From Actinomyces minihominis (GTDB taxonomy: Bacteria; Actinomycetota; Actinomycetes; Actinomycetales; Actinomycetaceae), in assembly GCF_900187855.1 (NCBI RefSeq), contig NZ_FYEG01000002.1:248001-312000 (forward strand): a stretch of 64,000 bases of DNA, given 5' to 3'. Under the pieces are notes generated by a model. It saw nothing but the letters and a program-made list of their open reading frames with translations, had not been told where the DNA came from and searched no databases. Of this stretch, positions 1 through 64,000 are shown in pieces. Positions within the stretch are counted from its first letter, which is position 1, and every line of letters starts with the position of its first letter. A program made the position numbers and the translations under genes.

Positions 1-520
1 CCAGAACAGTCGGGTGTGGGAGGCCTCCGAACCTGGACTGAGGGGGGCTGGCCACCACCATCGACTTCACTCCGGCGACCTGGGCGGTCACCACGTTCAT
101 GACCACTGAGGAGGGGTAGACAGCCAGACCTCCCGGGACGTAGAGGCCAACACGACCCAGTGGTACCCAGCGCTGGTAGACGATACCGCCGGGGATGACC
201 TCGGTGGCCGCGGGCTCAGGAAGCTGTGCCGTGTGAGCAATCCGAGCATTCTCAATCGCTACTTCAAGGGCCCTGCGAACCGCGGGGTCGAGGTTAAGCA
301 GAGCCTGGCCCAATGCTTCAGGTGGGACCCTCAGCGAATGTGGGCGCACTCCATCGAACCGTTCCGCCAGGTCGTAGAGCGCTGCTGCGCCCCGCTCTCG
401 AACCTCCTCTACCAGGGGGGTAACAATCGCTGTTGCCGCCGTAGTATCGATTTTGGGTCGAGGCAGCAGGCTCTGAAGGTCCGATGGGAATGCGGTTCCA
501 CGCAGGTCAATGATTCTCAC
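1..520 (-). CDS. hisD: Histidinol dehydrogenase, partial (cut by window edge)
   Basis: This is the N-terminal ~173 residues of histidinol dehydrogenase, which performs the last two NAD-dependent oxidations of histidine synthesis; the rest lies beyond the left edge. The frame starts with a GTG (codon 520-518) and reads VRIIDLRGTAFPSDLQ; an in-frame TAG lies just upstream, so this start is well fixed. Around residues 125-172 it carries the family block RVGLYVPGGLAVYPSSV followed by a VMNVVTAQVAGV-type segment, typical of HisD. No Shine-Dalgarno precedes the GTG, but TAGGAT lies 6 nt upstream, which suggests a leaderless message. It lies 57 nt downstream of dnaE on the same strand. Completeness and the C-terminal catalytic part cannot be judged. 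Confidence 0.9.
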   Translation of the reverse strand, partial: MRIIDLRGTAFPSDLQSLLPRPKIDTTAATAIVTPLVEEVRERGAAALYDLAERFDGVRPHSLRVPPEALGQALLNLDPAVRRALEVAIENARIAHTAQLPEPAATEVIPGGIVYQRWVPLGRVGLYVPGGLAVYPSSVVMNVVTAQVAGVKSMVVASPPQSRFGGLPHPTVL

Positions 521-532
521 GCTGCCATCCTA
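521..532 (-). promoter_or_regulatory. Candidate leaderless -10 element of hisD
   Basis: On the minus strand TAGGAT (532-527) is followed by 6 nt and then the GTG start. This is the distance at which transcription would begin at or next to the start codon. No convincing -35 hexamer is visible. Inference only. Confidence 0.4.
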
Positions 533-577
533 GGAAGAACGCACGTAGGGGCGCGGGGTCGACCAGAGGTTGGTAGT

Positions 578-3500
578 TCAGGAGATTGAATCAGCTCCGA
601 GTAGCCCCTTGACTGCGGCGTAGAAGGACGAACCGGGCTCGACCAGGAGTTTGTCGCCCAGATCGATGGTGGTTTGCTTCGAACGGTCACGGAGATTAAC
701 CCGGACCCGTGTCCCGCCTGGATACATCCGAACTGCTCGAGCTAACTCACGCAGGTTATCCGGCGAGCACTGGTCAGCAGACATCGTGATCTCCACTGGC
801 TGGTCACTGCGATCACGCAACTCAAGGACTCGAACTGCGCTTCCCGTCATTGAGACTGCTTCATCACGGATTCCCACACGCCCGGTTACTGCGACAATCT
901 GGTCCTGCTGAAGGATCTCCTCGATCCCCTCGTACTGGCGGGGGAAGAAGAGAACATCCATGGAACCACTGAAGTCTTCAATCGTGGCCTTGGCCCACGG
1001 AAGACCCTGCTTGTTGAGGCGAACTTCAAGCCCTGTTACCAACCCGGCGATCGTTACGCGCTGATTGTCGTACTTTCGAGAGTCTTCCTTGAGTTTGCCA
1101 ATTTCTACATCCTGGTAGCGAGGAAGGGACCTCTCCATGCCCCGCAGGGGATGGTCAGAAACATAGAGGCCCAGCATATCCCTCTCAAAAGCCAGCTTCT
1201 GCTTCCGGTCCCACTCTGGGATATCAGGGATCTCAACCGTGAAGGTCGAGGCTCCGGAGCTACCCCCCAGCATCTCTGCAAAGAGATCGTATTGACCGTG
1301 TGCCTCGTTCCGTTTGAGGTCAATAACAGCATCTACCGCGTCATCACTGCGTGCCAGCAGAGCTCGGCGAGGATGGCCGAAGCCGTCGAATGCACCGGCT
1401 TTGATTAGCGACTGGATGGTGCGCTTGTTACAGACCACAACAGGAACCTTGTCGAGGAAATCCTGGAAGGAGGTGAAGCGCCCCTTCTCTTCCCGTGCCG
1501 CAACAATGCCATCAACAACATTTTTACCAACGTTACGAATCGACGCCATACCGAAGCGGACACCCTCAGAGTCCGCTGTGAAGACATCATGGGAGAAGTT
1601 GACGTCTGGTCGCGCCACCTCAATTCCCATATGGCGACATTCCGCAAGGTAGAGGGCTCGGCGGTCGGTGTTGGCAGCTGCAGACGTGAGCAGGGCAGCC
1701 ATGTACTCTTCAGGGAAGTTTGCCTTGAGGTACGCAGTCCAGTAAGAAACGAGCCCGTAAGCCGCAGAGTGAGACTTGTTGAAGGCATAGTCGGAGAACG
1801 GAACAAGGATGCCCCACAGTGTGTTGACGGCATCCGCAGAGAAACCGTTGGCAAACATGCCTTCTTTGAACGGTTCAAACTCTTTGTCAAGAATCTCTTT
1901 CTTCTTCTTACCCATGGCCCGGCGCAGCATGTCTGCCTGTCCGAGGGAGTAACCTGCGACCCTCTGGGCAATCTGCATAACCTGCTCCTGGTAGACAATC
2001 AGACCGTAGGTAGTACCCAGGATGTCTTCCAGCGGCTTCTCAAGCTCAGGATGGATCGGGACCACAGCTTGGCGCCCGTTCTTGCGCAGTGCATAGTTCG
2101 TGTGCGAACCTGCCCCCATCGGTCCGGGTCGGTACAGGGCACCCACGGCGGAGATATCCTCAAAGTTATCCGGCTGCATGACGGCAAGCAGCTCTCTCAT
2201 GCCCCCACCCTCAAGCTGGAAGATGCCCAGTGTCTCCCCTCGCCCAAGAAGCTCATAGGTTTTCTTATCATCAAGTGGCAGCGCATCAAGATCGGGGACC
2301 TCTTTGCCATTGAGACGAATGTTCTCCAGTGCATCTGAGATCACCGTTAGATTGCGCAACCCGAGGAAATCCATCTTGAGCAGCCCCAGATCCTCACAGG
2401 AGGGATAGTCAAACTGGGTAATGATGGCGCCATCCTGAGGACGCTTCATCACGGGGATGATGTCCGCTAGTGGTTCGCTGGACATGATCACAGCGCAGGC
2501 GTGGACACCCCACTGTCTGGTAATACCCTCAAGGCGCTGGGCCAGGTCAAACACCTCATGGATATCCGGGCGTTCCTCATACAGCTTCCGGAACTCATTA
2601 GCTTCGCTGTATCTCTTGTGGTTCTCATCAAAGATGCCGCTGAGCGGCATCGACTTCCCCATCACATCGCCCGGGAGTGCCTTCGTCAGCTCTTCCCCGA
2701 CCCTGTACTCTCGCCCCAGGACTCTGGCGGAGTCTTTGAGTGCCTGCTTCGACTTGAGCTTGCCATATGTGACCACTTGAGCAACCCTGTCATCCCCGTA
2801 CTTGTCGCGGACGTAGGCAATAACCTCATCTCTGCGACGCTCATCGAAGTCAACGTCGAAGTCGGGCATAGAGACGCGCTCAGGGTTCAAGAATCGCTCA
2901 AACAACAGTCCGTGTTCGATGGGGTCCAGATCAGTAATCCCCATGGCGTAGGCAACCATGGAACCCGCACCGGAGCCGCGACCCGGCCCGACCCGAATCC
3001 CCCGCTCTTTGGCCCAGGAGATAAAGTCTGCGACGACGAGGAAGTACCCCGGGAACCCCATCTGCAGGATGACCCCCTCTTCGAACTCTGCCCGGTCAAG
3101 GACATGGTTCGGGATCTTCTCTCCGAAGCGCCTGTGCAGACCTCGACGAACCTCCTTCACGAACCATGACCGCTCATCCTCTCCCTCTGGAGTTTGGAAT
3201 CGCGGCATGAAGTTCGCCCCATCGTCTGTGGTGCGGAAGCTGACATCGCTCTTCTCGGCGATGGCGAGGGTTGAGTCCAGGGCATGTGGCATCTCTTTCC
3301 AGGTCCTGCGCATTTCCTCTGAAGAACGGAGGTAGAACGTGTCCCCCTCGAAGGCAAACCTCGGCCCCCCTTCGTGATAGGGCTTGTCAAGCAGGGTCGT
3401 CGTCGACTGCAGGGCAAGCATCGCCTCTTGGGTTCGTGCGTCCTCTTTAGAGACGTAGTGGGAGTCATTGGTGACAACCAGGGGCGCATTGAGAAGCTTG

Positions 3501-4138
3501 GCGAGCCGGGGAAGCTGATCCCGGGTCTTTCGCTCAATCTCAATCCCGTGGTCCATCATTTCGATGTAGAAGTTCTCAGCGCCGAAGATGTCCCTCAGTT
3601 CGGAGGCTTCCTCAACAGCCTGGTCCCACTGACCCAGCCGCATCCTTGTTTGAACAGCTGACGAAGGGCACCCCGAAAGTACCGTAATCCCCTCGTGGTA
3701 CCTCGACATCAGATCCTTGTCGATACGCGGGTACTTTCCCACCTGCCCCTCAAGGGAAGCCATGGATCCCATGCGAAACAGGTTGTGCACCCCCTCGGTA
3801 CTGTGAGCGAGGAGGGTCAGGTGGGTGTAGGTTCCACGGGCGGAGACATCATCATCTTTCTGCCACGGTTCGCCCCACAGCACCTTTGACGTATCAAATC
3901 GGGATGTTCCAGGGGTCACGTAGGCCTCCAGTCCGATGATGGGCTTGATCCCTGCATCAGTGCATTCCCTATAGAACTCATACGCCCCGAACAGGTAACC
4001 GTGATCCGTAATTCCGAGGGCGGTTTGACCCAACCGGACAGCTTCAGCAACCATCGGCTTAATTTTCGCCGCTCCATCCAGCATGGAGTACTCGGTGTGG
4101 TTATGGAGATGAACGAAGCCGTCACGCGTTGTAGTCAT
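578..4138 (-). CDS. dnaE: DNA polymerase III alpha subunit
   Basis: Replicative polymerase subunit, 1186 residues, the usual length for DnaE1. Visible in order: the N-terminal PHP domain with HLHNHTEYSML at residues 10-20; the C-family polymerase palm with GPGRGSGAGS (~384-393) and the catalytic aspartates in PDFDVDFDE (~425-433); the thumb and helix-hairpin-helix part; and a C-terminal OB fold (QRVTIAGLVTG followed by a WAKATIEDFSG segment). The open frame continues 25 codons upstream, but the ATG at 4138 gives the standard start MTTTRDGFVHLHNHTEY and has TATGCT 7 nt before it, consistent with a leaderless transcript. It follows rluD on the same strand after a hairpin. No missing key residue is seen. 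Confidence 0.96.
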   Translation of the reverse strand: MTTTRDGFVHLHNHTEYSMLDGAAKIKPMVAEAVRLGQTALGITDHGYLFGAYEFYRECTDAGIKPIIGLEAYVTPGTSRFDTSKVLWGEPWQKDDDVSARGTYTHLTLLAHSTEGVHNLFRMGSMASLEGQVGKYPRIDKDLMSRYHEGITVLSGCPSSAVQTRMRLGQWDQAVEEASELRDIFGAENFYIEMMDHGIEIERKTRDQLPRLAKLLNAPLVVTNDSHYVSKEDARTQEAMLALQSTTTLLDKPYHEGGPRFAFEGDTFYLRSSEEMRRTWKEMPHALDSTLAIAEKSDVSFRTTDDGANFMPRFQTPEGEDERSWFVKEVRRGLHRRFGEKIPNHVLDRAEFEEGVILQMGFPGYFLVVADFISWAKERGIRVGPGRGSGAGSMVAYAMGITDLDPIEHGLLFERFLNPERVSMPDFDVDFDERRRDEVIAYVRDKYGDDRVAQVVTYGKLKSKQALKDSARVLGREYRVGEELTKALPGDVMGKSMPLSGIFDENHKRYSEANEFRKLYEERPDIHEVFDLAQRLEGITRQWGVHACAVIMSSEPLADIIPVMKRPQDGAIITQFDYPSCEDLGLLKMDFLGLRNLTVISDALENIRLNGKEVPDLDALPLDDKKTYELLGRGETLGIFQLEGGGMRELLAVMQPDNFEDISAVGALYRPGPMGAGSHTNYALRKNGRQAVVPIHPELEKPLEDILGTTYGLIVYQEQVMQIAQRVAGYSLGQADMLRRAMGKKKKEILDKEFEPFKEGMFANGFSADAVNTLWGILVPFSDYAFNKSHSAAYGLVSYWTAYLKANFPEEYMAALLTSAAANTDRRALYLAECRHMGIEVARPDVNFSHDVFTADSEGVRFGMASIRNVGKNVVDGIVAAREEKGRFTSFQDFLDKVPVVVCNKRTIQSLIKAGAFDGFGHPRRALLARSDDAVDAVIDLKRNEAHGQYDLFAEMLGGSSGASTFTVEIPDIPEWDRKQKLAFERDMLGLYVSDHPLRGMERSLPRYQDVEIGKLKEDSRKYDNQRVTIAGLVTGLEVRLNKQGLPWAKATIEDFSGSMDVLFFPRQYEGIEEILQQDQIVAVTGRVGIRDEAVSMTGSAVRVLELRDRSDQPVEITMSADQCSPDNLRELARAVRMYPGGTRVRVNLRDRSKQTTIDLGDKLLVEPGSSFYAAVKGLLGADSIS

Positions 4139-4151
4139 GCCAGGAAGCATA
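4139..4151 (-). promoter_or_regulatory. Candidate -10 element of dnaE (leaderless)
   Basis: TATGCT (4151-4146) matches TANNNT and ends 7 nt before the ATG at 4138; no Shine-Dalgarno is present. It supports choosing the inner ATG over upstream starts. No clear -35 is seen. Confidence 0.4.
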
Positions 4152-4251
4152 GCGACGGCCGCCGACATCAGAGGTCCCGAAGTCGACTCCAGTGGGAAAC
4201 TCGATGGTCCCACAGCGTGTCGTCGGCGTGTCCTTCGAGGCTAGCCCCCCG

Positions 4252-4275
4252 GCGGAACGCACTCCCACGCTCCGC
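4252..4275 (-). terminator. Hairpin after rluD
   Basis: GCGGAACG (4252-4259) pairs with CGCTCCGC (4268-4275) to give an 8-bp stem with one G-T wobble and an 8-nt loop, about 20 nt past the rluD stop and before the dnaE promoter. There is no strong T run, so it may be a weak or factor-dependent terminator. Confidence 0.4.
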
Positions 4276-4293
4276 TAGGGAAACCCGTCGCGA

Positions 4294-5205
4294 TCAGCCG
4301 CGAAGCTTTTCCAGTGCGTCTCGAAGATCTTCGGCATAGGGAGCGGTAACGGTAACTCGCTCTTCAGTGCGGGGATGCTTAAACTCGACCTCTACCGCGT
4401 GGAGCCACTGACGGACCAACCCGAGGTTGTCGGCCCTCACGGGATCGGCACCATAGAAGACATCCCCGACACAGGGGTGTCCGATTGCAGCCATGTGCAC
4501 CCGAATCTGGTGGGTCCTCCCCGTCTCAAGGTTGACTTCAAGGAGTGCGGCGCCCGCCATCAGCTCTTCGACGTCGTAGTGGGTGATCGACCTCTTCCCA
4601 TCCTCAGTTACCGCCATCCGCCAGGTCCTGGAGGGGTGGCGGCCGATAGGTGCATCAATCGTTCCTCGACTTGGATCGGGATGTCCCTCGACTACCGCGT
4701 GGTAGATCTTTCGTACCTCTCGATTACGAAACGCATTCTTGAGCCTCCCGTAAGCCAACTCGGACTTGGCAACCATCATCGCTCCGGAGGTTCCCACGTC
4801 CAGTCGCTGAACGATTCCCTGCCGTTCGGTGGGACCCGAGGTCGAAATCCGCACTCCGGCAGCCTCCAGGCTGGAAATTACGGTCGGACCGTCCCAACCT
4901 GGCCCGGTGTGTGCGGCAACGCCGACAGGCTTGTTGATGACAATGAGATCCTCGTCCTCGAACAGCACCTCAAGATCTGTTGTCGGCTCAGGCTTCGCTT
5001 CGGGTTCGGGAACTTCAACCTCAAGGATTGACCCCGGCACCAGTCTCGTTGACTTGGGGGGAACGGTCCCGTCTAGAAGAACATTCCCGTTTGCCACCAA
5101 CGCGGCACACTGGCTTCTTGAGAGGCCAAGTAGACGCGACAGCGCCGCATCGATCCGCTCTCCTGCTAGACCCTCAGGGACCGGCAGCATCCGCAAGTTA
5201 CTCAT
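4294..5205 (-). CDS. rluD: RluD-family 23S rRNA pseudouridine synthase
   Basis: RluA/RluD-family pseudouridine synthase of 303 residues, expected to modify uridines in helix 69 of 23S rRNA. It has an N-terminal S4 RNA-binding domain (GERIDAALSRLLGLSRSQ, ~15-32) and the catalytic core with the active-site aspartate in QRLDVGTSG (about residue 136), followed by the conserved ETGRTHQIRVHMA block and a GHPCVGDVFYG segment. Longer in-frame starts exist, but ATG 5205 lies inside the end of lspA (8-nt overlap) with GGAAAG just upstream, indicating translational coupling. The lspA-rluD pairing is common in actinobacteria. The exact target base cannot be read from sequence; RluC/RluA-like specificity is possible. 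Confidence 0.9.
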   Translation of the reverse strand: MSNLRMLPVPEGLAGERIDAALSRLLGLSRSQCAALVANGNVLLDGTVPPKSTRLVPGSILEVEVPEPEAKPEPTTDLEVLFEDEDLIVINKPVGVAAHTGPGWDGPTVISSLEAAGVRISTSGPTERQGIVQRLDVGTSGAMMVAKSELAYGRLKNAFRNREVRKIYHAVVEGHPDPSRGTIDAPIGRHPSRTWRMAVTEDGKRSITHYDVEELMAGAALLEVNLETGRTHQIRVHMAAIGHPCVGDVFYGADPVRADNLGLVRQWLHAVEVEFKHPRTEERVTVTAPYAEDLRDALEKLRG

Positions 5206-5767
5206 GCTTTCCAGACCCAGGGACTGATCCCTCAGCAGCCACATCTTCATCGTCCTCTTCGAACAGCTTCCAGAAGATAAGAACGATGGCGCCGACAACG
5301 ATCCAGATGTCAGCGACATTGCCGATGAACCAGTCGTTGTAATTTAAGAAATCAACCACGTGTCCCCGCCCAAACCCCGGAGGACGTGTGAGTCGGTCCC
5401 AAAGGTTACCTGCTGCGCCACCCGCAATGAACCCGAGCAGGACGGCCATCCACGGGTTGGTAACCCTGGTTGAGTACCAGATGATAACGCCGAGAATCAC
5501 GGCGGAAAGAACCGTAAAGATCCAGGTTGAACCCGAACCAAGCGAGAAGGCAGCCCCCGGGTTAAAGATCAGTTGGAGCTTGATAAAGCTACCGATAAAC
5601 GGCTCAGCCACCCCTTCTTCAAGGTTCCTTAGCGCCCAGGCCTTTGTCAGGAGATCGGCTGCACCAGCGAAGATCGCGACGAGGCCAACCAGCCAGAAGA
5701 GGGATCTGCGGGGACGACTGTGTGGGGAGCTACCTTTAAGAGCGGCTCCTGCTGACTGTTCTTGCAT
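5198..5767 (-). CDS. lspA: Lipoprotein signal peptidase (signal peptidase II)
   Basis: Membrane aspartyl protease that removes signal peptides from diacylglyceryl-modified prolipoproteins. The 189-residue protein has four hydrophobic segments (~24-43, ~63-78, ~83-100, ~107-121 and on) and both family motifs: GNLWDRL with catalytic D124 and GNVADIW with catalytic D153. The N-terminal ~20 residues are a basic, polar cytosolic extension often seen in actinobacteria; the acidic C-terminal tail (EEDDEDVAAEG) is variable. It overlaps rluD by 8 nt. The start ATG 5767 has no good ribosome binding site but TAGGAT lies 8 nt upstream. The lipoprotein encoded at 51273-52610 is a likely substrate in this window. 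Confidence 0.95.
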   Translation of the reverse strand: MQEQSAGAALKGSSPHSRPRRSLFWLVGLVAIFAGAADLLTKAWALRNLEEGVAEPFIGSFIKLQLIFNPGAAFSLGSGSTWIFTVLSAVILGVIIWYSTRVTNPWMAVLLGFIAGGAAGNLWDRLTRPPGFGRGHVVDFLNYNDWFIGNVADIWIVVGAIVLIFWKLFEEDDEDVAAEGSVPGSGKHE

Positions 5768-5781
5768 AGGGCTCTATCCTA
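5768..5781 (-). promoter_or_regulatory. Candidate -10 element of lspA
   Basis: TAGGAT (5781-5776) ends 8 nt before the lspA ATG, so a transcript would begin at or within a few bases of the start codon. It would give the lspA-rluD pair its own promoter downstream of the divIVA hairpin. Confidence 0.35.
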
Positions 5782-5859
5782 GCCCGCGCATTGGCAGCCC
5801 TCGCGAAGCCCCCGGCCAAACTCACAACTCAACACCGGTTTGAGCGGTGCAGATGTGTC

Positions 5860-5892
5860 AAACCCGCCCGCGTATTCGACACGGGCGGGTTT
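5860..5892 (-). terminator. Hairpin terminator after divIVA
   Basis: AAACCCGCCCG (5860-5870) and CGGGCGGGTTT (5882-5892) form a perfect 11-bp stem with an 11-nt loop, 22 nt past the divIVA stop. Read on the minus strand the stem ends in TTT. It separates divIVA from lspA. Confidence 0.7.
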
Positions 5893-5914
5893 GCGACGAC
5901 TAAGAGTCTGCGCC

Positions 5915-6523
5915 CTATGCGGGCTTTGCTTCTGACTGGAGGTCAGAGAGCAGCTTCTGCAGGTGCTCGGAGATGGAAGCGCGGTAGTCGGCCTCAAATC
6001 CACGGAGGCTGTTGATCGAATCCTCGAGCTCAGCCTTCTCGGTGGTCAAGCGGGTCAGAACCTCATCACGCTGACTATTGGCCTCAGACACGATACCCTG
6101 CGCCTTTTCGTGGGCCTCTGCGACAATACGTTCACCCTCTTCACGGCCATCATTGACGTACTCGTCATGGAGGCGCTGTGCAAGGGCCAGCATTGACGCT
6201 GCGGCCTGCTGGTCGGTCGCCTCAGCAGCCGGAGCAGGCTGCTCGACGACTGGTTCTGGTTCAGGTTCGACTGTTACAGCTTCAACAATCACTGTCTCAG
6301 CCTCGGGGGCAACATAGGCGCCCTCGCCTGACTGTGCTCCCTGGGCACGCTGCTCCGCAGCAGCGAGCTTTTCCTTGAGCTCTGCGTTCTCAACTGTCAG
6401 TGCGTAGATGGTTGCGACGACCTCATCGAGGAACTCATCGACCTCGACCTGGTCATATCCTTCGCGGAACTTGACGGACTGAAAAGTCTTATTCAGAACG
6501 TCGTCGGCGGATAGGAGCGCCAT
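5915..6523 (-). CDS. divIVA: DivIVA/Wag31 polar growth and septum-site protein
   Basis: Coiled-coil protein of 202 residues that marks poles and septa and organises wall synthesis in actinobacteria (Wag31). The N-terminal membrane-binding domain is intact: MALLSADDVLNKTFQSVKF, then REGYDQVEVDEFLDEV at ~20-35. A first coiled coil (~40-65) is followed by a Pro/Glu/Val-rich linker (~72-105) and a long second coiled coil (~110-190). The start is ATG 6523, set by AGAGGTG 8 nt upstream; an ATG 24 nt further out lacks this. It is the last gene of the sepF-yggT-divIVA tail of the dcw region and is followed by a hairpin. Confidence 0.95.
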   Translation of the reverse strand: MALLSADDVLNKTFQSVKFREGYDQVEVDEFLDEVVATIYALTVENAELKEKLAAAEQRAQGAQSGEGAYVAPEAETVIVEAVTVEPEPEPVVEQPAPAAEATDQQAAASMLALAQRLHDEYVNDGREEGERIVAEAHEKAQGIVSEANSQRDEVLTRLTTEKAELEDSINSLRGFEADYRASISEHLQKLLSDLQSEAKPA

Positions 6524-6707
6524 TTTGTTCACCTCTGTCATCGTCAATGCGTAAACACCGACTCCACCGGATGGTGGCGCCGACGGCCAGCAGCTTTTGG
6601 CTCACCTTAGTCAACCAGACTGCTTACGGGTAAATCATAGCGACACCTCATGCAACTTGCGCAACAATCACAACATTTACAACAACGCTGAGCAAGCCGA
6701 GGTCCTG
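6524..6707 (-). promoter_or_regulatory. divIVA upstream region with candidate -10
   Basis: This 184-nt gap holds a good -10 (TATGAT, 6639-6634) about 110 nt before divIVA, with TTG-rich sequence upstream of it (repeated TTGTTG/TTGCGC/TTGCAT) where a -35 would fall. I see no small gene. It suggests divIVA is transcribed separately from yggT. Confidence 0.45.
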
Positions 6708-7028
6708 CTACAGGTTCACATACCCCATGTATGCCAACCAGTTTCCAACTCGTTCAAGGATAACAACAGCAACGAAAACAACGATAAAACCCACGTCGAT
6801 CGCCACTGTGCCCAGCCGAATCGGCTGAATGTACTGCCGCACCCAGCGAATGGGTGGATCAGTGAGCCGATACACCCAGTCGATCACCACCAGGAGTCCA
6901 CCTGGAGGTACCCAACGGGGTGCCAGAACCCGGGTCCAGTCAAGAATAACGCGGGCTAGCAGAATGAAAGTGTAGATTGATGCGGCCCATGCAATAGCTT
7001 TGCCGAGCACTACAAGGAAGAGGCCCAC
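6708..7028 (-). CDS. YggT-family membrane protein
   Basis: 106-residue YggT-family integral membrane protein with two hydrophobic segments (~3-28 and ~75-98) flanking the conserved amphipathic part WTRVLAPRWVPPGG followed by an RLTDPPIRWVRQYI-type stretch (~52-66). The family lies almost always between sepF and divIVA in actinobacteria and Firmicutes and is thought to help envelope or division processes, but its biochemical role is unknown. The start is GTG 7028 with AGGGGA 8 nt upstream. It follows sepF by 12 nt, probably co-transcribed. Confidence 0.9.
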   Translation of the reverse strand: MGLFLVVLGKAIAWAASIYTFILLARVILDWTRVLAPRWVPPGGLLVVIDWVYRLTDPPIRWVRQYIQPIRLGTVAIDVGFIVVFVAVVILERVGNWLAYMGYVNL

Positions 7029-7040
7029 AGGCTCTATCCC

Positions 7041-7490
7041 CTAACTGAAGAGGTTATGGGCACGACCGTCGTTGCGAGAGGAAACTTCAACATCCCGAGG
7101 AGACAGAAGGAAGACCCGTGCCGTCACACGTTCAATCTCACCGTGGAGGCCGAAAACAAGACCCGCGGCAAAATCGATGATTCGCCGAGCCTCTGTGTCC
7201 GGCAACTCCTCAAGGTTGACAATCACAGGGGTGCCGTCGCGGAAGGACTCTCCGATGAGGCGAGCATCCGCGTATGAGGCGGGATGGACAGTGACGATGC
7301 GTCGCAAAGTCTGAACAGATTCCTCAACCACGTTGAAGGTTGGTTCAGACACGGTTGCATAAGACTGGAAGTCAACCTCCCGAACCTCTGCATCAGCCTG
7401 AAGCTCGAAGTCATCCTCAAATGACTGGTTGTCCTCGTCTGGGACGCGCCAACCCATGACCTCAAGAGCGCGGTTGAAACGTTGGGCCAT
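7041..7490 (-). CDS. sepF: Cell division protein SepF
   Basis: SepF anchors FtsZ filaments to the membrane in bacteria lacking FtsA; none is present here. The 149-residue protein has the N-terminal amphipathic membrane helix MAQRFNRALEVMGW, an acidic linker (~17-60), and the C-terminal SepF fold (~65-140) with the VVEESVQTLRRIVTVHP, FRDGTPVIVNLEEL and RRIIDFAAGLVFGL stretches. ATG 7490 is chosen because GGGGAGG lies 7 nt upstream and it produces the conserved N-terminal helix; the open frame extends a further 23 codons without a better signal. It lies 145 nt downstream of ftsZ, past a strong hairpin, with the frequently intervening yfiH and yggS genes absent. Confidence 0.93.
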   Translation of the reverse strand: MAQRFNRALEVMGWRVPDEDNQSFEDDFELQADAEVREVDFQSYATVSEPTFNVVEESVQTLRRIVTVHPASYADARLIGESFRDGTPVIVNLEELPDTEARRIIDFAAGLVFGLHGEIERVTARVFLLSPRDVEVSSRNDGRAHNLFS

Positions 7491-7583
7491 TGTCTTGCCT
7501 CCCCGAAAGTACATCCAACTGACCTGAGCCACGGCATCAAAGTCGCCCTGAGCGGTCACAACACTTAGTACGGTAATGCACCT

Positions 7584-7631
7584 CGGGTGTCAGAGCGGGA
7601 TATGACACGGCATGTCCCGCCCTGACACCCG
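7584..7631 (-). terminator. Strong hairpin immediately after ftsZ
   Basis: CGGGTGTCAGAGCGGGA (7584-7600) pairs with TCCCGCCCTGACACCCG (7615-7631), a 17-bp stem with one A-C mismatch and a 14-nt loop. It starts 5 nt after the ftsZ stop. No T run follows, so it could stabilise the ftsZ 3' end as well as reduce read-through into sepF. Confidence 0.6.
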
Positions 7632-7635
7632 GGTT

Positions 7636-8934
7636 CTAACGAAGGAAATCGGGAATATCGAGTTCCTCGTCGGCGACTTCCTCTACGTAGACACGGGGAG
7701 CTTCAAACCCCTCGGCGACGGTATCTCGGGGACGCTTGATGTCAGCTCGCAGTGCCGCCATAGCACCCGTGCGAGTTGGTACTTCGGGCGCAGCACGATG
7801 CGAGCGAACCTGGGGGGCCGAGGCCGTACGAACTCTTGGTTCAACATCTTCGGGATCAAAATCAATGACACGACGCTGGGCGGGCGGGGTTGCGAGGGGC
7901 GCTGAGTCGCGAGCATTGGAGCGCGGCGCAACGGGAAGTGACTCCCGTGCCACCCTGGCGGCCTCTTCGCGTGCCGCAGCCTTCTGTGCCTTCTGGTCGA
8001 ATCCAGCCGCGATAACGGTGACACGCACCTCGTCGCCCAGGGACTCGTCCACAACGTTGCCGAAAATGATGTTCGCTTCTTCGTGAGCAGCTTCCTGGAC
8101 CAGAGTGGCCGCCTGCATGATTTCGTGGAGGCCGAGGTCCGGGCCGCCCTGAACAAAGAAGAGAATACCGTGGGCGCCATCGATGGAAGCTTCGAGAAGA
8201 GGCGAAGAGATTGCCGTCTCGACTGCTCGGAGAGCTCGGTCTTCGCCGGTCGCGGCGCCGATTCCCATGAGGGCTGAACCCGCGTCCTTCATGACACTCT
8301 TGACGTCGTTGAAGTCAACGTTCATCAACCCGGGTGTGGTGATGAGTTCAGTAATGCCCTGCACGCCCGAGAGAAGAACCTTGTCCGCCTCTTTGAATGC
8401 ATCAATGATCGAGATATCACGATCAGAGATGTCAAGCAGTCGGTCGTTCGGGATGACGATCAGAGTGTCGACCTCGGCACGGAGTGCCTCTACACCAGAC
8501 TCTGCCTGCTGCGAGCGGCGGCGACCCTCCCACGAGAACGGTCGGGTAACAACACCCACTGTCAGTGCTCCGGCATCACGGGCTGCCTTGGCGACGACCG
8601 GCGCGCCACCGGTGCCGGTTCCACCGCCCTCACCGGCGGTCACAAACACCATGTCTGCGCCGGCCACGGCCTCGGCAATGTCGTCAGCGTGGTCCTCAGC
8701 AGCTTTACGTCCCACTGCGGGATCAGCCCCGGCACCTAGGCCGTGCGTCAGTTCACGTCCAATGTCGAGCTTGGTTTCAGCATCGGACATCAGAAGGGCC
8801 TGTGCATCAGTGTTGATGGCAATGAACTCAACGCCTTTGAGGCCGGCATCGATCATGTTGTTCACTGCATTAACACCGCCGCCGCCGATTCCGACAACCT
8901 TGATGACTGCGAGATGGTTCTGCGGTACCGCCAC
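7636..8934 (-). CDS. ftsZ: Cell division GTPase FtsZ
   Basis: Tubulin-like GTPase that forms the Z ring; 432 residues. The GTP-binding domain has [13 protein letters not shown] near the N terminus and the tubulin signature GGGTGTG at ~103-109; the synergy T7 loop [11 protein letters not shown] is intact. A variable linker (~320-415) leads to the C-terminal peptide LDIPDFLR, the SepF/FtsW-binding tail. The start is GTG 8934, giving [13 protein letters not shown] as in other actinobacteria, with AGGGGG 5 nt upstream; the open frame runs 11 codons further from a TTG. The 161-nt gap to ftsQ contains a well-formed promoter, so ftsZ can be expressed independently of the upstream operon. Confidence 0.97.
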
Positions 8935-9018
8935 TGGTCCCCCTGGAGGTCTACAACTTCGCACCAAACCCTAAGGTTCAAGTTGAAGGTTGGATATGGT
9001 CATTGCTCTAGCGGAAGT

Positions 9019-9070
9019 ACCGTAGGGGTGTTCGCAATTGGGTTCAAGCACCACGCGCGGCGTGTTGAAC
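9019..9070 (-). promoter_or_regulatory. ftsZ promoter, overlapping a hairpin after ftsQ
   Basis: On the minus strand TTGAAC (9047-9042), a 17-nt spacer and TACGGT (9024-9019) form a good -35/-10 pair about 85 nt before ftsZ. The same TTGAAC is one arm of an imperfect hairpin with GTTCAA (9070-9065) and an inner CACGC/GCGTG stem, just past the ftsQ stop. The arrangement could end ftsQ transcripts and start ftsZ ones. Confidence 0.55.
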
Positions 9071-9095
9071 TACCCAGCGGATCACAGGGGCGTCA

Positions 9096-9902
9096 CTACC
9101 TTGTGACCGGTTCTCTCGGGTTGCGTAGATCGTAGACCGCGGCGGGACGCTGCTCCACCAGAAGTGCCAGAACCTCGGCCTTCAGGTCGCTCTCTCCCGC
9201 CTCCCCCCAAACCACTTTCGCCCCGTCAGTTAGATCGAGAGTAACCACCACGTCCGTGGTGCTGATTGAGGCGACCTGTTCCCGCAGTTCCGCCGGAAGG
9301 CTACTCCAGACCTCAACAGCTTCAGCCGCCTGCTTGACACGGTGGGCATCATCCGCTGCGGTCACATGGACCACGGGAAGTCCCTCGATAGGTTCGGCCG
9401 AGATAGCCGTGGTGACGCCATCCGATCCCACCAGGGCATACCCGTCCTCAACTACAACCATCGCTTCCGGCACCCTCTCTGAAATCACAATGTTGAGTCC
9501 GTGTGGAAGCGCACGGGAGACTTCCGCGTCTGCGATAAGCGGTCGGTCCAAGAGCTCATCTCTAATAGCTCCGGTGGGGACTCTCAGAAGTGGGGTCCCC
9601 TCATACTGGGCCACGATGGGGGCAACATCCCCACTGATCACTCCCGACTGGGCTCCTTCGACGACCACAGCCTCCTCACGAAGCTCCAGCAAAGACGAAA
9701 AGAAGACCGCCCAAACCAGCCCCACCACAAGGGCGGTCGCAAGTGCTGCCATCAGAAAACGGAAAGCCACCAGTCGACGACGTGCAAGCCGTCGTTCCCT
9801 GGTGCGATCCCGCAGGTCGATGCGGACGCTGGTGGCTGACGAAGACGACTTCAATGAGGTTCCATCCCCGGCCCTCGGTCTCGTGGGACGGGATGAACTC
9901 AC
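9096..9902 (-). CDS. ftsQ: Divisome protein FtsQ
   Basis: Bitopic divisome protein of 268 residues linking the cytosolic and wall-synthesis parts of the septum. It has a basic cytosolic N terminus (~1-48), one membrane segment (~50-68), an extracytoplasmic POTRA domain (~74-140: LRVPTGAIRDELLDRPLIADAEVSRALPHG region) and a beta domain. The GTG at 9902 overlaps the murC stop in the 4-nt motif GTGA and has GGAGGA 7 nt upstream, so it is preferred over the GTG 21 nt further out. It ends the murC-ftsQ segment; ftsZ follows after its own promoter. Confidence 0.9.
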   Translation of the reverse strand: MSSSRPTRPRAGDGTSLKSSSSATSVRIDLRDRTRERRLARRRLVAFRFLMAALATALVVGLVWAVFFSSLLELREEAVVVEGAQSGVISGDVAPIVAQYEGTPLLRVPTGAIRDELLDRPLIADAEVSRALPHGLNIVISERVPEAMVVVEDGYALVGSDGVTTAISAEPIEGLPVVHVTAADDAHRVKQAAEAVEVWSSLPAELREQVASISTTDVVVTLDLTDGAKVVWGEAGESDLKAEVLALLVEQRPAAVYDLRNPREPVTR

Positions 9903-11314
9903 TTCCCGTCCTCCTCCAGCCACACCGACTCAACCAGTGGAGCCCTGAGGAAGATGTCACCCGCACCGATCAGGATGCAAACATCACCGGGCTTGGTTAG
10001 TAGTGCCGCTTTGCGCGCGGCCTCATCCATATCGGGAACCAGGTGTGCACCAGACTTCATCTTCGGACTGTTCGCAACCAGTGCGGTGGTGACGCCCGAT
10101 ATCGGATCCTCGCGTGCGGCGTAAATATCGGCGAGGACCACCTCATCCGCCCCCGAGAGGACCTCCGCAAAACGGTCAGCGAAGCTGAGGGTACGAGAGT
10201 AGAGGTGGGGCTGAAAGACCGCGATGACACGACCTTCACCCGCCACGATCCTTGCCTGCCTGAGGGCGACCTCAACCTCGGTTGGGTGGTGTGCATAGTC
10301 ATCGTAAACACGGCGCCCGCCCACTTCACCGCGAAGCTCAAAACGCCGCCCCGCTCCCCTAAAGTGTCCGAGGGCCTCGACTGCCACCATCCCGTCAACG
10401 CCGCAGGCAACGCAGGCGGCCCAGGCTCCAGCCGCATTCAAGATGCTGTGCTCACCGGTCACTCCGAGTCGGAGAGGGTAGCTCTGTCCCTCAAAGTTGA
10501 AGACGGCTGCAGCGGACTTCTCGGTCATCACCACGTCGGTGATCTCCACCTCGGGAGCTACGATGCTGCGCTCGGGGCGCCCGTAGGTGATCACCCTGTG
10601 CTCTCTGCCGTCGGAAGTACGACCGTACTGGGAAATCTCGGCGGAACCCGCATCTTCAGCGCAGCAGATCAGCGTCCCACCAGGAATCAGACGGTCAACA
10701 AACTGGCGGAAGATTCCAATGAACTCGTCCCTTGAAGCATAGTGGTCAAGGTGGTCCGGTTCGACGTTAGTAATGACCTCTACCGCAGGCGCATAGTGAA
10801 GGAAGGAGCCATCCGACTCATCGGCTTCCGCCACGAACACTTCGCTTCCAACGCGGGCACCCGACCCCTCACCGAGGACGGGTCCCCCGATCGCATATGA
10901 CGCATCGACCCCGGAGTTGAGGAGTGCCACCGCGATCATTGCCGAGGTTGAAGTCTTACCGTGGGCCCCTGCGACCGCAACGAAAGGCTGTCCCTCGGCT
11001 GCCAGGGCAAGGCCCCTGGAGCGATGAACCACGTTCTGTCCTCGCTCTCGCGCCACGATCAACTCGGGGTTACTCTCGCGAATAGCTGAAGAGATAATCA
11101 CCGTAGCCGCCTCGGGAACCCGGTCAGCATCGTGGGGAAAGTACGCCCCAATCCCCTTCGTAATCAGTGATTGCAGGACCGCTGAATCCTGTCGGTCGGA
11201 CCCGGTCACCTCTGCCCCCTGTCCCTTCAGTAGCTCAGCTACCACGGACATCCCGGCTCCCCCCACCCCGATGAGGTGGAACGACTGACCCTCAAGTGCT
11301 GTGGACCGACTCAT
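9899..11314 (-). CDS. murC: UDP-N-acetylmuramate--L-alanine ligase
   Basis: First amino-acid-adding ligase of peptidoglycan synthesis, 471 residues. It shows the Rossmann-type UDP-binding start FHLIGVGGAGMS, the ATP loop GAHGKTST (116-123), and the central and C-terminal Mur ligase motifs (EADESDGSFLHY and NVEPDHLDHY in the middle; VYDDYAHHPTEV and FQPHLYSRT near the end). It overlaps murG by 4 nt (ATGA) and ftsQ by 4 nt (GTGA), so the three are translationally coupled. No unusual residues were seen. Confidence 0.97.
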   Translation of the reverse strand: MSRSTALEGQSFHLIGVGGAGMSVVAELLKGQGAEVTGSDRQDSAVLQSLITKGIGAYFPHDADRVPEAATVIISSAIRESNPELIVARERGQNVVHRSRGLALAAEGQPFVAVAGAHGKTSTSAMIAVALLNSGVDASYAIGGPVLGEGSGARVGSEVFVAEADESDGSFLHYAPAVEVITNVEPDHLDHYASRDEFIGIFRQFVDRLIPGGTLICCAEDAGSAEISQYGRTSDGREHRVITYGRPERSIVAPEVEITDVVMTEKSAAAVFNFEGQSYPLRLGVTGEHSILNAAGAWAACVACGVDGMVAVEALGHFRGAGRRFELRGEVGGRRVYDDYAHHPTEVEVALRQARIVAGEGRVIAVFQPHLYSRTLSFADRFAEVLSGADEVVLADIYAAREDPISGVTTALVANSPKMKSGAHLVPDMDEAARKAALLTKPGDVCILIGAGDIFLRAPLVESVWLEEDGK

Positions 11315-12432
11315 TCTCGACCTCCAGTGGCTTCCTCTACGAGGTCGGCGAGGAGTGCGGCTCCGTCTCCCGGGGAGGTTGAACGGTTGGCTCTGCCCAT
11401 GGCACGCAGACGCTGCGGATCTGTCAGCAGCGGCAGAACCCGTTCACGCAGGACCTTCAAGTTGAAGTCTCGATCCTCAACCAAAATTGCGCCGCCCGCT
11501 TCAACCTGCTGTTCAGCATTACGACGCTGCTCTCCGTTTCCGATGGGGAGCGGGACATAAAATGCAGGGATGCCGAGGATCCCCAGCTCAGCAACGGTAC
11601 CCGCTCCAGAGCGGCACAGGACCAGGTCTGCTGCCGCAAGGGCATCATTCATGTTCGAAATGTACTCGCGAACGACCCAGGTGAGGTCCGGTCTCTGCGC
11701 GGCCGCAGCCATCACCTCTTCAGATTTACCCCTGCCCGTGGCGTGAAGTATCTGCACCTGGCCCTCGAACAGCTGGGCTCCTTCAATAAGGACCTCGTTG
11801 AGGTGCTGAGCACCAAGCGAACCACCAGTGACAAGGAGGATCGGACGCTGGGGATCAAGATCGAACTCATGGGCAGCGTTCTTCCGCCCCCTGGCTGCTC
11901 CGTCTGGTGTCAAGCGCTGCTCAGCCAGTTCAACAATCGATCGACGAAGAGGGAGGCCGGTGAAGACAGTCCTCCCTCGGGCAGCTTGAAGCTTGGTCTG
12001 GGGGAAGGCCAATGAAACCGACCTCGCCCTACGGGCTCCCAGGCGATTCGCTAGACCTGGCCGCACGTTCTGCTCTTGAACTACAAAGGGAACCCCCTTC
12101 TTAGTGGCAGCGATGTAGGCGGGGGCTGAAACATAGCCCCCGAAGCCAACGAGAACGTCGATTCCCTCGAGTGCCTCTCCCGCCAGAGACACCGCTCGGG
12201 TCAGCCTCGAAGGGACGGTAAACAGCTCTGGTGAGGGACGACGGGGAATCGGGACCCGCGGAATGGTGAGAAGCGGAAAACCGGCCTCTGGGACCAACTC
12301 GGCCTCAAGCCCCTCCGCGGTCCCCAGCACCGAGACCTCGTGGCCGCGCTCTCGCAGCACCTCGGCTGTTGCCAGCAGCGGATTGACGTGACCGGCTGTG
12401 CCTCCACCTGCGAGCAGTATACGTAGCGCCAT
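11311..12432 (-). CDS. murG: Lipid II-forming GlcNAc transferase MurG
   Basis: GT28 glycosyltransferase of 373 residues that adds GlcNAc to lipid I to make lipid II on the cytosolic membrane face. Motifs: GGGTAGHVNP at residues 9-18, GFGGYVSAPAYIAA, the middle GGSLGAQ, and the C-terminal donor-site SGAGTVAELGILGIP and LPIGNGEQRRNAEQ blocks. The ATG directly abuts the ftsW stop (TAA|ATG, zero spacing) and the end overlaps murC by 4 nt. Confidence 0.97.
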   Translation of the reverse strand: MALRILLAGGGTAGHVNPLLATAEVLRERGHEVSVLGTAEGLEAELVPEAGFPLLTIPRVPIPRRPSPELFTVPSRLTRAVSLAGEALEGIDVLVGFGGYVSAPAYIAATKKGVPFVVQEQNVRPGLANRLGARRARSVSLAFPQTKLQAARGRTVFTGLPLRRSIVELAEQRLTPDGAARGRKNAAHEFDLDPQRPILLVTGGSLGAQHLNEVLIEGAQLFEGQVQILHATGRGKSEEVMAAAAQRPDLTWVVREYISNMNDALAAADLVLCRSGAGTVAELGILGIPAFYVPLPIGNGEQRRNAEQQVEAGGAILVEDRDFNLKVLRERVLPLLTDPQRLRAMGRANRSTSPGDGAALLADLVEEATGGRE

Positions 12433-13845
12433 TTAGGATGCCTCCGGGTCGAATGGTTTCTGAGTCTTGAGTCCAGACCGATCCGAGGCTGGAGCGGGTC
12501 TTTTCGGCGCTCGAGGAAGTCCGGTGGCCGGAGGAACGGTCGGGGGTGCCGAGGGCGAGGCCGCAACTCTTGAGGAACTGCGACGCGGGGTTCGCGGTGC
12601 TGGCGCCCTGCGCGGATCACGTCCTGCTGTGTCCGGGTTGAGACGGCCCTTGCGACGCATGCCGGCCTCCTCCCGAGCAAAGGAAAGGAGGACCCCGATT
12701 GCCATCGCCGTGAAGAGGAAAGATGAGCCGCCGTAGGAGACAAGTGGGAATGGAACCCCAATGACAGGGGCCAGCCCCGTGACGGTGCCGATGTTGATCA
12801 GACCCTGCACCATCAGCCAGGTGGCAACACCCCCCGCGGTAATCGCAATGAAACGAGACTTTGCGTTAGCTGACAAACGCAGCGTTCCGTAGATGAGAAG
12901 GCCGAGTAGGGCGAGCAGGGTCAGGCTGCCAATAAGGCCGAACTCTTCCCCGACAATGGCGAGGATGAAGTCCGTGTGTGCCTCCTGAAGATAGTTCCAC
13001 TTTTCCCGAGAAGCTCCGGGGCCAAGCCCGGTCAATCCCCCGGAACCAAGTGCCCAGAGGCCGTGATCGGTCTGTGTCGGCGCCGCGGTGTTTGGCGGTG
13101 TCCCAAAGCCCGGGATGAACTCAAGGACACGGCGGGTCCGCGAGGGACTGATAGCAACCAGGAGGATTGCCGCGGCACCGCCCGCTATACCCAGTATGGC
13201 AAACCATGAGGCCTTGATACCCGCCACCCAGAGAGCCCCGAACACAAGCCCCACAAAAACCAGGGCGGTACCCATATCGCCGCCCAGCATGACTGCTCCG
13301 ACCGCAAAGAGCGCCGGCAGACCGGCGAGGACGACAACCTGCTTCCAGTTGTTCAAGTCCGTCGACCTGGCACTCAGGGTGCGCCCTAGCACCAGGCAGG
13401 TTGCCAGCTTGAGGAACTCAGAAGGTTGAATGACCTGACCTGTCCCCGGGATGGGTAACCAGTTGGTATTACCACCCTCACCGATGCCGACAAAATAAAC
13501 GGCAATCTGTAGTACCAGAGCAATCAGGAAGACTGTCGGTGCGAACTTTTCCCACAGACGCGCCGGTACCAGCGCGGCACCGACAGCGGCCCCCAGTGCC
13601 AGCACGGCGATACCGACCATCTTCAGAAAGGGGACATAGGGGTTCACACCCATCGCAATGTTCGTCACTGCGCTTGCTGAGAAGCCCATCAGTAGACCGA
13701 ACAACGCCAAAAAGACTGCGGGAACCAGGATCAGGTAGTAGGTGGTGATCGGTGAAGGAGGCTTCGGCTCTGAACCTGAAGGGGCAAACTTGATCCTCGG
13801 CACCCGCTGGCGAAGGGTTCGCTTCGGCGTGGACTGAGAAGACAT
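12433..13845 (-). CDS. ftsW: SEDS peptidoglycan polymerase FtsW
   Basis: Septal SEDS-family glycan polymerase of 470 residues with about ten membrane segments. It has the SEDS signatures GTGQVIQPSEFLKLA, GGDMGTALVF and EAHTDFILAIVGEEFG, and ends with a long Pro/Arg/Ser-rich cytosolic tail (~390-470) as in many actinobacteria. ATG 13845 is chosen: it lies 4 nt past the murD stop with GAGGGG upstream; a TTG 24 nt earlier is less likely. The partner transpeptidase would be the FtsI encoded in the same cluster. Confidence 0.94.
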   Translation of the reverse strand: MSSQSTPKRTLRQRVPRIKFAPSGSEPKPPSPITTYYLILVPAVFLALFGLLMGFSASAVTNIAMGVNPYVPFLKMVGIAVLALGAAVGAALVPARLWEKFAPTVFLIALVLQIAVYFVGIGEGGNTNWLPIPGTGQVIQPSEFLKLATCLVLGRTLSARSTDLNNWKQVVVLAGLPALFAVGAVMLGGDMGTALVFVGLVFGALWVAGIKASWFAILGIAGGAAAILLVAISPSRTRRVLEFIPGFGTPPNTAAPTQTDHGLWALGSGGLTGLGPGASREKWNYLQEAHTDFILAIVGEEFGLIGSLTLLALLGLLIYGTLRLSANAKSRFIAITAGGVATWLMVQGLINIGTVTGLAPVIGVPFPLVSYGGSSFLFTAMAIGVLLSFAREEAGMRRKGRLNPDTAGRDPRRAPAPRTPRRSSSRVAASPSAPPTVPPATGLPRAPKRPAPASDRSGLKTQKPFDPEAS

Positions 13846-13849
13846 GTCC

Positions 13850-15298
13850 CTACCCCTCACCTCCGACAACTTCTTTCACCGCACTGACATACGCATCCCC
13901 CCGTTGCGAGTAGCTCGCAAACTGATCCCAGGACGCACAGGCCGGCGCGAGTAACACGTTATCCCCCGGCTCCGTCATTTCGAGGCAGGCGCGCACAACT
14001 TCCTTCATCCATTTCCCAGGTTCACCGTCGCCGGGAACCGCAGTTACGGGAAGATCCGGGGCTTGCTCCGCCAGGATTCGGAGTATTTCCTGCTGTTCCG
14101 AACCTATTACCACCACTGCCTTGACCCTGTCTGCGGCTGTGGCGATCAACCCGGAGAGATCCTGCCCCTTCGTGTCACCCCCAAGGATCCACGCCGTCGT
14201 ACCGGGCAGCACATTCTCAAGAGCGGCGGAGGCAGCGTGGACGTTGGTGGCCTTTGAGTCGTTAATCCAGGTTCTGCCATCCTCGGTCGGCACCAGGGCA
14301 AACCTGTGCGGAGCCATTTGGAAGTCCCGTAGCCCCGCGATGATATCCGCGCCCGTCACCCCCACGGATCGAGCAAGTCCCGCCGCAGCCAGCGCATCGC
14401 GAACCAGCGGAGATGAGGCTCCGTCCCTGTTGGTTAGGGCGGCACGCAGCAGCGGTACCTGGCTGAGGTCAGCTACCTCAGGCTCCTCGCTCTTCGCGTC
14501 AAGGAAAGCCAGGTCAATGAGGATCCCATCGACGATTCCGATTTCACCGCTGCCAACAACGCCGAAGGTTAAAGGTACGACGACTGAACCTTCAGAGTCA
14601 GTTGCATGGCAAGCCATCTCAGCAACCACCGGATCATCCGCAAACACCAGCCGAGCACGCTGGACACGGTCATAAACTCTGGATTTGGCTGAGCGGTAGG
14701 CCTCGATGCTGCCATGCCAGTCCAGGTGGTCTGAATCAACGTTGAGGCAAATACTTGCCCAGGGGGCGAGCGTTGCCGTCGTTGCCAACTGGAATGACGA
14801 AAGCTCGGCTACCAGTACCTCATGTCCCTCGGTGACGGCCCGGGTTACCGGATAGCCGATGTTTCCTGTCTCAATCGCGTCCAAACCTGCCCGGGCCAGG
14901 ATTGCGCCGACCATGCCAACCGTCGTGGTCTTCCCGTTGGTACCGGTCACAGCGAGCCATCGGGCCGGGTCACTCTGGGCCGTCCCGATGCGGAAAGCCA
15001 ACTCGACCTCACCAATCACATCCAGTCCGGATTGGCGCGTCAACTGGGAGATCGGCGACGACTCAGGAACCCCCGGGGACAGGACGACGAGGGCGGGTGC
15101 AAGCGCAATGATCTGTTCGGCAAGACGCGTGGCATCCGGGTAGCTACGCAAGTCAAAGTGCAGCGGGTTGAGATCGTCAGGTAACTGCGTGGTGACCTGG
15201 TCAAACACTGTGACGCTGTAGCCGCGTTCATGCAGCAGACGGGCCGCCCCCCGGCCGGAGACACCGAGTCCTACCACTGCGGCACGAGGGTGGCTCAC
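13850..15298 (-). CDS. murD: UDP-MurNAc-L-Ala--D-glutamate ligase
   Basis: Adds D-glutamate in the second peptide step; 482 residues. The N-terminal dinucleotide-like fold AAVVGLGVSGRGAARLL is followed by the ATP loop GTNGKTTT (~119-126), the NVDSDHLDWHGS region and the C-terminal TWINDSKATNVHAA and ILGGDTKGQDLS motifs. The start GTG 15298 overlaps the mraY stop in GTGA; the frame is open 34 codons further upstream within mraY, but that stretch is not family-like. Confidence 0.96.
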   Translation of the reverse strand: MSHPRAAVVGLGVSGRGAARLLHERGYSVTVFDQVTTQLPDDLNPLHFDLRSYPDATRLAEQIIALAPALVVLSPGVPESSPISQLTRQSGLDVIGEVELAFRIGTAQSDPARWLAVTGTNGKTTTVGMVGAILARAGLDAIETGNIGYPVTRAVTEGHEVLVAELSSFQLATTATLAPWASICLNVDSDHLDWHGSIEAYRSAKSRVYDRVQRARLVFADDPVVAEMACHATDSEGSVVVPLTFGVVGSGEIGIVDGILIDLAFLDAKSEEPEVADLSQVPLLRAALTNRDGASSPLVRDALAAAGLARSVGVTGADIIAGLRDFQMAPHRFALVPTEDGRTWINDSKATNVHAASAALENVLPGTTAWILGGDTKGQDLSGLIATAADRVKAVVVIGSEQQEILRILAEQAPDLPVTAVPGDGEPGKWMKEVVRACLEMTEPGDNVLLAPACASWDQFASYSQRGDAYVSAVKEVVGGEG

Positions 15299-16383
15299 TG
15301 GAGTCCCGAAACCCATTCGAAGTAGAAGAGGCCGACCCCCGTTACGGCGAAGAGTGCCGACACAATCCAGAACCTGGTCACGATCGTCACTTCCTTCCAC
15401 CCCGAAAGTTCAAAGTGATGGTGAAGCGGAGCCATCTTGAAGACCCGCTTGCCCGTCATCTTGAAACTGCCGATCTGGATGACATCCGAAAGAACCACCG
15501 CTACGAAAAGGCCGCCAATGACAACCGCGAGAAGCTCGGTGTGCGACATGATGGACAGACCGGCGAATGCCCCACCGAGGGCAAGCGAACCGGTGTCTCC
15601 CATGAAGATCTGTGCCGGAGAGGTGTTCCACCACAGGAATCCAATCAGGGCTCCGACGACTGCGGCCGAGAAGATCGCCAGGCTGAGCGGATCCCGCGTC
15701 TCATAGCAGACGTTCATCCCTCCGACGTGGCGGGAGCACGCCTGACTGTACTGCCAGAAGGAAATAATCGTGTAGGCCGAAAAGACTCCGATCGACGCAC
15801 CTGTTGCCAAACCATCCAGGCCATCGGTCAGATTAACACCGTTCGACCAGGCGGCTACGAGGAAGTTAATCCAGATCAGGAAGAGGATGACGCCGATAAC
15901 CACACCCGCAAAGGCAAGGTTGATCGAAACACCCCTGAAGATCGAGATCTCCATGGATCCCGGGGTACGCCCGGAAGAGTTGGGGTTGAGGAGAAGAAGT
16001 GCCCCGAAAATCGTTGCCACCCCCACCTGGCCAATAATCTTTCCCAGGGGGTTGAGGCCGAGGCTACGGTGTTTGCGAATCTTGATGAAATCATCCAGAA
16101 AACCAACCGTGCCGAGACCCACGGTGAGGAACATCAGGAGCCAGACAGAGTAGGAAGGCCAAGACCCGTTGACCCCGAAACCGACGAACACTCCCAGAAG
16201 GAGAGCAAAGATGATTCCTATGCCACCCATGGTGGGGGTGCCACGTTTTGTGAAGTGCGCCGTGGGCCCATCCTGGCGGACAAACTGTCCGTACTCTTTC
16301 TTGACCAGGTACTTGATGAGGAGCGGGGTCCCGAAAAGACTGGCCAAGAATGCAATCGCGAAAGCGACGATCACGCCGATCAT
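15295..16383 (-). CDS. mraY: Phospho-MurNAc-pentapeptide translocase MraY
   Basis: Polytopic membrane enzyme of 362 residues that transfers phospho-MurNAc-pentapeptide to undecaprenyl phosphate (lipid I). Family motifs are clear: GTPTMGGIGII near residue 48, GFLDDFIKIRKHRSLGL (~93-109), NGVNLTDGLDGLATG, and FMGDTGSLALGG with MAPLHHHFELSGWKE toward the C terminus. It follows murF by 46 nt and overlaps murD by 4 nt. Confidence 0.97.
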   Translation of the reverse strand: MIGVIVAFAIAFLASLFGTPLLIKYLVKKEYGQFVRQDGPTAHFTKRGTPTMGGIGIIFALLLGVFVGFGVNGSWPSYSVWLLMFLTVGLGTVGFLDDFIKIRKHRSLGLNPLGKIIGQVGVATIFGALLLLNPNSSGRTPGSMEISIFRGVSINLAFAGVVIGVILFLIWINFLVAAWSNGVNLTDGLDGLATGASIGVFSAYTIISFWQYSQACSRHVGGMNVCYETRDPLSLAIFSAAVVGALIGFLWWNTSPAQIFMGDTGSLALGGAFAGLSIMSHTELLAVVIGGLFVAVVLSDVIQIGSFKMTGKRVFKMAPLHHHFELSGWKEVTIVTRFWIVSALFAVTGVGLFYFEWVSGLQ

Positions 16384-16429
16384 CGGCTAACCTCCGTGTG
16401 TTCGGTCAATACGCCCATTCGGCTCGATC

Positions 16430-17863
16430 CTACGCTTTCCCCAGTAGTGCTTCAGCAACCCGCCAGGCTCCCGATCCGTTCGATCCCTTGAGAAGAACCA
16501 CGTCAGCTGTCTGAAGCTCCCCAAGAACAGCTTCAAGCGCCAAGTCCACCTCAGACGTCGAATAGGTCGTCACACCGCTACTCAGCGACTCCAGAAGTGG
16601 GGACGCACCCGCACCGATGGTAACTACGACATCGGGCTCGGCCTCGGCTAGCGCGAGACCAACCTCACGGTGAATTTCATCCGAACCTTCACCAAGTTCC
16701 AGCATCTCACCGAGCACCATGACGAGGCGCCGCCCCCTTCGAATGGAGTTTGCCGCTTCGAAAGAGGCCCGCATCGAGTCGGGGTTGGCATTGTAGGAGT
16801 CGTCGATCACCGTGACGGTGACAGACCTTCCATGTGCTGCTTCGACGAGGACGTCCTCAGTGATCGCCATCCGGTGAGGTGAGACCGGGGTGCTCTCTTC
16901 CAGGGAGCGCACCGCCTGAATGGTGGAGCAGCCCAGAGCGTAGTGCCCGGCCACTGCAGCCAGCGCATTACCAACCTGGTGAAGTCCAGCTAGGCGCAGC
17001 TTCACGCGGCCTCTAAAGTCAGGGGCTTCAAGCACGAAACTGGGGCACCCATCCTCCTCAAGCAGCACGTGGGTAGCGCGAACGGGGGCGTCCTCACGAC
17101 CGCTTGCAGAGAAGTAGATGACCTCCCCGGGAGCATGGCTTGACATGGCAGCCACTGCCTCATCATCCGCGTTCAACACCGCAACCCCGTGGGTTCGCAG
17201 CCCCTCAACCAACTCACGCTTTGTCTCAACCAGACTGTCCACCGAGTCGTAGCCACCCAGGTGGGCTCGGCCGACCATCAGCTCAATCGCAGCATCGAGG
17301 GGAGCGATATCGGTGAGGTAGCGAATGTGTCCGGGACCAGACGCCCCCATCTCGAGGACGAGGAACCGAGTCTCCGGGGCGGCCTTGAGGATCGTCAGGG
17401 GACAACCCACCTCATTGTTGAATGACAGAACCGGGGCAACGGTTGGACCAGAACGTGCGAACATGCCGGCAAGCAGGTCCTTGACCGTAGTTTTGCCGGC
17501 GGATCCAGTTACGCCGATTACCTGGATGGGTCCCAGATCCCGCAGGTCCTCAAGATGACGGTGCGCCAGCCCTCCCAGAGACACTGTCGCGTTCTCGACG
17601 ATTATCTGCGGAACTGAAATGTCTTCGATGAGACGTTCACCAACTACCAGCTCCGCTCCCGCAGCAATAGCCTGCGGGATAAAGCTGTGCCCATCGGCTT
17701 CCTCACCGAATCGGGCGAAGTAGATCGAGCCCTGTTCGCACTCCCGCGAATCCGTCGTCGCCTTCGCAATGTCTACCAGGATGGTGGCGGGGTTACCGTT
17801 CATTTCGGGTAGGTGCACCACACCGGATACGGCACCTGCTACCCACTCAAGCGAGCGCAACAT
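16430..17863 (-). CDS. murF: UDP-MurNAc-tripeptide--D-Ala-D-Ala ligase
   Basis: Adds D-Ala-D-Ala to complete the UDP-MurNAc-pentapeptide; 477 residues. The ATP loop GSAGKTTVK starts at ~120, NNEVGCPLT is in the expected place, and the MurF signature DDSYNANPDSMRASFEA (middle to late) separates it from MurE. ATG 17863 has GGAGGGCGA directly upstream. It lies 84 nt downstream of ftsI, the interval in which murE usually sits; the gap holds no coding sequence. Confidence 0.96.
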   Translation of the reverse strand: MLRSLEWVAGAVSGVVHLPEMNGNPATILVDIAKATTDSRECEQGSIYFARFGEEADGHSFIPQAIAAGAELVVGERLIEDISVPQIIVENATVSLGGLAHRHLEDLRDLGPIQVIGVTGSAGKTTVKDLLAGMFARSGPTVAPVLSFNNEVGCPLTILKAAPETRFLVLEMGASGPGHIRYLTDIAPLDAAIELMVGRAHLGGYDSVDSLVETKRELVEGLRTHGVAVLNADDEAVAAMSSHAPGEVIYFSASGREDAPVRATHVLLEEDGCPSFVLEAPDFRGRVKLRLAGLHQVGNALAAVAGHYALGCSTIQAVRSLEESTPVSPHRMAITEDVLVEAAHGRSVTVTVIDDSYNANPDSMRASFEAANSIRRGRRLVMVLGEMLELGEGSDEIHREVGLALAEAEPDVVVTIGAGASPLLESLSSGVTTYSTSEVDLALEAVLGELQTADVVLLKGSNGSGAWRVAEALLGKA

Positions 17864-17947
17864 TCGCCCTCCTCAATCAAACTCAATAACTGGTGTCAGT
17901 CTTCGCTACCTCGGGTTGGGATACAAGGCAGCCGGAACGACTAGGAC

Positions 17948-19696
17948 CTACTTCGCCGGCTCACTCGGATACAGGTTGGGCCCTTCCTTCGAGGGGGCGA
18001 TGCCTAGGACTCGGATGCTGTCGGAGACAATCTTGTGGACCAGTGGGGCGGCCGACTCACCCGACTTGTACAGGTAGGTCGGTTTGTAGAGGACCACGGA
18101 AATGGCCACCTGCGGGTTATCGGCCGGGAACAGCGCAACCATGTTCGAGACCGTCCCGCCCGTACCTATTTCGGAAGTTCCTGTCTTTGATGCAACACGG
18201 TAGCCGTCAACCACGGCGAGGACGCCGGAACCCTCATTGGTGACCGACTCGAGCATTCGTACAAGCGTCTGCGCCACTTCCGGTTCCACGACCTGAGTGG
18301 GCACTGGACGGTCAATTGTGCGTTCAATCCCATCCGCATCTGTGAAGCCCTTGACCAACGTTGGTTCCTGACGCACCCCCCCGTTGCCAAGGGTTGCCAT
18401 GACAGAGGCCGCCTGAACAGCATTGATTGCGTAGCCCTGACCGAAGGTGGTCGTGTAAATGGTTCTTCCATCCCAGGTGGACGGTTCTGTCAGTAGTCCC
18501 GGTGACTCACCGGGGACCTGGACTCCCGTGAGCTGTCCGAGGCCGAACCTACGCATCAGGTCGTAGCGTTCCTCTGCCGGGATTTGCTCACCGATCATGA
18601 CTGTGCCGGTGTTTAGGGACTGGGCGAGGACACCGGTGGCGGTCTTTGTGAATGGTTCGTGCGGCACCATATCGCTAAAGGTCTGTCCCCCAGTGGTGTA
18701 GGTATCACTCATGGTGATGGGGGTTTCCGGCTCGACGACACCGTTCTCTAGGGCCCCGGCGAAGGTGAAGATCTTTCCAACTGAGCCTGGCTCATAGACC
18801 ATTTGGATGGCATTCGAAGCCTGCGGCCCCTTGGCTGGGGAAACCGTCCCCGAATCCGCCAGCGCAAGGATCTCTGAACTGGCGACATCCATGACCACCG
18901 CAGCTCCCCACTCAGCATTGTGGAACTCAACGGACGAGTCGACTGCGCTCTGGATGGCATGCTGCAGGTCAGCGATCAGGGTGGTGTTGATGGTGTCCCC
19001 GGGACGAGCTTCCTTGGAGGTCACCTTTGCCCCCGGGATTACCGCACCTGTCGGGCCGATTTCGTAGGACTCTTCGCCGGAAGTTCCCGTCAGCTCCTCC
19101 TGGTAGGTAAGTTCGAGGCCGGAGTTGCCGTTGCCTTCGGAGTCGATGCTACCGAGGACCGTCCCTGCGAGTGAGTCCGCCGGATACATCCTCTCAAACA
19201 CCGGTTCCCACTCAATGCCATAGATCCCCAGCTTGCGGATCGCCCGGTAGGTCTCAGGATCAACATTCTTGGCCAGGTAGTGGTAGGTACTGTCTCCGAG
19301 AAGCATGCCCCCGAGCTCTGCTTGATTCATTTCGAGTAGGGGTGCCAGAAGTCGAGCGGCTTCTGCCGGTCCGCGACCGACTATCTCTCCGTCTTCAATA
19401 TGGCGGTATTCGCGTAGAGCCTGCTGGTTGGCCGCAATATGGTAGGTGATCCTCGACTCGACGAGGACGGTTCCATTGGCATCGACGATGGTGCCCCTCG
19501 GTGCCTGAATGGCGTTGGCTGAGGTTCTGACCTGCCTACCCTGTTCCGCAAGTTCAGCTCCGCGGACGATCTGGATCATGAACAGCTGGATGGCCGCCAC
19601 CAGAAGCATGATGACGGTCCCGATGAGCAACCATCGGGACCGCTTTGCCTGGGAGGTCCTTGACTTCTGTGGCGCGCGAGCAGGTGCGTCACTCAC
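17948..19696 (-). CDS. ftsI: Septal penicillin-binding protein (class B PBP, FtsI/PBP3)
   Basis: Class B transpeptidase of 582 residues that crosslinks septal peptidoglycan with FtsW. One membrane anchor (~22-45), a dimerisation/pedestal region with APRGTIVDANGTVL (~65-78), and the penicillin-binding domain with SVGK (S305, K308), SLN (360-362) and KTG (504-506). All three active-site motifs are intact. The GTG start overlaps the ftsL stop in GTGA. murF follows after 84 nt without murE. Confidence 0.95.
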   Translation of the reverse strand: MSDAPARAPQKSRTSQAKRSRWLLIGTVIMLLVAAIQLFMIQIVRGAELAEQGRQVRTSANAIQAPRGTIVDANGTVLVESRITYHIAANQQALREYRHIEDGEIVGRGPAEAARLLAPLLEMNQAELGGMLLGDSTYHYLAKNVDPETYRAIRKLGIYGIEWEPVFERMYPADSLAGTVLGSIDSEGNGNSGLELTYQEELTGTSGEESYEIGPTGAVIPGAKVTSKEARPGDTINTTLIADLQHAIQSAVDSSVEFHNAEWGAAVVMDVASSEILALADSGTVSPAKGPQASNAIQMVYEPGSVGKIFTFAGALENGVVEPETPITMSDTYTTGGQTFSDMVPHEPFTKTATGVLAQSLNTGTVMIGEQIPAEERYDLMRRFGLGQLTGVQVPGESPGLLTEPSTWDGRTIYTTTFGQGYAINAVQAASVMATLGNGGVRQEPTLVKGFTDADGIERTIDRPVPTQVVEPEVAQTLVRMLESVTNEGSGVLAVVDGYRVASKTGTSEIGTGGTVSNMVALFPADNPQVAISVVLYKPTYLYKSGESAAPLVHKIVSDSIRVLGIAPSKEGPNLYPSEPAK

Positions 19697-20109
19697 TGTG
19701 CAGGTCCCCCGCCTTCGACTTTCTTTCCGTCAAGAGAGATGGCTCCGATACTTCCAGCGTGCACCAGACCTATACTGCGGGCGCGCTCCTCAAGCTTCTG
19801 GGGAGACGACGCCTCAAGAAGTTCAGCCTCGAGAGTTTCGACCTGCGCGTTGAGTTCTGCGAGCACAATCTGCTGGTCACGGATCTCATAGGCCCGCTGA
19901 GCCATCTGGGTGTTGACCACCATTGGCAGGGCAATCGTGAACACCACTAGCAGAACCGCGATGAGGATGAAGGGCCAGACCGATGACCTAACGGCTACCT
20001 TCTGACCCGCTACCACGTAGAGTCGCTGGTCCGCCTGCCTCTCGGGGGAAGTGTGCGGTGAGGAAAGTGGTGCCGACTGGGGCAGCAGTTTAGCGGCGCT
20101 AGCTGACAT
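19693..20109 (-). CDS. ftsL: FtsL-like divisome protein
   Basis: Small bitopic protein of 138 residues: a polar N terminus, a single membrane helix (~45-65) and an extracytoplasmic coiled coil (~70-110, EIRDQQIVLAELNAQVETLE). Primary sequence of FtsL is poorly conserved, so the assignment rests mainly on this topology and on its place between rsmH and ftsI. GGAGG lies 5 nt before ATG 20109. It overlaps rsmH by 11 nt and ftsI by 4 nt. Confidence 0.82.
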   Translation of the reverse strand: MSASAAKLLPQSAPLSSPHTSPERQADQRLYVVAGQKVAVRSSVWPFILIAVLLVVFTIALPMVVNTQMAQRAYEIRDQQIVLAELNAQVETLEAELLEASSPQKLEERARSIGLVHAGSIGAISLDGKKVEGGGPAQ

Positions 20110-21067
20110 GGTTCCTCCACGGGGTGAGTAGTTCTGCGGCTCGAAGGCGAACGGGAATGGATCGGGGGTTCTGTGCGGCCTCTTCGGCGGGCGCTCGTTC
20201 TGCCCCCTTGGTAAGGAGTCGCAGAGAACGCAACTTGTCTAGGTCACTGGCAGTCATTGGCAAACCGGCGGGGACGTGCGGATCGGAACCTTCTCGGAAG
20301 ATCTCCTTGATAATTCGGTCTTCCAGGGACTGGTAGGACTCAACCACCAGACGTCCGCCAACGGTCAGGCTTGCGAGCGCGGCCGGGACGGCGGCCTCTA
20401 GAATCCCCAGTTCGTCGTTGACTGCTATCCGAATGGCCTGGAAGGTACGTTTAGCCGGGTTGCCGCCTGTGCGCCGGGCAGCCGCGGGGATTGCGCTTCT
20501 GATGATCTCAACCAGCTGGCCGGTTGTCGTCAGTGGGGTCACCGAGCGAGTCCGAATGACGAGGTCTGCAATACGCGGAGCAAACTTCTCATCGCCGTAG
20601 CGACGAAGTATCCTCACCAGCTCTCCCCGTTCAACGCGAGCGAGTAGTTCCGCTGCAGATTCACCGGAGGTTGGGTCCATCCGCATGTCAAGCGGGGCGT
20701 CATGGGCGTAGGAGAAACCGCGTTCGACCTCATCGAGCTGCATCGAGGAGACGCCAAGATCCATGAGGATGCCGTTAGCGAGGCGGTCGTCCAGTGCGAG
20801 CGGAATCTGGTCGTAGGTGCCTTGAAATGGAATGAAGCGGTCCCCGAACGGGGCAAGACGCTCAGAGGCGTAGGCCAGTGCCGACGGGTCACGATCGATC
20901 CCGATCACAGTCAGTTGGGGGAACCTCTTCAGAGCACCTTCCGTGTGTCCGCCGAGGCCGACCGTGGCATCCACCATCAGGGGGTTGGAAACTTCGAATG
21001 CGGGTGCGAGGAGGTCAAGGCAGCGGTCAAGCATGACCGGCTTGTGAAGAGGTACCTCCATTGCCAT
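20099..21067 (-). CDS. rsmH: 16S rRNA (cytosine-1402-N4) methyltransferase
   Basis: RsmH/MraW methylates C1402 in the ribosomal decoding centre. Motifs include HKPVMLDRCLDLLAP, VDATVGLGGHTEG (SAM site), DLGVSSMQLDE, ERGFSYAHDAPLDMRMD and a KRTFQAIRIAVNDELG block. ATG 21067 (322 residues) is preferred because AAGGA sits 7 nt upstream and the usual N terminus follows; other in-frame starts exist at 21163 (GTG), 21103 (GTG) and 21061 (ATG). It lies second in the dcw cluster, 212 nt from mraZ, and overlaps ftsL. Confidence 0.94.
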   Translation of the reverse strand: MAMEVPLHKPVMLDRCLDLLAPAFEVSNPLMVDATVGLGGHTEGALKRFPQLTVIGIDRDPSALAYASERLAPFGDRFIPFQGTYDQIPLALDDRLANGILMDLGVSSMQLDEVERGFSYAHDAPLDMRMDPTSGESAAELLARVERGELVRILRRYGDEKFAPRIADLVIRTRSVTPLTTTGQLVEIIRSAIPAAARRTGGNPAKRTFQAIRIAVNDELGILEAAVPAALASLTVGGRLVVESYQSLEDRIIKEIFREGSDPHVPAGLPMTASDLDKLRSLRLLTKGAERAPAEEAAQNPRSIPVRLRAAELLTPWRNHVS

Positions 21068-21279
21068 TCTCGCGTCCTTCGAGTTCTCAGAGGAGTACTT
21101 CACTGCACTCCCACCAGGTGTTTTGATTGATCTTCGGTCCGTAGTGAACCGTGTCTTTGCCACTGACTGTGCGGGCTCACCCAGTGGTGACCGCGTTGGT
21201 GGTGTCTGGCCCTGCGGGCACTGAGTGGTTCTGACAACGGGGAAGTGAAGTCAGACGACACGTGCAGTGCCCGCATGGG

Positions 21280-21711
21280 TTAGAACATCCCCGGAATGAC
21301 CTCCTCAGAACTCTGAGAGAAGGCTTCTTCCTGAGCGGAGAGGTAGCGGGCCCAGTTGTCGGCATCCCAGATCTCGGCCCTTGTGCCCACACCAACCACT
21401 ACAAGGTCCCTGGAGAGACCCGCGTAGCTTCGCAGCCTGTTCGGGATCGTGATGCGACCTTGCTTGTCAGGCAGTTCATCTGAGGCACCGGACATGAGGA
21501 CGCGAATGTAATCACGGGTGTTTCTGCCGGCACTGGGGGCTTTCGCGAGGTCATCAATCATGCGTTCAAACTCTTTGGCAGATACGACGTAAAGACATCT
21601 GTCTTGACCAGGCGTAACAACGAGACCGTCGGCAAACTGCTCACGGAACTTTGCCGGCATGATGACGCGACCTTTGTCGTCCATCTTCGGTTCGTAAGTA
21701 CCAAGGAACAC
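21280..21711 (-). CDS. mraZ: Transcriptional regulator MraZ
   Basis: MraZ is an AbrB-like ring-forming DNA-binding protein that controls the dcw cluster. The 143 residues are the standard length, with two repeated domains starting FLGTYEPKMDDKGRVIMPAKF and ELPDKQGRITIPNRLRSYAGL. GTG 21711 is chosen since it matches the family start V/M-FLGTY and follows GAGGGGG; the frame is open 12 codons further up. The upstream sequence carries a phased GTGG-box array, the known type of MraZ target, so autoregulation is likely. Confidence 0.95.
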   Translation of the reverse strand: MFLGTYEPKMDDKGRVIMPAKFREQFADGLVVTPGQDRCLYVVSAKEFERMIDDLAKAPSAGRNTRDYIRVLMSGASDELPDKQGRITIPNRLRSYAGLSRDLVVVGVGTRAEIWDADNWARYLSAQEEAFSQSSEEVIPGMF

Positions 21712-21757
21712 ACCCCACCCCCTCTCACTGCGACCACAATACTCCACTTCCCTCCAC
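21709..21757 (-). promoter_or_regulatory. MraZ-box array (phased GTGG repeats)
   Basis: Reading the minus strand toward mraZ, GTGG occurs at 21757, 21747 and 21737 (exact 10-bp steps), then GTGA at 21728 and GTGG at 21718, the last 7 nt from the start codon. MraZ of other bacteria binds direct repeats of GTGG/TGGGN type with 10-bp period in front of its own gene; this array has that form and overlaps the ribosome binding site. Confidence 0.7.
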
Positions 21758-21793
21758 CTTTTGGATAAAAGACACGCACAGATCGGTTTGAGG

Positions 21794-21821
21794 AAAATAG
21801 GTCGTTGGTATTACAAGGCAA
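21794..21821 (-). promoter_or_regulatory. Candidate mraZ (dcw) promoter
   Basis: TTGCCT (21821-21816), 16-nt spacer, TATTTT (21799-21794) on the minus strand; predicted start about 75 nt before mraZ and just upstream of the GTGG array. The spacing is good, the hexamers moderate. Confidence 0.4.
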
Positions 21822-21907
21822 ACTCTTGTGGTGGGAAGTGGGGGGATTTTTCACAAGTTTGTGTCAGCTCTGCTGGATGAGGTCTGCAATGTGGGTGATT
21901 GGGACAC

Positions 21908-21937
21908 AAAAAATGGAGCCGCTCAACGCGACTCCAT
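21908..21937 (-). terminator. Rho-independent terminator after the DUF3040 gene
   Basis: On the minus strand ATGGAGTCGC pairs with GCGGCTCCAT (10-bp stem, one T-G wobble, 5-nt loop) and is followed by a run of six T (21913-21908). It isolates dinB/DUF3040 transcription from the dcw promoter. Confidence 0.85.
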
Positions 21938-21964
21938 CTCTGTTTAACCTGTGGGCTGTGCCCG

Positions 21965-22387
21965 CTAACCCCTGCGGCCCCTGTTGTTCCACCGCTCCCG
22001 CCTCTGCTCTTCCTTCTCTTCACGAGTTGGACGAGGGCTGCGAGGAGCGTGGCTTTTCACCGAACCAGGTGCCTGGGCCTTCTTGTCAGAACTGAGCGCA
22101 TAGAGGACACCAAACACCATCATCGCGAAACCCAGGACTCCGAGGAGGATGGTCCAAAGTGTGACTGCGATCGTTACCCCGATCAGAACGGATGCAAGGC
22201 CAACGGTGGCAAGGATGGAGCCCAGAGCAATGCGCCTGGGTGAAAGTGGCGCAGCGGGCTGCGCGCTAACTTCCGGTTCTGGTTCGGGAAGGGAGGAGGC
22301 CATTGTGTCAGCGAGGTCAGGATCCTGCTGGCGCAGATGCTGCTCCATTTCAGCCAGAATCTGCTTTTCATACTCTGAAAGAGCCAC
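21965..22387 (-). CDS. DUF3040 family membrane protein
   Basis: 140-residue protein of the actinobacterial DUF3040 family, function unknown. The N-terminal signature ALSEYEKQILAEMEQHL followed by LRQQDPDLA is followed by a Pro/Glu linker, two hydrophobic helices (~54-78 and ~80-100) and a basic C-terminal tail rich in Arg/Glu/Asn. GTG 22387 has AGGGGG 9 nt upstream and matches the family N terminus. The family often lies between dinB and mraZ in actinobacteria, as here. It ends in a strong terminator. Confidence 0.88.
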   Translation of the reverse strand: MALSEYEKQILAEMEQHLRQQDPDLADTMASSLPEPEPEVSAQPAAPLSPRRIALGSILATVGLASVLIGVTIAVTLWTILLGVLGFAMMVFGVLYALSSDKKAQAPGSVKSHAPRSPRPTREEKEEQRRERWNNRGRRG

Positions 22388-22523
22388 CTTGCACCCCCTA
22401 CTAATCTTGCGCGAACCTATATTGCTTAGTCTAGCCGTCGCAGGAAGACTCTGGCGAACAAGGTTTTTCGCCACCAACTGAATCAACCATGCTCAATGTG
22501 ACAGGAGACAGAATTCCCTTTGG

Positions 22524-23771
22524 CTACCGGCCTATCGATCCGTGGTTTTCCCCGTCCAAATCCTGAGGTTTCAGCAATGAAGCCGGACGGATTGCACCGA
22601 TCCCAAACCTGGCCTGAGCTGCATCCATCGCCAACTCGGTCGCCCGAACCTTCGGGTTGTCATCAAGCAGCATGGGAATGGCGTCTCCGTCCTCAACAAG
22701 AGAGCTAACGCCAACACCGGCAAGGCGAACTCCGCCCTTGGGGAAGCGAATGGCGTCCACCAGTACTTCTGCGGTCTCAGCCACCTCCCGTCCGACATCG
22801 GTGGGGGCAAGCAGCGTCTTGGATCGCGACACGGTGTTGAACTCACCATCCCGCACTTTGACAGTCACCGTCCACGCAAGCATTCCTATACTGCGGAGAC
22901 GGTGAGCACAGTCATGTGCGGCGGCGAGAACGAAGGCAGCAAGCTCTTCACGAGAGGTGACATTCTGAGGAAACGTCCGTTCCATCGAAATCGACTTTTC
23001 CCTCTCTCGCTCTCCGACAGGTCGTGTGTCCCGCCCCCAAGCCAGGGCATGGAGCGCGTGAGCCGATGCCGCGCCGAGCCAACCTGTCAGCACCTGTACG
23101 GGAGTGTTTGCAAGCTGCCCGATGGTATCGACCCCCCGTGTTTGAAGGACCTCACCGGTCTTGCGGCCAACGCCCCACAGGGCACCTATTGGGAGGGGGT
23201 GGAGAAACTCAATGGTTCTGTCGGCCGGAACGAGGAGCAAACCGTCGGGCTTGGCATGGGCCGAAGCTATCTTGGCCACACTCTTCGTTGAAGCAACCCC
23301 TACGGAGGCCGGAAGCCCGACCTCATCTTTGATCTTGGCTCGAACCAGGTACGCCACCCGAACCGGACTTCCCAGCTGTCGCCTTGCCCCACCGACATCC
23401 ATGAAGGCCTCATCAATACTGATGGGCTCCACCCTGGGACTGAGGCTTCGCAGGACCTTCATGACCCGACCGGAGTACTCAGCGTAGACATCATGGCGCC
23501 CCTGGATAAAGACGGCTCCGGAGCAAAGTGAACGTGCTCTACCGATTGGCATCCCGGCTCTAACACCGTACGCCCGCGCCTCATAGGTCGCTGCCGTCAC
23601 AACCCCGCGGTTACCGGTTCCACCGACAATGACCGGGCGTCCCTTCAGGTCTGGGTTCAACAGCACCTCTACCGAGGCAAAGAAACTGTCCATATCGACG
23701 TGGAGGATAGGGGTTTGGCTATCGTCATCACCAAAGTTTGGTTTTGGCTTTCCCCGGGGTGCAACAGACAT
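22524..23771 (-). CDS. dinB: DNA polymerase IV (Y-family)
   Basis: Y-family translesion polymerase of 415 residues. The palm has HVDMDSFFASVE with catalytic D26 and SIDEAF with D120/E121; the thumb helix-hairpin-helix (ALWGVGRKTGEVL region) and little-finger domain follow. A perfect AAAGGAGG lies 7 nt before ATG 23771. It lies divergent from the spermidine-synthase-like gene over 68 bp. No SOS box is visible in that interval, so LexA control is not supported here, although the polymerase may act in stress-induced mutagenesis. Confidence 0.94.
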   Translation of the reverse strand: MSVAPRGKPKPNFGDDDSQTPILHVDMDSFFASVEVLLNPDLKGRPVIVGGTGNRGVVTAATYEARAYGVRAGMPIGRARSLCSGAVFIQGRHDVYAEYSGRVMKVLRSLSPRVEPISIDEAFMDVGGARRQLGSPVRVAYLVRAKIKDEVGLPASVGVASTKSVAKIASAHAKPDGLLLVPADRTIEFLHPLPIGALWGVGRKTGEVLQTRGVDTIGQLANTPVQVLTGWLGAASAHALHALAWGRDTRPVGEREREKSISMERTFPQNVTSREELAAFVLAAAHDCAHRLRSIGMLAWTVTVKVRDGEFNTVSRSKTLLAPTDVGREVAETAEVLVDAIRFPKGGVRLAGVGVSSLVEDGDAIPMLLDDNPKVRATELAMDAAQARFGIGAIRPASLLKPQDLDGENHGSIGR

Positions 23772-23827
23772 ACCCGCCTCCTTTCGTCCTCAACGTTAAC
23801 TCGGAGTTCCGACATTTTTCGACTGGG

Positions 23828-23839
23828 TAGAGTGTCGAT
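23828..23839 (+). promoter_or_regulatory. Candidate leaderless -10 of the spermidine-synthase-like gene
   Basis: TAGAGT (23828-23833) ends 6 nt before the GTG start and no Shine-Dalgarno is present. Confidence 0.4.
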
Positions 23840-24637
23840 GTGGCAAAGAATCAAAAGGGCCTCGCATCGCCCCTAGTTGCGACCTCGCTGGGAGCTCAGA
23901 TCTCAAGAACTGGCTCCACTATCCGCGTCAGCTCCTCGGGTGTGGAGCAGTCTGCGATCGACCTCTCGCGACCCCGAATCATTGAGTTTGAGTACCTGCA
24001 ACACATGGACCTACTCCTTGAGGCTGGACTCCGGGTCTGGGACAGTCCCCACCCCCGAGTCCTCCATGCGGGAGCCGGCGCCTGCGCACTCCCCCTCGCC
24101 TGGGAGGCGACGTATTCTCAGCTTTCGCAGGTGGCTGTCGAGATCGACCCGGAACTGGCCGAAGAGGTTTCACGAGCTGCCGGGCTCAAGCGAAAGCCAC
24201 GCCTCAAACTTCGCGTCGGTGACGCCGCCGAGGTACTCATCGGGTCACAGAACCGGTATAACGTCATCGTTCGCGACGCGTTTATCGGTCCGCACACACC
24301 CCACCACCTGCGCACCACCGCTTGGACACGTCTCGTCTCCTCACGCCTCCTCGGCGAGGGCGTCTACCTCGCTAATGTCGGCCGTGATAGCTCAAGCGTC
24401 TGCAAAGAGGACGTCGCCACGATCCTTGACGCGTTCCCATCCTCCACGATCGTTACGGATCCCAAGGTGTGGAGGGGAGACCGCAGCGGCAACCTGGTGG
24501 TCGCCGGCTGGGTCGGGGAGCTACCGGATTTTGATGAAATAGAACGACAGATTCGCAGACTTCCCCTTCCGGCCCGCCTCTACAAAAGTGAAGAGGTTCG
24601 ACTCTGGCTCGGCGGAGCCCGCCCACTTGGTGGTTGA
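23840..24637 (+). CDS. Spermidine synthase-like SAM-binding protein
   Basis: 265-residue Rossmann-fold protein of the spermidine/polyamine synthase superfamily. It has VLHAGAGACALPLAW (SAM/dcSAM loop, ~74-88), an acidic strand end VAVEIDPELAEEVSR (~98-112) and VGDAAEVL and VIVRDAF, placing it in the class I methyltransferase fold. Members of this actinobacterial group often act as orphan proteins with unknown substrates; true polyamine synthesis is not shown. It starts at GTG 23840 with TAGAGT 6 nt upstream. Its stop lies 5 nt from the stop of the convergent PAC2 gene. Confidence 0.75.
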   Translation: MAKNQKGLASPLVATSLGAQISRTGSTIRVSSSGVEQSAIDLSRPRIIEFEYLQHMDLLLEAGLRVWDSPHPRVLHAGAGACALPLAWEATYSQLSQVAVEIDPELAEEVSRAAGLKRKPRLKLRVGDAAEVLIGSQNRYNVIVRDAFIGPHTPHHLRTTAWTRLVSSRLLGEGVYLANVGRDSSSVCKEDVATILDAFPSSTIVTDPKVWRGDRSGNLVVAGWVGELPDFDEIERQIRRLPLPARLYKSEEVRLWLGGARPLGG

Positions 24638-24642
24638 GCAGC

Positions 24643-25857
24643 CTACTGGTCCGAGGCGGACAGCTCTTCTGGGCCATCACCTTCATCGATGGCATCTTCA
24701 ATTGCCTGGCGCGCCACCTCCCAGGGGCTGGGAGCGCGGTGTCGAGGACGAGGGCGCTTCGGCGCCTCCTCACCCTCATCAGACCCGGACCTGCTGGCAC
24801 CGACCTCGTAACCGTTGCCGGGGACACTGGGCCTGCGGGCAGGCTTCTGCTTGGAGCGGGATTTCAGATAGCCCTCAATGACGTCCCCAATGGCATCGCC
24901 CATCGAGTCGACTTCCCCGCCTTCAACCTTCTCTGCTTCTGGGAACTCACTCGCCTCAAACTCAGCCATGGAGTCCCAGTCGAGAAGCGCGTCGGCAATC
25001 TCGTCCTCCCCCATTTCCGCGTCACTACGCTGGCCGGTATTAAGCTGAATCCCCTCGGCTGCAGCTGCAGAGATCGAGTCGAAATGCTGTTCGAGGTTAC
25101 TGACGGTGCGCTTGAGGTCCGGGTTGATCTCAAGGAGGCGCCCCACCTGGCTGGCGTCCTCATCAGCACCCCTCTCAAGGTCACCGATCGGAAGCTGGAG
25201 TCCTGCCAGTTCCGACAGTCTGCGCAGCAGAGCTGAGGAGGCCTTGGGGAAGGTTGCATCTGAAAGATAGTAGGGAACCGTCGCGAGGAGGGTGACACCC
25301 GTAACCCCCGCCTTCTGCACCTTGAACTGCAGGTAGGAGGTGAGGGGAGCCGGGAAGCGCGCCTGGCCTCCCATCAGGGGCTGCTGGGGCACCAGGTCTT
25401 GATCGGTGCTTTGAATATGGACCGAGGAGGGACGCGTATGGGGCAGGGCCGCGGGCAGACCGTGGAATGAAAAAACGACCTCGACACCGGCCTTCTCTAC
25501 TATTTCTTGAAAGGCGTTACCGAAGGCCTTCCAGCGTGAGTCCGGCTCTGGTCCGTGCAGCATGAGGATCGGTGTTCCCGCGTCATCATGAATAAGGTCG
25601 AGGGCGATTTCCGGTTCCGTGACATCGGTGGTGACCCACTCGTCGACCTCCATAATCGGCCGGTGCGAACGGTAGTCAATCAGCATGTCGGTGTCGAAAG
25701 TTGCAACCCGCTCAGGCGCGAGCGAACGGAGCAGTTGAACAACCGCAAGCGAGCCCGCTGACCCCGCGTCCATCGCGCCTTCAAAGTGGGCAATCAGGAT
25801 CGGCGCCTTGGCGTCCGCAGCTGGGCCCTGGGTATAGAGCTTGGGTTTCTTTGTCAT
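24643..25857 (-). CDS. PAC2 family protein
   Basis: 404-residue member of the PAC2 (proteasome assembly chaperone 2-like) family found throughout actinobacteria. The family core spans ~1-270 (ILIAHFEGAMDAGSAG near the start, FDTDMLIDYRSHRP at ~56-69, then GVTLLATVPYYLSD with KASSALLRRLSEL), followed by an acidic segment and a basic Pro/Arg-rich tail. Function in bacteria is unknown; a link to protein quality control is inferred from the eukaryotic chaperones. ATG 25857 has GGGGGAG 6 nt upstream, so it is preferred over one 48 nt earlier. It is divergent from the HelD-like gene. Confidence 0.85.
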   Translation of the reverse strand: MTKKPKLYTQGPAADAKAPILIAHFEGAMDAGSAGSLAVVQLLRSLAPERVATFDTDMLIDYRSHRPIMEVDEWVTTDVTEPEIALDLIHDDAGTPILMLHGPEPDSRWKAFGNAFQEIVEKAGVEVVFSFHGLPAALPHTRPSSVHIQSTDQDLVPQQPLMGGQARFPAPLTSYLQFKVQKAGVTGVTLLATVPYYLSDATFPKASSALLRRLSELAGLQLPIGDLERGADEDASQVGRLLEINPDLKRTVSNLEQHFDSISAAAAEGIQLNTGQRSDAEMGEDEIADALLDWDSMAEFEASEFPEAEKVEGGEVDSMGDAIGDVIEGYLKSRSKQKPARRPSVPGNGYEVGASRSGSDEGEEAPKRPRPRHRAPSPWEVARQAIEDAIDEGDGPEELSASDQ

Positions 25858-26064
25858 GTCACACTCCCCCATTCCACGCCGACTTTGCGTTGTTCTGTTG
25901 TTCATTTACCGTACTCGCCATCCCCGGTTGAGGCGAGTATCCGCGCGCCCTTTGCGCTGGCAGGGAACAGCACTTTGGAGGAGGAGAGGGTCCTCACGCT
26001 CTGAGTCTGCCTAGAAGTGGGGAATAATGGACGCTTGGTATTTTTCAGACCACAAGGAGCGCCG
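25858..26064. promoter_or_regulatory. Divergent control region PAC2/HelD with 8-bp inverted repeat
   Basis: The 207-bp gap between divergent starts contains the perfect inverted repeat TACTCGCC (25912-25919) / GGCGAGTA (25932-25939), 12-nt spacer, centre-to-centre 20 bp, consistent with two helical turns and a dimeric regulator, or with a small hairpin. I see no small gene. No clear promoter pair could be assigned. Confidence 0.4.
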
Positions 26065-28344
26065 GTGGACAGCGGAATCCCGAAGCCCATTGATCGTGAA
26101 ACGGACATGGGTCAGGAACAGGGCTTTGTAACCCACGCCTACTCAGTCCTCGAGCGGATGCGTCTGGAGTATCGCGAGCACCAGCGGAGAATTGAGGCGC
26201 AGGGTGCCTGGGGCTCCCCCCAGGCGAGGACTGAGCGTGACGCACAGGCCTCGCATTTTGGCGACCAGGCTATGCGCCTTGAGCAGATTGAGGATCGCCT
26301 GGTCTTCGGTCGCATTGACATGGGTGATGGCGATACGCACTACATCGGTCGCGCCGGGTTGCCTGATGACGAGGGCGGACGGCTGCTCATTGACTGGCGC
26401 GCCCCTGCCTCCCGTCCCTTTTACCAGGCGACCGCTGTCACCCCTGGCGGAGTTGTGCGCCGCCGACACATCGCTACATCAGGTCGAACTGTCACCGGCA
26501 TAGAGGATGATGTCCTTGACGCCGAGGCCGCAGCGCAGCAGGGGATCACCTTCCAGGGTGAGGGCGCCCTGATGTCAGCCCTGGCATCGGCTCGCGGCGG
26601 TCACATGAGCGATATTGTCGCGACGATTCAGGCCGAGCAGGATGCCATCATTCGCTCTGAAGATCAGGGCATCGTGGTCGTTCAGGGGGGTCCTGGAACG
26701 GGCAAGACTGCCGTAGCTCTACACCGAGCGGCCTACCTGCTTTACACCCACCGGGAACGACTCGAGCGCTCCGGCGTTCTGATCGTCGGCCCCTCGAGGA
26801 TTTTCCTGCGCTACATCGAACAGGTCCTTCCGTCACTGGGTGAGACCGGAGTCGTTTCGATTCCGTTCGGCGATCTTATTCCTGGGATCCACGCCGTAGA
26901 GACCGACCCCTCCGAGGTGGCGCACGTCAAGGGCAAGATGGCGTGGGTTGATATCGTTCGAACGGCTGTCAGGGACCTGCAGCGACTCCCTCGAGAGACG
27001 AAGCACTTTTACATTGACAACAAAACCGTGTCCCTGACCCCCGATCAGGTAGCGGGCGCCCGAGCAAAAGCTCGTCGTTCGGGAAAGCCTCACAACGTGG
27101 CGAGGACAGGCTTCGCCCTCGAGCTCATCGACATCCTCGTCAAGCAGTTGGCCGGCTCCGATGCGGCTCCCGAGGACGTGGACTGGTGGCGTGAATCGGT
27201 GCGTTCCAACCGAGACGTGCGTCGTGAGATCAACCTGTGTTGGATGCCGACGAGGGCGAGTGATCTGCTTCGGCGTCTCTACTCCAAGCCCGAGCTGCTG
27301 GCCCGGGTAGGGCGCGGACTGTCGGGCCGTGAGCGGATGCTGGTCTTTCGAGAGTGGAATGCCCCCCTCACGGTGTCGGATATTCCGATTCTGGATGAGC
27401 TTGAAGAGCTTCTCGGGACTTCCGAGGAACTGGAGAACCAGTCTCAACGCGACCGTGCTGCCGTCGAGGCCGAGGAACTTGAACGGGTTCGCATGGCGAT
27501 GGAGGGACAGAATCTCGGTGGCGGGATTGTCTCTGCCGAGCTGCTGGCACAGAGGGCACGGGGGGAAAAAGAGTGGAAGCCCCTGGCTGAACGCGCGCTG
27601 GCTGACCGGACGTGGGCCTACGGGCACATTGTGGTCGATGAGGCTCAGGACCTCTCCCCCATGGCTTGGCACGCCCTGTTGCGCCGCTGTCCATCCCGTT
27701 CATTCACCGTCGTCGGCGACCTCGATCAGGCTCGGGGTCACACCCGGCCCAACAGCTGGTCGAAGGCCCTGGGACCGGCAAGACGCGGGCTGTCTACCGA
27801 ATACGCCCTGACCGTTTCTTACCGCACCCCAACCACGGTGACCCGTCTGGCTCAGGCTGTACTCGCGGAACTGGGCCAGTCACCCATCTATCCGCTGACA
27901 TCCGCGCGCGAGGTCGAGAATGCACTGGCAGACACGCTGGTTCCCAACCGGCGGGATTCCGAGGAGGCAGATCGCCTGCTGTGGGACACAGTCCAGAGGG
28001 TCATAGCCGATGAAGAACGAGTTCTCGACACAGAGGCCGGACCTGGCGCCGGGCGCATCGGCGTCCTCGTCTCAGATGCTCGGGCGCGGCGTTGGGGTGC
28101 TGATGTCTTTGGCTCCTCGGCGCTCGACAACCGTGTCAGCGTTCTCAGCGTGGCGGGTTCAAAGGGCCTCGAGTTTGACACCACAATCGTGGTTGAACCC
28201 ACCGAGATTCTCACCGAGGGTCCGGGGGACCTCTTCGTCGCGATGACACGGTGTACCAAGCGCCTCCATTCCGTTCGTATCGGTGGTCTGCCCGGGGTCT
28301 GGAGCGATGCGGTTAGCGGCATCACCGAGGAGTTGAGCCAGTAG
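26065..28344 (+). CDS. HelD-like ATPase (UvrD/Rep-type superfamily 1)
   Basis: 759-residue SF1-type helicase-like protein of the HelD family, which in Bacillus and mycobacteria binds RNA polymerase and releases it from stalled complexes. The N-terminal coiled-coil arm (~20-75, RMRLEYREHQRRIEAQG) precedes the ATPase with Walker A GGPGTGKT (208-215), the Walker B VVDEAQDLSP, a SYRTP motif and the C-terminal VAGSKGLEFD and FVAMTRCTKRL motifs. GTG 26065 has AAGGAG 5 nt upstream and is preferred over an earlier GTG at 26017. A classical DNA helicase is possible, but the N-terminal arm favours HelD. Confidence 0.85.
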   Translation: MDSGIPKPIDRETDMGQEQGFVTHAYSVLERMRLEYREHQRRIEAQGAWGSPQARTERDAQASHFGDQAMRLEQIEDRLVFGRIDMGDGDTHYIGRAGLPDDEGGRLLIDWRAPASRPFYQATAVTPGGVVRRRHIATSGRTVTGIEDDVLDAEAAAQQGITFQGEGALMSALASARGGHMSDIVATIQAEQDAIIRSEDQGIVVVQGGPGTGKTAVALHRAAYLLYTHRERLERSGVLIVGPSRIFLRYIEQVLPSLGETGVVSIPFGDLIPGIHAVETDPSEVAHVKGKMAWVDIVRTAVRDLQRLPRETKHFYIDNKTVSLTPDQVAGARAKARRSGKPHNVARTGFALELIDILVKQLAGSDAAPEDVDWWRESVRSNRDVRREINLCWMPTRASDLLRRLYSKPELLARVGRGLSGRERMLVFREWNAPLTVSDIPILDELEELLGTSEELENQSQRDRAAVEAEELERVRMAMEGQNLGGGIVSAELLAQRARGEKEWKPLAERALADRTWAYGHIVVDEAQDLSPMAWHALLRRCPSRSFTVVGDLDQARGHTRPNSWSKALGPARRGLSTEYALTVSYRTPTTVTRLAQAVLAELGQSPIYPLTSAREVENALADTLVPNRRDSEEADRLLWDTVQRVIADEERVLDTEAGPGAGRIGVLVSDARARRWGADVFGSSALDNRVSVLSVAGSKGLEFDTTIVVEPTEILTEGPGDLFVAMTRCTKRLHSVRIGGLPGVWSDAVSGITEELSQ

Positions 28345-28378
28345 GCGAACCTCGGTGCCAGCGAAGGCAAATGCCGGG

Positions 28379-28390
28379 CACAATAGTCCG
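28379..28390 (+). promoter_or_regulatory. Candidate -10 of serA
   Basis: CACAAT (28379-28384) ends 6 nt before GTG 28391; no Shine-Dalgarno precedes the gene. The hexamer is a weaker match than the TANNNT cases elsewhere in the window. Confidence 0.3.
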
Positions 28391-29596
28391 GTGAGCAAAG
28401 CACTACTTCTCGAGAATCCGCACCCGATTGCGGCCAGCCTTCTAGAGCGTGACGGTTTCGACGTCAAAGTCATTAGGGGCGGGCTAGATGAGGACGAGCT
28501 AATCGCAGCCCTCGATGGCGTTTCAGTCCTGGGGATTCGATCAAAAACCGAGGTGACGCGGAAGGTCCTAGCGCACGCCAAGGACCTGGAGGTGATCGGA
28601 GCGTTCTGCATTGGCACGAACCAGATTGCCACCGATTTTGCCGCGGAGCGGGGAATTCCTGTCTTCAATGCGCCCTACGCCAATACCAGGTCGGTGGTTG
28701 AACTGGCACTGGGTCAGATCATTGCGCTGACCCGACGATTGACGGTGAAGAACAGTCGCCTCCACCGGGGGATCTGGGATAAGTCTGCCGACCACGCCCA
28801 CGAGGTACGGGGACGAACCCTGGGAATTATTGGCTACGGCAACATTGGCACCCAGCTGTCAGTTCTTGCCGAAGCCCTCGGCATGCGCGTGATCTTTTAC
28901 GACATTGCCGAACGACTGGCCCTTGGAAACGCGCTCGCAGCTAGCAGTTTGGAAGAGGTGCTTCGCGAGGCCGATATAGTCTCCCTCCACGTCGATGGCT
29001 CCAAGGCGAACGAAAACCTGTTTGGTGAGCGTGAGTTTCAGATGATGAAGCCCGGGGCCGTCTTCATCAATCTTTCCCGTGGCTTCATCGTTGATGTTCA
29101 AGCTCTTCGTGCAGCCCTGCAGTCCGGCCACCTCCTCGGAGCTGCAGTAGATGTCTTTCCCGAAGAGCCAAAGGCCAACGGTGACCCGTTCTCCTCTGAA
29201 CTAGCCGGCCTCGACAACGTCATCCTCACACCTCATATTGGTGGCTCCACACTCGAAGCTCAGCACGATATCGCGGTTTTCACCGCCGGTAAGATCTCCT
29301 CGTATCTTTCAAGGGGCTCCACAACGCTGAGCGTCAACGTCCCCAACCTTAATCTTCAGGATTCGCAGAGCCGAGGCTTCCGGCTTGCGTTCATGCATCA
29401 CAACACGCCTGGAGTGATGGCTCGCCTCAACGAGGTTTTCGCGCAGGAAAGCATCAACCTGGAGGGGCAGGCCCTAGCCACCTCGGGTTCCATCGGCTAT
29501 GCGATCACCGATATGGCCATGCCGATTTCCGAGACCGTCCTCGACCGTATTCGCTCGTCACCCGCGTCTATTCGCGTGCGTTACTTCATGATCTGA
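28391..29596 (+). CDS. serA: D-3-phosphoglycerate dehydrogenase
   Basis: First enzyme of serine synthesis, 401 residues, resembling the short E. coli-type SerA rather than the long mycobacterial form. Seen: substrate-domain GAFCIGTNQIATDFAA; NTRSVVELALGQ; the NAD loop GIIGYGNIGTQLS (~145-157); a catalytic region with INLSRGFIVD and TPHIGGSTLEAQ; and a C-terminal ACT domain (MHHNTPGVMARLNEVFA onward, ~335-401) for serine feedback. GTG 28391 fits the family start; an upstream GTG at 28355 adds 12 unlike residues. It lies 46 nt after the HelD gene. Confidence 0.93.
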   Translation: MSKALLLENPHPIAASLLERDGFDVKVIRGGLDEDELIAALDGVSVLGIRSKTEVTRKVLAHAKDLEVIGAFCIGTNQIATDFAAERGIPVFNAPYANTRSVVELALGQIIALTRRLTVKNSRLHRGIWDKSADHAHEVRGRTLGIIGYGNIGTQLSVLAEALGMRVIFYDIAERLALGNALAASSLEEVLREADIVSLHVDGSKANENLFGEREFQMMKPGAVFINLSRGFIVDVQALRAALQSGHLLGAAVDVFPEEPKANGDPFSSELAGLDNVILTPHIGGSTLEAQHDIAVFTAGKISSYLSRGSTTLSVNVPNLNLQDSQSRGFRLAFMHHNTPGVMARLNEVFAQESINLEGQALATSGSIGYAITDMAMPISETVLDRIRSSPASIRVRYFMI

Positions 29597-29674
29597 AGGA
29601 CCTCTAGGATGTCAGGTATCGACTGAGCTACCTAAAGCACTAACATCAACTGTGACTCGACCTGTGGAGGCACC

Positions 29675-31573
29675 ATGAACCTGACTGAGACACTTCGCCA
29701 AGGCTACGCACCGGGCGTTCCCTACTACACCGACTCGGGATCTACCCTGATCTGCGACTTTCTGTTAGAGACGGCGAAGCATTATCCCCGGCGGGTGGCC
29801 TTGGACTTCCTCAGCCAGCAGACCACCTACGAGGATCTGGTGATGCAGGTGCGCCAGGCAGCAACGGTGCTGCGCAACTCTGGTGTCAAAGAAGGTGACC
29901 ACATCGCATTGATCATGCCGAACTGTCCCCAGCACGTCGTAGCCGTAATGGCCATCGCAATGGTCGGTGCCATCAGTATTGAGCACAATCCCCTAGCCCC
30001 CGAAGCTGAGCTGCAAGCCGAGTTCGCGCGCCACCGTGCCAAGACGGTTATCGCCTGGGAGAACACCGTGGAGAAGCTGAGCTTCCTCGGTCCGGACGCA
30101 CGAGTCTTCGGTGTCAACCTGGCCTACGCCATGTCCCGCACCACCCGGATGCTGCTGCGCATTCCGGTGAAGTCAGTCCAGACCAAGCGCCGCATGCTCG
30201 GAGCACCCGTTCCAGACCACGTTCGCTCCTGGGACCGCATCGTCCGTGAGGCAACTCCGTGGATGGGTGACCCGACGGTCAGCCCTGAGGCACCTGCGGT
30301 TATGCTGCACACCTCCGGAACCACAGGCACGCCCAAGGCTGCGGTTCTGACCCACAAGAACCTGTCAAGCAATGTCGTCATGGCAGGCGGTTGGGTCCCT
30401 TCTCTTCGTCAGGGTGCGGAGGTGTTCTACTCGATCCTCCCCTTCTTCCACGCCTACGGGTTCACCATCACGATGCTGGCTGGCCTCTACATGGGCGCCA
30501 CGATTGCCATCTTCCCGAAGTTTGATGTCTCCCAGGTTCTGCTCGCACAGAAGCGTCTGCCCTGCACTTTCTTTGTTGGTGTTCCCCCGATGTTCGATCG
30601 ACTCCTCGCAGAGGCCCCCCACTACAACTCTGATCTGACCTCCATCAGCTACACGATCTCTGGCGCAATGCCCCTTTCCGAAGAGCTGAGCGCTCGCTGG
30701 GAGGCCGCCACGGGCGGATACGTCATCGAGGGCTACGGAATGACCGAAGCCTCACCGATCATTCTCGGCTCGCCTCTGTCTCACAACCGACGACCCGGTG
30801 CGCTGGGACTGCCGTGGCCCTCAACCGAGGTTCGCATTGTCGACCCCGAGGATCCCACGAAGGACACGCCGATCGGTGAGGTCGGCGAGCTTATCGCTCG
30901 AGGGCCACAGGTTTTCAAGGGCTACCTTGATGACCCGGAAGAGACGGCCCTTGCCCTGCAGGATGGTTGGCTCTTCACGGGCGACCTCGTTCAGGTGCGT
31001 GACGGGTTCATCTACATGGAAGATCGCCGGAAGGAACTCATCCTTTCCGGAGGCTTCAACGTCTACCCCAGCCAGGTTGAAGACGTGGTGCGCATGATGC
31101 CGGGCGTTGAAGACGTTGCGGTAGTCGGCATGCCGGGAGGAAGCCGCGGTGAAGAAGTAGTGGCCGCACTGGTCCTTGAAGGTGGCGCTTCCGTAACCCT
31201 GGCTGACGTGCGCGAATGGGCTGAAAAATCGCTAGCCCACTATGCGCTCCCCCGCCAAATTGTCGTTGTCCAGGAACTGCCCAAGTCCCAGATCGGCAAG
31301 GTCATGCGCCGTTCGGTTCAGAAGCAGATTGCAGAACTTCAGGAAGGCCTAGAGACACGTTTCCCCACCCTGGCTTCTTCTGCGGCGGAAATCGGCGAAC
31401 AGGTCGGTCATGCAGCCGCCGCTGTCAAGGAATCGGTCTCGCAGGCTTCCGAAAAGGCCGCCGCTCTTATCGCACGTGCATCTGAGGCGGCCGCGCAGAA
31501 GGAACGGAATGAAGACGAGGCCGTTCCCGTTGATTCTGCCGACCAGACACCCGAAGGTGACGAGGCCAACTAG
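29675..31573 (+). CDS. Long-chain fatty-acid--CoA ligase (AMP-binding), with C-terminal extension
   Basis: ANL-superfamily acyl-CoA synthetase of 632 residues that would activate fatty acids through an acyl-AMP. Motifs: AMP/ATP loop TSGTTGTPKAAVLTHKNL (213-230), EGYGMTEASP (~351-360), the TGD hinge DGWLFTGDLV (~428-437) and the C-terminal catalytic lysine in QIGKVMRR (~536-543). Beyond residue ~565 the protein continues with an Ala/Glu-rich, helix-forming tail (EIGEQVGHAAAAVKESVSQ and onward) and an acidic end, unusual for the family. GGAGG lies 5 nt before ATG 29675. It is convergent with nrdR across a short hairpin. Confidence 0.9.
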   Translation: MNLTETLRQGYAPGVPYYTDSGSTLICDFLLETAKHYPRRVALDFLSQQTTYEDLVMQVRQAATVLRNSGVKEGDHIALIMPNCPQHVVAVMAIAMVGAISIEHNPLAPEAELQAEFARHRAKTVIAWENTVEKLSFLGPDARVFGVNLAYAMSRTTRMLLRIPVKSVQTKRRMLGAPVPDHVRSWDRIVREATPWMGDPTVSPEAPAVMLHTSGTTGTPKAAVLTHKNLSSNVVMAGGWVPSLRQGAEVFYSILPFFHAYGFTITMLAGLYMGATIAIFPKFDVSQVLLAQKRLPCTFFVGVPPMFDRLLAEAPHYNSDLTSISYTISGAMPLSEELSARWEAATGGYVIEGYGMTEASPIILGSPLSHNRRPGALGLPWPSTEVRIVDPEDPTKDTPIGEVGELIARGPQVFKGYLDDPEETALALQDGWLFTGDLVQVRDGFIYMEDRRKELILSGGFNVYPSQVEDVVRMMPGVEDVAVVGMPGGSRGEEVVAALVLEGGASVTLADVREWAEKSLAHYALPRQIVVVQELPKSQIGKVMRRSVQKQIAELQEGLETRFPTLASSAAEIGEQVGHAAAAVKESVSQASEKAAALIARASEAAAQKERNEDEAVPVDSADQTPEGDEAN

Positions 31574-31575
31574 GT

Positions 31576-31593
31576 CCGAAGACTCCGCTTCGG
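31576..31593. terminator. Short hairpin between fadD-like gene and nrdR
   Basis: CCGAAG (31576-31581) and CTTCGG (31588-31593) form a 6-bp stem in the 27-nt gap of a convergent pair, so it could serve both strands. There is no T run; weak evidence. Confidence 0.4.
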
Positions 31594-31600
31594 CTTCGGT

Positions 31601-32044
31601 CTACTCCTCTCGCAGGTCTGCAATGGCCCGCTCAAAATCTTCCAGAGACTGGAAGGAAGAGTAGACCGAAGCAAAGCGCAGGTACGCAACTTCATCAAGT
31701 TCACGTAGGAAAGGCAACACTGCCTTTCCTACTTCATCCGCTGAAACCGTTGCCTGACCTGTTACGCGCAGAGACTCTTCAACCTGCTGGGCCAAAACCG
31801 CGAGATCATGTTCAGAGACCGGACGGCCCTGGCAAGCCTTACGCACCCCTGCCGTGACCTTATCCCTGGAGAATGGTTCAGCCACTCCCGATCGCTTTTC
31901 AACCGAAAAGGAAGAGGTCTCGAGGGTTGTAAAGCGTCGTTTACACACGCTGCATTCCCGGCGTCGCCGAATGGTGCCACCATCATCAGTGACTCGGGTG
32001 TCAACGACTCGGGTGTCATCGTGTTGGCAAAAAGGACAGTGCAC
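31601..32044 (-). CDS. nrdR: Transcriptional repressor NrdR
   Basis: Repressor of ribonucleotide reductase genes, 147 residues. The N-terminal zinc ribbon has C3/C6 and C31/C34 (CPFC, CSVC) separated by the family segment [20 protein letters not shown], followed by an ATP-cone domain (~46-136) that senses dATP/ATP. GTG 32044 has TGGAGG 6 nt upstream and gives the usual start VHCPFC; the frame is open 31 codons upstream. It lies next to the LysM gene and lexA as in mycobacteria and corynebacteria. No ribonucleotide reductase gene lies in the window. Confidence 0.95.
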
Positions 32045-32139
32045 GGAGGCCTCCAGGTAGTCACAGATATCTAGGTGATACCGGTACGAAGACTTTAGGT
32101 CCCTACCTGCCGTGCCGACAACTTCACAGCCCACCACTG

Positions 32140-32658
32140 CTACTCAGTAGGCAGAAGAATCTGCTGGCCCGGCTGCAGGACTGCGTCACCCAGGGCATTG
32201 AGCGTCATGATATCCGCTACCACGGCCTCAAGCGGGCGCTTCGAACCAATCGACTGCGCGAGGCCCCAAACCGATTCCCCAGAGACTACCGAGTGCGTCC
32301 AAGTCTCACCCGAAAATGGAGCAGGTCGAAGCGCGAGGCCAAGTCCGAGTGCCACCGCGAAAACCAGCCCGGTAACAAGAAGCCACAGTGAGACCCGAAG
32401 CATCCCGGCGACAGCCATCGGCGACCTACGCTGGTTAACCTCTATCCTGTGGACTGCTTTAGTTGAACGCGAGGCTGAAGCCGGATGACGAGCAATTGTA
32501 GCTTCCAGCCCCTGGGTGCCGCGTAAACGCCTTCTTGCCTCATCAATTGAGACCACTGAGGCCTCACGAGGCCCGGTTGAGACTGACGGTTCCCCACTGC
32601 GATTCGTCCTCACCCGTGGCAGTGCAAACGATGACTGTACCAGCGTTGCCGAGCTCAT
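32140..32658 (-). CDS. LysM-domain SOS division suppressor (DivS/ChiZ/YneA type)
   Basis: 172-residue membrane-anchored protein: polar N terminus (~1-82), one membrane helix (~86-110) and a C-terminal LysM domain (~120-170, [17 protein letters not shown] to [12 protein letters not shown]). Position is diagnostic: divergent from lexA and next to nrdR, where C. glutamicum DivS and M. tuberculosis Rv2719c (ChiZ) lie; those proteins block septation after DNA damage. Two SOS boxes lie about 90-120 nt upstream of its start and overlap a plausible promoter (TATGGT at 32741-32736). No catalytic wall-hydrolase domain is visible. Function by synteny is a good inference, not proven. Confidence 0.8.
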
Positions 32659-32748
32659 CTATTCATCCCGTTTCCCCCGGGCTGAGCCGGGACCTCTACC
32701 TGCACCTTGAGACACACAGTTCAACAAACCGTCTGACCATAAAGCTGA

Positions 32749-32779
32749 TCGAACTGGTGTTCGTCGAACAACTGTACGA
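32749..32779. promoter_or_regulatory. Tandem LexA (SOS) boxes sharing one base
   Basis: Box 1 TCGAACTGGTGTTCGT (32749-32764) and box 2 TCGAACAACTGTACGA (32764-32779) each match TCGAAC-N4-GTTCGA at 11 of 12 fixed positions and overlap by one T, a 15-bp period. They lie between divergent lexA and the LysM gene, on the LysM side. Confidence 0.8.
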
Positions 32780-32811
32780 TACCAAGTGGTTCCGACATTT
32801 TGAAGACACTC

Positions 32812-32852
32812 TCGAACATATGTTTCATTTTCGTTACCGTTTGCTCTAGGCT
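32812..32852 (+). promoter_or_regulatory. Third SOS box and lexA promoter
   Basis: TCGAACATATGTTTCA (32812-32827) matches the SOS box at 10 of 12 fixed positions and overlaps the -35 area of a lexA promoter whose -10 is TAGGCT (32847-32852), about 22 nt before the lexA ATG. This fits LexA autorepression. Confidence 0.6.
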
Positions 32853-32873
32853 GGCGGTAGAAAAGGGGGCGGT

Positions 32874-33533
32874 ATGACCGACGAAGCAACACTGTCTGAT
32901 CGGCAGAGGCAGATCCTGGATGTTGTCCGGACCCACCTCGCTGAACGCGGCTATCCACCATCACTTCGAGAGATTGGTCGGTCAGTCAAGCTCAACTCAC
33001 CCTCAACCGTGAAACATCACCTCGACGCTCTTGAAAAGGCAGGGTTCATCCAGCGTGATGCAGGGTTGCCGCGTGCCATTGAAGTTCGTCGTGAGGTTGA
33101 ACTGGACGTCGTCGAGGGCGGAGGTGGGATTCCCATTCCCGTGGCGCTGGCTGAAGGTGACTCAGTCTCGGCGCCCCTCGTTGGACGCATTGCTGCTGGA
33201 GCCCCGATTACGGCTGATCAGCACGTTGAAGATGTCTTCGCTCTCCCGACCCGCCTGACAGGCACCGGAGAACTGTTCGTTCTTGAGGTCAGCGGTGATT
33301 CGATGATCGACGCTGCGATTTGCGACGGTGACTTTGTGGTGATTCGATCCCAGCCGACAGCAGAAAACGGAACCATAGTTGCCGCCATGATTGACGGAGA
33401 GGCCACTGTCAAGGTTTTCTCCAGGACAGACGGGAATGTTTGGTTGCTTCCACGAAACGATGATTATGCACCGATTCCAGGCAACGAAGCAGTGATCCTC
33501 GGCCGCGTGGTGACAGTCATTCGGGCTCTTTAA
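32874..33533 (+). CDS. lexA: SOS repressor LexA
   Basis: Self-cleaving repressor of the SOS regulon, 219 residues. The winged-helix DNA-binding domain (LSDRQRQILDVVRTHLAERG, then SLREIGRSVKLNSPSTVKHHL) is followed by the autoprotease with cleavage site A108-G109 in RIAAGAP, nucleophile S143 in GDSMIDA and general base K180 in EATVKVF. GGGGGCGGT precedes ATG 32874. Its promoter region carries three SOS boxes; recA in this window carries a perfect one. Confidence 0.97.
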   Translation: MTDEATLSDRQRQILDVVRTHLAERGYPPSLREIGRSVKLNSPSTVKHHLDALEKAGFIQRDAGLPRAIEVRREVELDVVEGGGGIPIPVALAEGDSVSAPLVGRIAAGAPITADQHVEDVFALPTRLTGTGELFVLEVSGDSMIDAAICDGDFVVIRSQPTAENGTIVAAMIDGEATVKVFSRTDGNVWLLPRNDDYAPIPGNEAVILGRVVTVIRAL

Positions 33534-33552
33534 GGCACCTGCTTAACCCGTA

Positions 33553-33587
33553 GAGGGCCTCGAATCAAAGCGTGATTCGAGGCCCTC
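33553..33587. terminator. Bidirectional terminator between lexA and ldh
   Basis: GAGGGCCTCGAATCA (33553-33567) and TGATTCGAGGCCCTC (33573-33587) form a perfect 15-bp stem with a 5-nt loop, between the convergent stops of lexA (33533) and ldh (33598). Confidence 0.85.
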
Positions 33588-33597
33588 CCACTTAGTC

Positions 33598-34578
33598 TTA
33601 GAAGCCCAGGGACTTGGCAACTGCCTTGATCTGTGTGGCCGACTTCTGCATTCCTGCAAACTCGTGACCGGACATCGGAGGAACCAGGGTCCGCCCGGCA
33701 CCATTGCGGGTCACAACTGTCGGGGCCGACATGCAAACGTCGCTGATCCCGGCCCAGTCCTCAAGGAGACTAGAGATTGTCATTACGCGGTGTTCATCGC
33801 GCAGCACGGACGTCGCAATGGCTGTGGAGGCAAGTCCGATAGCGAAGTTGGTCGCTCCCTTACCCTCAATGATCTCATAGGCCGAGTTGACGACATCATG
33901 GGCAATCCGGTCCTTCAACTCATCATCGAAGGGCCTTCCGGTCAGGGTTTTGCCCCACTCTTGAACCGGAACGTTACCAATCTCAGCTGAAGACCACAGC
34001 GCCACCTCAGAGTCACCGTGTTCGCCCGCGATCATCGCGTGGATCGACTTGGATGAAATACCGGTCTCCTGAGAAATCAGGTACCGTAACCTAGAGGTAT
34101 CGAGGACGGTTCCCGATCCAAAAACCTGGTTGCGGGGCAGACCCGAAATCTTCAACGCAGCATAGGTGACTACGTCAACCGGGTTGGTAACAAACATGTA
34201 GATGGCATCAGGAGAAACCTCAACCATCTGCGGCACCAGGGTCTTCATTAGTTCAACAGTTGACTTAGCAAGTTCAAGTCGGGACTGGCCGGGCTTTTGC
34301 TTCGCCCCTGCCGTTACAACGACAATATCCGAACCCTTAAGAATATTGATGTCATCCGACCCCTCAACAGTTCCGGTCGGCGTGAACTGGATACCATGGG
34401 CGATATCCAGCGCATCTGCCCGAACCTTGGGACCATTGATATCAAACAGTGCTACAGATCGGGCTACCCCGGAGATGGCTGCCGAGTAGGCGACAGCGGT
34501 ACCTACCGCGCCTGCGCCGACGACAGTAAGCTTTGACGGACGTCCCATTGCCTTCGGGCTGCTTGACTTTTCTGCCAC
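33598..34578 (-). CDS. ldh: L-lactate dehydrogenase
   Basis: NAD-dependent L-lactate dehydrogenase of 326 residues, reducing pyruvate to lactate. It has the NAD loop VVGAGAVGTAVAY (19-31), the substrate loop AGAKQKPGQSRLEL (90-103) whose Gln at the specificity position favours lactate over malate dehydrogenase, TNPVDVVTY, and the catalytic histidine H187 in AGEHGDSE. GTG 34578 has AGGAGA 5 nt upstream. It suggests lactate as a fermentation product. It is convergent with lexA and ends at a strong bidirectional hairpin. Confidence 0.93.
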   Translation of the reverse strand: MAEKSSSPKAMGRPSKLTVVGAGAVGTAVAYSAAISGVARSVALFDINGPKVRADALDIAHGIQFTPTGTVEGSDDINILKGSDIVVVTAGAKQKPGQSRLELAKSTVELMKTLVPQMVEVSPDAIYMFVTNPVDVVTYAALKISGLPRNQVFGSGTVLDTSRLRYLISQETGISSKSIHAMIAGEHGDSEVALWSSAEIGNVPVQEWGKTLTGRPFDDELKDRIAHDVVNSAYEIIEGKGATNFAIGLASTAIATSVLRDEHRVMTISSLLEDWAGISDVCMSAPTVVTRNGAGRTLVPPMSGHEFAGMQKSATQIKAVAKSLGF

Positions 34579-34620
34579 CGATTCTCCTTTGGTATGAGGC
34601 GGAAACCTTCGTTGCCTAGT

Positions 34621-36168
34621 CTAGTCGTTGATGCCTACCTCACGAAGTCTCGCCGCCAAATCACCGGGGACTCTTCCGACCAGACGCACACCCTCATCGG
34701 TCCACTCCTCGACCTCGACCTCACCCACATCGTGAGCGCGGCTTAGGAGCCCGGCATTTTTGAAGGGAACCAGGACGTCCACCTCAACTTCGGGGCGCGG
34801 TAGAAGGCGGGCAATCGCCTCTTTTAACTCAGGAATGCCCTCACCCGTAGCGGCGGAGACCTCCATCGCATCGGGGTATAGGGCTCGCAACCGCGCCAGC
34901 TCCGTCGGTGAAGCCATGTCAATCTTGTTCAAAACCATGAGCTGACGCGAACGATCATAGTTGTCAACACTGTCGAGAACCTCGTTGACGGCATCGACCT
35001 GCGAGGCAGGATCTGTGTGGGAGGCGTCAACCACGTGGAGGACGAGGTCGGCCTCGCCCACCTCTTCGAGCGTGGAGCGAAATGCCTCCACCAACTGGGT
35101 TGGAAGGCGACGTACGAAACCTACTGTGTCTGTGATCGTGTACTCACGACCGTCCTCAGTTTGCACCCTGCGCACAGTGGGGTCCAGGGTCGCAAACAAC
35201 GCATCAGCCACAAGGATGTTGGCTCCTGAAAGTGCATTGAGCAAGGTCGATTTCCCGGCGTTGGTGTACCCGGCGATTGCAACCGAAGGAACCTCGCCGC
35301 GACGTCGAGACTGGCGCCTCGTGGCACGACCCGGGGCCATCTTCTTGATCTGCTGACGCAACTTTGCCATGCGGGTATTGATTTTTCGGCGGTCTAGTTC
35401 GATCTTCGTCTCACCCGGCCCACGCGAACCGATTCCCTCACCACCGGCCACACGACCACCAGCCTGCCGAGACATCGACTCACCCCAGCCGCGCAGGCGG
35501 GGAAGCAGGTACTCGAGTTGCGCCAGCTCCACCTGTGCCTTGCCCTCTCGGGACTGAGCATGCTGGGCAAAAATATCAAGGATAACCGCGGTTCGGTCAA
35601 CAACCTTGACCCCGATGGTATCCTCTAAACCACGTCGCTGGGAAGGGGCCAGGTCACCGTCAACTACAACCGTGTCCGAGCCGGTTTCAATCACCATTTC
35701 CTTCAGCTCGGCAGCCTTGCCCTTCCCCAGGTAGGTTGCCGGATCTGGCTTATCACGTCGCTGAAGGAGAGCTGCCGTAACCGTGGCACCCGCAGTTCCA
35801 GCGAGGGCGGCTAGTTCTCGCAGAGACTCCTCTGCCTGCTGAGCCGTTCCCTCGAGACGTAGTCCAACCAGGACCACTCGCTCAAGACGGACCTGGCGAT
35901 ACTCCACCTCTTGAATATCAACCAACTCGGTGGAAGCAGCCAGGTGGGCTGCGCGGCCCGTTGACTCCCGCTCCAGCCAATCCTCATGGTGGGAACCCGT
36001 GAGCCCCAGGTTGAGGACATCGACTTCTCCAGAGACTTCCGCGTTGGCAGAGGCAACGAAATCCCCCGCCTCTTCACGCGCTAGGACACGGGCCGCGATG
36101 GCCTCTGCCCGCGAAACTTCACTTCGTTGATCTGAGCCGCTAAAGTTCCCTGTGTCCTGTGCATTCAT
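34621..36168 (-). CDS. hflX: Ribosome-associated GTPase HflX
   Basis: GTPase that splits stalled or hibernating ribosomes; 515 residues. The N-terminal HflX nucleotide-binding domain (~95-230) includes PDPATYLGKGKAAEL and DRTAVILDIFAQHA, followed by the GSRGPGETKIELDRR linker and the G domain with G1 GYTNAGKS (300-307), G3 DTVGF and G4 NKID. The start ATG 36168 has no clear ribosome binding site, but TAGCAT lies exactly 6 nt upstream. Usually hflX follows miaA-dapF; here a divergent methyltransferase gene lies in between and dapF is absent. Confidence 0.94.
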   Translation of the reverse strand: MNAQDTGNFSGSDQRSEVSRAEAIAARVLAREEAGDFVASANAEVSGEVDVLNLGLTGSHHEDWLERESTGRAAHLAASTELVDIQEVEYRQVRLERVVLVGLRLEGTAQQAEESLRELAALAGTAGATVTAALLQRRDKPDPATYLGKGKAAELKEMVIETGSDTVVVDGDLAPSQRRGLEDTIGVKVVDRTAVILDIFAQHAQSREGKAQVELAQLEYLLPRLRGWGESMSRQAGGRVAGGEGIGSRGPGETKIELDRRKINTRMAKLRQQIKKMAPGRATRRQSRRRGEVPSVAIAGYTNAGKSTLLNALSGANILVADALFATLDPTVRRVQTEDGREYTITDTVGFVRRLPTQLVEAFRSTLEEVGEADLVLHVVDASHTDPASQVDAVNEVLDSVDNYDRSRQLMVLNKIDMASPTELARLRALYPDAMEVSAATGEGIPELKEAIARLLPRPEVEVDVLVPFKNAGLLSRAHDVGEVEVEEWTDEGVRLVGRVPGDLAARLREVGIND

Positions 36169-36226
36169 TCTCTGATGCTAGTACAGGGTTCCGTGACACC
36201 GACTGCAACAACGGTAATCTTGACCC
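36169..36226. promoter_or_regulatory. Compact divergent promoters hflX / RsmC-like gene
   Basis: In 57 bp two leaderless-type promoters face apart. Minus: TAGCAT (36180-36175), 6 nt, ATG of hflX. Plus: GTGACA (36193-36198), 16 nt, TAATCT (36215-36220), 6 nt, GTG of the methyltransferase gene. Neither gene has a Shine-Dalgarno. Confidence 0.55.
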
Positions 36227-36850
36227 GTGAGTGAACACTATTTCTCCCCCCAGGCAGACACCGACCCCGATGACCTTGGCAAGCTGCACCCCGTCCGCGT
36301 CAATGCCAGGGGCCGCGAGCTAAAGCTTCTGGCCTCCGATCGGGTCTTTTCGGCAACCCACCTCGACCTCGGCACTGAACAGCTCCTCAAGAAAGCTCCG
36401 GCTCTACCTGCATCCGGAACATTCCTCGACCTCGGCTGCGGCTGGGGCCCCGTCGCGATCACAATGGCTCTGGAAGCCCCAGACGCGACGGTTTGGGGCG
36501 TGGATGTCAACGCCAAGGCACTTGCTCTGACCAAGTTAAACGCGAAGAAGCAGGGACTGAAGAACGTCCTCGCACTTGATGCCCCGACAGCACTTCAGGA
36601 CGCGCGGGATAACAAAGTTCGTTTTGATGTCATCTGGTCGAACCCTCCGATCAGGATCGGGAAGCCGGGTCTTCGGGCCTTGCTGACAGACTGGCTCAAC
36701 CTTCTTGCAGAGGACGGGGTTGCCTACCTGGTTGTGAACCGCCACCTCGGTGCAGACAGCCTGGCGGACTGGCTTCGAGGCCAGGGCTTTGAGGTTGAGC
36801 GCCTGGCTTCGCGCAAGGGATTTCGCATCCTCTCGGTTACCGTAAGTTAG
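36227..36850 (+). CDS. RsmC-like class I methyltransferase
   Basis: 207-residue single-domain SAM methyltransferase resembling the C-terminal half of RsmC/RlmG (16S/23S rRNA guanine-N2 methylases). It has FLDLGCGWGPVAI (SAM loop, ~66-78), VWGVDVNAKAL and the catalytic SNPPIRIGK (138-146), a motif typical of rRNA N2-guanine enzymes. It lacks the N-terminal duplicated domain of enterobacterial RsmC. It sits on the plus strand between minus-strand miaA and hflX, an odd insertion, with its stop only 3 nt from the miaA stop. Confidence 0.82.
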   Translation: MSEHYFSPQADTDPDDLGKLHPVRVNARGRELKLLASDRVFSATHLDLGTEQLLKKAPALPASGTFLDLGCGWGPVAITMALEAPDATVWGVDVNAKALALTKLNAKKQGLKNVLALDAPTALQDARDNKVRFDVIWSNPPIRIGKPGLRALLTDWLNLLAEDGVAYLVVNRHLGADSLADWLRGQGFEVERLASRKGFRILSVTVS

Positions 36851-36853
36851 TGC

Positions 36854-37777
36854 TTAGCCCAGTGCTGCAAGGGCGCGCTCTAGCACCGTCCCCTTACCGG
36901 TCGCATCAACATCAATCCACCTGATGCGTGGATCCCTTCGGAACCACTTCATTTGCTTTCGCGCCAACTGGCGTGTGGCAATGAAGGTAGATTTCACTCC
37001 CTCTGCCTCACTCATTCGCCCCTCTAGAACCGCTATGGCTTGGGCATAGCCGGTGGCCCTTCGAGCCGTGGTTCCTTCACGGAGCCCCTCGGCTACCAGT
37101 CGCTCTACCTCACTGACCAGGCCCTCGCGAAACATAGTTTCAGCTCGCCTCTCAATACGCGGATCGAGGAAGTCCCTGTGGGCGCGAAGCCCAATCTGAA
37201 CCGATGGATGCGAGTAGGTGTAACGAGGAAGCGACGCGGTGTAGGGCCTTCCTGTAATGGCTATGACCTCGAGAGCGCGTACCAGTCGCCGACCATTGGA
37301 ATCACCAATGGTCTGCGCAGCCTCAGGATCAAGGTCGAGCAGCCGGCGGTGCAACTCACGACTGCCAAGCTCATCAAGTTCCGCTTCAAGAGAGCTGCGG
37401 GTTGCACTGTCCGTTGGAGGAAACTGCATGTCATCGAGAAGAGCACGCAGGTAGAGACCCGAGCCGCCAACAACAATGGCTTGCCGTCCGCGGCCCTTAA
37501 TCTCATCCAGGAGCGCATGCCCCTGCTCCTGGTAGGTCGCCACCGAAGCATCCTCAGTGACGTCGAGAACATCGAGAAGATGGTGGGTGTAGCCGCGGCG
37601 CTGATCTAGCGGTAGCTTGGCCGTCCCGATGTTCATGCCACGGTAAAACTGCATGGCATCCGCATTGATGATCTCTACCCGCTCGGGCCCCCCGAGCACA
37701 TCGGCGAGGTCAAGGGCGAGATCAGATTTGCCAGTAGCGGTCGGTCCAACAACGGCAATGGTCTGCTGATGTCCCAC
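36854..37777 (-). CDS. miaA: tRNA dimethylallyltransferase
   Basis: Transfers a dimethylallyl group to A37 of tRNAs reading UNN codons; 307 residues. The P-loop VVGPTATGKSDLAL is at residues 9-22, NADAMQFYRGMNIGTAK, GGSGLYLRALL and the tRNA-contact RATGYAQAI motif follow, with the C-terminal RQLARKQMKWFRRDPRIRW region. GTG 37777 has GGGGG just upstream and lies 9 nt past miaB, so the two i6A/ms2i6A enzymes are one unit. It is convergent with the RsmC-like gene (3-nt gap). Confidence 0.95.
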   Translation of the reverse strand: MGHQQTIAVVGPTATGKSDLALDLADVLGGPERVEIINADAMQFYRGMNIGTAKLPLDQRRGYTHHLLDVLDVTEDASVATYQEQGHALLDEIKGRGRQAIVVGGSGLYLRALLDDMQFPPTDSATRSSLEAELDELGSRELHRRLLDLDPEAAQTIGDSNGRRLVRALEVIAITGRPYTASLPRYTYSHPSVQIGLRAHRDFLDPRIERRAETMFREGLVSEVERLVAEGLREGTTARRATGYAQAIAVLEGRMSEAEGVKSTFIATRQLARKQMKWFRRDPRIRWIDVDATGKGTVLERALAALG

Positions 37778-37786
37778 TGGCCCCCA

Positions 37787-39304
37787 CTAACCCCTGCGTA
37801 GGACAGGTATGCCGAGTGCGACCCCTGAGGGCTCGGGCTCGCTGGTGGCCTGTCGCTTCAGCCAGGCATCCCCTGCCCTGGTGCTTCGAACGGAGAAAAG
37901 GCCACCGGCTTCGAGACCACTATCGGCCAGAAGGTGGTGCGGCGCTCCGTGGGTCACACCCACCTCTACAAGGTCACCTGGACGGGGAGCCTCCACTCCT
38001 GTAGGAACCGCAAAGTGGACCAGTCTGCCGTCCCTGCTTCGTCCCGAAAGCCTGCGTGTAGCGTCCTGTTTACGTCCCTCCCCCTCGGCTACCAGCACCT
38101 CTACCCTGGAGCCAACCAGAGCCATGTTCTCTTCGGTGGAGATTCGGTTCTGCAGATCAACCAGACGGTTGTAACGGTCGGCCATTACATCGTTCGGAAC
38201 CATGTCAGTGCGGGCAGCAGCTGGAGTACCGGGGCGCGGAGAATACTGGAACGTGAAGGCTGAGGCAAACCTCGACTCTTCAACCACATCGAGCGTGCGC
38301 TGGAAGTCCTCCTCTGTCTCTCCTGGGAAACCCACGATGATATCCGTGGTGATGGCGGCACTTGGAATAGCCTCGCGGACCTCGCGAAGGATCCGGTTGA
38401 ACCGCTCTGAACGATAGGAGCGCCGCATCTCTTTCAGGATGCGATCAGAACCTGATTGAAGTGGCATATGCAAGCTGGGCATAACGGTCGGAGTTTCAGC
38501 CATGGCATCGATGACATCGGACGTGAATGCTGCCGGATGTGGCGATGTGAACCGCAGTCTCTCAAGCCCGGGTGTCTGACCAACCTGACGGAGCAGGTTC
38601 GCAAACGCCCCGCGATCTCGGAATGAAGCCCCATACGAGTTGACGTTCTGGCCCAGCAACGTCACTTCGATAGCCCCCTCAGAGACTACCGCCGCTACCT
38701 CATCGAGTACTTCCTGTGGCAGTCGATCCCTTTCTCGACCACGCAGGCGCGGCACTATGCAGAAGGTGCAGGTGTTGTTGCAACCCACTGAAATTGATAC
38801 CCATGCCGCGTAAACAGACTCCCGTACCGATGGGAGCGTGGAGGGAAAGACCTTGAGTGATTCCTCAATCTCAACCGCGGCTTCGTGGTTGTGCTCGGCA
38901 CGACGCAGAAGCGCTGGCAGAACATCAAGATTGTGCGTGCCAAACACGGCGTCGACCCAGGGGGCCTGCTGGACAATCCCCTCCCGCATCTGCTGGGCCA
39001 AGCATCCACCCACGGCGATTTGCATTCCGGGACGTTCCCGTTTCACGGAAGCAAGCTGCCCCAGGTTTCCGAAAAGCTTGGTGGCGGCATTCTCACGAAC
39101 CGAGCATGTGTTGATCACAACCACATCAGCACCACCGTCGCCGGCGATTGTGGCACGCTCCGCTGCCTCTGGAACACTTTCAACCGGCACCAAACCCGCG
39201 TCTTCTAGCAGTCCCGCCAAACGCTCTGAGTCATGCTGGTTCATCTGGCAGCCCAGGGTGCGAACCAGGTAGGTCCGAGGGCGCGTCTCTATCGTCTTAC
39301 TCAC
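37787..39304 (-). CDS. miaB: tRNA-2-methylthio-N6-dimethylallyladenosine synthase
   Basis: Radical-SAM methylthiotransferase acting after MiaA; 505 residues. N-terminal UPF0004 domain with cluster cysteines C19, C67, C101; radical-SAM motif with C175, C179, C182 ([10 protein letters not shown]); C-terminal TRAM domain (~375-440). GTG 39304 gives [20 protein letters not shown]; upstream are TTGGTA, 16 nt, TAGGCT and then 8 nt to the start, with no Shine-Dalgarno, so miaB-miaA probably has its own near-leaderless promoter downstream of cinA. Confidence 0.95.
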
Positions 39305-39341
39305 AGCACACCAGCCTAGTCGGCGTCTAGTCCCTACCAAA
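39305..39341 (-). promoter_or_regulatory. Candidate miaB promoter
   Basis: TTGGTA, a 16-nt spacer and TAGGCT (39318-39313) on the minus strand end 8 nt before GTG 39304. Confidence 0.45.
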
Positions 39342-39347
39342 CAAGGA

Positions 39348-39836
39348 CTACCGGCCCGGGGTTGTGATCTCTTGCTGCACCGCCCTTTTCAGCAACGCAA
39401 GTGCGGCTTCAATGGCCTGGTGGCGAACCTGGGAGCGACTTCCTGAGAACATGTGCTTTTCGACGAGCGTCGTAGTTGGACCCACCACGCCTACGAAAAC
39501 CAGGCCCTGCGGGCCATCCGGACTGTCACCCGGACCGGCAACACCAGTGGTGGAGATCCCAAAGTCTGAGGCGCACAAGCTACGAACCCCTTGCGCCATC
39601 TGGTTGGCCACCTCAGCGCAGACCGGGCCCCGGGCCTGAAGAAGCGATCGGTCAACCCCAAGAATGTCCGCCTTGAGATCAGTCGCATAGGCGACCACTC
39701 CCCCGAGCAGGACAGAGCTGATCCCCGGCGTATCAACCAGGGTGGCACACAGCGCGCCTCCCGTGAGCGACTCTGCCGTGGCTATCGTCCAGCCCTGTTC
39801 AGTCAGTACTTGAAGCAGGTGGCTCTGATCTACCAT
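39348..39836 (-). CDS. CinA C-terminal-type NMN amidohydrolase (PncC family)
   Basis: 162-residue stand-alone CinA-C domain, a nicotinamide mononucleotide deamidase used in pyridine-nucleotide recycling. Family motifs: [19 protein letters not shown] (17-35), [15 protein letters not shown], and the [23 protein letters not shown] glycine-rich block. It overlaps recX by 7 nt. In many actinobacteria this gene lies between pgsA and clgR; here it has been placed downstream of recX instead. Confidence 0.92.
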
Positions 39837-40357
39837 GGCTCACTCATTCCCTCGGCTGCCTCTTCTGCCTCGGCGCTTAGCGCACCACAAACGGCGAAAG
39901 CAGTCTGGGTTGAGAATCCGCGTCGTGCTAGGAACCCCACCAACCGCCTCTGCCACACCTCTTTGGAGAGACTGGCGATCTTGCTTGGAGTGGTGTGCTT
40001 CCGAGCCGCCTCTAAAGCCCTTGAAAACTCTTCTTCGCTATCGATCTGATCGACAAGAGGACGCCAAATCTGCGGGTCAATACCTCGCTTTTGCATCTGT
40101 CTGGTGAGGCCACCGCGTCCCAATCCCGAGTAGGACCGAAGAATTGACTGGGCAAAGCGTTCATCATTTATGTAGTCATAGCCAACCAGTCGTTCAACCG
40201 TCTCTTTGACCGTGGCGTCATCAAAGCCCCTGCCCGCAAGCTTGTGCCCTAGTTCGGCCGCCGAGTGGTCCCGGATCCCAAGAATGCGCAGAGCAGCGTC
40301 CATTGCATCCTTGGGATCAACCTTTTTCGAGGAGCTTTCACTCTTCGATGGAGGCAT
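39830..40357 (-). CDS. recX: Regulatory protein RecX
   Basis: RecX binds RecA filaments and limits their extension; 175 residues as called. It has the three-helix repeat organisation, with [19 protein letters not shown] and [20 protein letters not shown] as the clearest blocks and [15 protein letters not shown] after them. The ATG at 40357 overlaps recA by 20 nt without a clear ribosome site; ATG 40303, with AAGGA 4 nt upstream, gives a 157-residue protein that still contains the whole family region and may be the real start. It is co-transcribed with recA. Confidence 0.88.
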
Positions 40358-41414
40358 CGTTTACCACCGCTTCGGCCTCAGCAACGGGCTGACCAATTCC
40401 AAGTTCAGCGAGAATCTTGCCCTCAATCTCATCGGCTAGATCAGGGTTATCCACTAGGAACTGACGGACATTCTCCTTGCCCTGTCCCAGTTGATCCTTG
40501 TCGTATGTGAACCAGGATCCAGACTTACGGACGATTCCGGCTTCGACCCCCATGTCGATGATCGAACCCTCGCGGGAGACACCCTTGCCATAAATGATGT
40601 CAAACTCTGCCTGCTTGAACGGCGGAGCCATCTTGTTCTTAACGATCTTGGCCCTGGTTCGGTTACCAACCGGCGCACCGGCTTCCTTAAGCGTCTCAAT
40701 TCTGCGCACGTCAATACGAACCGAAGAGTAAAACTTGAGTGCCTTACCGCCCGTAGTCGTCTCAGGAGAACCGAAGAAGACACCGATCTTTTCACGCAGC
40801 TGGTTGATAAAGATGGCGGTGGTCCCAGTGGCTGAAAGAGCGCCCGTAATCTTGCGGAGCGCCTGGCTCATAAGGCGAGCCTGCAGTCCGACGTGGGAGT
40901 CACCCATCTCCCCCTCAATCTCTGCCTTAGGTACCAGCGCAGCGACCGAGTCGACGACGATGATGTCAATACCACCCGAGCGGATCAGCATGTCGGTAAT
41001 CTCAAGCGCCTGCTCACCCGTGTCTGGCTGAGAAACCAGGAGGTTATCGGTGTCTACACCAAGTGCGCGGGCATAGATCGGGTCGAGAGCGTGTTCCGCG
41101 TCGATGAAAGCAGCGTTACCACCTGCCCTTTGAGCGCTGGCAACCGCATGGAGGGCTACCGTTGTCTTACCTGATGACTCAGGTCCGTAGATCTCTACCA
41201 CCCGGCCGCGAGGGAGTCCGCCGATTCCGAGAGCAACGTCAAGGGCGAGAGAACCAGTGGGAATCACCTTGACAGGGGGACGGGTATCGTCCCCCAGGCG
41301 CATGACAGAACCCTTACCGAACTGTCGGTCGATCTGACTAAGTGCGAGATCTAGGGCTTTGGCCCGATCTGTCCCCGGAGCCGCAACCGTCTTGGGGTTT
41401 GAAACACGCGCCAT
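40338..41414 (-). CDS. recA: Recombinase RecA
   Basis: Strand-exchange ATPase and LexA co-protease, 358 residues. Walker [10 protein letters not shown] is at 77-85, the catalytic Glu lies in the IDAEHALDP region, Walker B in [14 protein letters not shown], the L2 region around [23 protein letters not shown], and an acidic C-terminal tail. No intein is present. GAAGGAG lies 6 nt before ATG 41414. About 157 nt of leader separates it from a promoter with an SOS box in its spacer. Confidence 0.98.
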
Positions 41415-41577
41415 AATTGCTCCTTCTTCAGCAGCCTCTCCGGCTGATTCACCTTCTGGCTTCGATTCAACAGACCCTCTCCGGATTCTGCTGAGGTAAC
41501 ACTATGTCCAGCCACCGACATAATCAGAACGCCCCCAGTTCCCTGTGGAAACTGCCGGGCACGCCTACCTGCGGATA
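41415..41577 (-). other. recA 5' leader
   Basis: No gene is seen in this leader. It contains two similar stretches on the minus strand beginning CCGGAGAGG and ending CTG/TTGAA (41484-41466 and 41443-41427), which may be a decayed duplication. A structured leader is possible but unproven. Confidence 0.3.
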
Positions 41578-41607
41578 ACTCTACTCGAACATCCGTTCGA
41601 TTGGAAA
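41578..41607 (-). promoter_or_regulatory. recA promoter with perfect SOS box
   Basis: TCGAACATCCGTTCGA (41585-41600) is a perfect TCGAAC-N4-GTTCGA palindrome. It lies exactly within the 18-nt spacer between TTTCCA (41607-41602) and TAGAGT (41583-41578) on the minus strand, so LexA would block the promoter directly. Confidence 0.85.
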
Positions 41608-41633
41608 GCTGACACGCATAATACTCGCCAGGT

Positions 41634-41855
41634 CTAGCGTCTCTTCTGGGGACGACGGTGAACCCAAAGATCCTCCTCGCCCCGCCCCGTCTCAGCAATG
41701 AGCGCGTTCCACACCACATCGACCTTGATGTGCTTTTCCAAGGCTTCCCTGGCGGTCATCGCCAGCGTGGGAAGGTAGAGGTCATACACGAGTGAACGCC
41801 CTAGGGCCGGTCCGTAAACCTGCTCTAGGGCGTTCCAAAACTCAGATTGGTTCAC
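41634..41855 (-). CDS. DUF3046 family protein
   Basis: 73-residue member of DUF3046, a small actinobacterial family of unknown role almost always next to recA. It has the family pattern: [20 protein letters not shown] at the start and [10 protein letters not shown] near the middle. The GTG start overlaps the clgR stop in GTGA, so it is translated with clgR. Recall of the family is firm; a function is not known to me. Confidence 0.88.
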
Positions 41856-42166
41856 CTGTTGGTAACCAGGGAACCAGCCAGAAGATCATCTGGCACGGTA
41901 TCCGGAACGGCTGCTGTATCAAGCACCATCATGCGATCCGCAACTTCACGCAGCACGAACCACAGGGGCACCCCCAGGGCCGTGCAGATCGACTCTAGTA
42001 GCTCAGAAGAGGCTTCCTTCTGACCACGTTCAACCTCACTGAGATAGCCCAGCGAGACCTGCGCCTGCGAAGAAACCTCCCGCAGAGTGCGCCCCTGAAG
42101 ATTACGGAGCGAACGCAAAACATCACCGAGCTCACTTCGCAGCAACGGTGACCTTACAGATGTCAT
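41852..42166 (-). CDS. clgR: ClgR-like XRE-family transcriptional regulator
   Basis: Cro/CI-type helix-turn-helix regulator of 104 residues. The segment [20 protein letters not shown] with [21 protein letters not shown] matches actinobacterial ClgR, which activates clp protease and related stress genes. ATG 42166 with GGAGAG about 9 nt upstream gives a protein of normal ClgR length. The frame is open a further 53 codons, with an ATG at 42298 directly after a TATATA element; that longer form (148 residues, basic unlike N terminus) cannot be excluded. It lies between pgsA and DUF3046-recA as usual. Confidence 0.85.
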
Positions 42167-42363
42167 TTTCATCATCTCTCCACTGTACCTCGGCTTAGCG
42201 GTCTGACGTGAAGCCTGTCCACGATGACCCGCGGGAACTGAACGTGACATCACATTCCCTGCGCCCACCGGACGACGTAGCTGGTTCGTTGTCTTCATGC
42301 CATATATAACGCCAGAGACAACCAACTTATTGCGTAATCTGCCTCACAAACACCGGGGGACGG

Positions 42364-42978
42364 CTATGCTTCGTCGCCCTTCTGCAAGTTCAAAGCATGT
42401 ACCGACACCAGAAGGTACTGGATGCCCGACCACACCGTCACGATCAGAGCGGCAAGCATTACGACCCAAATCAGGATCAGTACCAACTGCGCCACGAGAT
42501 GGCTCACGAAAGAACCCCACGGAATGATCAATAGCATGATCAGGAACATCTGCAGAACCGTCTTCAGCTTGCCACCAGAGGAGGCCGCTACGACGGTCCC
42601 CCGCCTGCGCAAGACCTCTCGCAGAACGGTGATCCCCAACTCTCGAACCGCCACAATAATCGTGAACCACCAGGGCAGGTCCGAAAGGATAGATAGCGCG
42701 ACAAAGGCGCCGAGAGTCAGGAACTTATCGGCCAGTGGATCAGCCAGCTTGCCGAAGTTCGTGATGATCTTATACTTGCGGGCAATCTGTCCATCAAGAT
42801 GATCGGTGTAAGCCGCAACAGCAAACACCAGGGCCGCCCACCAGCGTGACGAAGTGGTGTTTTCAAGTAGCAGCCAGAGGAACACGGGCACCATGAGAAT
42901 GCGCAGAACGGTGAGGGCATTGGGCAGGTTCAATGTCGGTGAGTTCTGCTGCCCGGTCTTCTTACCGTTATCGCCCAT
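42364..42978 (-). CDS. pgsA: CDP-diacylglycerol--glycerol-3-phosphate 3-phosphatidyltransferase
   Basis: Membrane CDP-alcohol phosphotransferase of 204 residues making phosphatidylglycerol phosphate. The family motif DG-x2-AR-x8-G-x3-D-x3-D is present in DHLDGQIARKYKIITN followed by FGKLADPLADK (~58-83), with about five membrane helices. ATG 42978 has AGGGAG 6 nt upstream. The frame extends 44 codons further, into the ftsK-pgsA gap and the end of ftsK, and is unlikely to be used. It follows ftsK by 40 nt. Confidence 0.93.
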   Translation of the reverse strand: MGDNGKKTGQQNSPTLNLPNALTVLRILMVPVFLWLLLENTTSSRWWAALVFAVAAYTDHLDGQIARKYKIITNFGKLADPLADKFLTLGAFVALSILSDLPWWFTIIVAVRELGITVLREVLRRRGTVVAASSGGKLKTVLQMFLIMLLIIPWGSFVSHLVAQLVLILIWVVMLAALIVTVWSGIQYLLVSVHALNLQKGDEA

Positions 42979-43018
42979 CACGGACTCCCTACTAATTGCT
43001 TGGCCCCCATCATCTTCA

Positions 43019-45865
43019 TCATGATAGATCACCGGTCCCGCTGAACTGGGGCGAGATGCGAATCGGTCGCGTGGGTGCTTCGTCACGAAGAACCCGGGTC
43101 GCATCCTCATCCCCCCACCTCGGAGTCAGTTCAGGACCGCCAAGAAACTGGGTAGCTGGGCCATCTTCAGTGGGTTCGTCGTAGTCTTCCTCAGACTCTT
43201 CCCCAACCGCAGGCACCTGTGGGACTGCTGGGGCAGATGGCATCTGTGAGACCTCGCCGCGAAGAAGTGCAAGTACCGAAGGCAGTTCTTCCGGTTCAAC
43301 CAGGACCTCGCGCGCCTTCGAGCCCTGGGAGGGGCCTACTATCTCCCGTGACTCAAGTAGATCCATCAGCCTCCCGGCCCGTGCAAAACCAATCCTGAGC
43401 TTGCGCTGCAGCATCGATGTTGAACCGAGCTGTGTGTTTATGACAAGCTCGGCAGCTGCGAGCAAATCATTGAGGTCGGAGCCGATGTCTTCCGCTACCT
43501 TGGCCCCGCTGGGAGCAGCAATGACACTCTCATCGTACTCAGGATCCGCCTGGTTACGACAGTACTCAACGGCTGCCTCAATCTCATCCTCATCAACCCA
43601 TGCCCCCTGGACACGGAGGGGCTTTGCGGCCCCGGCAGGAAGGTACAGGGCGTCACCCTGACCGATGAGTTTCTCCGCTCCCGGCTGGTCCAGAATAACC
43701 CTGGAGTCCGCCAGCGCCGACGTTGCAAATGCCAGACGGGAAGGCACGTTTGCCTTGATGAGCCCGGTGACCACATCCACGGATGGCCGCTGCGTCGCCA
43801 GAACCAGGTGGATGCCGGCAGCACGTGCCAGCTGGGTGATGCGCTGAACCGAAGACTCAACATCACGCGGTGCAATCATCATCAGATCCGCCAGCTCATC
43901 AACTACCACCAGCAGGTAGGGATAGGGCTTGAGTTTGCGCTTGGATCCAGGAGGGGGACTGACCTTACCCTCACGGATCGCAGCATTGAAGTCGTCAACA
44001 TGTTTGAAGCCGTACTCAGCGAGGTCGTCGTAGCGCGCATCCATTTCACGCACCACCCACTCCAGGGCCTCAGAGGCCTTCTTCGGATTGGTAATGATGG
44101 GTGTAACGAGGTGCGGGACGCCCTCGTAAATCGACAGTTCCACCCGCTTGGGGTCAATCAGAATCATCTTCACCTGGTCGGGTGTCGCCCTCATCAGGAT
44201 CGAAACGATCATGGAGTTAATGAACGATGACTTACCAGAACCTGTCTGGCCCGCAACGAGCAGGTGGGGAGTCTTTGCGAGGTTGGTGACCACATAGCCG
44301 CCTTCAACGTCCTTACCGACGCCAACAAGAAGCGGGTGCTGATTCTTCTGGGCCTTGCCGCAGCGCAAAACATCTCCGAGGACGACGGTCTCACGGTCGG
44401 TGTTGGGGATCTCTACCCCAATGGCGGACTTACCGGGAATCGGGGCCAGGATCCGCACATCTGCACTGGCAACTGCATAGGAAATGTTGCCGGCGAGGGC
44501 GGTGATCCGGTCTACCTTCACACCCGGCCCGAGGGTCACCTCATAGCGCGTCACCGTGGGACCCCGCGAGAAGCCCGAAACATACGCGTCCACGTTGAAC
44601 TCTTCGAGTACCCCCTGGAGGGTGGCGATAACGAGGTCGTTCGCCTCCGAGCGTGCCTTGTGGGGGACTCCCCGCTTCAGCAGTCCGGGTTCCGGCAGCC
44701 GGTATAGACGAGTCGGCGCATGAGCGGAAAACTCTTCCTCCAACACGACGGGTTCACGTGGCTCCTCAGGAATCACGTGAGGCACGAAGGCCACCGTCGC
44801 CTCTTCGTCGGGGGTCGGGGCACTCTGCGCGTAAGTTGGCGGCGGTGAGACCTTGGCGGGCGCCTCGGGTTCCGGCGTCCACACCGAAGACTCATCCTCA
44901 TCGAAGCTGGCACTCACCCTCGTCAGCTCTTCGGAGGCTTCCACCTCATCTATGGGTGCAAAGGGATCGAAAGAATCACGTTGAACGCGAGCGACTTCCG
45001 CCTCTAGGTCATACGGGGCAACGGTCTCTCGGCGCACTGGCGCTACCTGCTTGCGCACCCTGGTTACCGGCGCCACCCGGTGTTCGTTGAGCCAGGCATC
45101 GTCTTCCGTTGCCAGGGCCACAGCGTCTTCGACCTCGACCTCATCGTCCCCGGCGGACTTTCGTCGTGCGATGACTTCCCACAGGGCACGGAGCTTGGGC
45201 CACGCCTCTCTAAGTGGCGTCTTACTCCCGAGGAGAAGGGAGTACAGGAAGAGCAGGAAGAGCAGGATTCCGGCGCCGACGGGCGACACCAAACTGGCTG
45301 TTGGAGACGCGAAGAACCAGCCGATGATGCCCCCGGCAGACTCAATGGCAGCAAAGTCAGAAAAGGCTGGGTTTCCGCTGAACAGCTGTGCCAACCCTGT
45401 CACGGATGCGATCACACCGACTGTTCCGGCGGCCCGGTAGGGCAGCATGTCGATGTTGCGGCGGCGCCTGAACAGAGCCACCCCCCAGAGCAGCAGGACA
45501 ACGGGGACAACCACCGCGAAGAGGCCGACTGCACCCGCCACGGTGTGGTGGATGGCTTCGCTGAGGGCGCCCGCAACACCAAACCATTCGCGCAGTGCAA
45601 CGATGACTGCAAAGGCCACCAGGATGAAACCGAGTGCGTCCCGTTTCATCTGGGGCTCAATTGCCCGCCAGGATGATGCCAGACCAGACCCCATGCGGCG
45701 TAAGGCGCCCGGGGTCCGTTCACGCTCATCCTCTTCAGGTTCAGCGTGAACGACGCGAGGAACCCGAGCGTCCCTGGCACCCTTGTCTTTGGTGCCGCCG
45801 CTCTTCGCTGGTTCGCCACCGCCCCGAGAGGAGGCGGTAGGACGTGTTTTCCGTGCTGTAGCCAT
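43019..45865 (-). CDS. ftsK: DNA translocase FtsK/SpoIIIE
   Basis: Septal DNA pump of 948 residues that clears and resolves chromosomes at division. Four to five N-terminal membrane helices (~75-225) are followed by a long acidic/Pro linker (~230-400), the motor with Walker [11 protein letters not shown] (~538-547) and Walker [15 protein letters not shown], and the C-terminal gamma winged helix ([17 protein letters not shown]). A short acidic/Arg tail ends the protein. ATG 45865 lacks a Shine-Dalgarno; TAACGT lies 9 nt upstream. Confidence 0.95.
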
Positions 45866-45923
45866 AACAAATCGACGTTACAAGAGCTCTGTCAACATGA
45901 CCGAGTGCCGCGCCGTTCACCGC

Positions 45924-47000
45924 CTATTCTTGGCGAAGGGGAAAGGTAGCTTCCGCCTCAACTTCCAGGGCATCCCTGGCATCTCCCGTGGCCAGGACAA
46001 TATCCACAGCATCGCTTGAAGGCAGAGGGAACGCAGTGGCATGACTGATCTCAATGGCAGCGGCAGCATTGGCCCGCCGACAGGCGTCCACCAGTGAGTC
46101 ACCTCGAAGCAGCGACGCACACATCACCGCGACGTGCGTGTCACCCACTCCCGTTGTGTCAACGGGACGTGCTGTCATTGCGGGGATAGTCTTCCGCTTC
46201 TTCCCCGCATCCTCGATGACCTCGCAGCCAAGCGGCCCCATCCGGCGCACAACTCCCACCGTGGGTTTGACGACCCCCTGGAACCACTCTGCTGTCACAT
46301 ACGGCTTCAGCAGCGCGTTAAGCAGTGCGGCCTCACGAATGTTGATGGTGAGAACATCGGCGCGTGCCAGTACCTCGAGCCACACTTCCGTGGGCACCAG
46401 AGCCACTGCTGGGGAGGCCGCCACCACGAGACGCACTCCCTCAGGAAGATCCTTTACCCACTTGACTATGGCTGTCGCCCCAGAAGCCGAAACTAAGTCG
46501 GCCCCACTCACGTGGACGAGGTCGCCGTCCTCAAGGGGGATCTGATCTAAGAGCTCCCTTGTCGGCTCTGCTTCGACCCCGGGGGCAACCACCTGGGCCA
46601 TCTTGCCGTCGCTCTCGACCATTGTCACCGCCACCCCGATATCCCCGACAAACGCGGTATCAAAGGTTTCGATCCCCGATGCCATGAGGCTACGCCGGAT
46701 CGAGTGGGAGTTCGGACCCGTGCCCAGCGGCGAGGCCAGGAACGTCCTCACCCCCTGGCGGCGAGCCCCCTCGGCAATGATGAACCCACCCCCCGGCGAA
46801 GAAACAGCCGAACTGGCCCGAACCTGATCCCCCTCAGACGGTACCTGCTGAACATTAAGGGTCACCGCAAGGTGAACGGCTGAGGTTGAGACCAACTTTC
46901 CCTCCGCCTTGAGCGGAGGGCCCGCGACCGGTCGACGCAGGGACCCCGAAAACTGATTGCCCTTATCGTCAACGAATCCATAGGGTCCTGCTGGTCTCAC
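45924..47000 (-). CDS. PfkB-family carbohydrate kinase-like protein, atypical
   Basis: 358-residue ribokinase-fold protein. The C-terminal PfkB signature DTTGVGDTHVAVM, with the catalytic Asp in GVGD, is present, and the body aligns with sugar kinases from residue ~37. The N-terminal signature is degenerate: SSPGGGFIIAEGARRQG replaces the usual GGKGAN/GGNALN block, losing the conserved Asn. GTG 47000 overlaps the RNase J stop in GTGA and yields a ~36-residue N-terminal extension; an internal TTG at 46895 with GGAGGG upstream would give a standard-length kinase. Substrate unknown; it could be a pseudokinase. Confidence 0.72.
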   Translation of the reverse strand: MRPAGPYGFVDDKGNQFSGSLRRPVAGPPLKAEGKLVSTSAVHLAVTLNVQQVPSEGDQVRASSAVSSPGGGFIIAEGARRQGVRTFLASPLGTGPNSHSIRRSLMASGIETFDTAFVGDIGVAVTMVESDGKMAQVVAPGVEAEPTRELLDQIPLEDGDLVHVSGADLVSASGATAIVKWVKDLPEGVRLVVAASPAVALVPTEVWLEVLARADVLTINIREAALLNALLKPYVTAEWFQGVVKPTVGVVRRMGPLGCEVIEDAGKKRKTIPAMTARPVDTTGVGDTHVAVMCASLLRGDSLVDACRRANAAAAIEISHATAFPLPSSDAVDIVLATGDARDALEVEAEATFPLRQE

Positions 47001-48688
47001 TGCTGAACCACAATCGGAACGATGACGGGGCGACGACGCAGGCGCCTTGAAACCCAGCGACCCAGGGTACGGCGAAGCGTCTGCTGCAACCTGTGGGTGG
47101 AGACGTTTCCGGGAGCTGCTGCGTCACGAAGGGCCTTGGCAAGCTCGGGACGAATCTCATCAAAGATCTCGTCCTCCTCTGCTACCCCGACCGCGCGAAC
47201 CACCGGGTCCGAAAGCACCATCCCCGAATCCTTGTCGACTACCGCATAAACCGTGATCAGGCCCTCGGAGCCGAGAACGACGCGTTCGGCCAACTCATCT
47301 TCGGAAAGATCCCCGATCGATGAACCATCGACGTAAATCAGTTCGTTCGGGACCACTCCCGCCACGTGGGTCTTGCCGTTTTTCAGGTCTATCACCACGC
47401 CGCCCTCTGCGAGGACGACATTCTGGGGATCAACCCCGGTTTTCACCGCTAGCTGGCCGTTGGCTACCAGGTGGCGAATCTCGCCGTGGACGGGCAGGAC
47501 GTTCTTCGGCTTGATGATGTTGTAGCAGTAGAGCAGCTCTCCGGCGGAGGCATGCCCCGAAACGTGCACCTTGGCGTTGCCCTGGTGCACCACCTTTGCA
47601 CCGAGACCCGTGAGATCGTTGATGACGCGGTAGATCGAACTCTCGTTACCCGGGATCAGGCTGGAGGCAAACACCACGGTGTCACCGGGACCGACTTCGA
47701 TGGAGTTGTGGTCACCACGCGCAATGCGTCCGAGGGCGGCCATGGGCTCGCCCTGCGAACCCGTCACCATGTAGACGCGATCGCGCCTCGGCAGGCTGTT
47801 GACTTCACTGAGGGGAGCCACGACGTTCTCGCCGGTATCCAGGTACTCAAGTTCGTCGGCGATCCGCATGTTGCGTTCCATGGAACGGCCGACGAAAGCC
47901 ACCTTCCGCCCCGTTTTCTCGGCAGCCTGAAGGACCTGCTGAACACGGTGAATATGTGAGGCAAATGAGGCCACGATGATGGCCCCCGGTGTCCCCTCAA
48001 ACGCCTTTTCAAGTGCCGGCCCAATCTCGACCTCGGAGGTGACGAAACCCGGAACCTCAGCGTTGGTGGAATCGACCAGGAAGAGGTCCACCCCCTCTTC
48101 ACCGAACCTGGCGAAGGAACGAAGGTCCGTGAGGCGCCCATCGATGGGGAGTTGATCCATTTTGAAGTCGCCGGTGGCGAGGACGGTTCCTGCGGCCGTG
48201 CGGACAAAGATTGCCAGGGCGTCAGGAATAGAGTGGTTTACCGCCACAAACTCAGCTGAGAAGGGCGCAAGTTGAACCACATCGCCCTCACTCACCACGT
48301 GGAGGTGCTTGGTCGGCAGCCTGTGTTCCTGCAGTTTTGCTTCCACCAGGGCCAGCGTGAGGCGAGAACCATAGATGGGAATATCGGGACGTAGCTTCAA
48401 AAGGTAGGGGACAGCACCGATGTGGTCTTCATGACCGTGTGTGAGGAGGAGACCGACGACATCATCAAGACGATCGGCAATGTAGCCGAAGTCCGGAAGG
48501 ATAAGGTCGACGCCCGGCTGATGGTCCGAAGGGAAGAGGACTCCGCAGTCAATCAGTAGCAGCTTGTCTTTGGTTTCAAGTACGGTCATGTTCCGGCCGA
48601 CTTCGCCGAGTCCCCCCAGCGGCACCACCCTGAGGGTGTGCTTACCTACCGGACCTGGCTCAGAAAGATGCTTGTAAAGGTTGTTCAT
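46997..48688 (-). CDS. rnj: Ribonuclease J
   Basis: Metallo-beta-lactamase/beta-CASP ribonuclease with 5'-3' exo- and endonuclease activity; 563 residues. Metal motif THGHEDHIGAVPY (~83-95), the second His in ATGDFKMDQ, beta-CASP motifs, and VSGHASAGELLY. The end (TLRRTLGRWVSRRLRRRPV) is basic. ATG 48688 gives MNNLYKHLSEPGPVGK; CATGCT lies 6 nt upstream and there is no Shine-Dalgarno. In many actinobacteria dapA or dapB lies immediately upstream; here the neighbour is a GNAT gene. Confidence 0.95.
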   Translation of the reverse strand: MNNLYKHLSEPGPVGKHTLRVVPLGGLGEVGRNMTVLETKDKLLLIDCGVLFPSDHQPGVDLILPDFGYIADRLDDVVGLLLTHGHEDHIGAVPYLLKLRPDIPIYGSRLTLALVEAKLQEHRLPTKHLHVVSEGDVVQLAPFSAEFVAVNHSIPDALAIFVRTAAGTVLATGDFKMDQLPIDGRLTDLRSFARFGEEGVDLFLVDSTNAEVPGFVTSEVEIGPALEKAFEGTPGAIIVASFASHIHRVQQVLQAAEKTGRKVAFVGRSMERNMRIADELEYLDTGENVVAPLSEVNSLPRRDRVYMVTGSQGEPMAALGRIARGDHNSIEVGPGDTVVFASSLIPGNESSIYRVINDLTGLGAKVVHQGNAKVHVSGHASAGELLYCYNIIKPKNVLPVHGEIRHLVANGQLAVKTGVDPQNVVLAEGGVVIDLKNGKTHVAGVVPNELIYVDGSSIGDLSEDELAERVVLGSEGLITVYAVVDKDSGMVLSDPVVRAVGVAEEDEIFDEIRPELAKALRDAAAPGNVSTHRLQQTLRRTLGRWVSRRLRRRPVIVPIVVQQ

Positions 48689-48736
48689 GACACCAGCATG
48701 CCACGTTGAGAGCCGGGCGCGTAACACCCCCGCTCT

Positions 48737-49321
48737 CTAGTCGAGGGCAGCAAACCAGAGGTGCTCGACGACCTCACCGACCCCGGTATCGGCGCCCCGG
48801 CGCACCCCCACCGGCGCAAACCCCGCCTTCCGGAAAAACCGCACCCGGTCCTGGTCTTCACCGACGATCCACACCACCATGCCCGGAACCCCCTGGGGCC
48901 GGAGGATGTCCGCGATTGCTGCGAGAAGGCGTGAGCCGTGTCCGATGCGACGGTGTGAGGGTGCGACCTCAAAAACCAGGATCTGCGCGGAACTGGTGGG
49001 GACTTCAAACGGAAGCCCCGGGACCACACTCTCGGCTTCCGCTTCGCCCTCAGAGACGGCAAATGCAGCGAACCCGACAACTTCCCCACTGTCAGTAGCA
49101 ACCAGGACCCCGCGCTTTTGCTCATCCCCCAGTGCGATGGTTGAGTTCCAAGTCGCCTCGATATCCAGCTGGGACAGCTGGCCGGCAACCTGGTTACGGT
49201 ACTGCTGACCCACGACGTGGGCGACCGTATCAACCAGGGCTCCCATCTGAATCTCAGTGATTGCCCCCACGTCATCAACAGTGGCAGCGCGGACGAACAC
49301 CGGGGCCGACAACTCAGTCAT
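48737..49321 (-). CDS. GNAT-family N-acetyltransferase
   Basis: 194-residue Gcn5-related acetyltransferase. The acetyl-CoA motif is in LVFEVAPSHRRIGHGSRLLAA (~114-134, Q/R-x-x-G-x-G/A form), followed by a beta-bulge and FFRKAGFAPVGVR (~161-173). The substrate cannot be told. It overlaps the M16 peptidase gene by 8 nt, so the two are translationally coupled. Confidence 0.85.
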   Translation of the reverse strand: MTELSAPVFVRAATVDDVGAITEIQMGALVDTVAHVVGQQYRNQVAGQLSQLDIEATWNSTIALGDEQKRGVLVATDSGEVVGFAAFAVSEGEAEAESVVPGLPFEVPTSSAQILVFEVAPSHRRIGHGSRLLAAIADILRPQGVPGMVVWIVGEDQDRVRFFRKAGFAPVGVRRGADTGVGEVVEHLWFAALD

Positions 49322-50666
49322 TTGAACTCACAATCGCGCTGGATCGGACCGCCCCGAGCATCTGCCGAGCGATTTCTTGAACGTCTTCCTTCTGCACCGC
49401 ATCGATTCTGGCGAGGGCGTCGGATACCGATACCAGTTCCCCGACTAGTTCAGAACGAGCCAGCCGCGACATACGGCTCGAGGGATCTTCCAGGTTGAGG
49501 GTCACACCGCCGCGAATCTGCCCCCTGGACCGCAGCAGTTCCTTGTCGGTGGGGCCGAACTCCGCCAGCTTCTCGACCTCTCCCCACATCACCTTTTCGA
49601 CCTCGGCCAGGTGTCTGGGGGCGCAACCGGCGTAGAGCGCGAAGTAGCCTGCGTCCGAGTATGCCGAGGGGAAGGCGTAGGTCGAGTAGGCAAGGCCCCT
49701 CTTCTCTCGGATCTCCTGGAACAGTCGGGATGACATTCCCCCTCCCAGAAGGTTGAAAGTCACGGATGAGGCAGGCCCAGCAGGATCGAGGGCGCGCAAC
49801 CACGGGCCTCCGACCAGGAGGTGTGCCTGTTCAATGTCCCTGACGATCTTGAGGTTCCGCTGGTGTGATCCCCCCGAGGCAACCATCAGGGTGCTGGGAA
49901 CGCGGCGCTTCGGTTCGATTGGCTCTGCAAGTTGGGCCGCCCACGGCGAGTTCGACATGGCCTCTAGAAGCTGATCCCGGACCCTCCCGTGATCAACGTC
50001 CCCGGCCACACTAACGATCAGGTCGTCAGTGCCGTACTTCCGGTGGTAGAGGTCGCGGATCTTCTGAGCTGCCATCCCCTCAACCGAGTCCCTGGTGCCA
50101 CCAATCGGTCGACCGAGCTCACTATCGCCATAGACGGCCCGCGCAAACAGCTCACCTGCAACCTCACTGGGTGAGTCGTCACTCATGGCCAGCTCATCAA
50201 GGATGACTCCGCGTTCGACCTCGACATCCTCATCCGAAATGACCGAATCGGTAACCATGTCCGTCAGGACTGGAAGCAGTTCCGGAAGGTCGTCTGCGAC
50301 CATGTGCGCCCAGTAGTAGGTCGCCTCCTTGGTCGTGGCGGCATTGGATTCAGCACCCACCGCATCAAAGGCCTCCGCGATCTCAAAAGCTGAGCGCTTT
50401 GTGGTCCCCTTAAAGAGAAGATGCTCGAGGAAGTGACTGATTCCCCCCTCCCCCGGACCCTCATCTCTGGAGCCCACGGCAACCCACATACCGAGGGAAG
50501 CCGAGAGTGCCCCGGGAATCTGCTGGGTGATTAGGCGGATCCCACCCGGAAGAATCGATCTCTCGATTTCAAGGCCGGAATCCTCAATCGTTGAGGTGGA
50601 AGGCGCCCCGCCCAAGGTGAGGGTTGTCGGGGTTGCCGGGTCCACGTACTGGGGTAACGAAGGCAA
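49314..50666 (-). CDS. M16 family zinc peptidase (PepR/mitochondrial-processing-peptidase-like)
   Basis: 450-residue inverzincin. The inverted zinc motif HFLEH lies at 78-82 (GGISHFLEHLLFKGT), with the distal Glu in the VERGVILDELAMSDD region, and the C-terminal half has NLLGGGMSSRLFQEIREKRGLAYS. The family usually lies directly downstream of pnp in actinobacteria; here three surface-protein genes and a transposase remnant are between. A processing role for envelope peptides is inferred. Confidence 0.92.
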   Translation of the reverse strand: MPSLPQYVDPATPTTLTLGGAPSTSTIEDSGLEIERSILPGGIRLITQQIPGALSASLGMWVAVGSRDEGPGEGGISHFLEHLLFKGTTKRSAFEIAEAFDAVGAESNAATTKEATYYWAHMVADDLPELLPVLTDMVTDSVISDEDVEVERGVILDELAMSDDSPSEVAGELFARAVYGDSELGRPIGGTRDSVEGMAAQKIRDLYHRKYGTDDLIVSVAGDVDHGRVRDQLLEAMSNSPWAAQLAEPIEPKRRVPSTLMVASGGSHQRNLKIVRDIEQAHLLVGGPWLRALDPAGPASSVTFNLLGGGMSSRLFQEIREKRGLAYSTYAFPSAYSDAGYFALYAGCAPRHLAEVEKVMWGEVEKLAEFGPTDKELLRSRGQIRGGVTLNLEDPSSRMSRLARSELVGELVSVSDALARIDAVQKEDVQEIARQMLGAVRSSAIVSSND

Positions 50667-50723
50667 AAATGCTACTTTCTACGACGGTTCTGGTTCCGGA
50701 TCAAAAAGACCTTGTCCCATAGG

Positions 50724-51230
50724 CTACAGCGTTCCCGGAGGCAGTGGTTCCTCAGTTATCTCACTCACCTCGGCCGACACCTCCGGCAGGATCAAGTCCT
50801 GGCTTGCACCTGCAATCTCCTCGCTCTTGACACTAGGAACCGCACCGGTAAATGAAAGAACGAGGGCGATGAGTCCGGCCACAGCAATGACCCCGGAGAA
50901 CCAGGCGGTGGTGCTGAAACCAACCTGGACCTGCTGTAAATCAGTGATAAGAGTCGCTAGAGAACCGAGCACGACCGCCAGGATTGAGGTACCCGTTACC
51001 CAGGCCCAGAACTTCACCGGCTGCACATTTAACAGCGCCCTCACCAGGGCCATTAGTGCAACGAGGGCGAGCGCCGGGGTCGCGATGATACAGAACACGA
51101 CAACGGTCATCGGAGCGAAGTAGCCCACCGGAACATCGGGAATGTTCGATGTCGCGGAGGCGAGCAACCACGTCAGGGCCGTGACAATGAAGAGGAGGCC
51201 AAAAAGTAATGGGTCAGTGAATCTGCGCAT
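50724..51230 (-). CDS. Hypothetical four-helix membrane protein
   Basis: Unrecognised 168-residue protein with four hydrophobic segments (~7-28, ~38-66, ~78-98, ~108-130) and an acidic, Pro-rich C-terminal tail (VKSEEIAGASQDLILPEVSA). It resembles small actinobacterial envelope proteins without a named domain. ATG 51230 is preceded by TAGTAT with 6 nt between, the leaderless arrangement, so it may be transcribed on its own. It is 42 nt from the lipoprotein gene and 57 nt from the M16 gene. Confidence 0.65.
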   Translation of the reverse strand: MRRFTDPLLFGLLFIVTALTWLLASATSNIPDVPVGYFAPMTVVVFCIIATPALALVALMALVRALLNVQPVKFWAWVTGTSILAVVLGSLATLITDLQQVQVGFSTTAWFSGVIAVAGLIALVLSFTGAVPSVKSEEIAGASQDLILPEVSAEVSEITEEPLPPGTL

Positions 51231-51242
51231 AGGACAATACTA
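51231..51242 (-). promoter_or_regulatory. Candidate leaderless -10 of the 4-TM protein gene
   Basis: TAGTAT (51242-51237) lies 6 nt before ATG 51230; no Shine-Dalgarno. Confidence 0.45.
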
Positions 51243-51272
51243 TGGAGGTTGTGCCAACTTCACAGAGCACAG

Positions 51273-52610
51273 CTACTCAATGCGCTGCAGCGACCAGACG
51301 ACTGCCCCGAACTCGGTTAGTTCGGGAACGCTGAGAAGGTTCCCCCCGATAATCGGCTTACTCATGCCCTGGGTGCTTCCGAGCCGAGTGGGTGCGACGT
51401 CGCCGAGCTGCCAAAGGTACATCTGAGGGTCGGAGTTGGCTGTGCCATTACCCCACGCAACCGACGCTGCAGAAGCACTAACCTCGGACCAGTCCGCTCC
51501 GGTCTCAATGGCGGCACGTAGCTGCAGGGTTGCGGCATCCAGAACAAGCAACCACGCAGGCGATTCCCCCTGGACGACCACCACAGTCACGATCTCCGAG
51601 GTGGCCACCACAGAACCAATCTGCCACCCGGCAGTAAGCACCTCCATGACCTCGGTTCCGTTGCGAACGAGGACGCCATTGTCATTGACCCAGTAGGAAC
51701 CGGGTGATACCTGGTCGGCGAATGGGAGTGTGCCAGGTGCGACGACCTCAACCGCGCCCGGCTCACCCAGGGGAACCCGCAGGATCGCAGAGGCCCACTG
51801 GTCCCCAGCGGATCCGGGGATCAGCTGAGATGGCACCTTGGCCTCGTAGTAGATGTCCTGACCGTCGGTGCTGGGGGCAGCCGACCAGGAAGCGCGCGGC
51901 GCAAACCGCTCACCGTGAAGCAGGAATGCCGCCCCAAACTCTTGCACCTCACCGTTCGCTTTGTTCCACCCCACGATGCGCCAGTCATCGAAGTCGAGGG
52001 TCGGCATTGCTCCGTGTTCTCCCGCTGAGCCTTCCTTCCACAACACCCAGTCCCCATGGACAGTGGCGTCCTGTGGTTCAAAATACAGGTCGTCCGGATT
52101 GGCTCCGGACAGCCTGGCAAGCTCTCCGGTGAGTTCGGGCATCTCGGTGAACGTTCCGTCGGTTGCAATAGTGCCGAGGACGGTGGGGACCTGGGCTAGG
52201 TCGGTGATCTCAATCCCGAGCTGAGGTCTGAGCTGAGCGCCAAGTACGGCCTCATCATCAAGTACAGCTCGCACCGATGGGCCGGGAAGCCCGCCGTCTC
52301 CGGTGGCTGTCACCCCGAGTTCTGTCAGTTTATGCAGTTCCCCGGGGGCAACGGCATCAACGGCTCGAACTATCTCAACCTGACCGGCGGAGCCTGGAGC
52401 CAGGTTGAGTTCAAAGGGAACTCCCGGAACCTGAACTGCCTTCAGCGCAGCTGTCTGACTACCTGATGACTGGGGCACCGTAGAAGACTGTGCGGGTTGT
52501 GTTTCCTCTGATAAAAGGCCAACATCTGGGGAAAGCGACGTGGTACAACCGGTGGTGACCACCGCCAGCACGAGCATCCCAATCATCGGCAGAGATGGAC
52601 GAAATTCCAT
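51273..52610 (-). CDS. Putative lipoprotein with beta-propeller-like body
   Basis: 445-residue exported protein. A lipoprotein signal precedes C22 (MIGMLVLAVVTTGC), then a Ser/Gln/Pro linker (~23-55) and a body of repeated WxxG/Y-containing beta strands (WVLWKEGSAG, WRIVGWNKANGE, WASAILRVPLGEP, WLLVLDAATLQ, MYLWQLGD) suggesting a propeller or TolB-like sensor fold. No catalytic motif was recognised. Its ATG shares one base with the stop of the CWB2-C39 gene (TGATG), so they are translationally coupled. Likely anchored on the outer membrane face and working with the surface peptidase-like partner; function unknown. Confidence 0.7.
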   Translation of the reverse strand: MEFRPSLPMIGMLVLAVVTTGCTTSLSPDVGLLSEETQPAQSSTVPQSSGSQTAALKAVQVPGVPFELNLAPGSAGQVEIVRAVDAVAPGELHKLTELGVTATGDGGLPGPSVRAVLDDEAVLGAQLRPQLGIEITDLAQVPTVLGTIATDGTFTEMPELTGELARLSGANPDDLYFEPQDATVHGDWVLWKEGSAGEHGAMPTLDFDDWRIVGWNKANGEVQEFGAAFLLHGERFAPRASWSAAPSTDGQDIYYEAKVPSQLIPGSAGDQWASAILRVPLGEPGAVEVVAPGTLPFADQVSPGSYWVNDNGVLVRNGTEVMEVLTAGWQIGSVVATSEIVTVVVVQGESPAWLLVLDAATLQLRAAIETGADWSEVSASAASVAWGNGTANSDPQMYLWQLGDVAPTRLGSTQGMSKPIIGGNLLSVPELTEFGAVVWSLQRIE

Positions 52611-54448
52611 CAGTAGTAGATTCCGAACGACTGCAAGAAGCCGGTGAAGGCACCCAGTTTGTACTTGAAACTAGGCTGGGAAGCCGCGTAAAAGTGTGAA
52701 GCCGGGTCCAGGGCGATCAGCGTGTCCGTGGCCGGATTATAACCCTCAACCGGCATCAAGTGACTGAACGTTGAGTTGGCGGGGTGCCCGTTGTAATGGA
52801 CGCCTCCTGACCACTCTTGCGTGTCAACAACGACCGGCCGTCCCGTAGTGGTGAAACTCTTCGTCACCACAGACCGGAAGATTGTGGAACTCGGGGCTGC
52901 ATGCTGGACGTAGGAGTTCTTCCCCATCCACTGGTTGAGTCCACGAGACATTGCCTGGGCCACCCAGGCGGTGCGCCCGTAGCGGTTAGTCATCAGGTAG
53001 GCATCCTTGGCCAGGTTCTGCTGGTTGAGGGCGAGTCCACTGGGTGAGCGTGGGTAACCTAGTCGGCTAAGAATCATCTCTCCGGTTGCAGGACCGCAGT
53101 AGTAGCCGTTGATCTGATTGCGGTGGGACATCCCGAACCGGTAGAAACCTTCCGATTGGCTGACCACGGAAGGGAGCACCGGACAGGTCTTGGTCACTGC
53201 ACCCTCAGAGATAGCCACGGAACCACCTGTGACCAGGACATAGGTCTGCGATGCTGCAGCAGCCGCCACCGTCTTTGGCCTGCACTCTTTCTGAGTCAGG
53301 AGGATGGGGGCGTCGTAGGCCTTGGAAGCGGGCACGGAAGCCATGGCATCCGGGAAGGTCACCCCTGTGGCATAGATTATTGATGTCCGTCGCTCGCTCC
53401 AATAGTGCTGTGCGACCGCCGCCGAGGTGGCGTAGCGATCTCTCCCAGAAAGGAGCACCGGTGAGGTTCCCGCAGCGGAGGTGATTCGGTTCAAGTTGGA
53501 GGCGGACCAGGTTCCGCCGACAATCGTCACTGCCGAGGGCATGAGTCGACTAAGGGCCTGCTCAACCACCGGGCTGCTCACGAACCCGTTGGTGAGGAGT
53601 ACGGGGCCTCCCCCACCATTCTTGGCTGAGGCCGAGGAAGCTACCAGCGCGTCCGGGAAGTCGGTACCCGTGGCAATCATTGCCCCGGAACCGACCGGGA
53701 ACTTGGCGGCAATGGCCTCTGCCGTTTGGAAGCGGTTCGTGCCCGCAAGGCGCTCCACTCTGGGTGCCAGTCCCTTGAGGACTTGGATCACCGAGTCTGA
53801 GATGACCAGGTTGCCCCCCGCCACGTAAATCACTGAGGGCTGGAGCCTCTTGATCTCATTCACTACTGAAGTGGGAACCGTGTTCGTCATGGTGAGAAGA
53901 AGCGGGCCCCCCATGTAGGACGCCAGCGCGCCGAGCGTCAGTCCGTCAGAAAACGAACCACCCGAGGCAATGAAGACTGCCGGGGCCGTCGAGGTCCCGG
54001 GGAAAAGGCGCTGCGAGAGATTGACTGCAGTACTGTAGCGGTTCTGACCACCCGCCCGGGAAATGCCACGGGCCAGGGGCGTTGCACCGGTGAACTCGCC
54101 TCTGGCTACAGTGCCGGGAAGTTCCCCCTCGGCTTCCTCTAAGGGAAGCTCAGCCTCAACCTCCTCTAAGAGCCCACTCTCCGGCTCCCCTCCCCCAGGC
54201 TCTTCTTCCGGGTCCCCCTCGATCCCATCTTCGGGAGCCAGGTCCCCCTCGATCCCATCTTCAGGAGCCGGGTCCCCCTCACCCCCCGCTACTTCTTCTT
54301 CATCCGGTAGCGGTTTCTCTTGGCTGGTTCCCTCTTCAGTGGACAACATTGGATCAGGTAGTGGAGCGGCCTGTCCTCCAACCCCAGTGAGGCCGAGTGT
54401 GACTGCAAGCAGGGGTGCCAGCGTCATATGGGTGACTTTGAGCTTCAT
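52610..54448 (-). CDS. Secreted protein with three cell-wall-binding type 2 repeats and a C39-like cysteine peptidase domain
   Basis: 612-residue exported protein. Signal peptide (~1-28), then a Glu/Pro/Gly-rich spacer (~32-115) with a 10-residue tandem repeat, three CWB2 repeats (~132-228, ~232-323, ~331-423; e.g. GQNRYSTAVNLSQRLFPG, TNRFQTAEAIAAKFP, RDRYATSAAVAQHYW) that attach to anionic wall polymers, and a C-terminal C39_2-like papain fold (~435-612) with Cys in GYYCGPATGEMIL (C451), His in SHLMPVEGY (H563) and Asp in ALDPAS (D581). The triad looks intact. ATG 54448 is called; a TTG lies 6 nt upstream. It is co-transcribed with the lipoprotein. The substrate is unknown; wall remodelling or toxin/peptide processing are possible. 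Confidence 0.8.
   Translation of the reverse strand: MKLKVTHMTLAPLLAVTLGLTGVGGQAAPLPDPMLSTEEGTSQEKPLPDEEEVAGGEGDPAPEDGIEGDLAPEDGIEGDPEEEPGGGEPESGLLEEVEAELPLEEAEGELPGTVARGEFTGATPLARGISRAGGQNRYSTAVNLSQRLFPGTSTAPAVFIASGGSFSDGLTLGALASYMGGPLLLTMTNTVPTSVVNEIKRLQPSVIYVAGGNLVISDSVIQVLKGLAPRVERLAGTNRFQTAEAIAAKFPVGSGAMIATGTDFPDALVASSASAKNGGGGPVLLTNGFVSSPVVEQALSRLMPSAVTIVGGTWSASNLNRITSAAGTSPVLLSGRDRYATSAAVAQHYWSERRTSIIYATGVTFPDAMASVPASKAYDAPILLTQKECRPKTVAAAAASQTYVLVTGGSVAISEGAVTKTCPVLPSVVSQSEGFYRFGMSHRNQINGYYCGPATGEMILSRLGYPRSPSGLALNQQNLAKDAYLMTNRYGRTAWVAQAMSRGLNQWMGKNSYVQHAAPSSTIFRSVVTKSFTTTGRPVVVDTQEWSGGVHYNGHPANSTFSHLMPVEGYNPATDTLIALDPASHFYAASQPSFKYKLGAFTGFLQSFGIYY
54211..54280. repeat. 30-bp tandem repeat in the CWB2-C39 gene
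   Basis: Two nearly identical 30-bp units (54211-54240 and 54241-54270, differing at two bases) plus a 10-bp partial third, starting GGTCCCCCTC on the plus strand. It encodes the repeated PEDGIEGD spacer and could vary in copy number. Confidence 0.85.
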
Positions 54449-54642
54449 TGACAAGGTGCGTGCTCCATTCCACAGTGCAACTCCCTCTTCTTAGACACAC
54501 CAACCTCCATCAGTCAGTGACCAGCAAAAGGGTCCAGTTCACTCACAAGCAATGTAAGCCCCAGCACCACGCCTAACTCTCTGTTCAGCCACCTGAACCT
54601 TCCTGAGGACGGGACTGCTGTACGTTTAGGCGACACTTGTTA

Positions 54643-54896
54643 TTACGCTGCTTGTGCAGTGTGTGTATTCATTCTTAGTTCGAAGTCGATGGGTGTCAAT
54701 TTGCCGAGTCGGGCTTGTCGGCGTCTGCGTTGGTAGGTGCGTTCACAGCGAGGCCGGCTTTCAGGCAGATGTCGATGGAAGATCCCATGATCCGCCCCGA
54801 GTAAGCGTCCTTGATGGCGCAAAGGTCATCATGAGCTGGCGATCCAGGCTTGTTACCGTTCTTGCGCTTCTTCTTACCAAAGACGGACCAGCACCC
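54643..54896 (-). pseudogene. Eroded IS3-family transposase remnant
   Basis: Two frames recall one IS3-type OrfB. The first reads CWSVFGKKKRKNGNKPGSPA then HDDLCAIKDAYSGRIMG and SSIDICLKAGLAVNA (54896-54740 or so), where the known proteins have a long segment between HDDL and YLCAIKD; here it is missing. The second frame resumes with ERTYQRRRRQARLGKLTPID and ends at TAA (54645-54643). So there are at least two internal deletions and a frame change, and the DDE active site is gone. Sequence past the stop (to about 54610) looks like the element's right end. Confidence 0.75.
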
Positions 54897-54926
54897 GACA
54901 GTGCTTCTTACTTCGGGTGGAAAGCA

Positions 54927-54981
54927 GTGACACCCCGGTGCTATGCCCGATTTCTCGGGGTCTCTCGCACCGGGGTGTCAC
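54927..54981 (-). terminator. Long inverted repeat downstream of pnp
   Basis: GTGACACCCCGGTG (54927-54940) and its exact complement CACCGGGGTGTCAC (54968-54981) flank a 27-nt loop that itself contains CCCGA/TCGGG. It lies 60 nt after the pnp stop. No T run follows. It could be the pnp terminator, or an end of the adjacent dead insertion element. Confidence 0.5.
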
Positions 54982-55040
54982 CCAGATTTTATCTCAAGCC
55001 CGTCCTTTTAGAAGAACCTGAGGTGAGTCAACGTCAGACC

Positions 55041-57380
55041 CTAGCCCTCCTGGCCCTCACCGTCATTACGACGGCGGCGGTTGCGCTGACGGGGACGACG
55101 AGGACGGTCATCGCCCTTGTCTTCACCTTCACGCTTGTCTGACGCGGGGGCTTCAGCTGCCTCGGCACCCTCGTCCTCAACAACTGCGTGCAGCGAGAGC
55201 TTGCCACGATCGTCGATCTCAGCAATCTCAACTTCAACCTTCTGACCAACCTGGAGGACGTCCTCAACGTTCTCCACACGCTTACCACCGACGAGGCGGC
55301 GGATCTGCGAGATGTGCAGGAGGCCGTCCTTGCCCGGGCTGAGGGAGATGAATGCGCCGAAGGAAGTCGTCTTGACGACGGTGCCCACGAAGCGCTCCCC
55401 AACCTCTGGCATCTGCGGGTTAGCGATCTGGTTGACCATGGTTCGGGCGGCCTCAGCGGCCTCACCGGAAGCAGCGCCGATGTAGACAGTGCCGTCGTCC
55501 TCAATGGTCAGATCCGCACCGGTGTCCTCCTGGATCTGGTTGATCATCTTGCCCTTCGGGCCAATGACCTCACCGATCTTGTCAACAGGAACCTTGACGG
55601 TGATGATTCGCGGAGCGGTCATCGCCATCTCGTCGGGGGTGTCGATGGCCTGGTTCATGACATCCAGGATGGCAAGACGCGCATCACGTGCCTGTCCCAG
55701 GGCGGAAACCAGCAGGTCGGAGTCAATTCCGTCCAGCTTGGTGTCGAGCTGCAGCGCGGTGATGAACTCGGAGGTACCTGCAACCTTGAAGTCCATGTCG
55801 CCGAAGCCATCTTCTGCACCGAGGATGTCGGTCAGGGTGACCGCACGCTCTTCGCCGTCAACCATGCCAGTCATCAGACCCATGGCGATACCTGCAACTG
55901 GTGCGCGCAGTGGCACACCGGCCTGCAGCATCGACAGGGTTGAAGCACAGACGGAGCCCATTGAGGTCGAGCCGTTAGAGCCCAGCGCCTCGGAGACCTG
56001 GCGGATGGCGTAGGGGAAGTCCTCACGCGAGGGAAGAACGGGACGCAGCGCACGCTCAGCAAGGTCACCGTGGCCGATTTCGCGGCGCTTCGGTGAGCCC
56101 ACCCGGCCGGTTTCACCGGTCGAGAAGGGCGGGAAGTTGTACTGGTGCATGTAGCGCTTGCGCGTCTGGGGACTCAGGTTGTCGAGCTGCTGCTCCATGC
56201 GGAGCATGGCCAGGGTCGTGACCCCGAGAATCTGGGTTTCGCCACGCTCGAACAGGGCGGAGCCGTGGACGCGGGGAAGAACCTCGACCTCGGCACCAAG
56301 GGAACGGATCTCGGTGGGGGTACGGCCGTCCATACGAACGCCGTCACGCAGGGTGCGGTTGCGGATTGTTTCCTTCTCAAGGCTGCGGAATGCTGCCTTG
56401 AGGGCCTTTTCCGAGCCGGGGAATGCCTCTGACGCCTCAAGCAGGGCCTGGGCCTTGACTGCGTCAACCGCATCCATGCGGGCAAGCTTGCCCTCGGTCA
56501 GCAGAGCCGCGGCGAGCTTGTCGCCGACAGCCTTCTCAACGGCTGCGAACTCTTCGTCGGTGTAGTCGAAGAAGAGAGGGAACTCAACGGTTTCCTTCGA
56601 AGCCTTGGCAGCAACCTCAAGCTGGGCCTCGCAGAGAGCGCGGAGGAAGGGCTTGGCAGCCTCAAGACCACTGGCAACGACCTCTTCGGTCGGCTTCTGG
56701 GCGCCGGCCTGGATTAGCTCCCACTGGTTGTCGCCGCCGCCGGCCTCAACCATCATGATGGCGATGTCGGAGGTGCCGTCTTCCTTCTCTACGATGCGAC
56801 CGGAGACAACCATGTTGAACACGGAGTTCTCAAGTTCGCTGTAGCGAGGGAATGCCACCCACTGGCCGTCGATCAGCGCGAGGCGGGTGCCTGCGATCGG
56901 GCCGGTGAAGGGCAGGCCTGCGATCTGGGTCGACATCGATGCGGCGTTGATAGCCACGACGTCGTAGGCGTCATCGGGGTTGACTGCGAGGACGGTCTCA
57001 ACTACCTGGACCTCGTTGCGTAGGCCCTTGACGAAGCCGGGGCGCAGGGGGCGGTCGATGAGGCGGCAGGCCAGAATGGCCTCCGTACCCGGACGGCCTT
57101 CGCGGCGGAAGAACGAACCCGGGATGCGACCGATGGCGTACTGGCGCTCTTCAACATCCACCGTCAGGGGGAAGAAGTCGAACTGGTCCTTCGGGGTCTT
57201 CCCGGCCGTGGTAGCCGAAAGGATGGTGGTCTCTTCGTCCAGGTAGACAACGGCGGAGCCTGCTGCCTGGAGGGCGAGACGACCGGTTTCGAAGCGCACG
57301 GTGCGCTTGCCGAAACGGCCGTTATCAATAACTGCTTCTGCAGTAACCACTTCACGTGGCTTAAGTGTCACTTCGGACAT
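55041..57380 (-). CDS. pnp: Polyribonucleotide nucleotidyltransferase (PNPase)
   Basis: Phosphorolytic 3'-5' exoribonuclease and RNA polymerising enzyme; 779 residues. Two RNase PH-like domains (~10-230 and ~330-560), the KH domain with [18 protein letters not shown] (~610-627), an S1 domain ([20 protein letters not shown] onward, ~665-735) and a basic, Arg/Asp-rich C-terminal tail. AAAAGGA lies 5 nt before ATG 57380. It follows rpsO as in most bacteria. Confidence 0.97.
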
Positions 57381-57550
57381 GGTTTCCTTTTCAGTTGGAG
57401 CCCGCTGTCGTCGGCCTTCGATCGAAGCCCACGGAACCCACTGCTCCGTAAGCCACTGTCGAAAACCGCACCAATCAGCGGTGACTCAGTTTTCTTTTCG
57501 AGATTTACTCGTTGTTTCAGGATATTGGATTTTCAATGCCCTGATAGATG

Positions 57551-57583
57551 TTCGGCCCGCATCCAGTAAGGAAGCGGGCCGAA
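57551..57583 (-). terminator. Hairpin between rpsO and pnp
   Basis: TTCGGCCCGC (57551-57560) pairs perfectly with GCGGGCCGAA (57574-57583) with a 13-nt loop, 6 nt after the rpsO stop. No strong T run; it may be a processing or partial termination site, as in other rpsO-pnp operons. Confidence 0.6.
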
Positions 57584-57589
57584 TGAAAG

Positions 57590-57859
57590 CTATCGACGCA
57601 GGCCGAGACGTTCAATCAGACTGCGGTAACGCTCCACGTCAATACCCTGGAGGTAGTCGAGCAGGTGGCGACGGCGGCCAACCATCAGCATCAGACCACG
57701 ACGCGAGTTGTGATCGTGCTTGTGGAACTTCGAGTGTTCGGTCAGTTCCTTAATGCGCTCAGTCAGCAGTGCGACCTGTACTTCAGGTGAGCCCGTGTCG
57801 CCCTCGTGCGTCGCGTATTCCTTGACGATTGCTTCTTTTTGATCCTTTGACAGCGCCAT
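57590..57859 (-). CDS. rpsO: 30S ribosomal protein S15
   Basis: 89-residue primary 16S rRNA-binding protein. It matches uS15 throughout: [36 protein letters not shown] and [26 protein letters not shown] 57859 gives [11 protein letters not shown]; two upstream codons are open but not used in the family. It is followed by a hairpin and pnp. Confidence 0.98.
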
Positions 57860-58039
57860 GAGCACTCACTTTCTTTTCTGGTCGTTGCACGGAGCGTCTG
57901 GGCCGGTATACCCAGGCAGACAAGCCGTGGCCGATCGAACGGCAGGGACCAGACTACCAGTGCCACCACTCGACTCCCAGTGCCTGCGCCGGTTATCACT
58001 GGTGAAACCGGTGAGATGCGGCACCCCGGGTGTCACCCC

Positions 58040-58561
58040 TCACAGAGAAGCCACCCCCTGCGCTCTTCCCGATCTCAGGTACCCACCATCCTCCAGTCCG
58101 GCCTCAACCTCAAACCAGTTGCGGTGTGCGGACCTTCCGGAAATGGCGTACAGCAGTGGAAACCACGGTCCATAGCGCCTCCACTGCGCGACATGGCGCT
58201 TCTCATGGACGAGGACGGAGCGCGAGAAACTGGTGCCGGTGAGAAAGACTCGACCCAGGCAGATACCGCCGCGCGGATAGGCCCAACCGGGAAGGCGTGA
58301 GGCGATCACCAGGTCGTCATCTCGCAGAAAACGCACCCCGGGAAAGAAGGCTGCGTAACCCACGGCAACGGCTGAGATAACCTCCGTGGTGATCTCACCG
58401 ATACCCCTGTCGAAGAGAAAGCGACCCGCCAGCTCCTGGGCACGGAGTAGCCCCCGTGGGCCCGGGTGGGCGGGCTGCCACGGGGAGCGAACCGGAACCG
58501 GCTGTGCCGCACTCTGGGAGAGGACGCCCCAGCCGGACCCTAATCGTTTGGTGAAGCCCAC
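58040..58561 (-). CDS. Hypothetical HExxH protein (putative minimal metallopeptidase)
   Basis: Unrecognised 173-residue protein with a short hydrophobic stretch (~58-75) and the motif VHEKRHVAQWRRYGP (118-132), which contains HEKRH, an HExxH zinc motif (H119, E120, H123), followed by NWFEVEAGLEDGG (148-160) that could supply the third ligand (E151 or E153). Similar His-Glu...FE-x-EA proteins occur in actinobacteria without an assigned function. Its GTG shares one base with the fruA stop (CTAGTGG), with GGGAG upstream, so it is translationally coupled to the fructose PTS. No signal peptide is obvious. Confidence 0.6.
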   Translation of the reverse strand: MGFTKRLGSGWGVLSQSAAQPVPVRSPWQPAHPGPRGLLRAQELAGRFLFDRGIGEITTEVISAVAVGYAAFFPGVRFLRDDDLVIASRLPGWAYPRGGICLGRVFLTGTSFSRSVLVHEKRHVAQWRRYGPWFPLLYAISGRSAHRNWFEVEAGLEDGGYLRSGRAQGVASL

Positions 58562-60609
58562 TAGGCTCCCACCGGGTCTGCCGAAGCGCTCCTCTGCGCC
58601 GCGACCTGCTTCAAAACGGTGACCACCAGGGCTGCGACCAGGGTTCCCGCGACGATTGCGAGAGCAAAACCCCAGAACGGCTGGATGGCAAAGAAAACGA
58701 AGACGCCTCCGTGAGGCGCCCTCGAGCCCACGCCAAAAGCCATGATCAGCGCACCCGTCACAGCTCCCCCGGTCATGATTGAGGGAATGACCCGGAAGGG
58801 GTCAGCCGCCGCGAATGGAATGGCCCCCTCGGAGATGAAAGCGGCTCCGAGCAGCCAGGCAGTAACGCCATTCTCGCGCTCTGCCTGGGTGTAAAGGCCG
58901 GGTCGAACGGCTGTTGAAAGGGCCATGGCAAGGGGTGGGACCATTCCGGCTGCCATCACCGCCGCCATGATCATGAAGGCCGCGTCGGTCTGAGCAGCAA
59001 GCCCGGTTGTGGCAAACAGGTAGGCCGCTTTGTTGACCGGTCCCCCCATGTCGAAACACATCATGAGGCCGAGGATGATGCCGAGAATGATTGCACCCGA
59101 CCCCTCAGACAGCGAGGTGAGGCCATTGGTGAGGCCGATCATCAGGGCTTCGAGTGGCCTTCCCAGCAACATCAGCATGAGACCACCCACGAGGGCAGTC
59201 GTGAGGAGAGGGATGATGACAACCGGCATCAGACCCGCGAGCCACCTGGGTGGCCTCAGGCTCGCGAGCCAGTAGGCAACCAGACCCGCCAGCATGCCGG
59301 TGATAAGACCGCCGATGAAGCCCGCCCCGACGAAGACTGAGATAGCACCCCCAATGAACCCTGGGGCAATTCCGGGCCTTCCCGCTATCCCAAAGGAAAT
59401 GTAGCCGGACAGGGCGGCGACCAGGAAACCCATGCCCGCCTGCCCGAGGACGAGCAGCACAGACCCTATGTACAAGAGAAAACCATTCCGGGCGAGGAGG
59501 TCGGTCCCCACCTCCCCTGACACCGCATCAACATCGGGCAGGTTCCACAGGGCGTAGTTACGGACGACAAGATCGCCGGCATCCGTGACGTTGTATCCCC
59601 CGAACAGGAAGGCGAGGGCGATGAGCAGGCCACCGGCGGCAACAAACGGGATCATGTAGGAAACGCCGGTCATCAGCGCCTGCTGGATCCGCTTGGGCCA
59701 CGAGGTCGTGGGCACTTTCATCCCCTCGTGAGGATCTCTTCCAACCTCCCTTACCCGCTCAGCATTAGGGTCGCTCACCGCAGCCACCGCCTCGGCGATC
59801 ATCTTGGCGCCCTCACCACGGTTCATCGGCCTCTTTACGCTGGACTCAATGACGGGCTTCCCAACGAAACGCTCCCGACCTGAGATATTCACGTCGGCGG
59901 CGATAATCACAGCATCCGCCCTCTTCAGCTGTTCGGGGGTAAACGGCTCTACCCCACCGGAACCCTGCGTCTCAACGAACAGTTGCACTCCCGCTTCCTT
60001 GGCAGCCTGCTCCAGGGCCTCAGCTGCCATGTAGGTGTGGGCGATTCCTGTGGGACAGGAGGTGACGGCCAACAGGACAGGGGCGTCGGCTGGAACCTCT
60101 TCCACACCCCCTGTGTGGCGGGCGACCTTCGTCTGCGCTGTCACCACCTGCTCCTGACTGGGCTCTACCACGCCCATAATCAGCGCGGACACCTCTTCCG
60201 GTGACCGGGCTGCCCTCAGCGAAGCAACGAACTCTTTTCGAATCAGGGCGCGCGAGAGCTTGGCCAGAAGCTTCATGTGTTGGGAGCCCGACTCATCAGG
60301 AGCCGCAATTCCGATAACGAGGTCGGCCGGACCATCTTTGGCTCCGAAATCAACCGGCTCGGCGAGGCGGATAAAACCGAGCGAAGCAACCTTGACAGCA
60401 TCGGTTCGGCAGTGAGGAATCGCAATCCCACCGGGCATTCCGGTGGGGAACTGGGCCTCACGATCCTCCATCGCCTGCTTAAGACCGGCCTCTTCAGCCC
60501 GTCCCGTAGCCGCAATCACCGAGGCCATTTTGGCAATGACATCGTGCTTGTCACCGGAGACAGACACATCGAGACGGACTAGGTCCGGAATGATCAGTTG
60601 GTCCTCCAT
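58561..60609 (-). CDS. fruA: Fructose PTS permease EIIABC
   Basis: 682-residue fused phosphotransferase for fructose uptake and 1-phosphorylation. EIIA (~1-150) with phospho-histidine H66 in IPHCRTDAV; EIIB (~175-275) with phospho-cysteine C185 in AVTSCPTGIAHTYMAAEAL; EIIC membrane domain (~310-680) with about nine helices and GGYNVTDAGDL. The order A-B-C is that of actinobacterial and Gram-positive FruA. GGGGG precedes ATG 60609. It follows fruK by 49 nt; no fruR-like regulator is near. Confidence 0.94.
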   Translation of the reverse strand: MEDQLIIPDLVRLDVSVSGDKHDVIAKMASVIAATGRAEEAGLKQAMEDREAQFPTGMPGGIAIPHCRTDAVKVASLGFIRLAEPVDFGAKDGPADLVIGIAAPDESGSQHMKLLAKLSRALIRKEFVASLRAARSPEEVSALIMGVVEPSQEQVVTAQTKVARHTGGVEEVPADAPVLLAVTSCPTGIAHTYMAAEALEQAAKEAGVQLFVETQGSGGVEPFTPEQLKRADAVIIAADVNISGRERFVGKPVIESSVKRPMNRGEGAKMIAEAVAAVSDPNAERVREVGRDPHEGMKVPTTSWPKRIQQALMTGVSYMIPFVAAGGLLIALAFLFGGYNVTDAGDLVVRNYALWNLPDVDAVSGEVGTDLLARNGFLLYIGSVLLVLGQAGMGFLVAALSGYISFGIAGRPGIAPGFIGGAISVFVGAGFIGGLITGMLAGLVAYWLASLRPPRWLAGLMPVVIIPLLTTALVGGLMLMLLGRPLEALMIGLTNGLTSLSEGSGAIILGIILGLMMCFDMGGPVNKAAYLFATTGLAAQTDAAFMIMAAVMAAGMVPPLAMALSTAVRPGLYTQAERENGVTAWLLGAAFISEGAIPFAAADPFRVIPSIMTGGAVTGALIMAFGVGSRAPHGGVFVFFAIQPFWGFALAIVAGTLVAALVVTVLKQVAAQRSASADPVGA

Positions 60610-60658
60610 GCCTGCAACCCCCTTCGTGTCTAAATGTGATGACCGCCCGGATGGGAGA

Positions 60659-61612
60659 TCAAATCCGTCTCACAGCCGCAGTATTTGGCAAGACCTGAGA
60701 CGGAAGCGGAATAGTGGTACCCGGTAAGGACACGGCAGTTGATCCGTAGGCAACTGCAAGTGCCAGGCACTCTGCCGGCGGAAGCCCCTCCTCCCGGGCA
60801 ATCAGGTATCCGGCAGTCGCAGAGTCGCCTGCCCCCACGGTTGAGACAACATCTACCCTCGGTGAGGGCGAGAACCACACGCCCTCTTCAGTCGCAAGGA
60901 TGGCCCCGGCACCACCGAGAGTCACCAGTACCTCACCCACCCCCTGGGACCGCAGGGCGAGCGCGGCGTCACGGGCAGGCTCCAGGTCCCCCCTTTCAGC
61001 AAACCTCTCAATCTCAACCCCATCACGGCCGGTCAGCTGACCCAGTTCAAGACCATTGGGCTTGAGGAAGTCGGGGGCGGCATCAGCAAAGTTCTCAGCC
61101 AACGCCACCAGGGATGCATCTGAGGTATCCACCCCCACCCACACCCCGAGGGGGCGCAGTTTACGGATCAGTCGTGAGTACTCATCAACCGGGAAACCTG
61201 GCGCCAGCGAACCGGAAAGCATCACCGTATCCCCGGCTTGAACCGCATTGATTAGGGCGTCATCGACCGCCTCAACCTCCCGGGTTGAGAGTCGCTCCCC
61301 CGCCTCATTGATCTTGGTTGTCTCTCCGTCACCCAAGATTGTCAGGTTGGTTCGGACCCGACCTCTGACCGGAATCGATTGAAACGCCAGCCCTTCCTCT
61401 TTAAGCAGGGCAACCAGCCTGTCTGAGGAGTTGGCCGGCAGAAGCGCAAGTACGGGAACTCCGGCTGCCATCACCCCGAAGGCCACATTGACTCCCTTAC
61501 CACCGGGCTGGGTGGCATCAGAGTCAATCCGGTGCACTGCTCCCGGAGTAAGTGCAGAGCCGAGGGTGACGGTCCGATCCAGAGATGGGTTCGCAGTCAG
61601 AGTGATTATCAA
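60659..61612 (-). CDS. fruK: 1-phosphofructokinase
   Basis: PfkB-family kinase of 317 residues converting fructose 1-phosphate to the 1,6-bisphosphate. N-terminal MIITLTANPSLDRTV, substrate region QPGGKGVNVAFGVMAAG, ATP-site STVGAGDSATAGYL with catalytic Asp (~255). The start is TTG 61612 with GAGGGGG 4 nt upstream. With fruA it forms a compact fructose operon inserted between ribF and rpsO, which are often neighbours. Confidence 0.94.
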   Translation of the reverse strand: MIITLTANPSLDRTVTLGSALTPGAVHRIDSDATQPGGKGVNVAFGVMAAGVPVLALLPANSSDRLVALLKEEGLAFQSIPVRGRVRTNLTILGDGETTKINEAGERLSTREVEAVDDALINAVQAGDTVMLSGSLAPGFPVDEYSRLIRKLRPLGVWVGVDTSDASLVALAENFADAAPDFLKPNGLELGQLTGRDGVEIERFAERGDLEPARDAALALRSQGVGEVLVTLGGAGAILATEEGVWFSPSPRVDVVSTVGAGDSATAGYLIAREEGLPPAECLALAVAYGSTAVSLPGTTIPLPSQVLPNTAAVRRI

Positions 61613-61721
61613 GGCGCCCCCTCACGGTCACTACCGGACTCACACATCGCCCAAGCGGCACGGTTTGACCCCCCAGCTTAGAGCAAAGCAGTGAGCTACA
61701 CCACTGGTTGGGCCTGAGGGT

Positions 61722-62705
61722 TCAGAGACCCGCGGTCACTTTCGCGGGATCAACGCGGGTGGCACTGCGCGCTCCGAGAATCGCCGCTGTCGCGAGCAGG
61801 TCCTGGTCCATTTGCGAAAGGAGGTCATCGACCGAGTTGAACAGCATCATCGGACGCAGTCTCTTCACAAACACCACGGTGACTTCTTCACCATAGAGGT
61901 TGAGGTCGGTGCGGCCGAGCACGTGGGCCTCAACAGTCCTTGAGGTCCCCTGAAACTGCGGGTTACTTCCCACCGATATTGCCGCCGGGAGGAACTCTTG
62001 GCTATGCCCCACATCCCGCACCAGCCACCCGGCATAAACTCCGTCAGCGGGGACAAGCTGGCCGGCAACGGCGAGGTTAGCGGTTGGAAAGCCCAGCGCC
62101 CTCCCCCGCTTAGCGCCGTGAACGACGCAGCCGTTGACCCTCGGAAAACGACCCAGGACCCGGCTGGCTTCCTCAACATTGCCCTCTGCCATCAACTCCC
62201 GAACCCATGAGGAAGACCAGCGCCGACCTGACGGGGCTTCCACATCGGTGACCATGGAGACATCAAAGCCGTACTGGCGACCGTACTCTCGTAGCGTCTC
62301 AACATCGCCGCTGTTCCCGCGACCAAAGCGAAAGTCTTCACCAACGACGACCTCGACGGCTCCCAGACGTTCTACCAGGTAGTTCACGACAAAGTCTTCT
62401 GGACTGAGCATGTACAGATCAGGGGAATAGTTCGCCACGAAAACCGCGTCGACCCCGGCAATAGCCATGGCGTCGAGCCTGTCTTCGAGGGTCGCAATGA
62501 GTTCGAGAGGTTCACCCGGGCGATGCACCGACCTCGGATGTGGATCGAAAGTGAGCGCCACCGAGGGGAAGCCGCGCTTGCGGGCCCGTTCGACACAGGT
62601 CCCCACCACACGGGAGTGCCCCTGGTGCATTCCGTCGAAGTTGCCGATCGTGACCACAGACCTCTGATTGCCTGGAACTTCGTGAAGACTGCGCCAGATC
62701 TGCAC
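61722..62705 (-). CDS. ribF: Bifunctional riboflavin kinase / FMN adenylyltransferase
   Basis: Makes FMN and FAD; 327 residues. N-terminal nucleotidyltransferase with TIGNFDGMHQGHSRVV (~18-33) and VVGEDFRFGRGNSGDV (~122-137), C-terminal riboflavin-kinase barrel (~190-300) with GRALGFPTANL and YAGWLVRDV. GTG 62705 gives VQIWRSLHEVPG as in relatives, with AGGA 4 nt upstream; the open frame continues 12 codons. No FMN riboswitch is apparent upstream. Confidence 0.95.
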   Translation of the reverse strand: MQIWRSLHEVPGNQRSVVTIGNFDGMHQGHSRVVGTCVERARKRGFPSVALTFDPHPRSVHRPGEPLELIATLEDRLDAMAIAGVDAVFVANYSPDLYMLSPEDFVVNYLVERLGAVEVVVGEDFRFGRGNSGDVETLREYGRQYGFDVSMVTDVEAPSGRRWSSSWVRELMAEGNVEEASRVLGRFPRVNGCVVHGAKRGRALGFPTANLAVAGQLVPADGVYAGWLVRDVGHSQEFLPAAISVGSNPQFQGTSRTVEAHVLGRTDLNLYGEEVTVVFVKRLRPMMLFNSVDDLLSQMDQDLLATAAILGARSATRVDPAKVTAGL

Positions 62706-62726
62706 CGGTCCTACTTTCAATAGTTT

Positions 62727-62750
62727 GCCCCGCCATGTCACAGGCGGGGC
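62727..62750 (-). terminator. Hairpin between the Cys-Gly peptide gene and ribF
   Basis: GCCCCGCC (62727-62734) pairs with GGCGGGGC (62743-62750), 8-nt loop, 22 nt before the ribF start and about 36 nt after the small gene's stop. It could end the small gene's message or act as a leader structure of ribF. Confidence 0.5.
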
Positions 62751-62785
62751 TCTCTAGGTTCGATGGGTCAGCAGACCCGAGACTG

Positions 62786-62923
62786 CTACTTGTTGCTGCG
62801 GAGGCCCAGGTTGATGCGGCCTTCGTTGTCGACGGGTTGTCCTTCGCGCCCCTTCTTGCCGCCCCCACCACATCCGCAGCCGCCGCAGCCACAGCCGCCA
62901 GACTTGCGCTCTTCCTCAGCCAT
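62786..62923 (-). CDS. Cys-Gly-rich microprotein (45 residues)
   Basis: A short unlisted gene: ATG 62923 with GAGAGGG 5 nt upstream, 45 codons, stop TAG (62788-62786). The N terminus is acidic/basic (MAEEERKSGG), then a compact cysteine-glycine core CGCGGCGC at residues 11-18 (Cys 11, 13, 16, 18), a Gly/Lys stretch and a polar C-terminal half ending LGLRSNK. The four closely spaced cysteines could bind a metal or a cluster, or be oxidised. No homologue name comes to mind. It lies between truB and ribF, which normally adjoin; it is flanked by hairpin-forming sequence. Confidence 0.6.
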   Translation of the reverse strand: MAEEERKSGGCGCGGCGCGGGGKKGREGQPVDNEGRINLGLRSNK

Positions 62924-62995
62924 CAGGCCCTCTCTTTCCCGTGTGTTGCAACCAGAAACCCGTGAAGGTTACCAGCCGTGTCTTCGCGACGGCCA

Positions 62996-63985
62996 CTAGA
63001 CCGCAGCGAAGACAGTTACTGTTCTGAGTTCAAGACTAGTCGGTTCGGCCAGCTCCACCAGTCCCAAGACCGTGTCCCTACTCTCCTCGGAGACCAGGGC
63101 CCGAATCAGGGGAAACTTCGGGTTGCCTGAACCTGCGTCTCCGTAATCCACCACATCCTCGGGTCGGGGGGCTTGGCCGTGGCGGAACCTCTCCCTGGCC
63201 CGCCCTGTCACCACGACCGTGGGAAACAGGGTTTGAGCGGCTGTGCTCAGAGGGATGACCGGCAGGGGCTCATCCCTCTCACGCAGTTCAAAGAGGCTCT
63301 CCAAAGAGTGGCACTGACCAATGTCCCACGGCCCGTTAGAGGTCCTCCGCAACGCGGTGAGGTGTCCCCCAACACCCAGGTCAGCTCCGATATCACGCGC
63401 GAGAGCCCGAATATAGGTCCCGGAAGAGCACCGGACTTCAATGTCGAAGTCAACCACGGGAACCATTTTCCCGTCATCATTGACAGCAACCTGGGTGATT
63501 CGTGGGGCACCCAGGATCACCAGGCGATGGATAGTGACCGGGCGGGGCGGAATAACCACCTCTTCCCCATCCCGCACCAGGGCGTGGGCCCGCTTGCCAC
63601 CGATCTTGATGGCGCTGACCCTGGTGGGGACCTGCATGATGTCACCCCGGTAGTCTGCGACTGCCCGTTCAAGATCCAGCCCCGTCAGCGGTGGACACCC
63701 CGGGGACGCTATCACCTCGCCCTCGGCGTCATCGGAAACTGTCGTAACTCCCAGCCGCACCGTCCCCAGGTAGGTCTTGGGGGCCCCGGTGACGTACTGC
63801 AGCAGTTTCGTTCCCCCGTTGATACCGAGGACGAGGACGCCCGTAGCCATGGGGTCGAGGGTTCCGGCGTGGCCCACCCTGCGGGTCCCCGCAAGCCTGC
63901 GTCCTCGGGACACCACATCATGCGAGGTCATCCCCCCTGGTTTATCAACCAGAAGAATGCCCGCCTGCGGATTTGTTCCACTCAC
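62996..63985 (-). CDS. truB: tRNA pseudouridine-55 synthase
   Basis: Pseudouridine synthase of 329 residues acting on U55 in the T loop. DKPGGMTSHDVVSRGRR (14-30), catalytic D44 in VGHAGTLDPMATGVL, the thumb region, CSSGTYIRALARDIGADLG (~190) and a C-terminal PUA-like part. GTG 63985 has GAGGAAG about 9 nt upstream, right at the window edge. It heads the truB-ribF segment; rbfA/infB would be expected beyond the edge. Confidence 0.95.
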   Translation of the reverse strand: MSGTNPQAGILLVDKPGGMTSHDVVSRGRRLAGTRRVGHAGTLDPMATGVLVLGINGGTKLLQYVTGAPKTYLGTVRLGVTTVSDDAEGEVIASPGCPPLTGLDLERAVADYRGDIMQVPTRVSAIKIGGKRAHALVRDGEEVVIPPRPVTIHRLVILGAPRITQVAVNDDGKMVPVVDFDIEVRCSSGTYIRALARDIGADLGVGGHLTALRRTSNGPWDIGQCHSLESLFELRERDEPLPVIPLSTAAQTLFPTVVVTGRARERFRHGQAPRPEDVVDYGDAGSGNPKFPLIRALVSEESRDTVLGLVELAEPTSLELRTVTVFAAV

Positions 63986-64000
63986 GGGCTAAGCTTCCTC

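Follow-up and report, generated by a model that had tools for sequence, protein, structure and literature searches.

In the 64,000-nucleotide stretch of the Actinomyces minihominis genome analysed here (the window), a gene for a protein of 45 residues is located between truB and ribF. The order is truB, microprotein gene, ribF, all co-directional on the minus strand, with the following features.

61722..62705, minus strand: ribF (riboflavin kinase/FAD synthetase), by Pfam and NCBIfam; probable start GTG 62705
62727..62750, minus strand: strong hairpin GCCCCGCC-N8-GGCGGGGC in the gap between the microprotein gene and ribF, with no T-run
62786..62923, minus strand: microprotein gene, ATG 62923-62921, TAG 62788-62786, 45 codons
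62798..62821, minus strand: conserved motif GRINLGLR, residues 35-42, the most conserved part of the family
62870..62893, minus strand: Cys-Gly module CGCGGCGC, residues 11-18, which in relatives is present in several copies, often interspersed with HGHGH
62928..62934, minus strand: Shine-Dalgarno-like GAGAGGG, 4 nt 5' of the microprotein ATG, read from the sequence
62996-63985, minus strand: truB (tRNA pseudouridine 55 synthase), by Pfam and NCBIfam

The translation of the microprotein gene is MAEEERKSGGCGCGGCGCGGGGKKGREGQPVDNEGRINLGLRSNK (45 residues), in which the cysteines are paired and histidine is absent. A first-pass annotation of this DNA had placed the gene between truB and ribF, and Pfam and NCBIfam support the identity of the two neighbours. 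Its reading frame, from ATG through 45 codons to TAG, is also correct, with the minus strand left unstated, and CGCGGCGC is indeed read at residues 11-18 of the minus-strand translation. The ribosome-binding site that it called proper is present as GAGAGGG, but is moderate, with a 4-nt core match; and it overlooked both GRxxLGLR towards the C-terminal end and the fact that in relatives the gene overlaps ribF. As for ribF itself, the ORF caller puts its start at 62741, while for most RibF homologues from outside the genus the alignment begins only at residue 12 or 13, which suggests that the called start is probably wrong and that translation begins at GTG 62705. The distance from the microprotein stop to this GTG is 80 nt. 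The hairpin in the gap has the same sequence in G005 and a different one in G003, so that three of the six species of the genus have such a structure upstream of ribF and the other three have none there. No Rfam family matches in 61000-64000 of the window.

The 45-codon ORF is, as judged by comparison with its relatives, a real and selected gene. It is found in all six genomes of the genus, the other five being 73-93% identical to it over the matched part. The closest pair, G000 and G005, differs by 15 changes over 31.5 synonymous sites and 3 over 103.5 nonsynonymous sites, and the synonymous/nonsynonymous ratio is reversed when the two are read in the other two frames. In the tail, pN/pS is 0.12 within this genus and 0.28 across all within-genus pairs, ratios that are approximate since synonymous sites are near saturation and the pairs are non-independent. 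We also compare the two strands in the 700 nt upstream of ribF from 123 Actinomycetaceae genomes, the outgroup being 29 regions from the order's remaining families. Of the Actinomycetaceae regions, 70 have the Cys module on the sense strand and 1 has it on the antisense; the module and the tail motif within one ORF occur in 52 on the sense strand vs 0 on the antisense, and in 0 of the 29 outgroup regions. The search patterns were written after the family had been seen, and therefore the weight rests on the strand and outgroup controls. In the 64-kb window, the microprotein is the only ATG ORF of 30-100 residues with CxCxxCxC, whereas 60 dinucleotide shuffles of the window produce 1 such ORF in total (mean 0.017). 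A chance ORF is thus ruled out by the substitution pattern, the strand control and the shuffles. The first-pass view, that of a gene for a small protein whose position is not random, is well borne out: frame, cysteines and location are conserved across the family, the search of relatives it proposed finds frame and cysteines kept, as in all six genomes of the genus, and the codon-substitution comparison (15 vs 3 changes in G000/G005) indicates purifying selection.

To describe the family, a caller was used that scores Cys modules and LGLR-like motifs against a threshold set by the analyst. At the ribF locus 74 of 123 genomes are positive, two of them (G038 and G040) with a degenerate motif; reading the outputs adds G012, as well as G065 and G101 away from ribF, and together with G130 the total is about 78 of 124. 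Lengths range from 36 to roughly 165 residues with a median of 72 for the members having a scored start, where the starts are script-chosen, six members are without a start and a few of the lengths are uncertain (the 204 residues of G017 probably include upstream sequence). At least three cysteines are found in each scored member, with widely varying number and spacing. The CGCGG modules are repeated, often together with HGHGH, and their copy number differs even between species. GRxxLGLR, located mostly 2-3 residues from the C-terminus, is nearly fixed while the rest of the protein changes length; g23 has the LGLR motif at the N-terminus (NELGLRD), and in g4, g13 and g22 it is internal (as LGLT in g22). 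On the whole, the members compared here form a fast-evolving family, rich in Cys, Gly and often His, with a nearly fixed LGLR tag. A second gene with the same tag was sought in the genome, and none of the nine DNA pattern matches is convincing as a protein except the microprotein. The sister genus g10 is without a ribF-linked microprotein gene; CGCGG/HGHG modules are present there N-terminal to DUF2249 (PF10006) in proteins of about 200 residues (L258, L260, L261, L264 and L267). In addition, L262 of G029 has long CGCGGHGHH repeats fused to a domain that by eye is a PadR-like DNA-binding domain.

The gene order varies in an informative way. In about 45 of the 61 scored members, the stop codon falls between 4 nt into ribF and 8 nt ahead of its start, the overlap often being ATGA or TGATG, with the window gene farther from ribF. 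Since stop and start overlap or abut, a translational coupling of the microprotein gene and ribF is suggested for most relatives. Several g4 genomes have the gene following truB or 3.7-5.6 kb away from ribF, and therefore the link is with the truB-ribF neighbourhood, mostly with ribF, and is not obligatory. In the genera g3 and g9 (L132, L151 and L155), the space between truB and ribF is taken by a membrane protein that by eye resembles a NupC-type nucleoside transporter, and these loci lack the microprotein gene.

Outside Actinomycetaceae, no convincing match is detected in the samples of the order, class and phylum, in which about 20 candidates were scored per genome and a divergent copy could be missed; no ORF among the weak matches holds both a Cys pair and LGLR, and the gene is not found ahead of ribF in the order's other families. 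Inside the family, a whole-genome profile search gives no copy in most of the genomes scored as absent, relocated copies being found in g4 only. On the RibF tree of 91 rows, presence of the gene needs ten changes (bootstrap 10-11, shuffled mean 24.7), the base of this tree being weakly supported and the scoring of presence relying mostly on the ribF locus. Among the deep lineages, g4, g8, g11, g13 and g36 contain the gene, and together with the ten changes this suggests that the gene is ancestral in Actinomycetaceae and was lost repeatedly, with about ten changes in all. The many losses show that the gene is dispensable.

Searches against known families give little. The window protein matches no Pfam or NCBIfam family at E 1, and 23 relatives have just weak matches to other families in these collections, the best NCBIfam match in the family being to a sactipeptide family (E 0.017, one member). 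The PDB sequences include no significant match to the family, and no description of the microprotein was found in the literature. Structure prediction of the peptide alone from a single sequence gives a mean pLDDT of 59.5 and no confident fold, a low value that could merely reflect the missing alignment. Among known systems, the tail of SlyD is unstructured, His- and Cys-rich, and binds several Ni(II) (PMC7055735). The microprotein is similar to this tail and to the His-rich regions of HypB and UreE in having a low-complexity Cys/His/Gly run that varies among species and has no fold of its own (PMC7055735); the putative metal-binding segment is the Cys-Gly module here and includes His runs in many relatives. 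Unlike these proteins, it is free-standing, without an isomerase, GTPase or urease-accessory domain, and has its own LGLR motif; the FKBP-type isomerase domain of SlyD is absent, the whole ORF of 45 residues having no domain match in Pfam or NCBIfam. The bacterial metallothioneins (SmtA/BmtA, and MymT of mycobacteria) are likewise small and Cys-rich, whereas the microprotein has no Pfam match at E 1, regular CGCGG repeats often with HGHGH, and a conserved tail motif. No curated metallothionein family in Pfam or NCBIfam matches the window protein at E 1.

The best reading, to which we give about an even chance, is a disordered metal buffer or chaperone with thiolate/imidazole ligands and a docking tag, co-made with RibF. 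We infer that the microprotein would be a small, probably disordered, cytoplasmic protein of two parts, the Cys-Gly module and GRxxLGLR. Thiolate and imidazole ligands of the CGCGG module, often expanded with HGHGH in relatives, most likely coordinate soft or borderline metals (Zn, Cu(I), Ni or Co), and GRxxLGLR most likely docks the protein on a conserved partner; a motif that is kept during length change and relocated in some genera is most likely docking-like. The protein may then serve in buffering or delivering metal, rather than as an enzyme, and would be made with RibF from one message, with translational coupling in most relatives. This reading is favoured because CGCGG with HGHGH is like the SlyD tail and because the modules are also found on DUF2249 and PadR-like proteins, which fits a portable metal tag. 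Metal or redox chemistry, as proposed in the first-pass annotation from the cysteines, stays a suggestion, now strengthened by the HGHGH runs with which relatives extend this module, like those of known metal-binding tails. Against a metal buffer, the window protein has Cys without His, which also suits redox or Fe-S roles, the gene is dispensable and has been lost many times, and none of the candidate partners or metal genes tested follows its distribution. DUF2249 is absent from the window genome, and strong matches to COG0523/UreG metal chaperones are seen, by inspection and with no statistic, both where the gene is present and where it is absent; therefore neither indicates a partner. RibF residues that might track the presence of the gene show mild differences only. 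In a more specific form, to which we would assign a low probability, the microprotein would be a family-specific metal-delivery or metal-sensing protein, with LGLR docking on a conserved machine (RibF or other) and linking metal status to flavin-cofactor synthesis; a rapidly changing low-complexity metal module would then be joined to an almost invariant docking tag.

Several other explanations use the same observations. The microprotein might be a thiol redox buffer or an Fe-S carrier, with CxCxxCxC cycling between thiol and disulfide or holding a cluster, for flavoproteins or others; the paired cysteines and missing histidine of the window protein agree with it, as does a gene order that ties the microprotein to flavin-cofactor synthesis. 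We consider it rather unlikely, as the HGHGH runs in many relatives suit metal binding better, the cysteines vary widely in number and spacing, and no fold or known Fe-S motif is found by Pfam, NCBIfam or structure prediction. A partner or regulator of RibF, with LGLR docking on RibF and the Cys/His module making its activity metal-dependent, would account for the adjacency and the stop/start overlap in most members and for a gene order kept across deep lineages. However, g4 retains the gene though separated from ribF, RibF works without the microprotein in many genera, and its residues differ only mildly between genomes with and without the gene, making this role unlikely.

A further candidate is a cysteine-responsive leader ORF, in which ribosomes stalling at Cys codons would alter ribF expression and the peptide itself would be idle. 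In the window gene, four of eight successive codons shortly before ribF are Cys codons, most relatives overlap or abut the ribF start, three species have the strong hairpin before ribF, and a precedent exists in mycobacteria, whose polycysteine leader ORFs (Canestrari et al. 2020) are cited in PMC9094748. These are Cys-rich short ORFs upstream of an operonic gene in an actinobacterium, and here too a Cys-rich short ORF is directly upstream of ribF in most genomes, not in g4. The mycobacterial ORFs are leaderless, whereas the microprotein gene has a Shine-Dalgarno-like site, and differs from them also in its Cys/Gly alternation, its Cys-free conserved tail and its separation from ribF in one genus. 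This last point makes a leader role distinctly unlikely, since the g4 gene follows truB and sits 3.7-5.6 kb from ribF; in addition, conservation is strongest in the tail, which lacks Cys and retains its amino acids while its codons change synonymously, overlapping genes have no space for an attenuator hairpin, and the His-rich expansions are left unexplained. Finally, the gene might encode a RiPP precursor in which LGLR would be the recognition motif and the Cys-Gly part the core. It would resemble the sactipeptide type in being small and Cys/Gly-rich, with a fast-changing core and a short fixed motif, and one member has the weak match noted above. But the immediate neighbours truB and ribF are housekeeping genes with no modifying enzyme adjoining, and the motif is C-terminal of the would-be core in most members, so this origin is very improbable.

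Overall, a 45-codon ORF, below the usual size for gene finding, is a selected gene across a bacterial family, apparently ancestral and lost several times. Its pattern is unusual, with a nearly frozen eight-residue motif that shifts its place, while the Cys/Gly/His repeat next to it runs free. Should metal binding and docking both hold, this would be a minimal metallochaperone-like protein, and it may tie metal supply to FAD synthesis in these bacteria.
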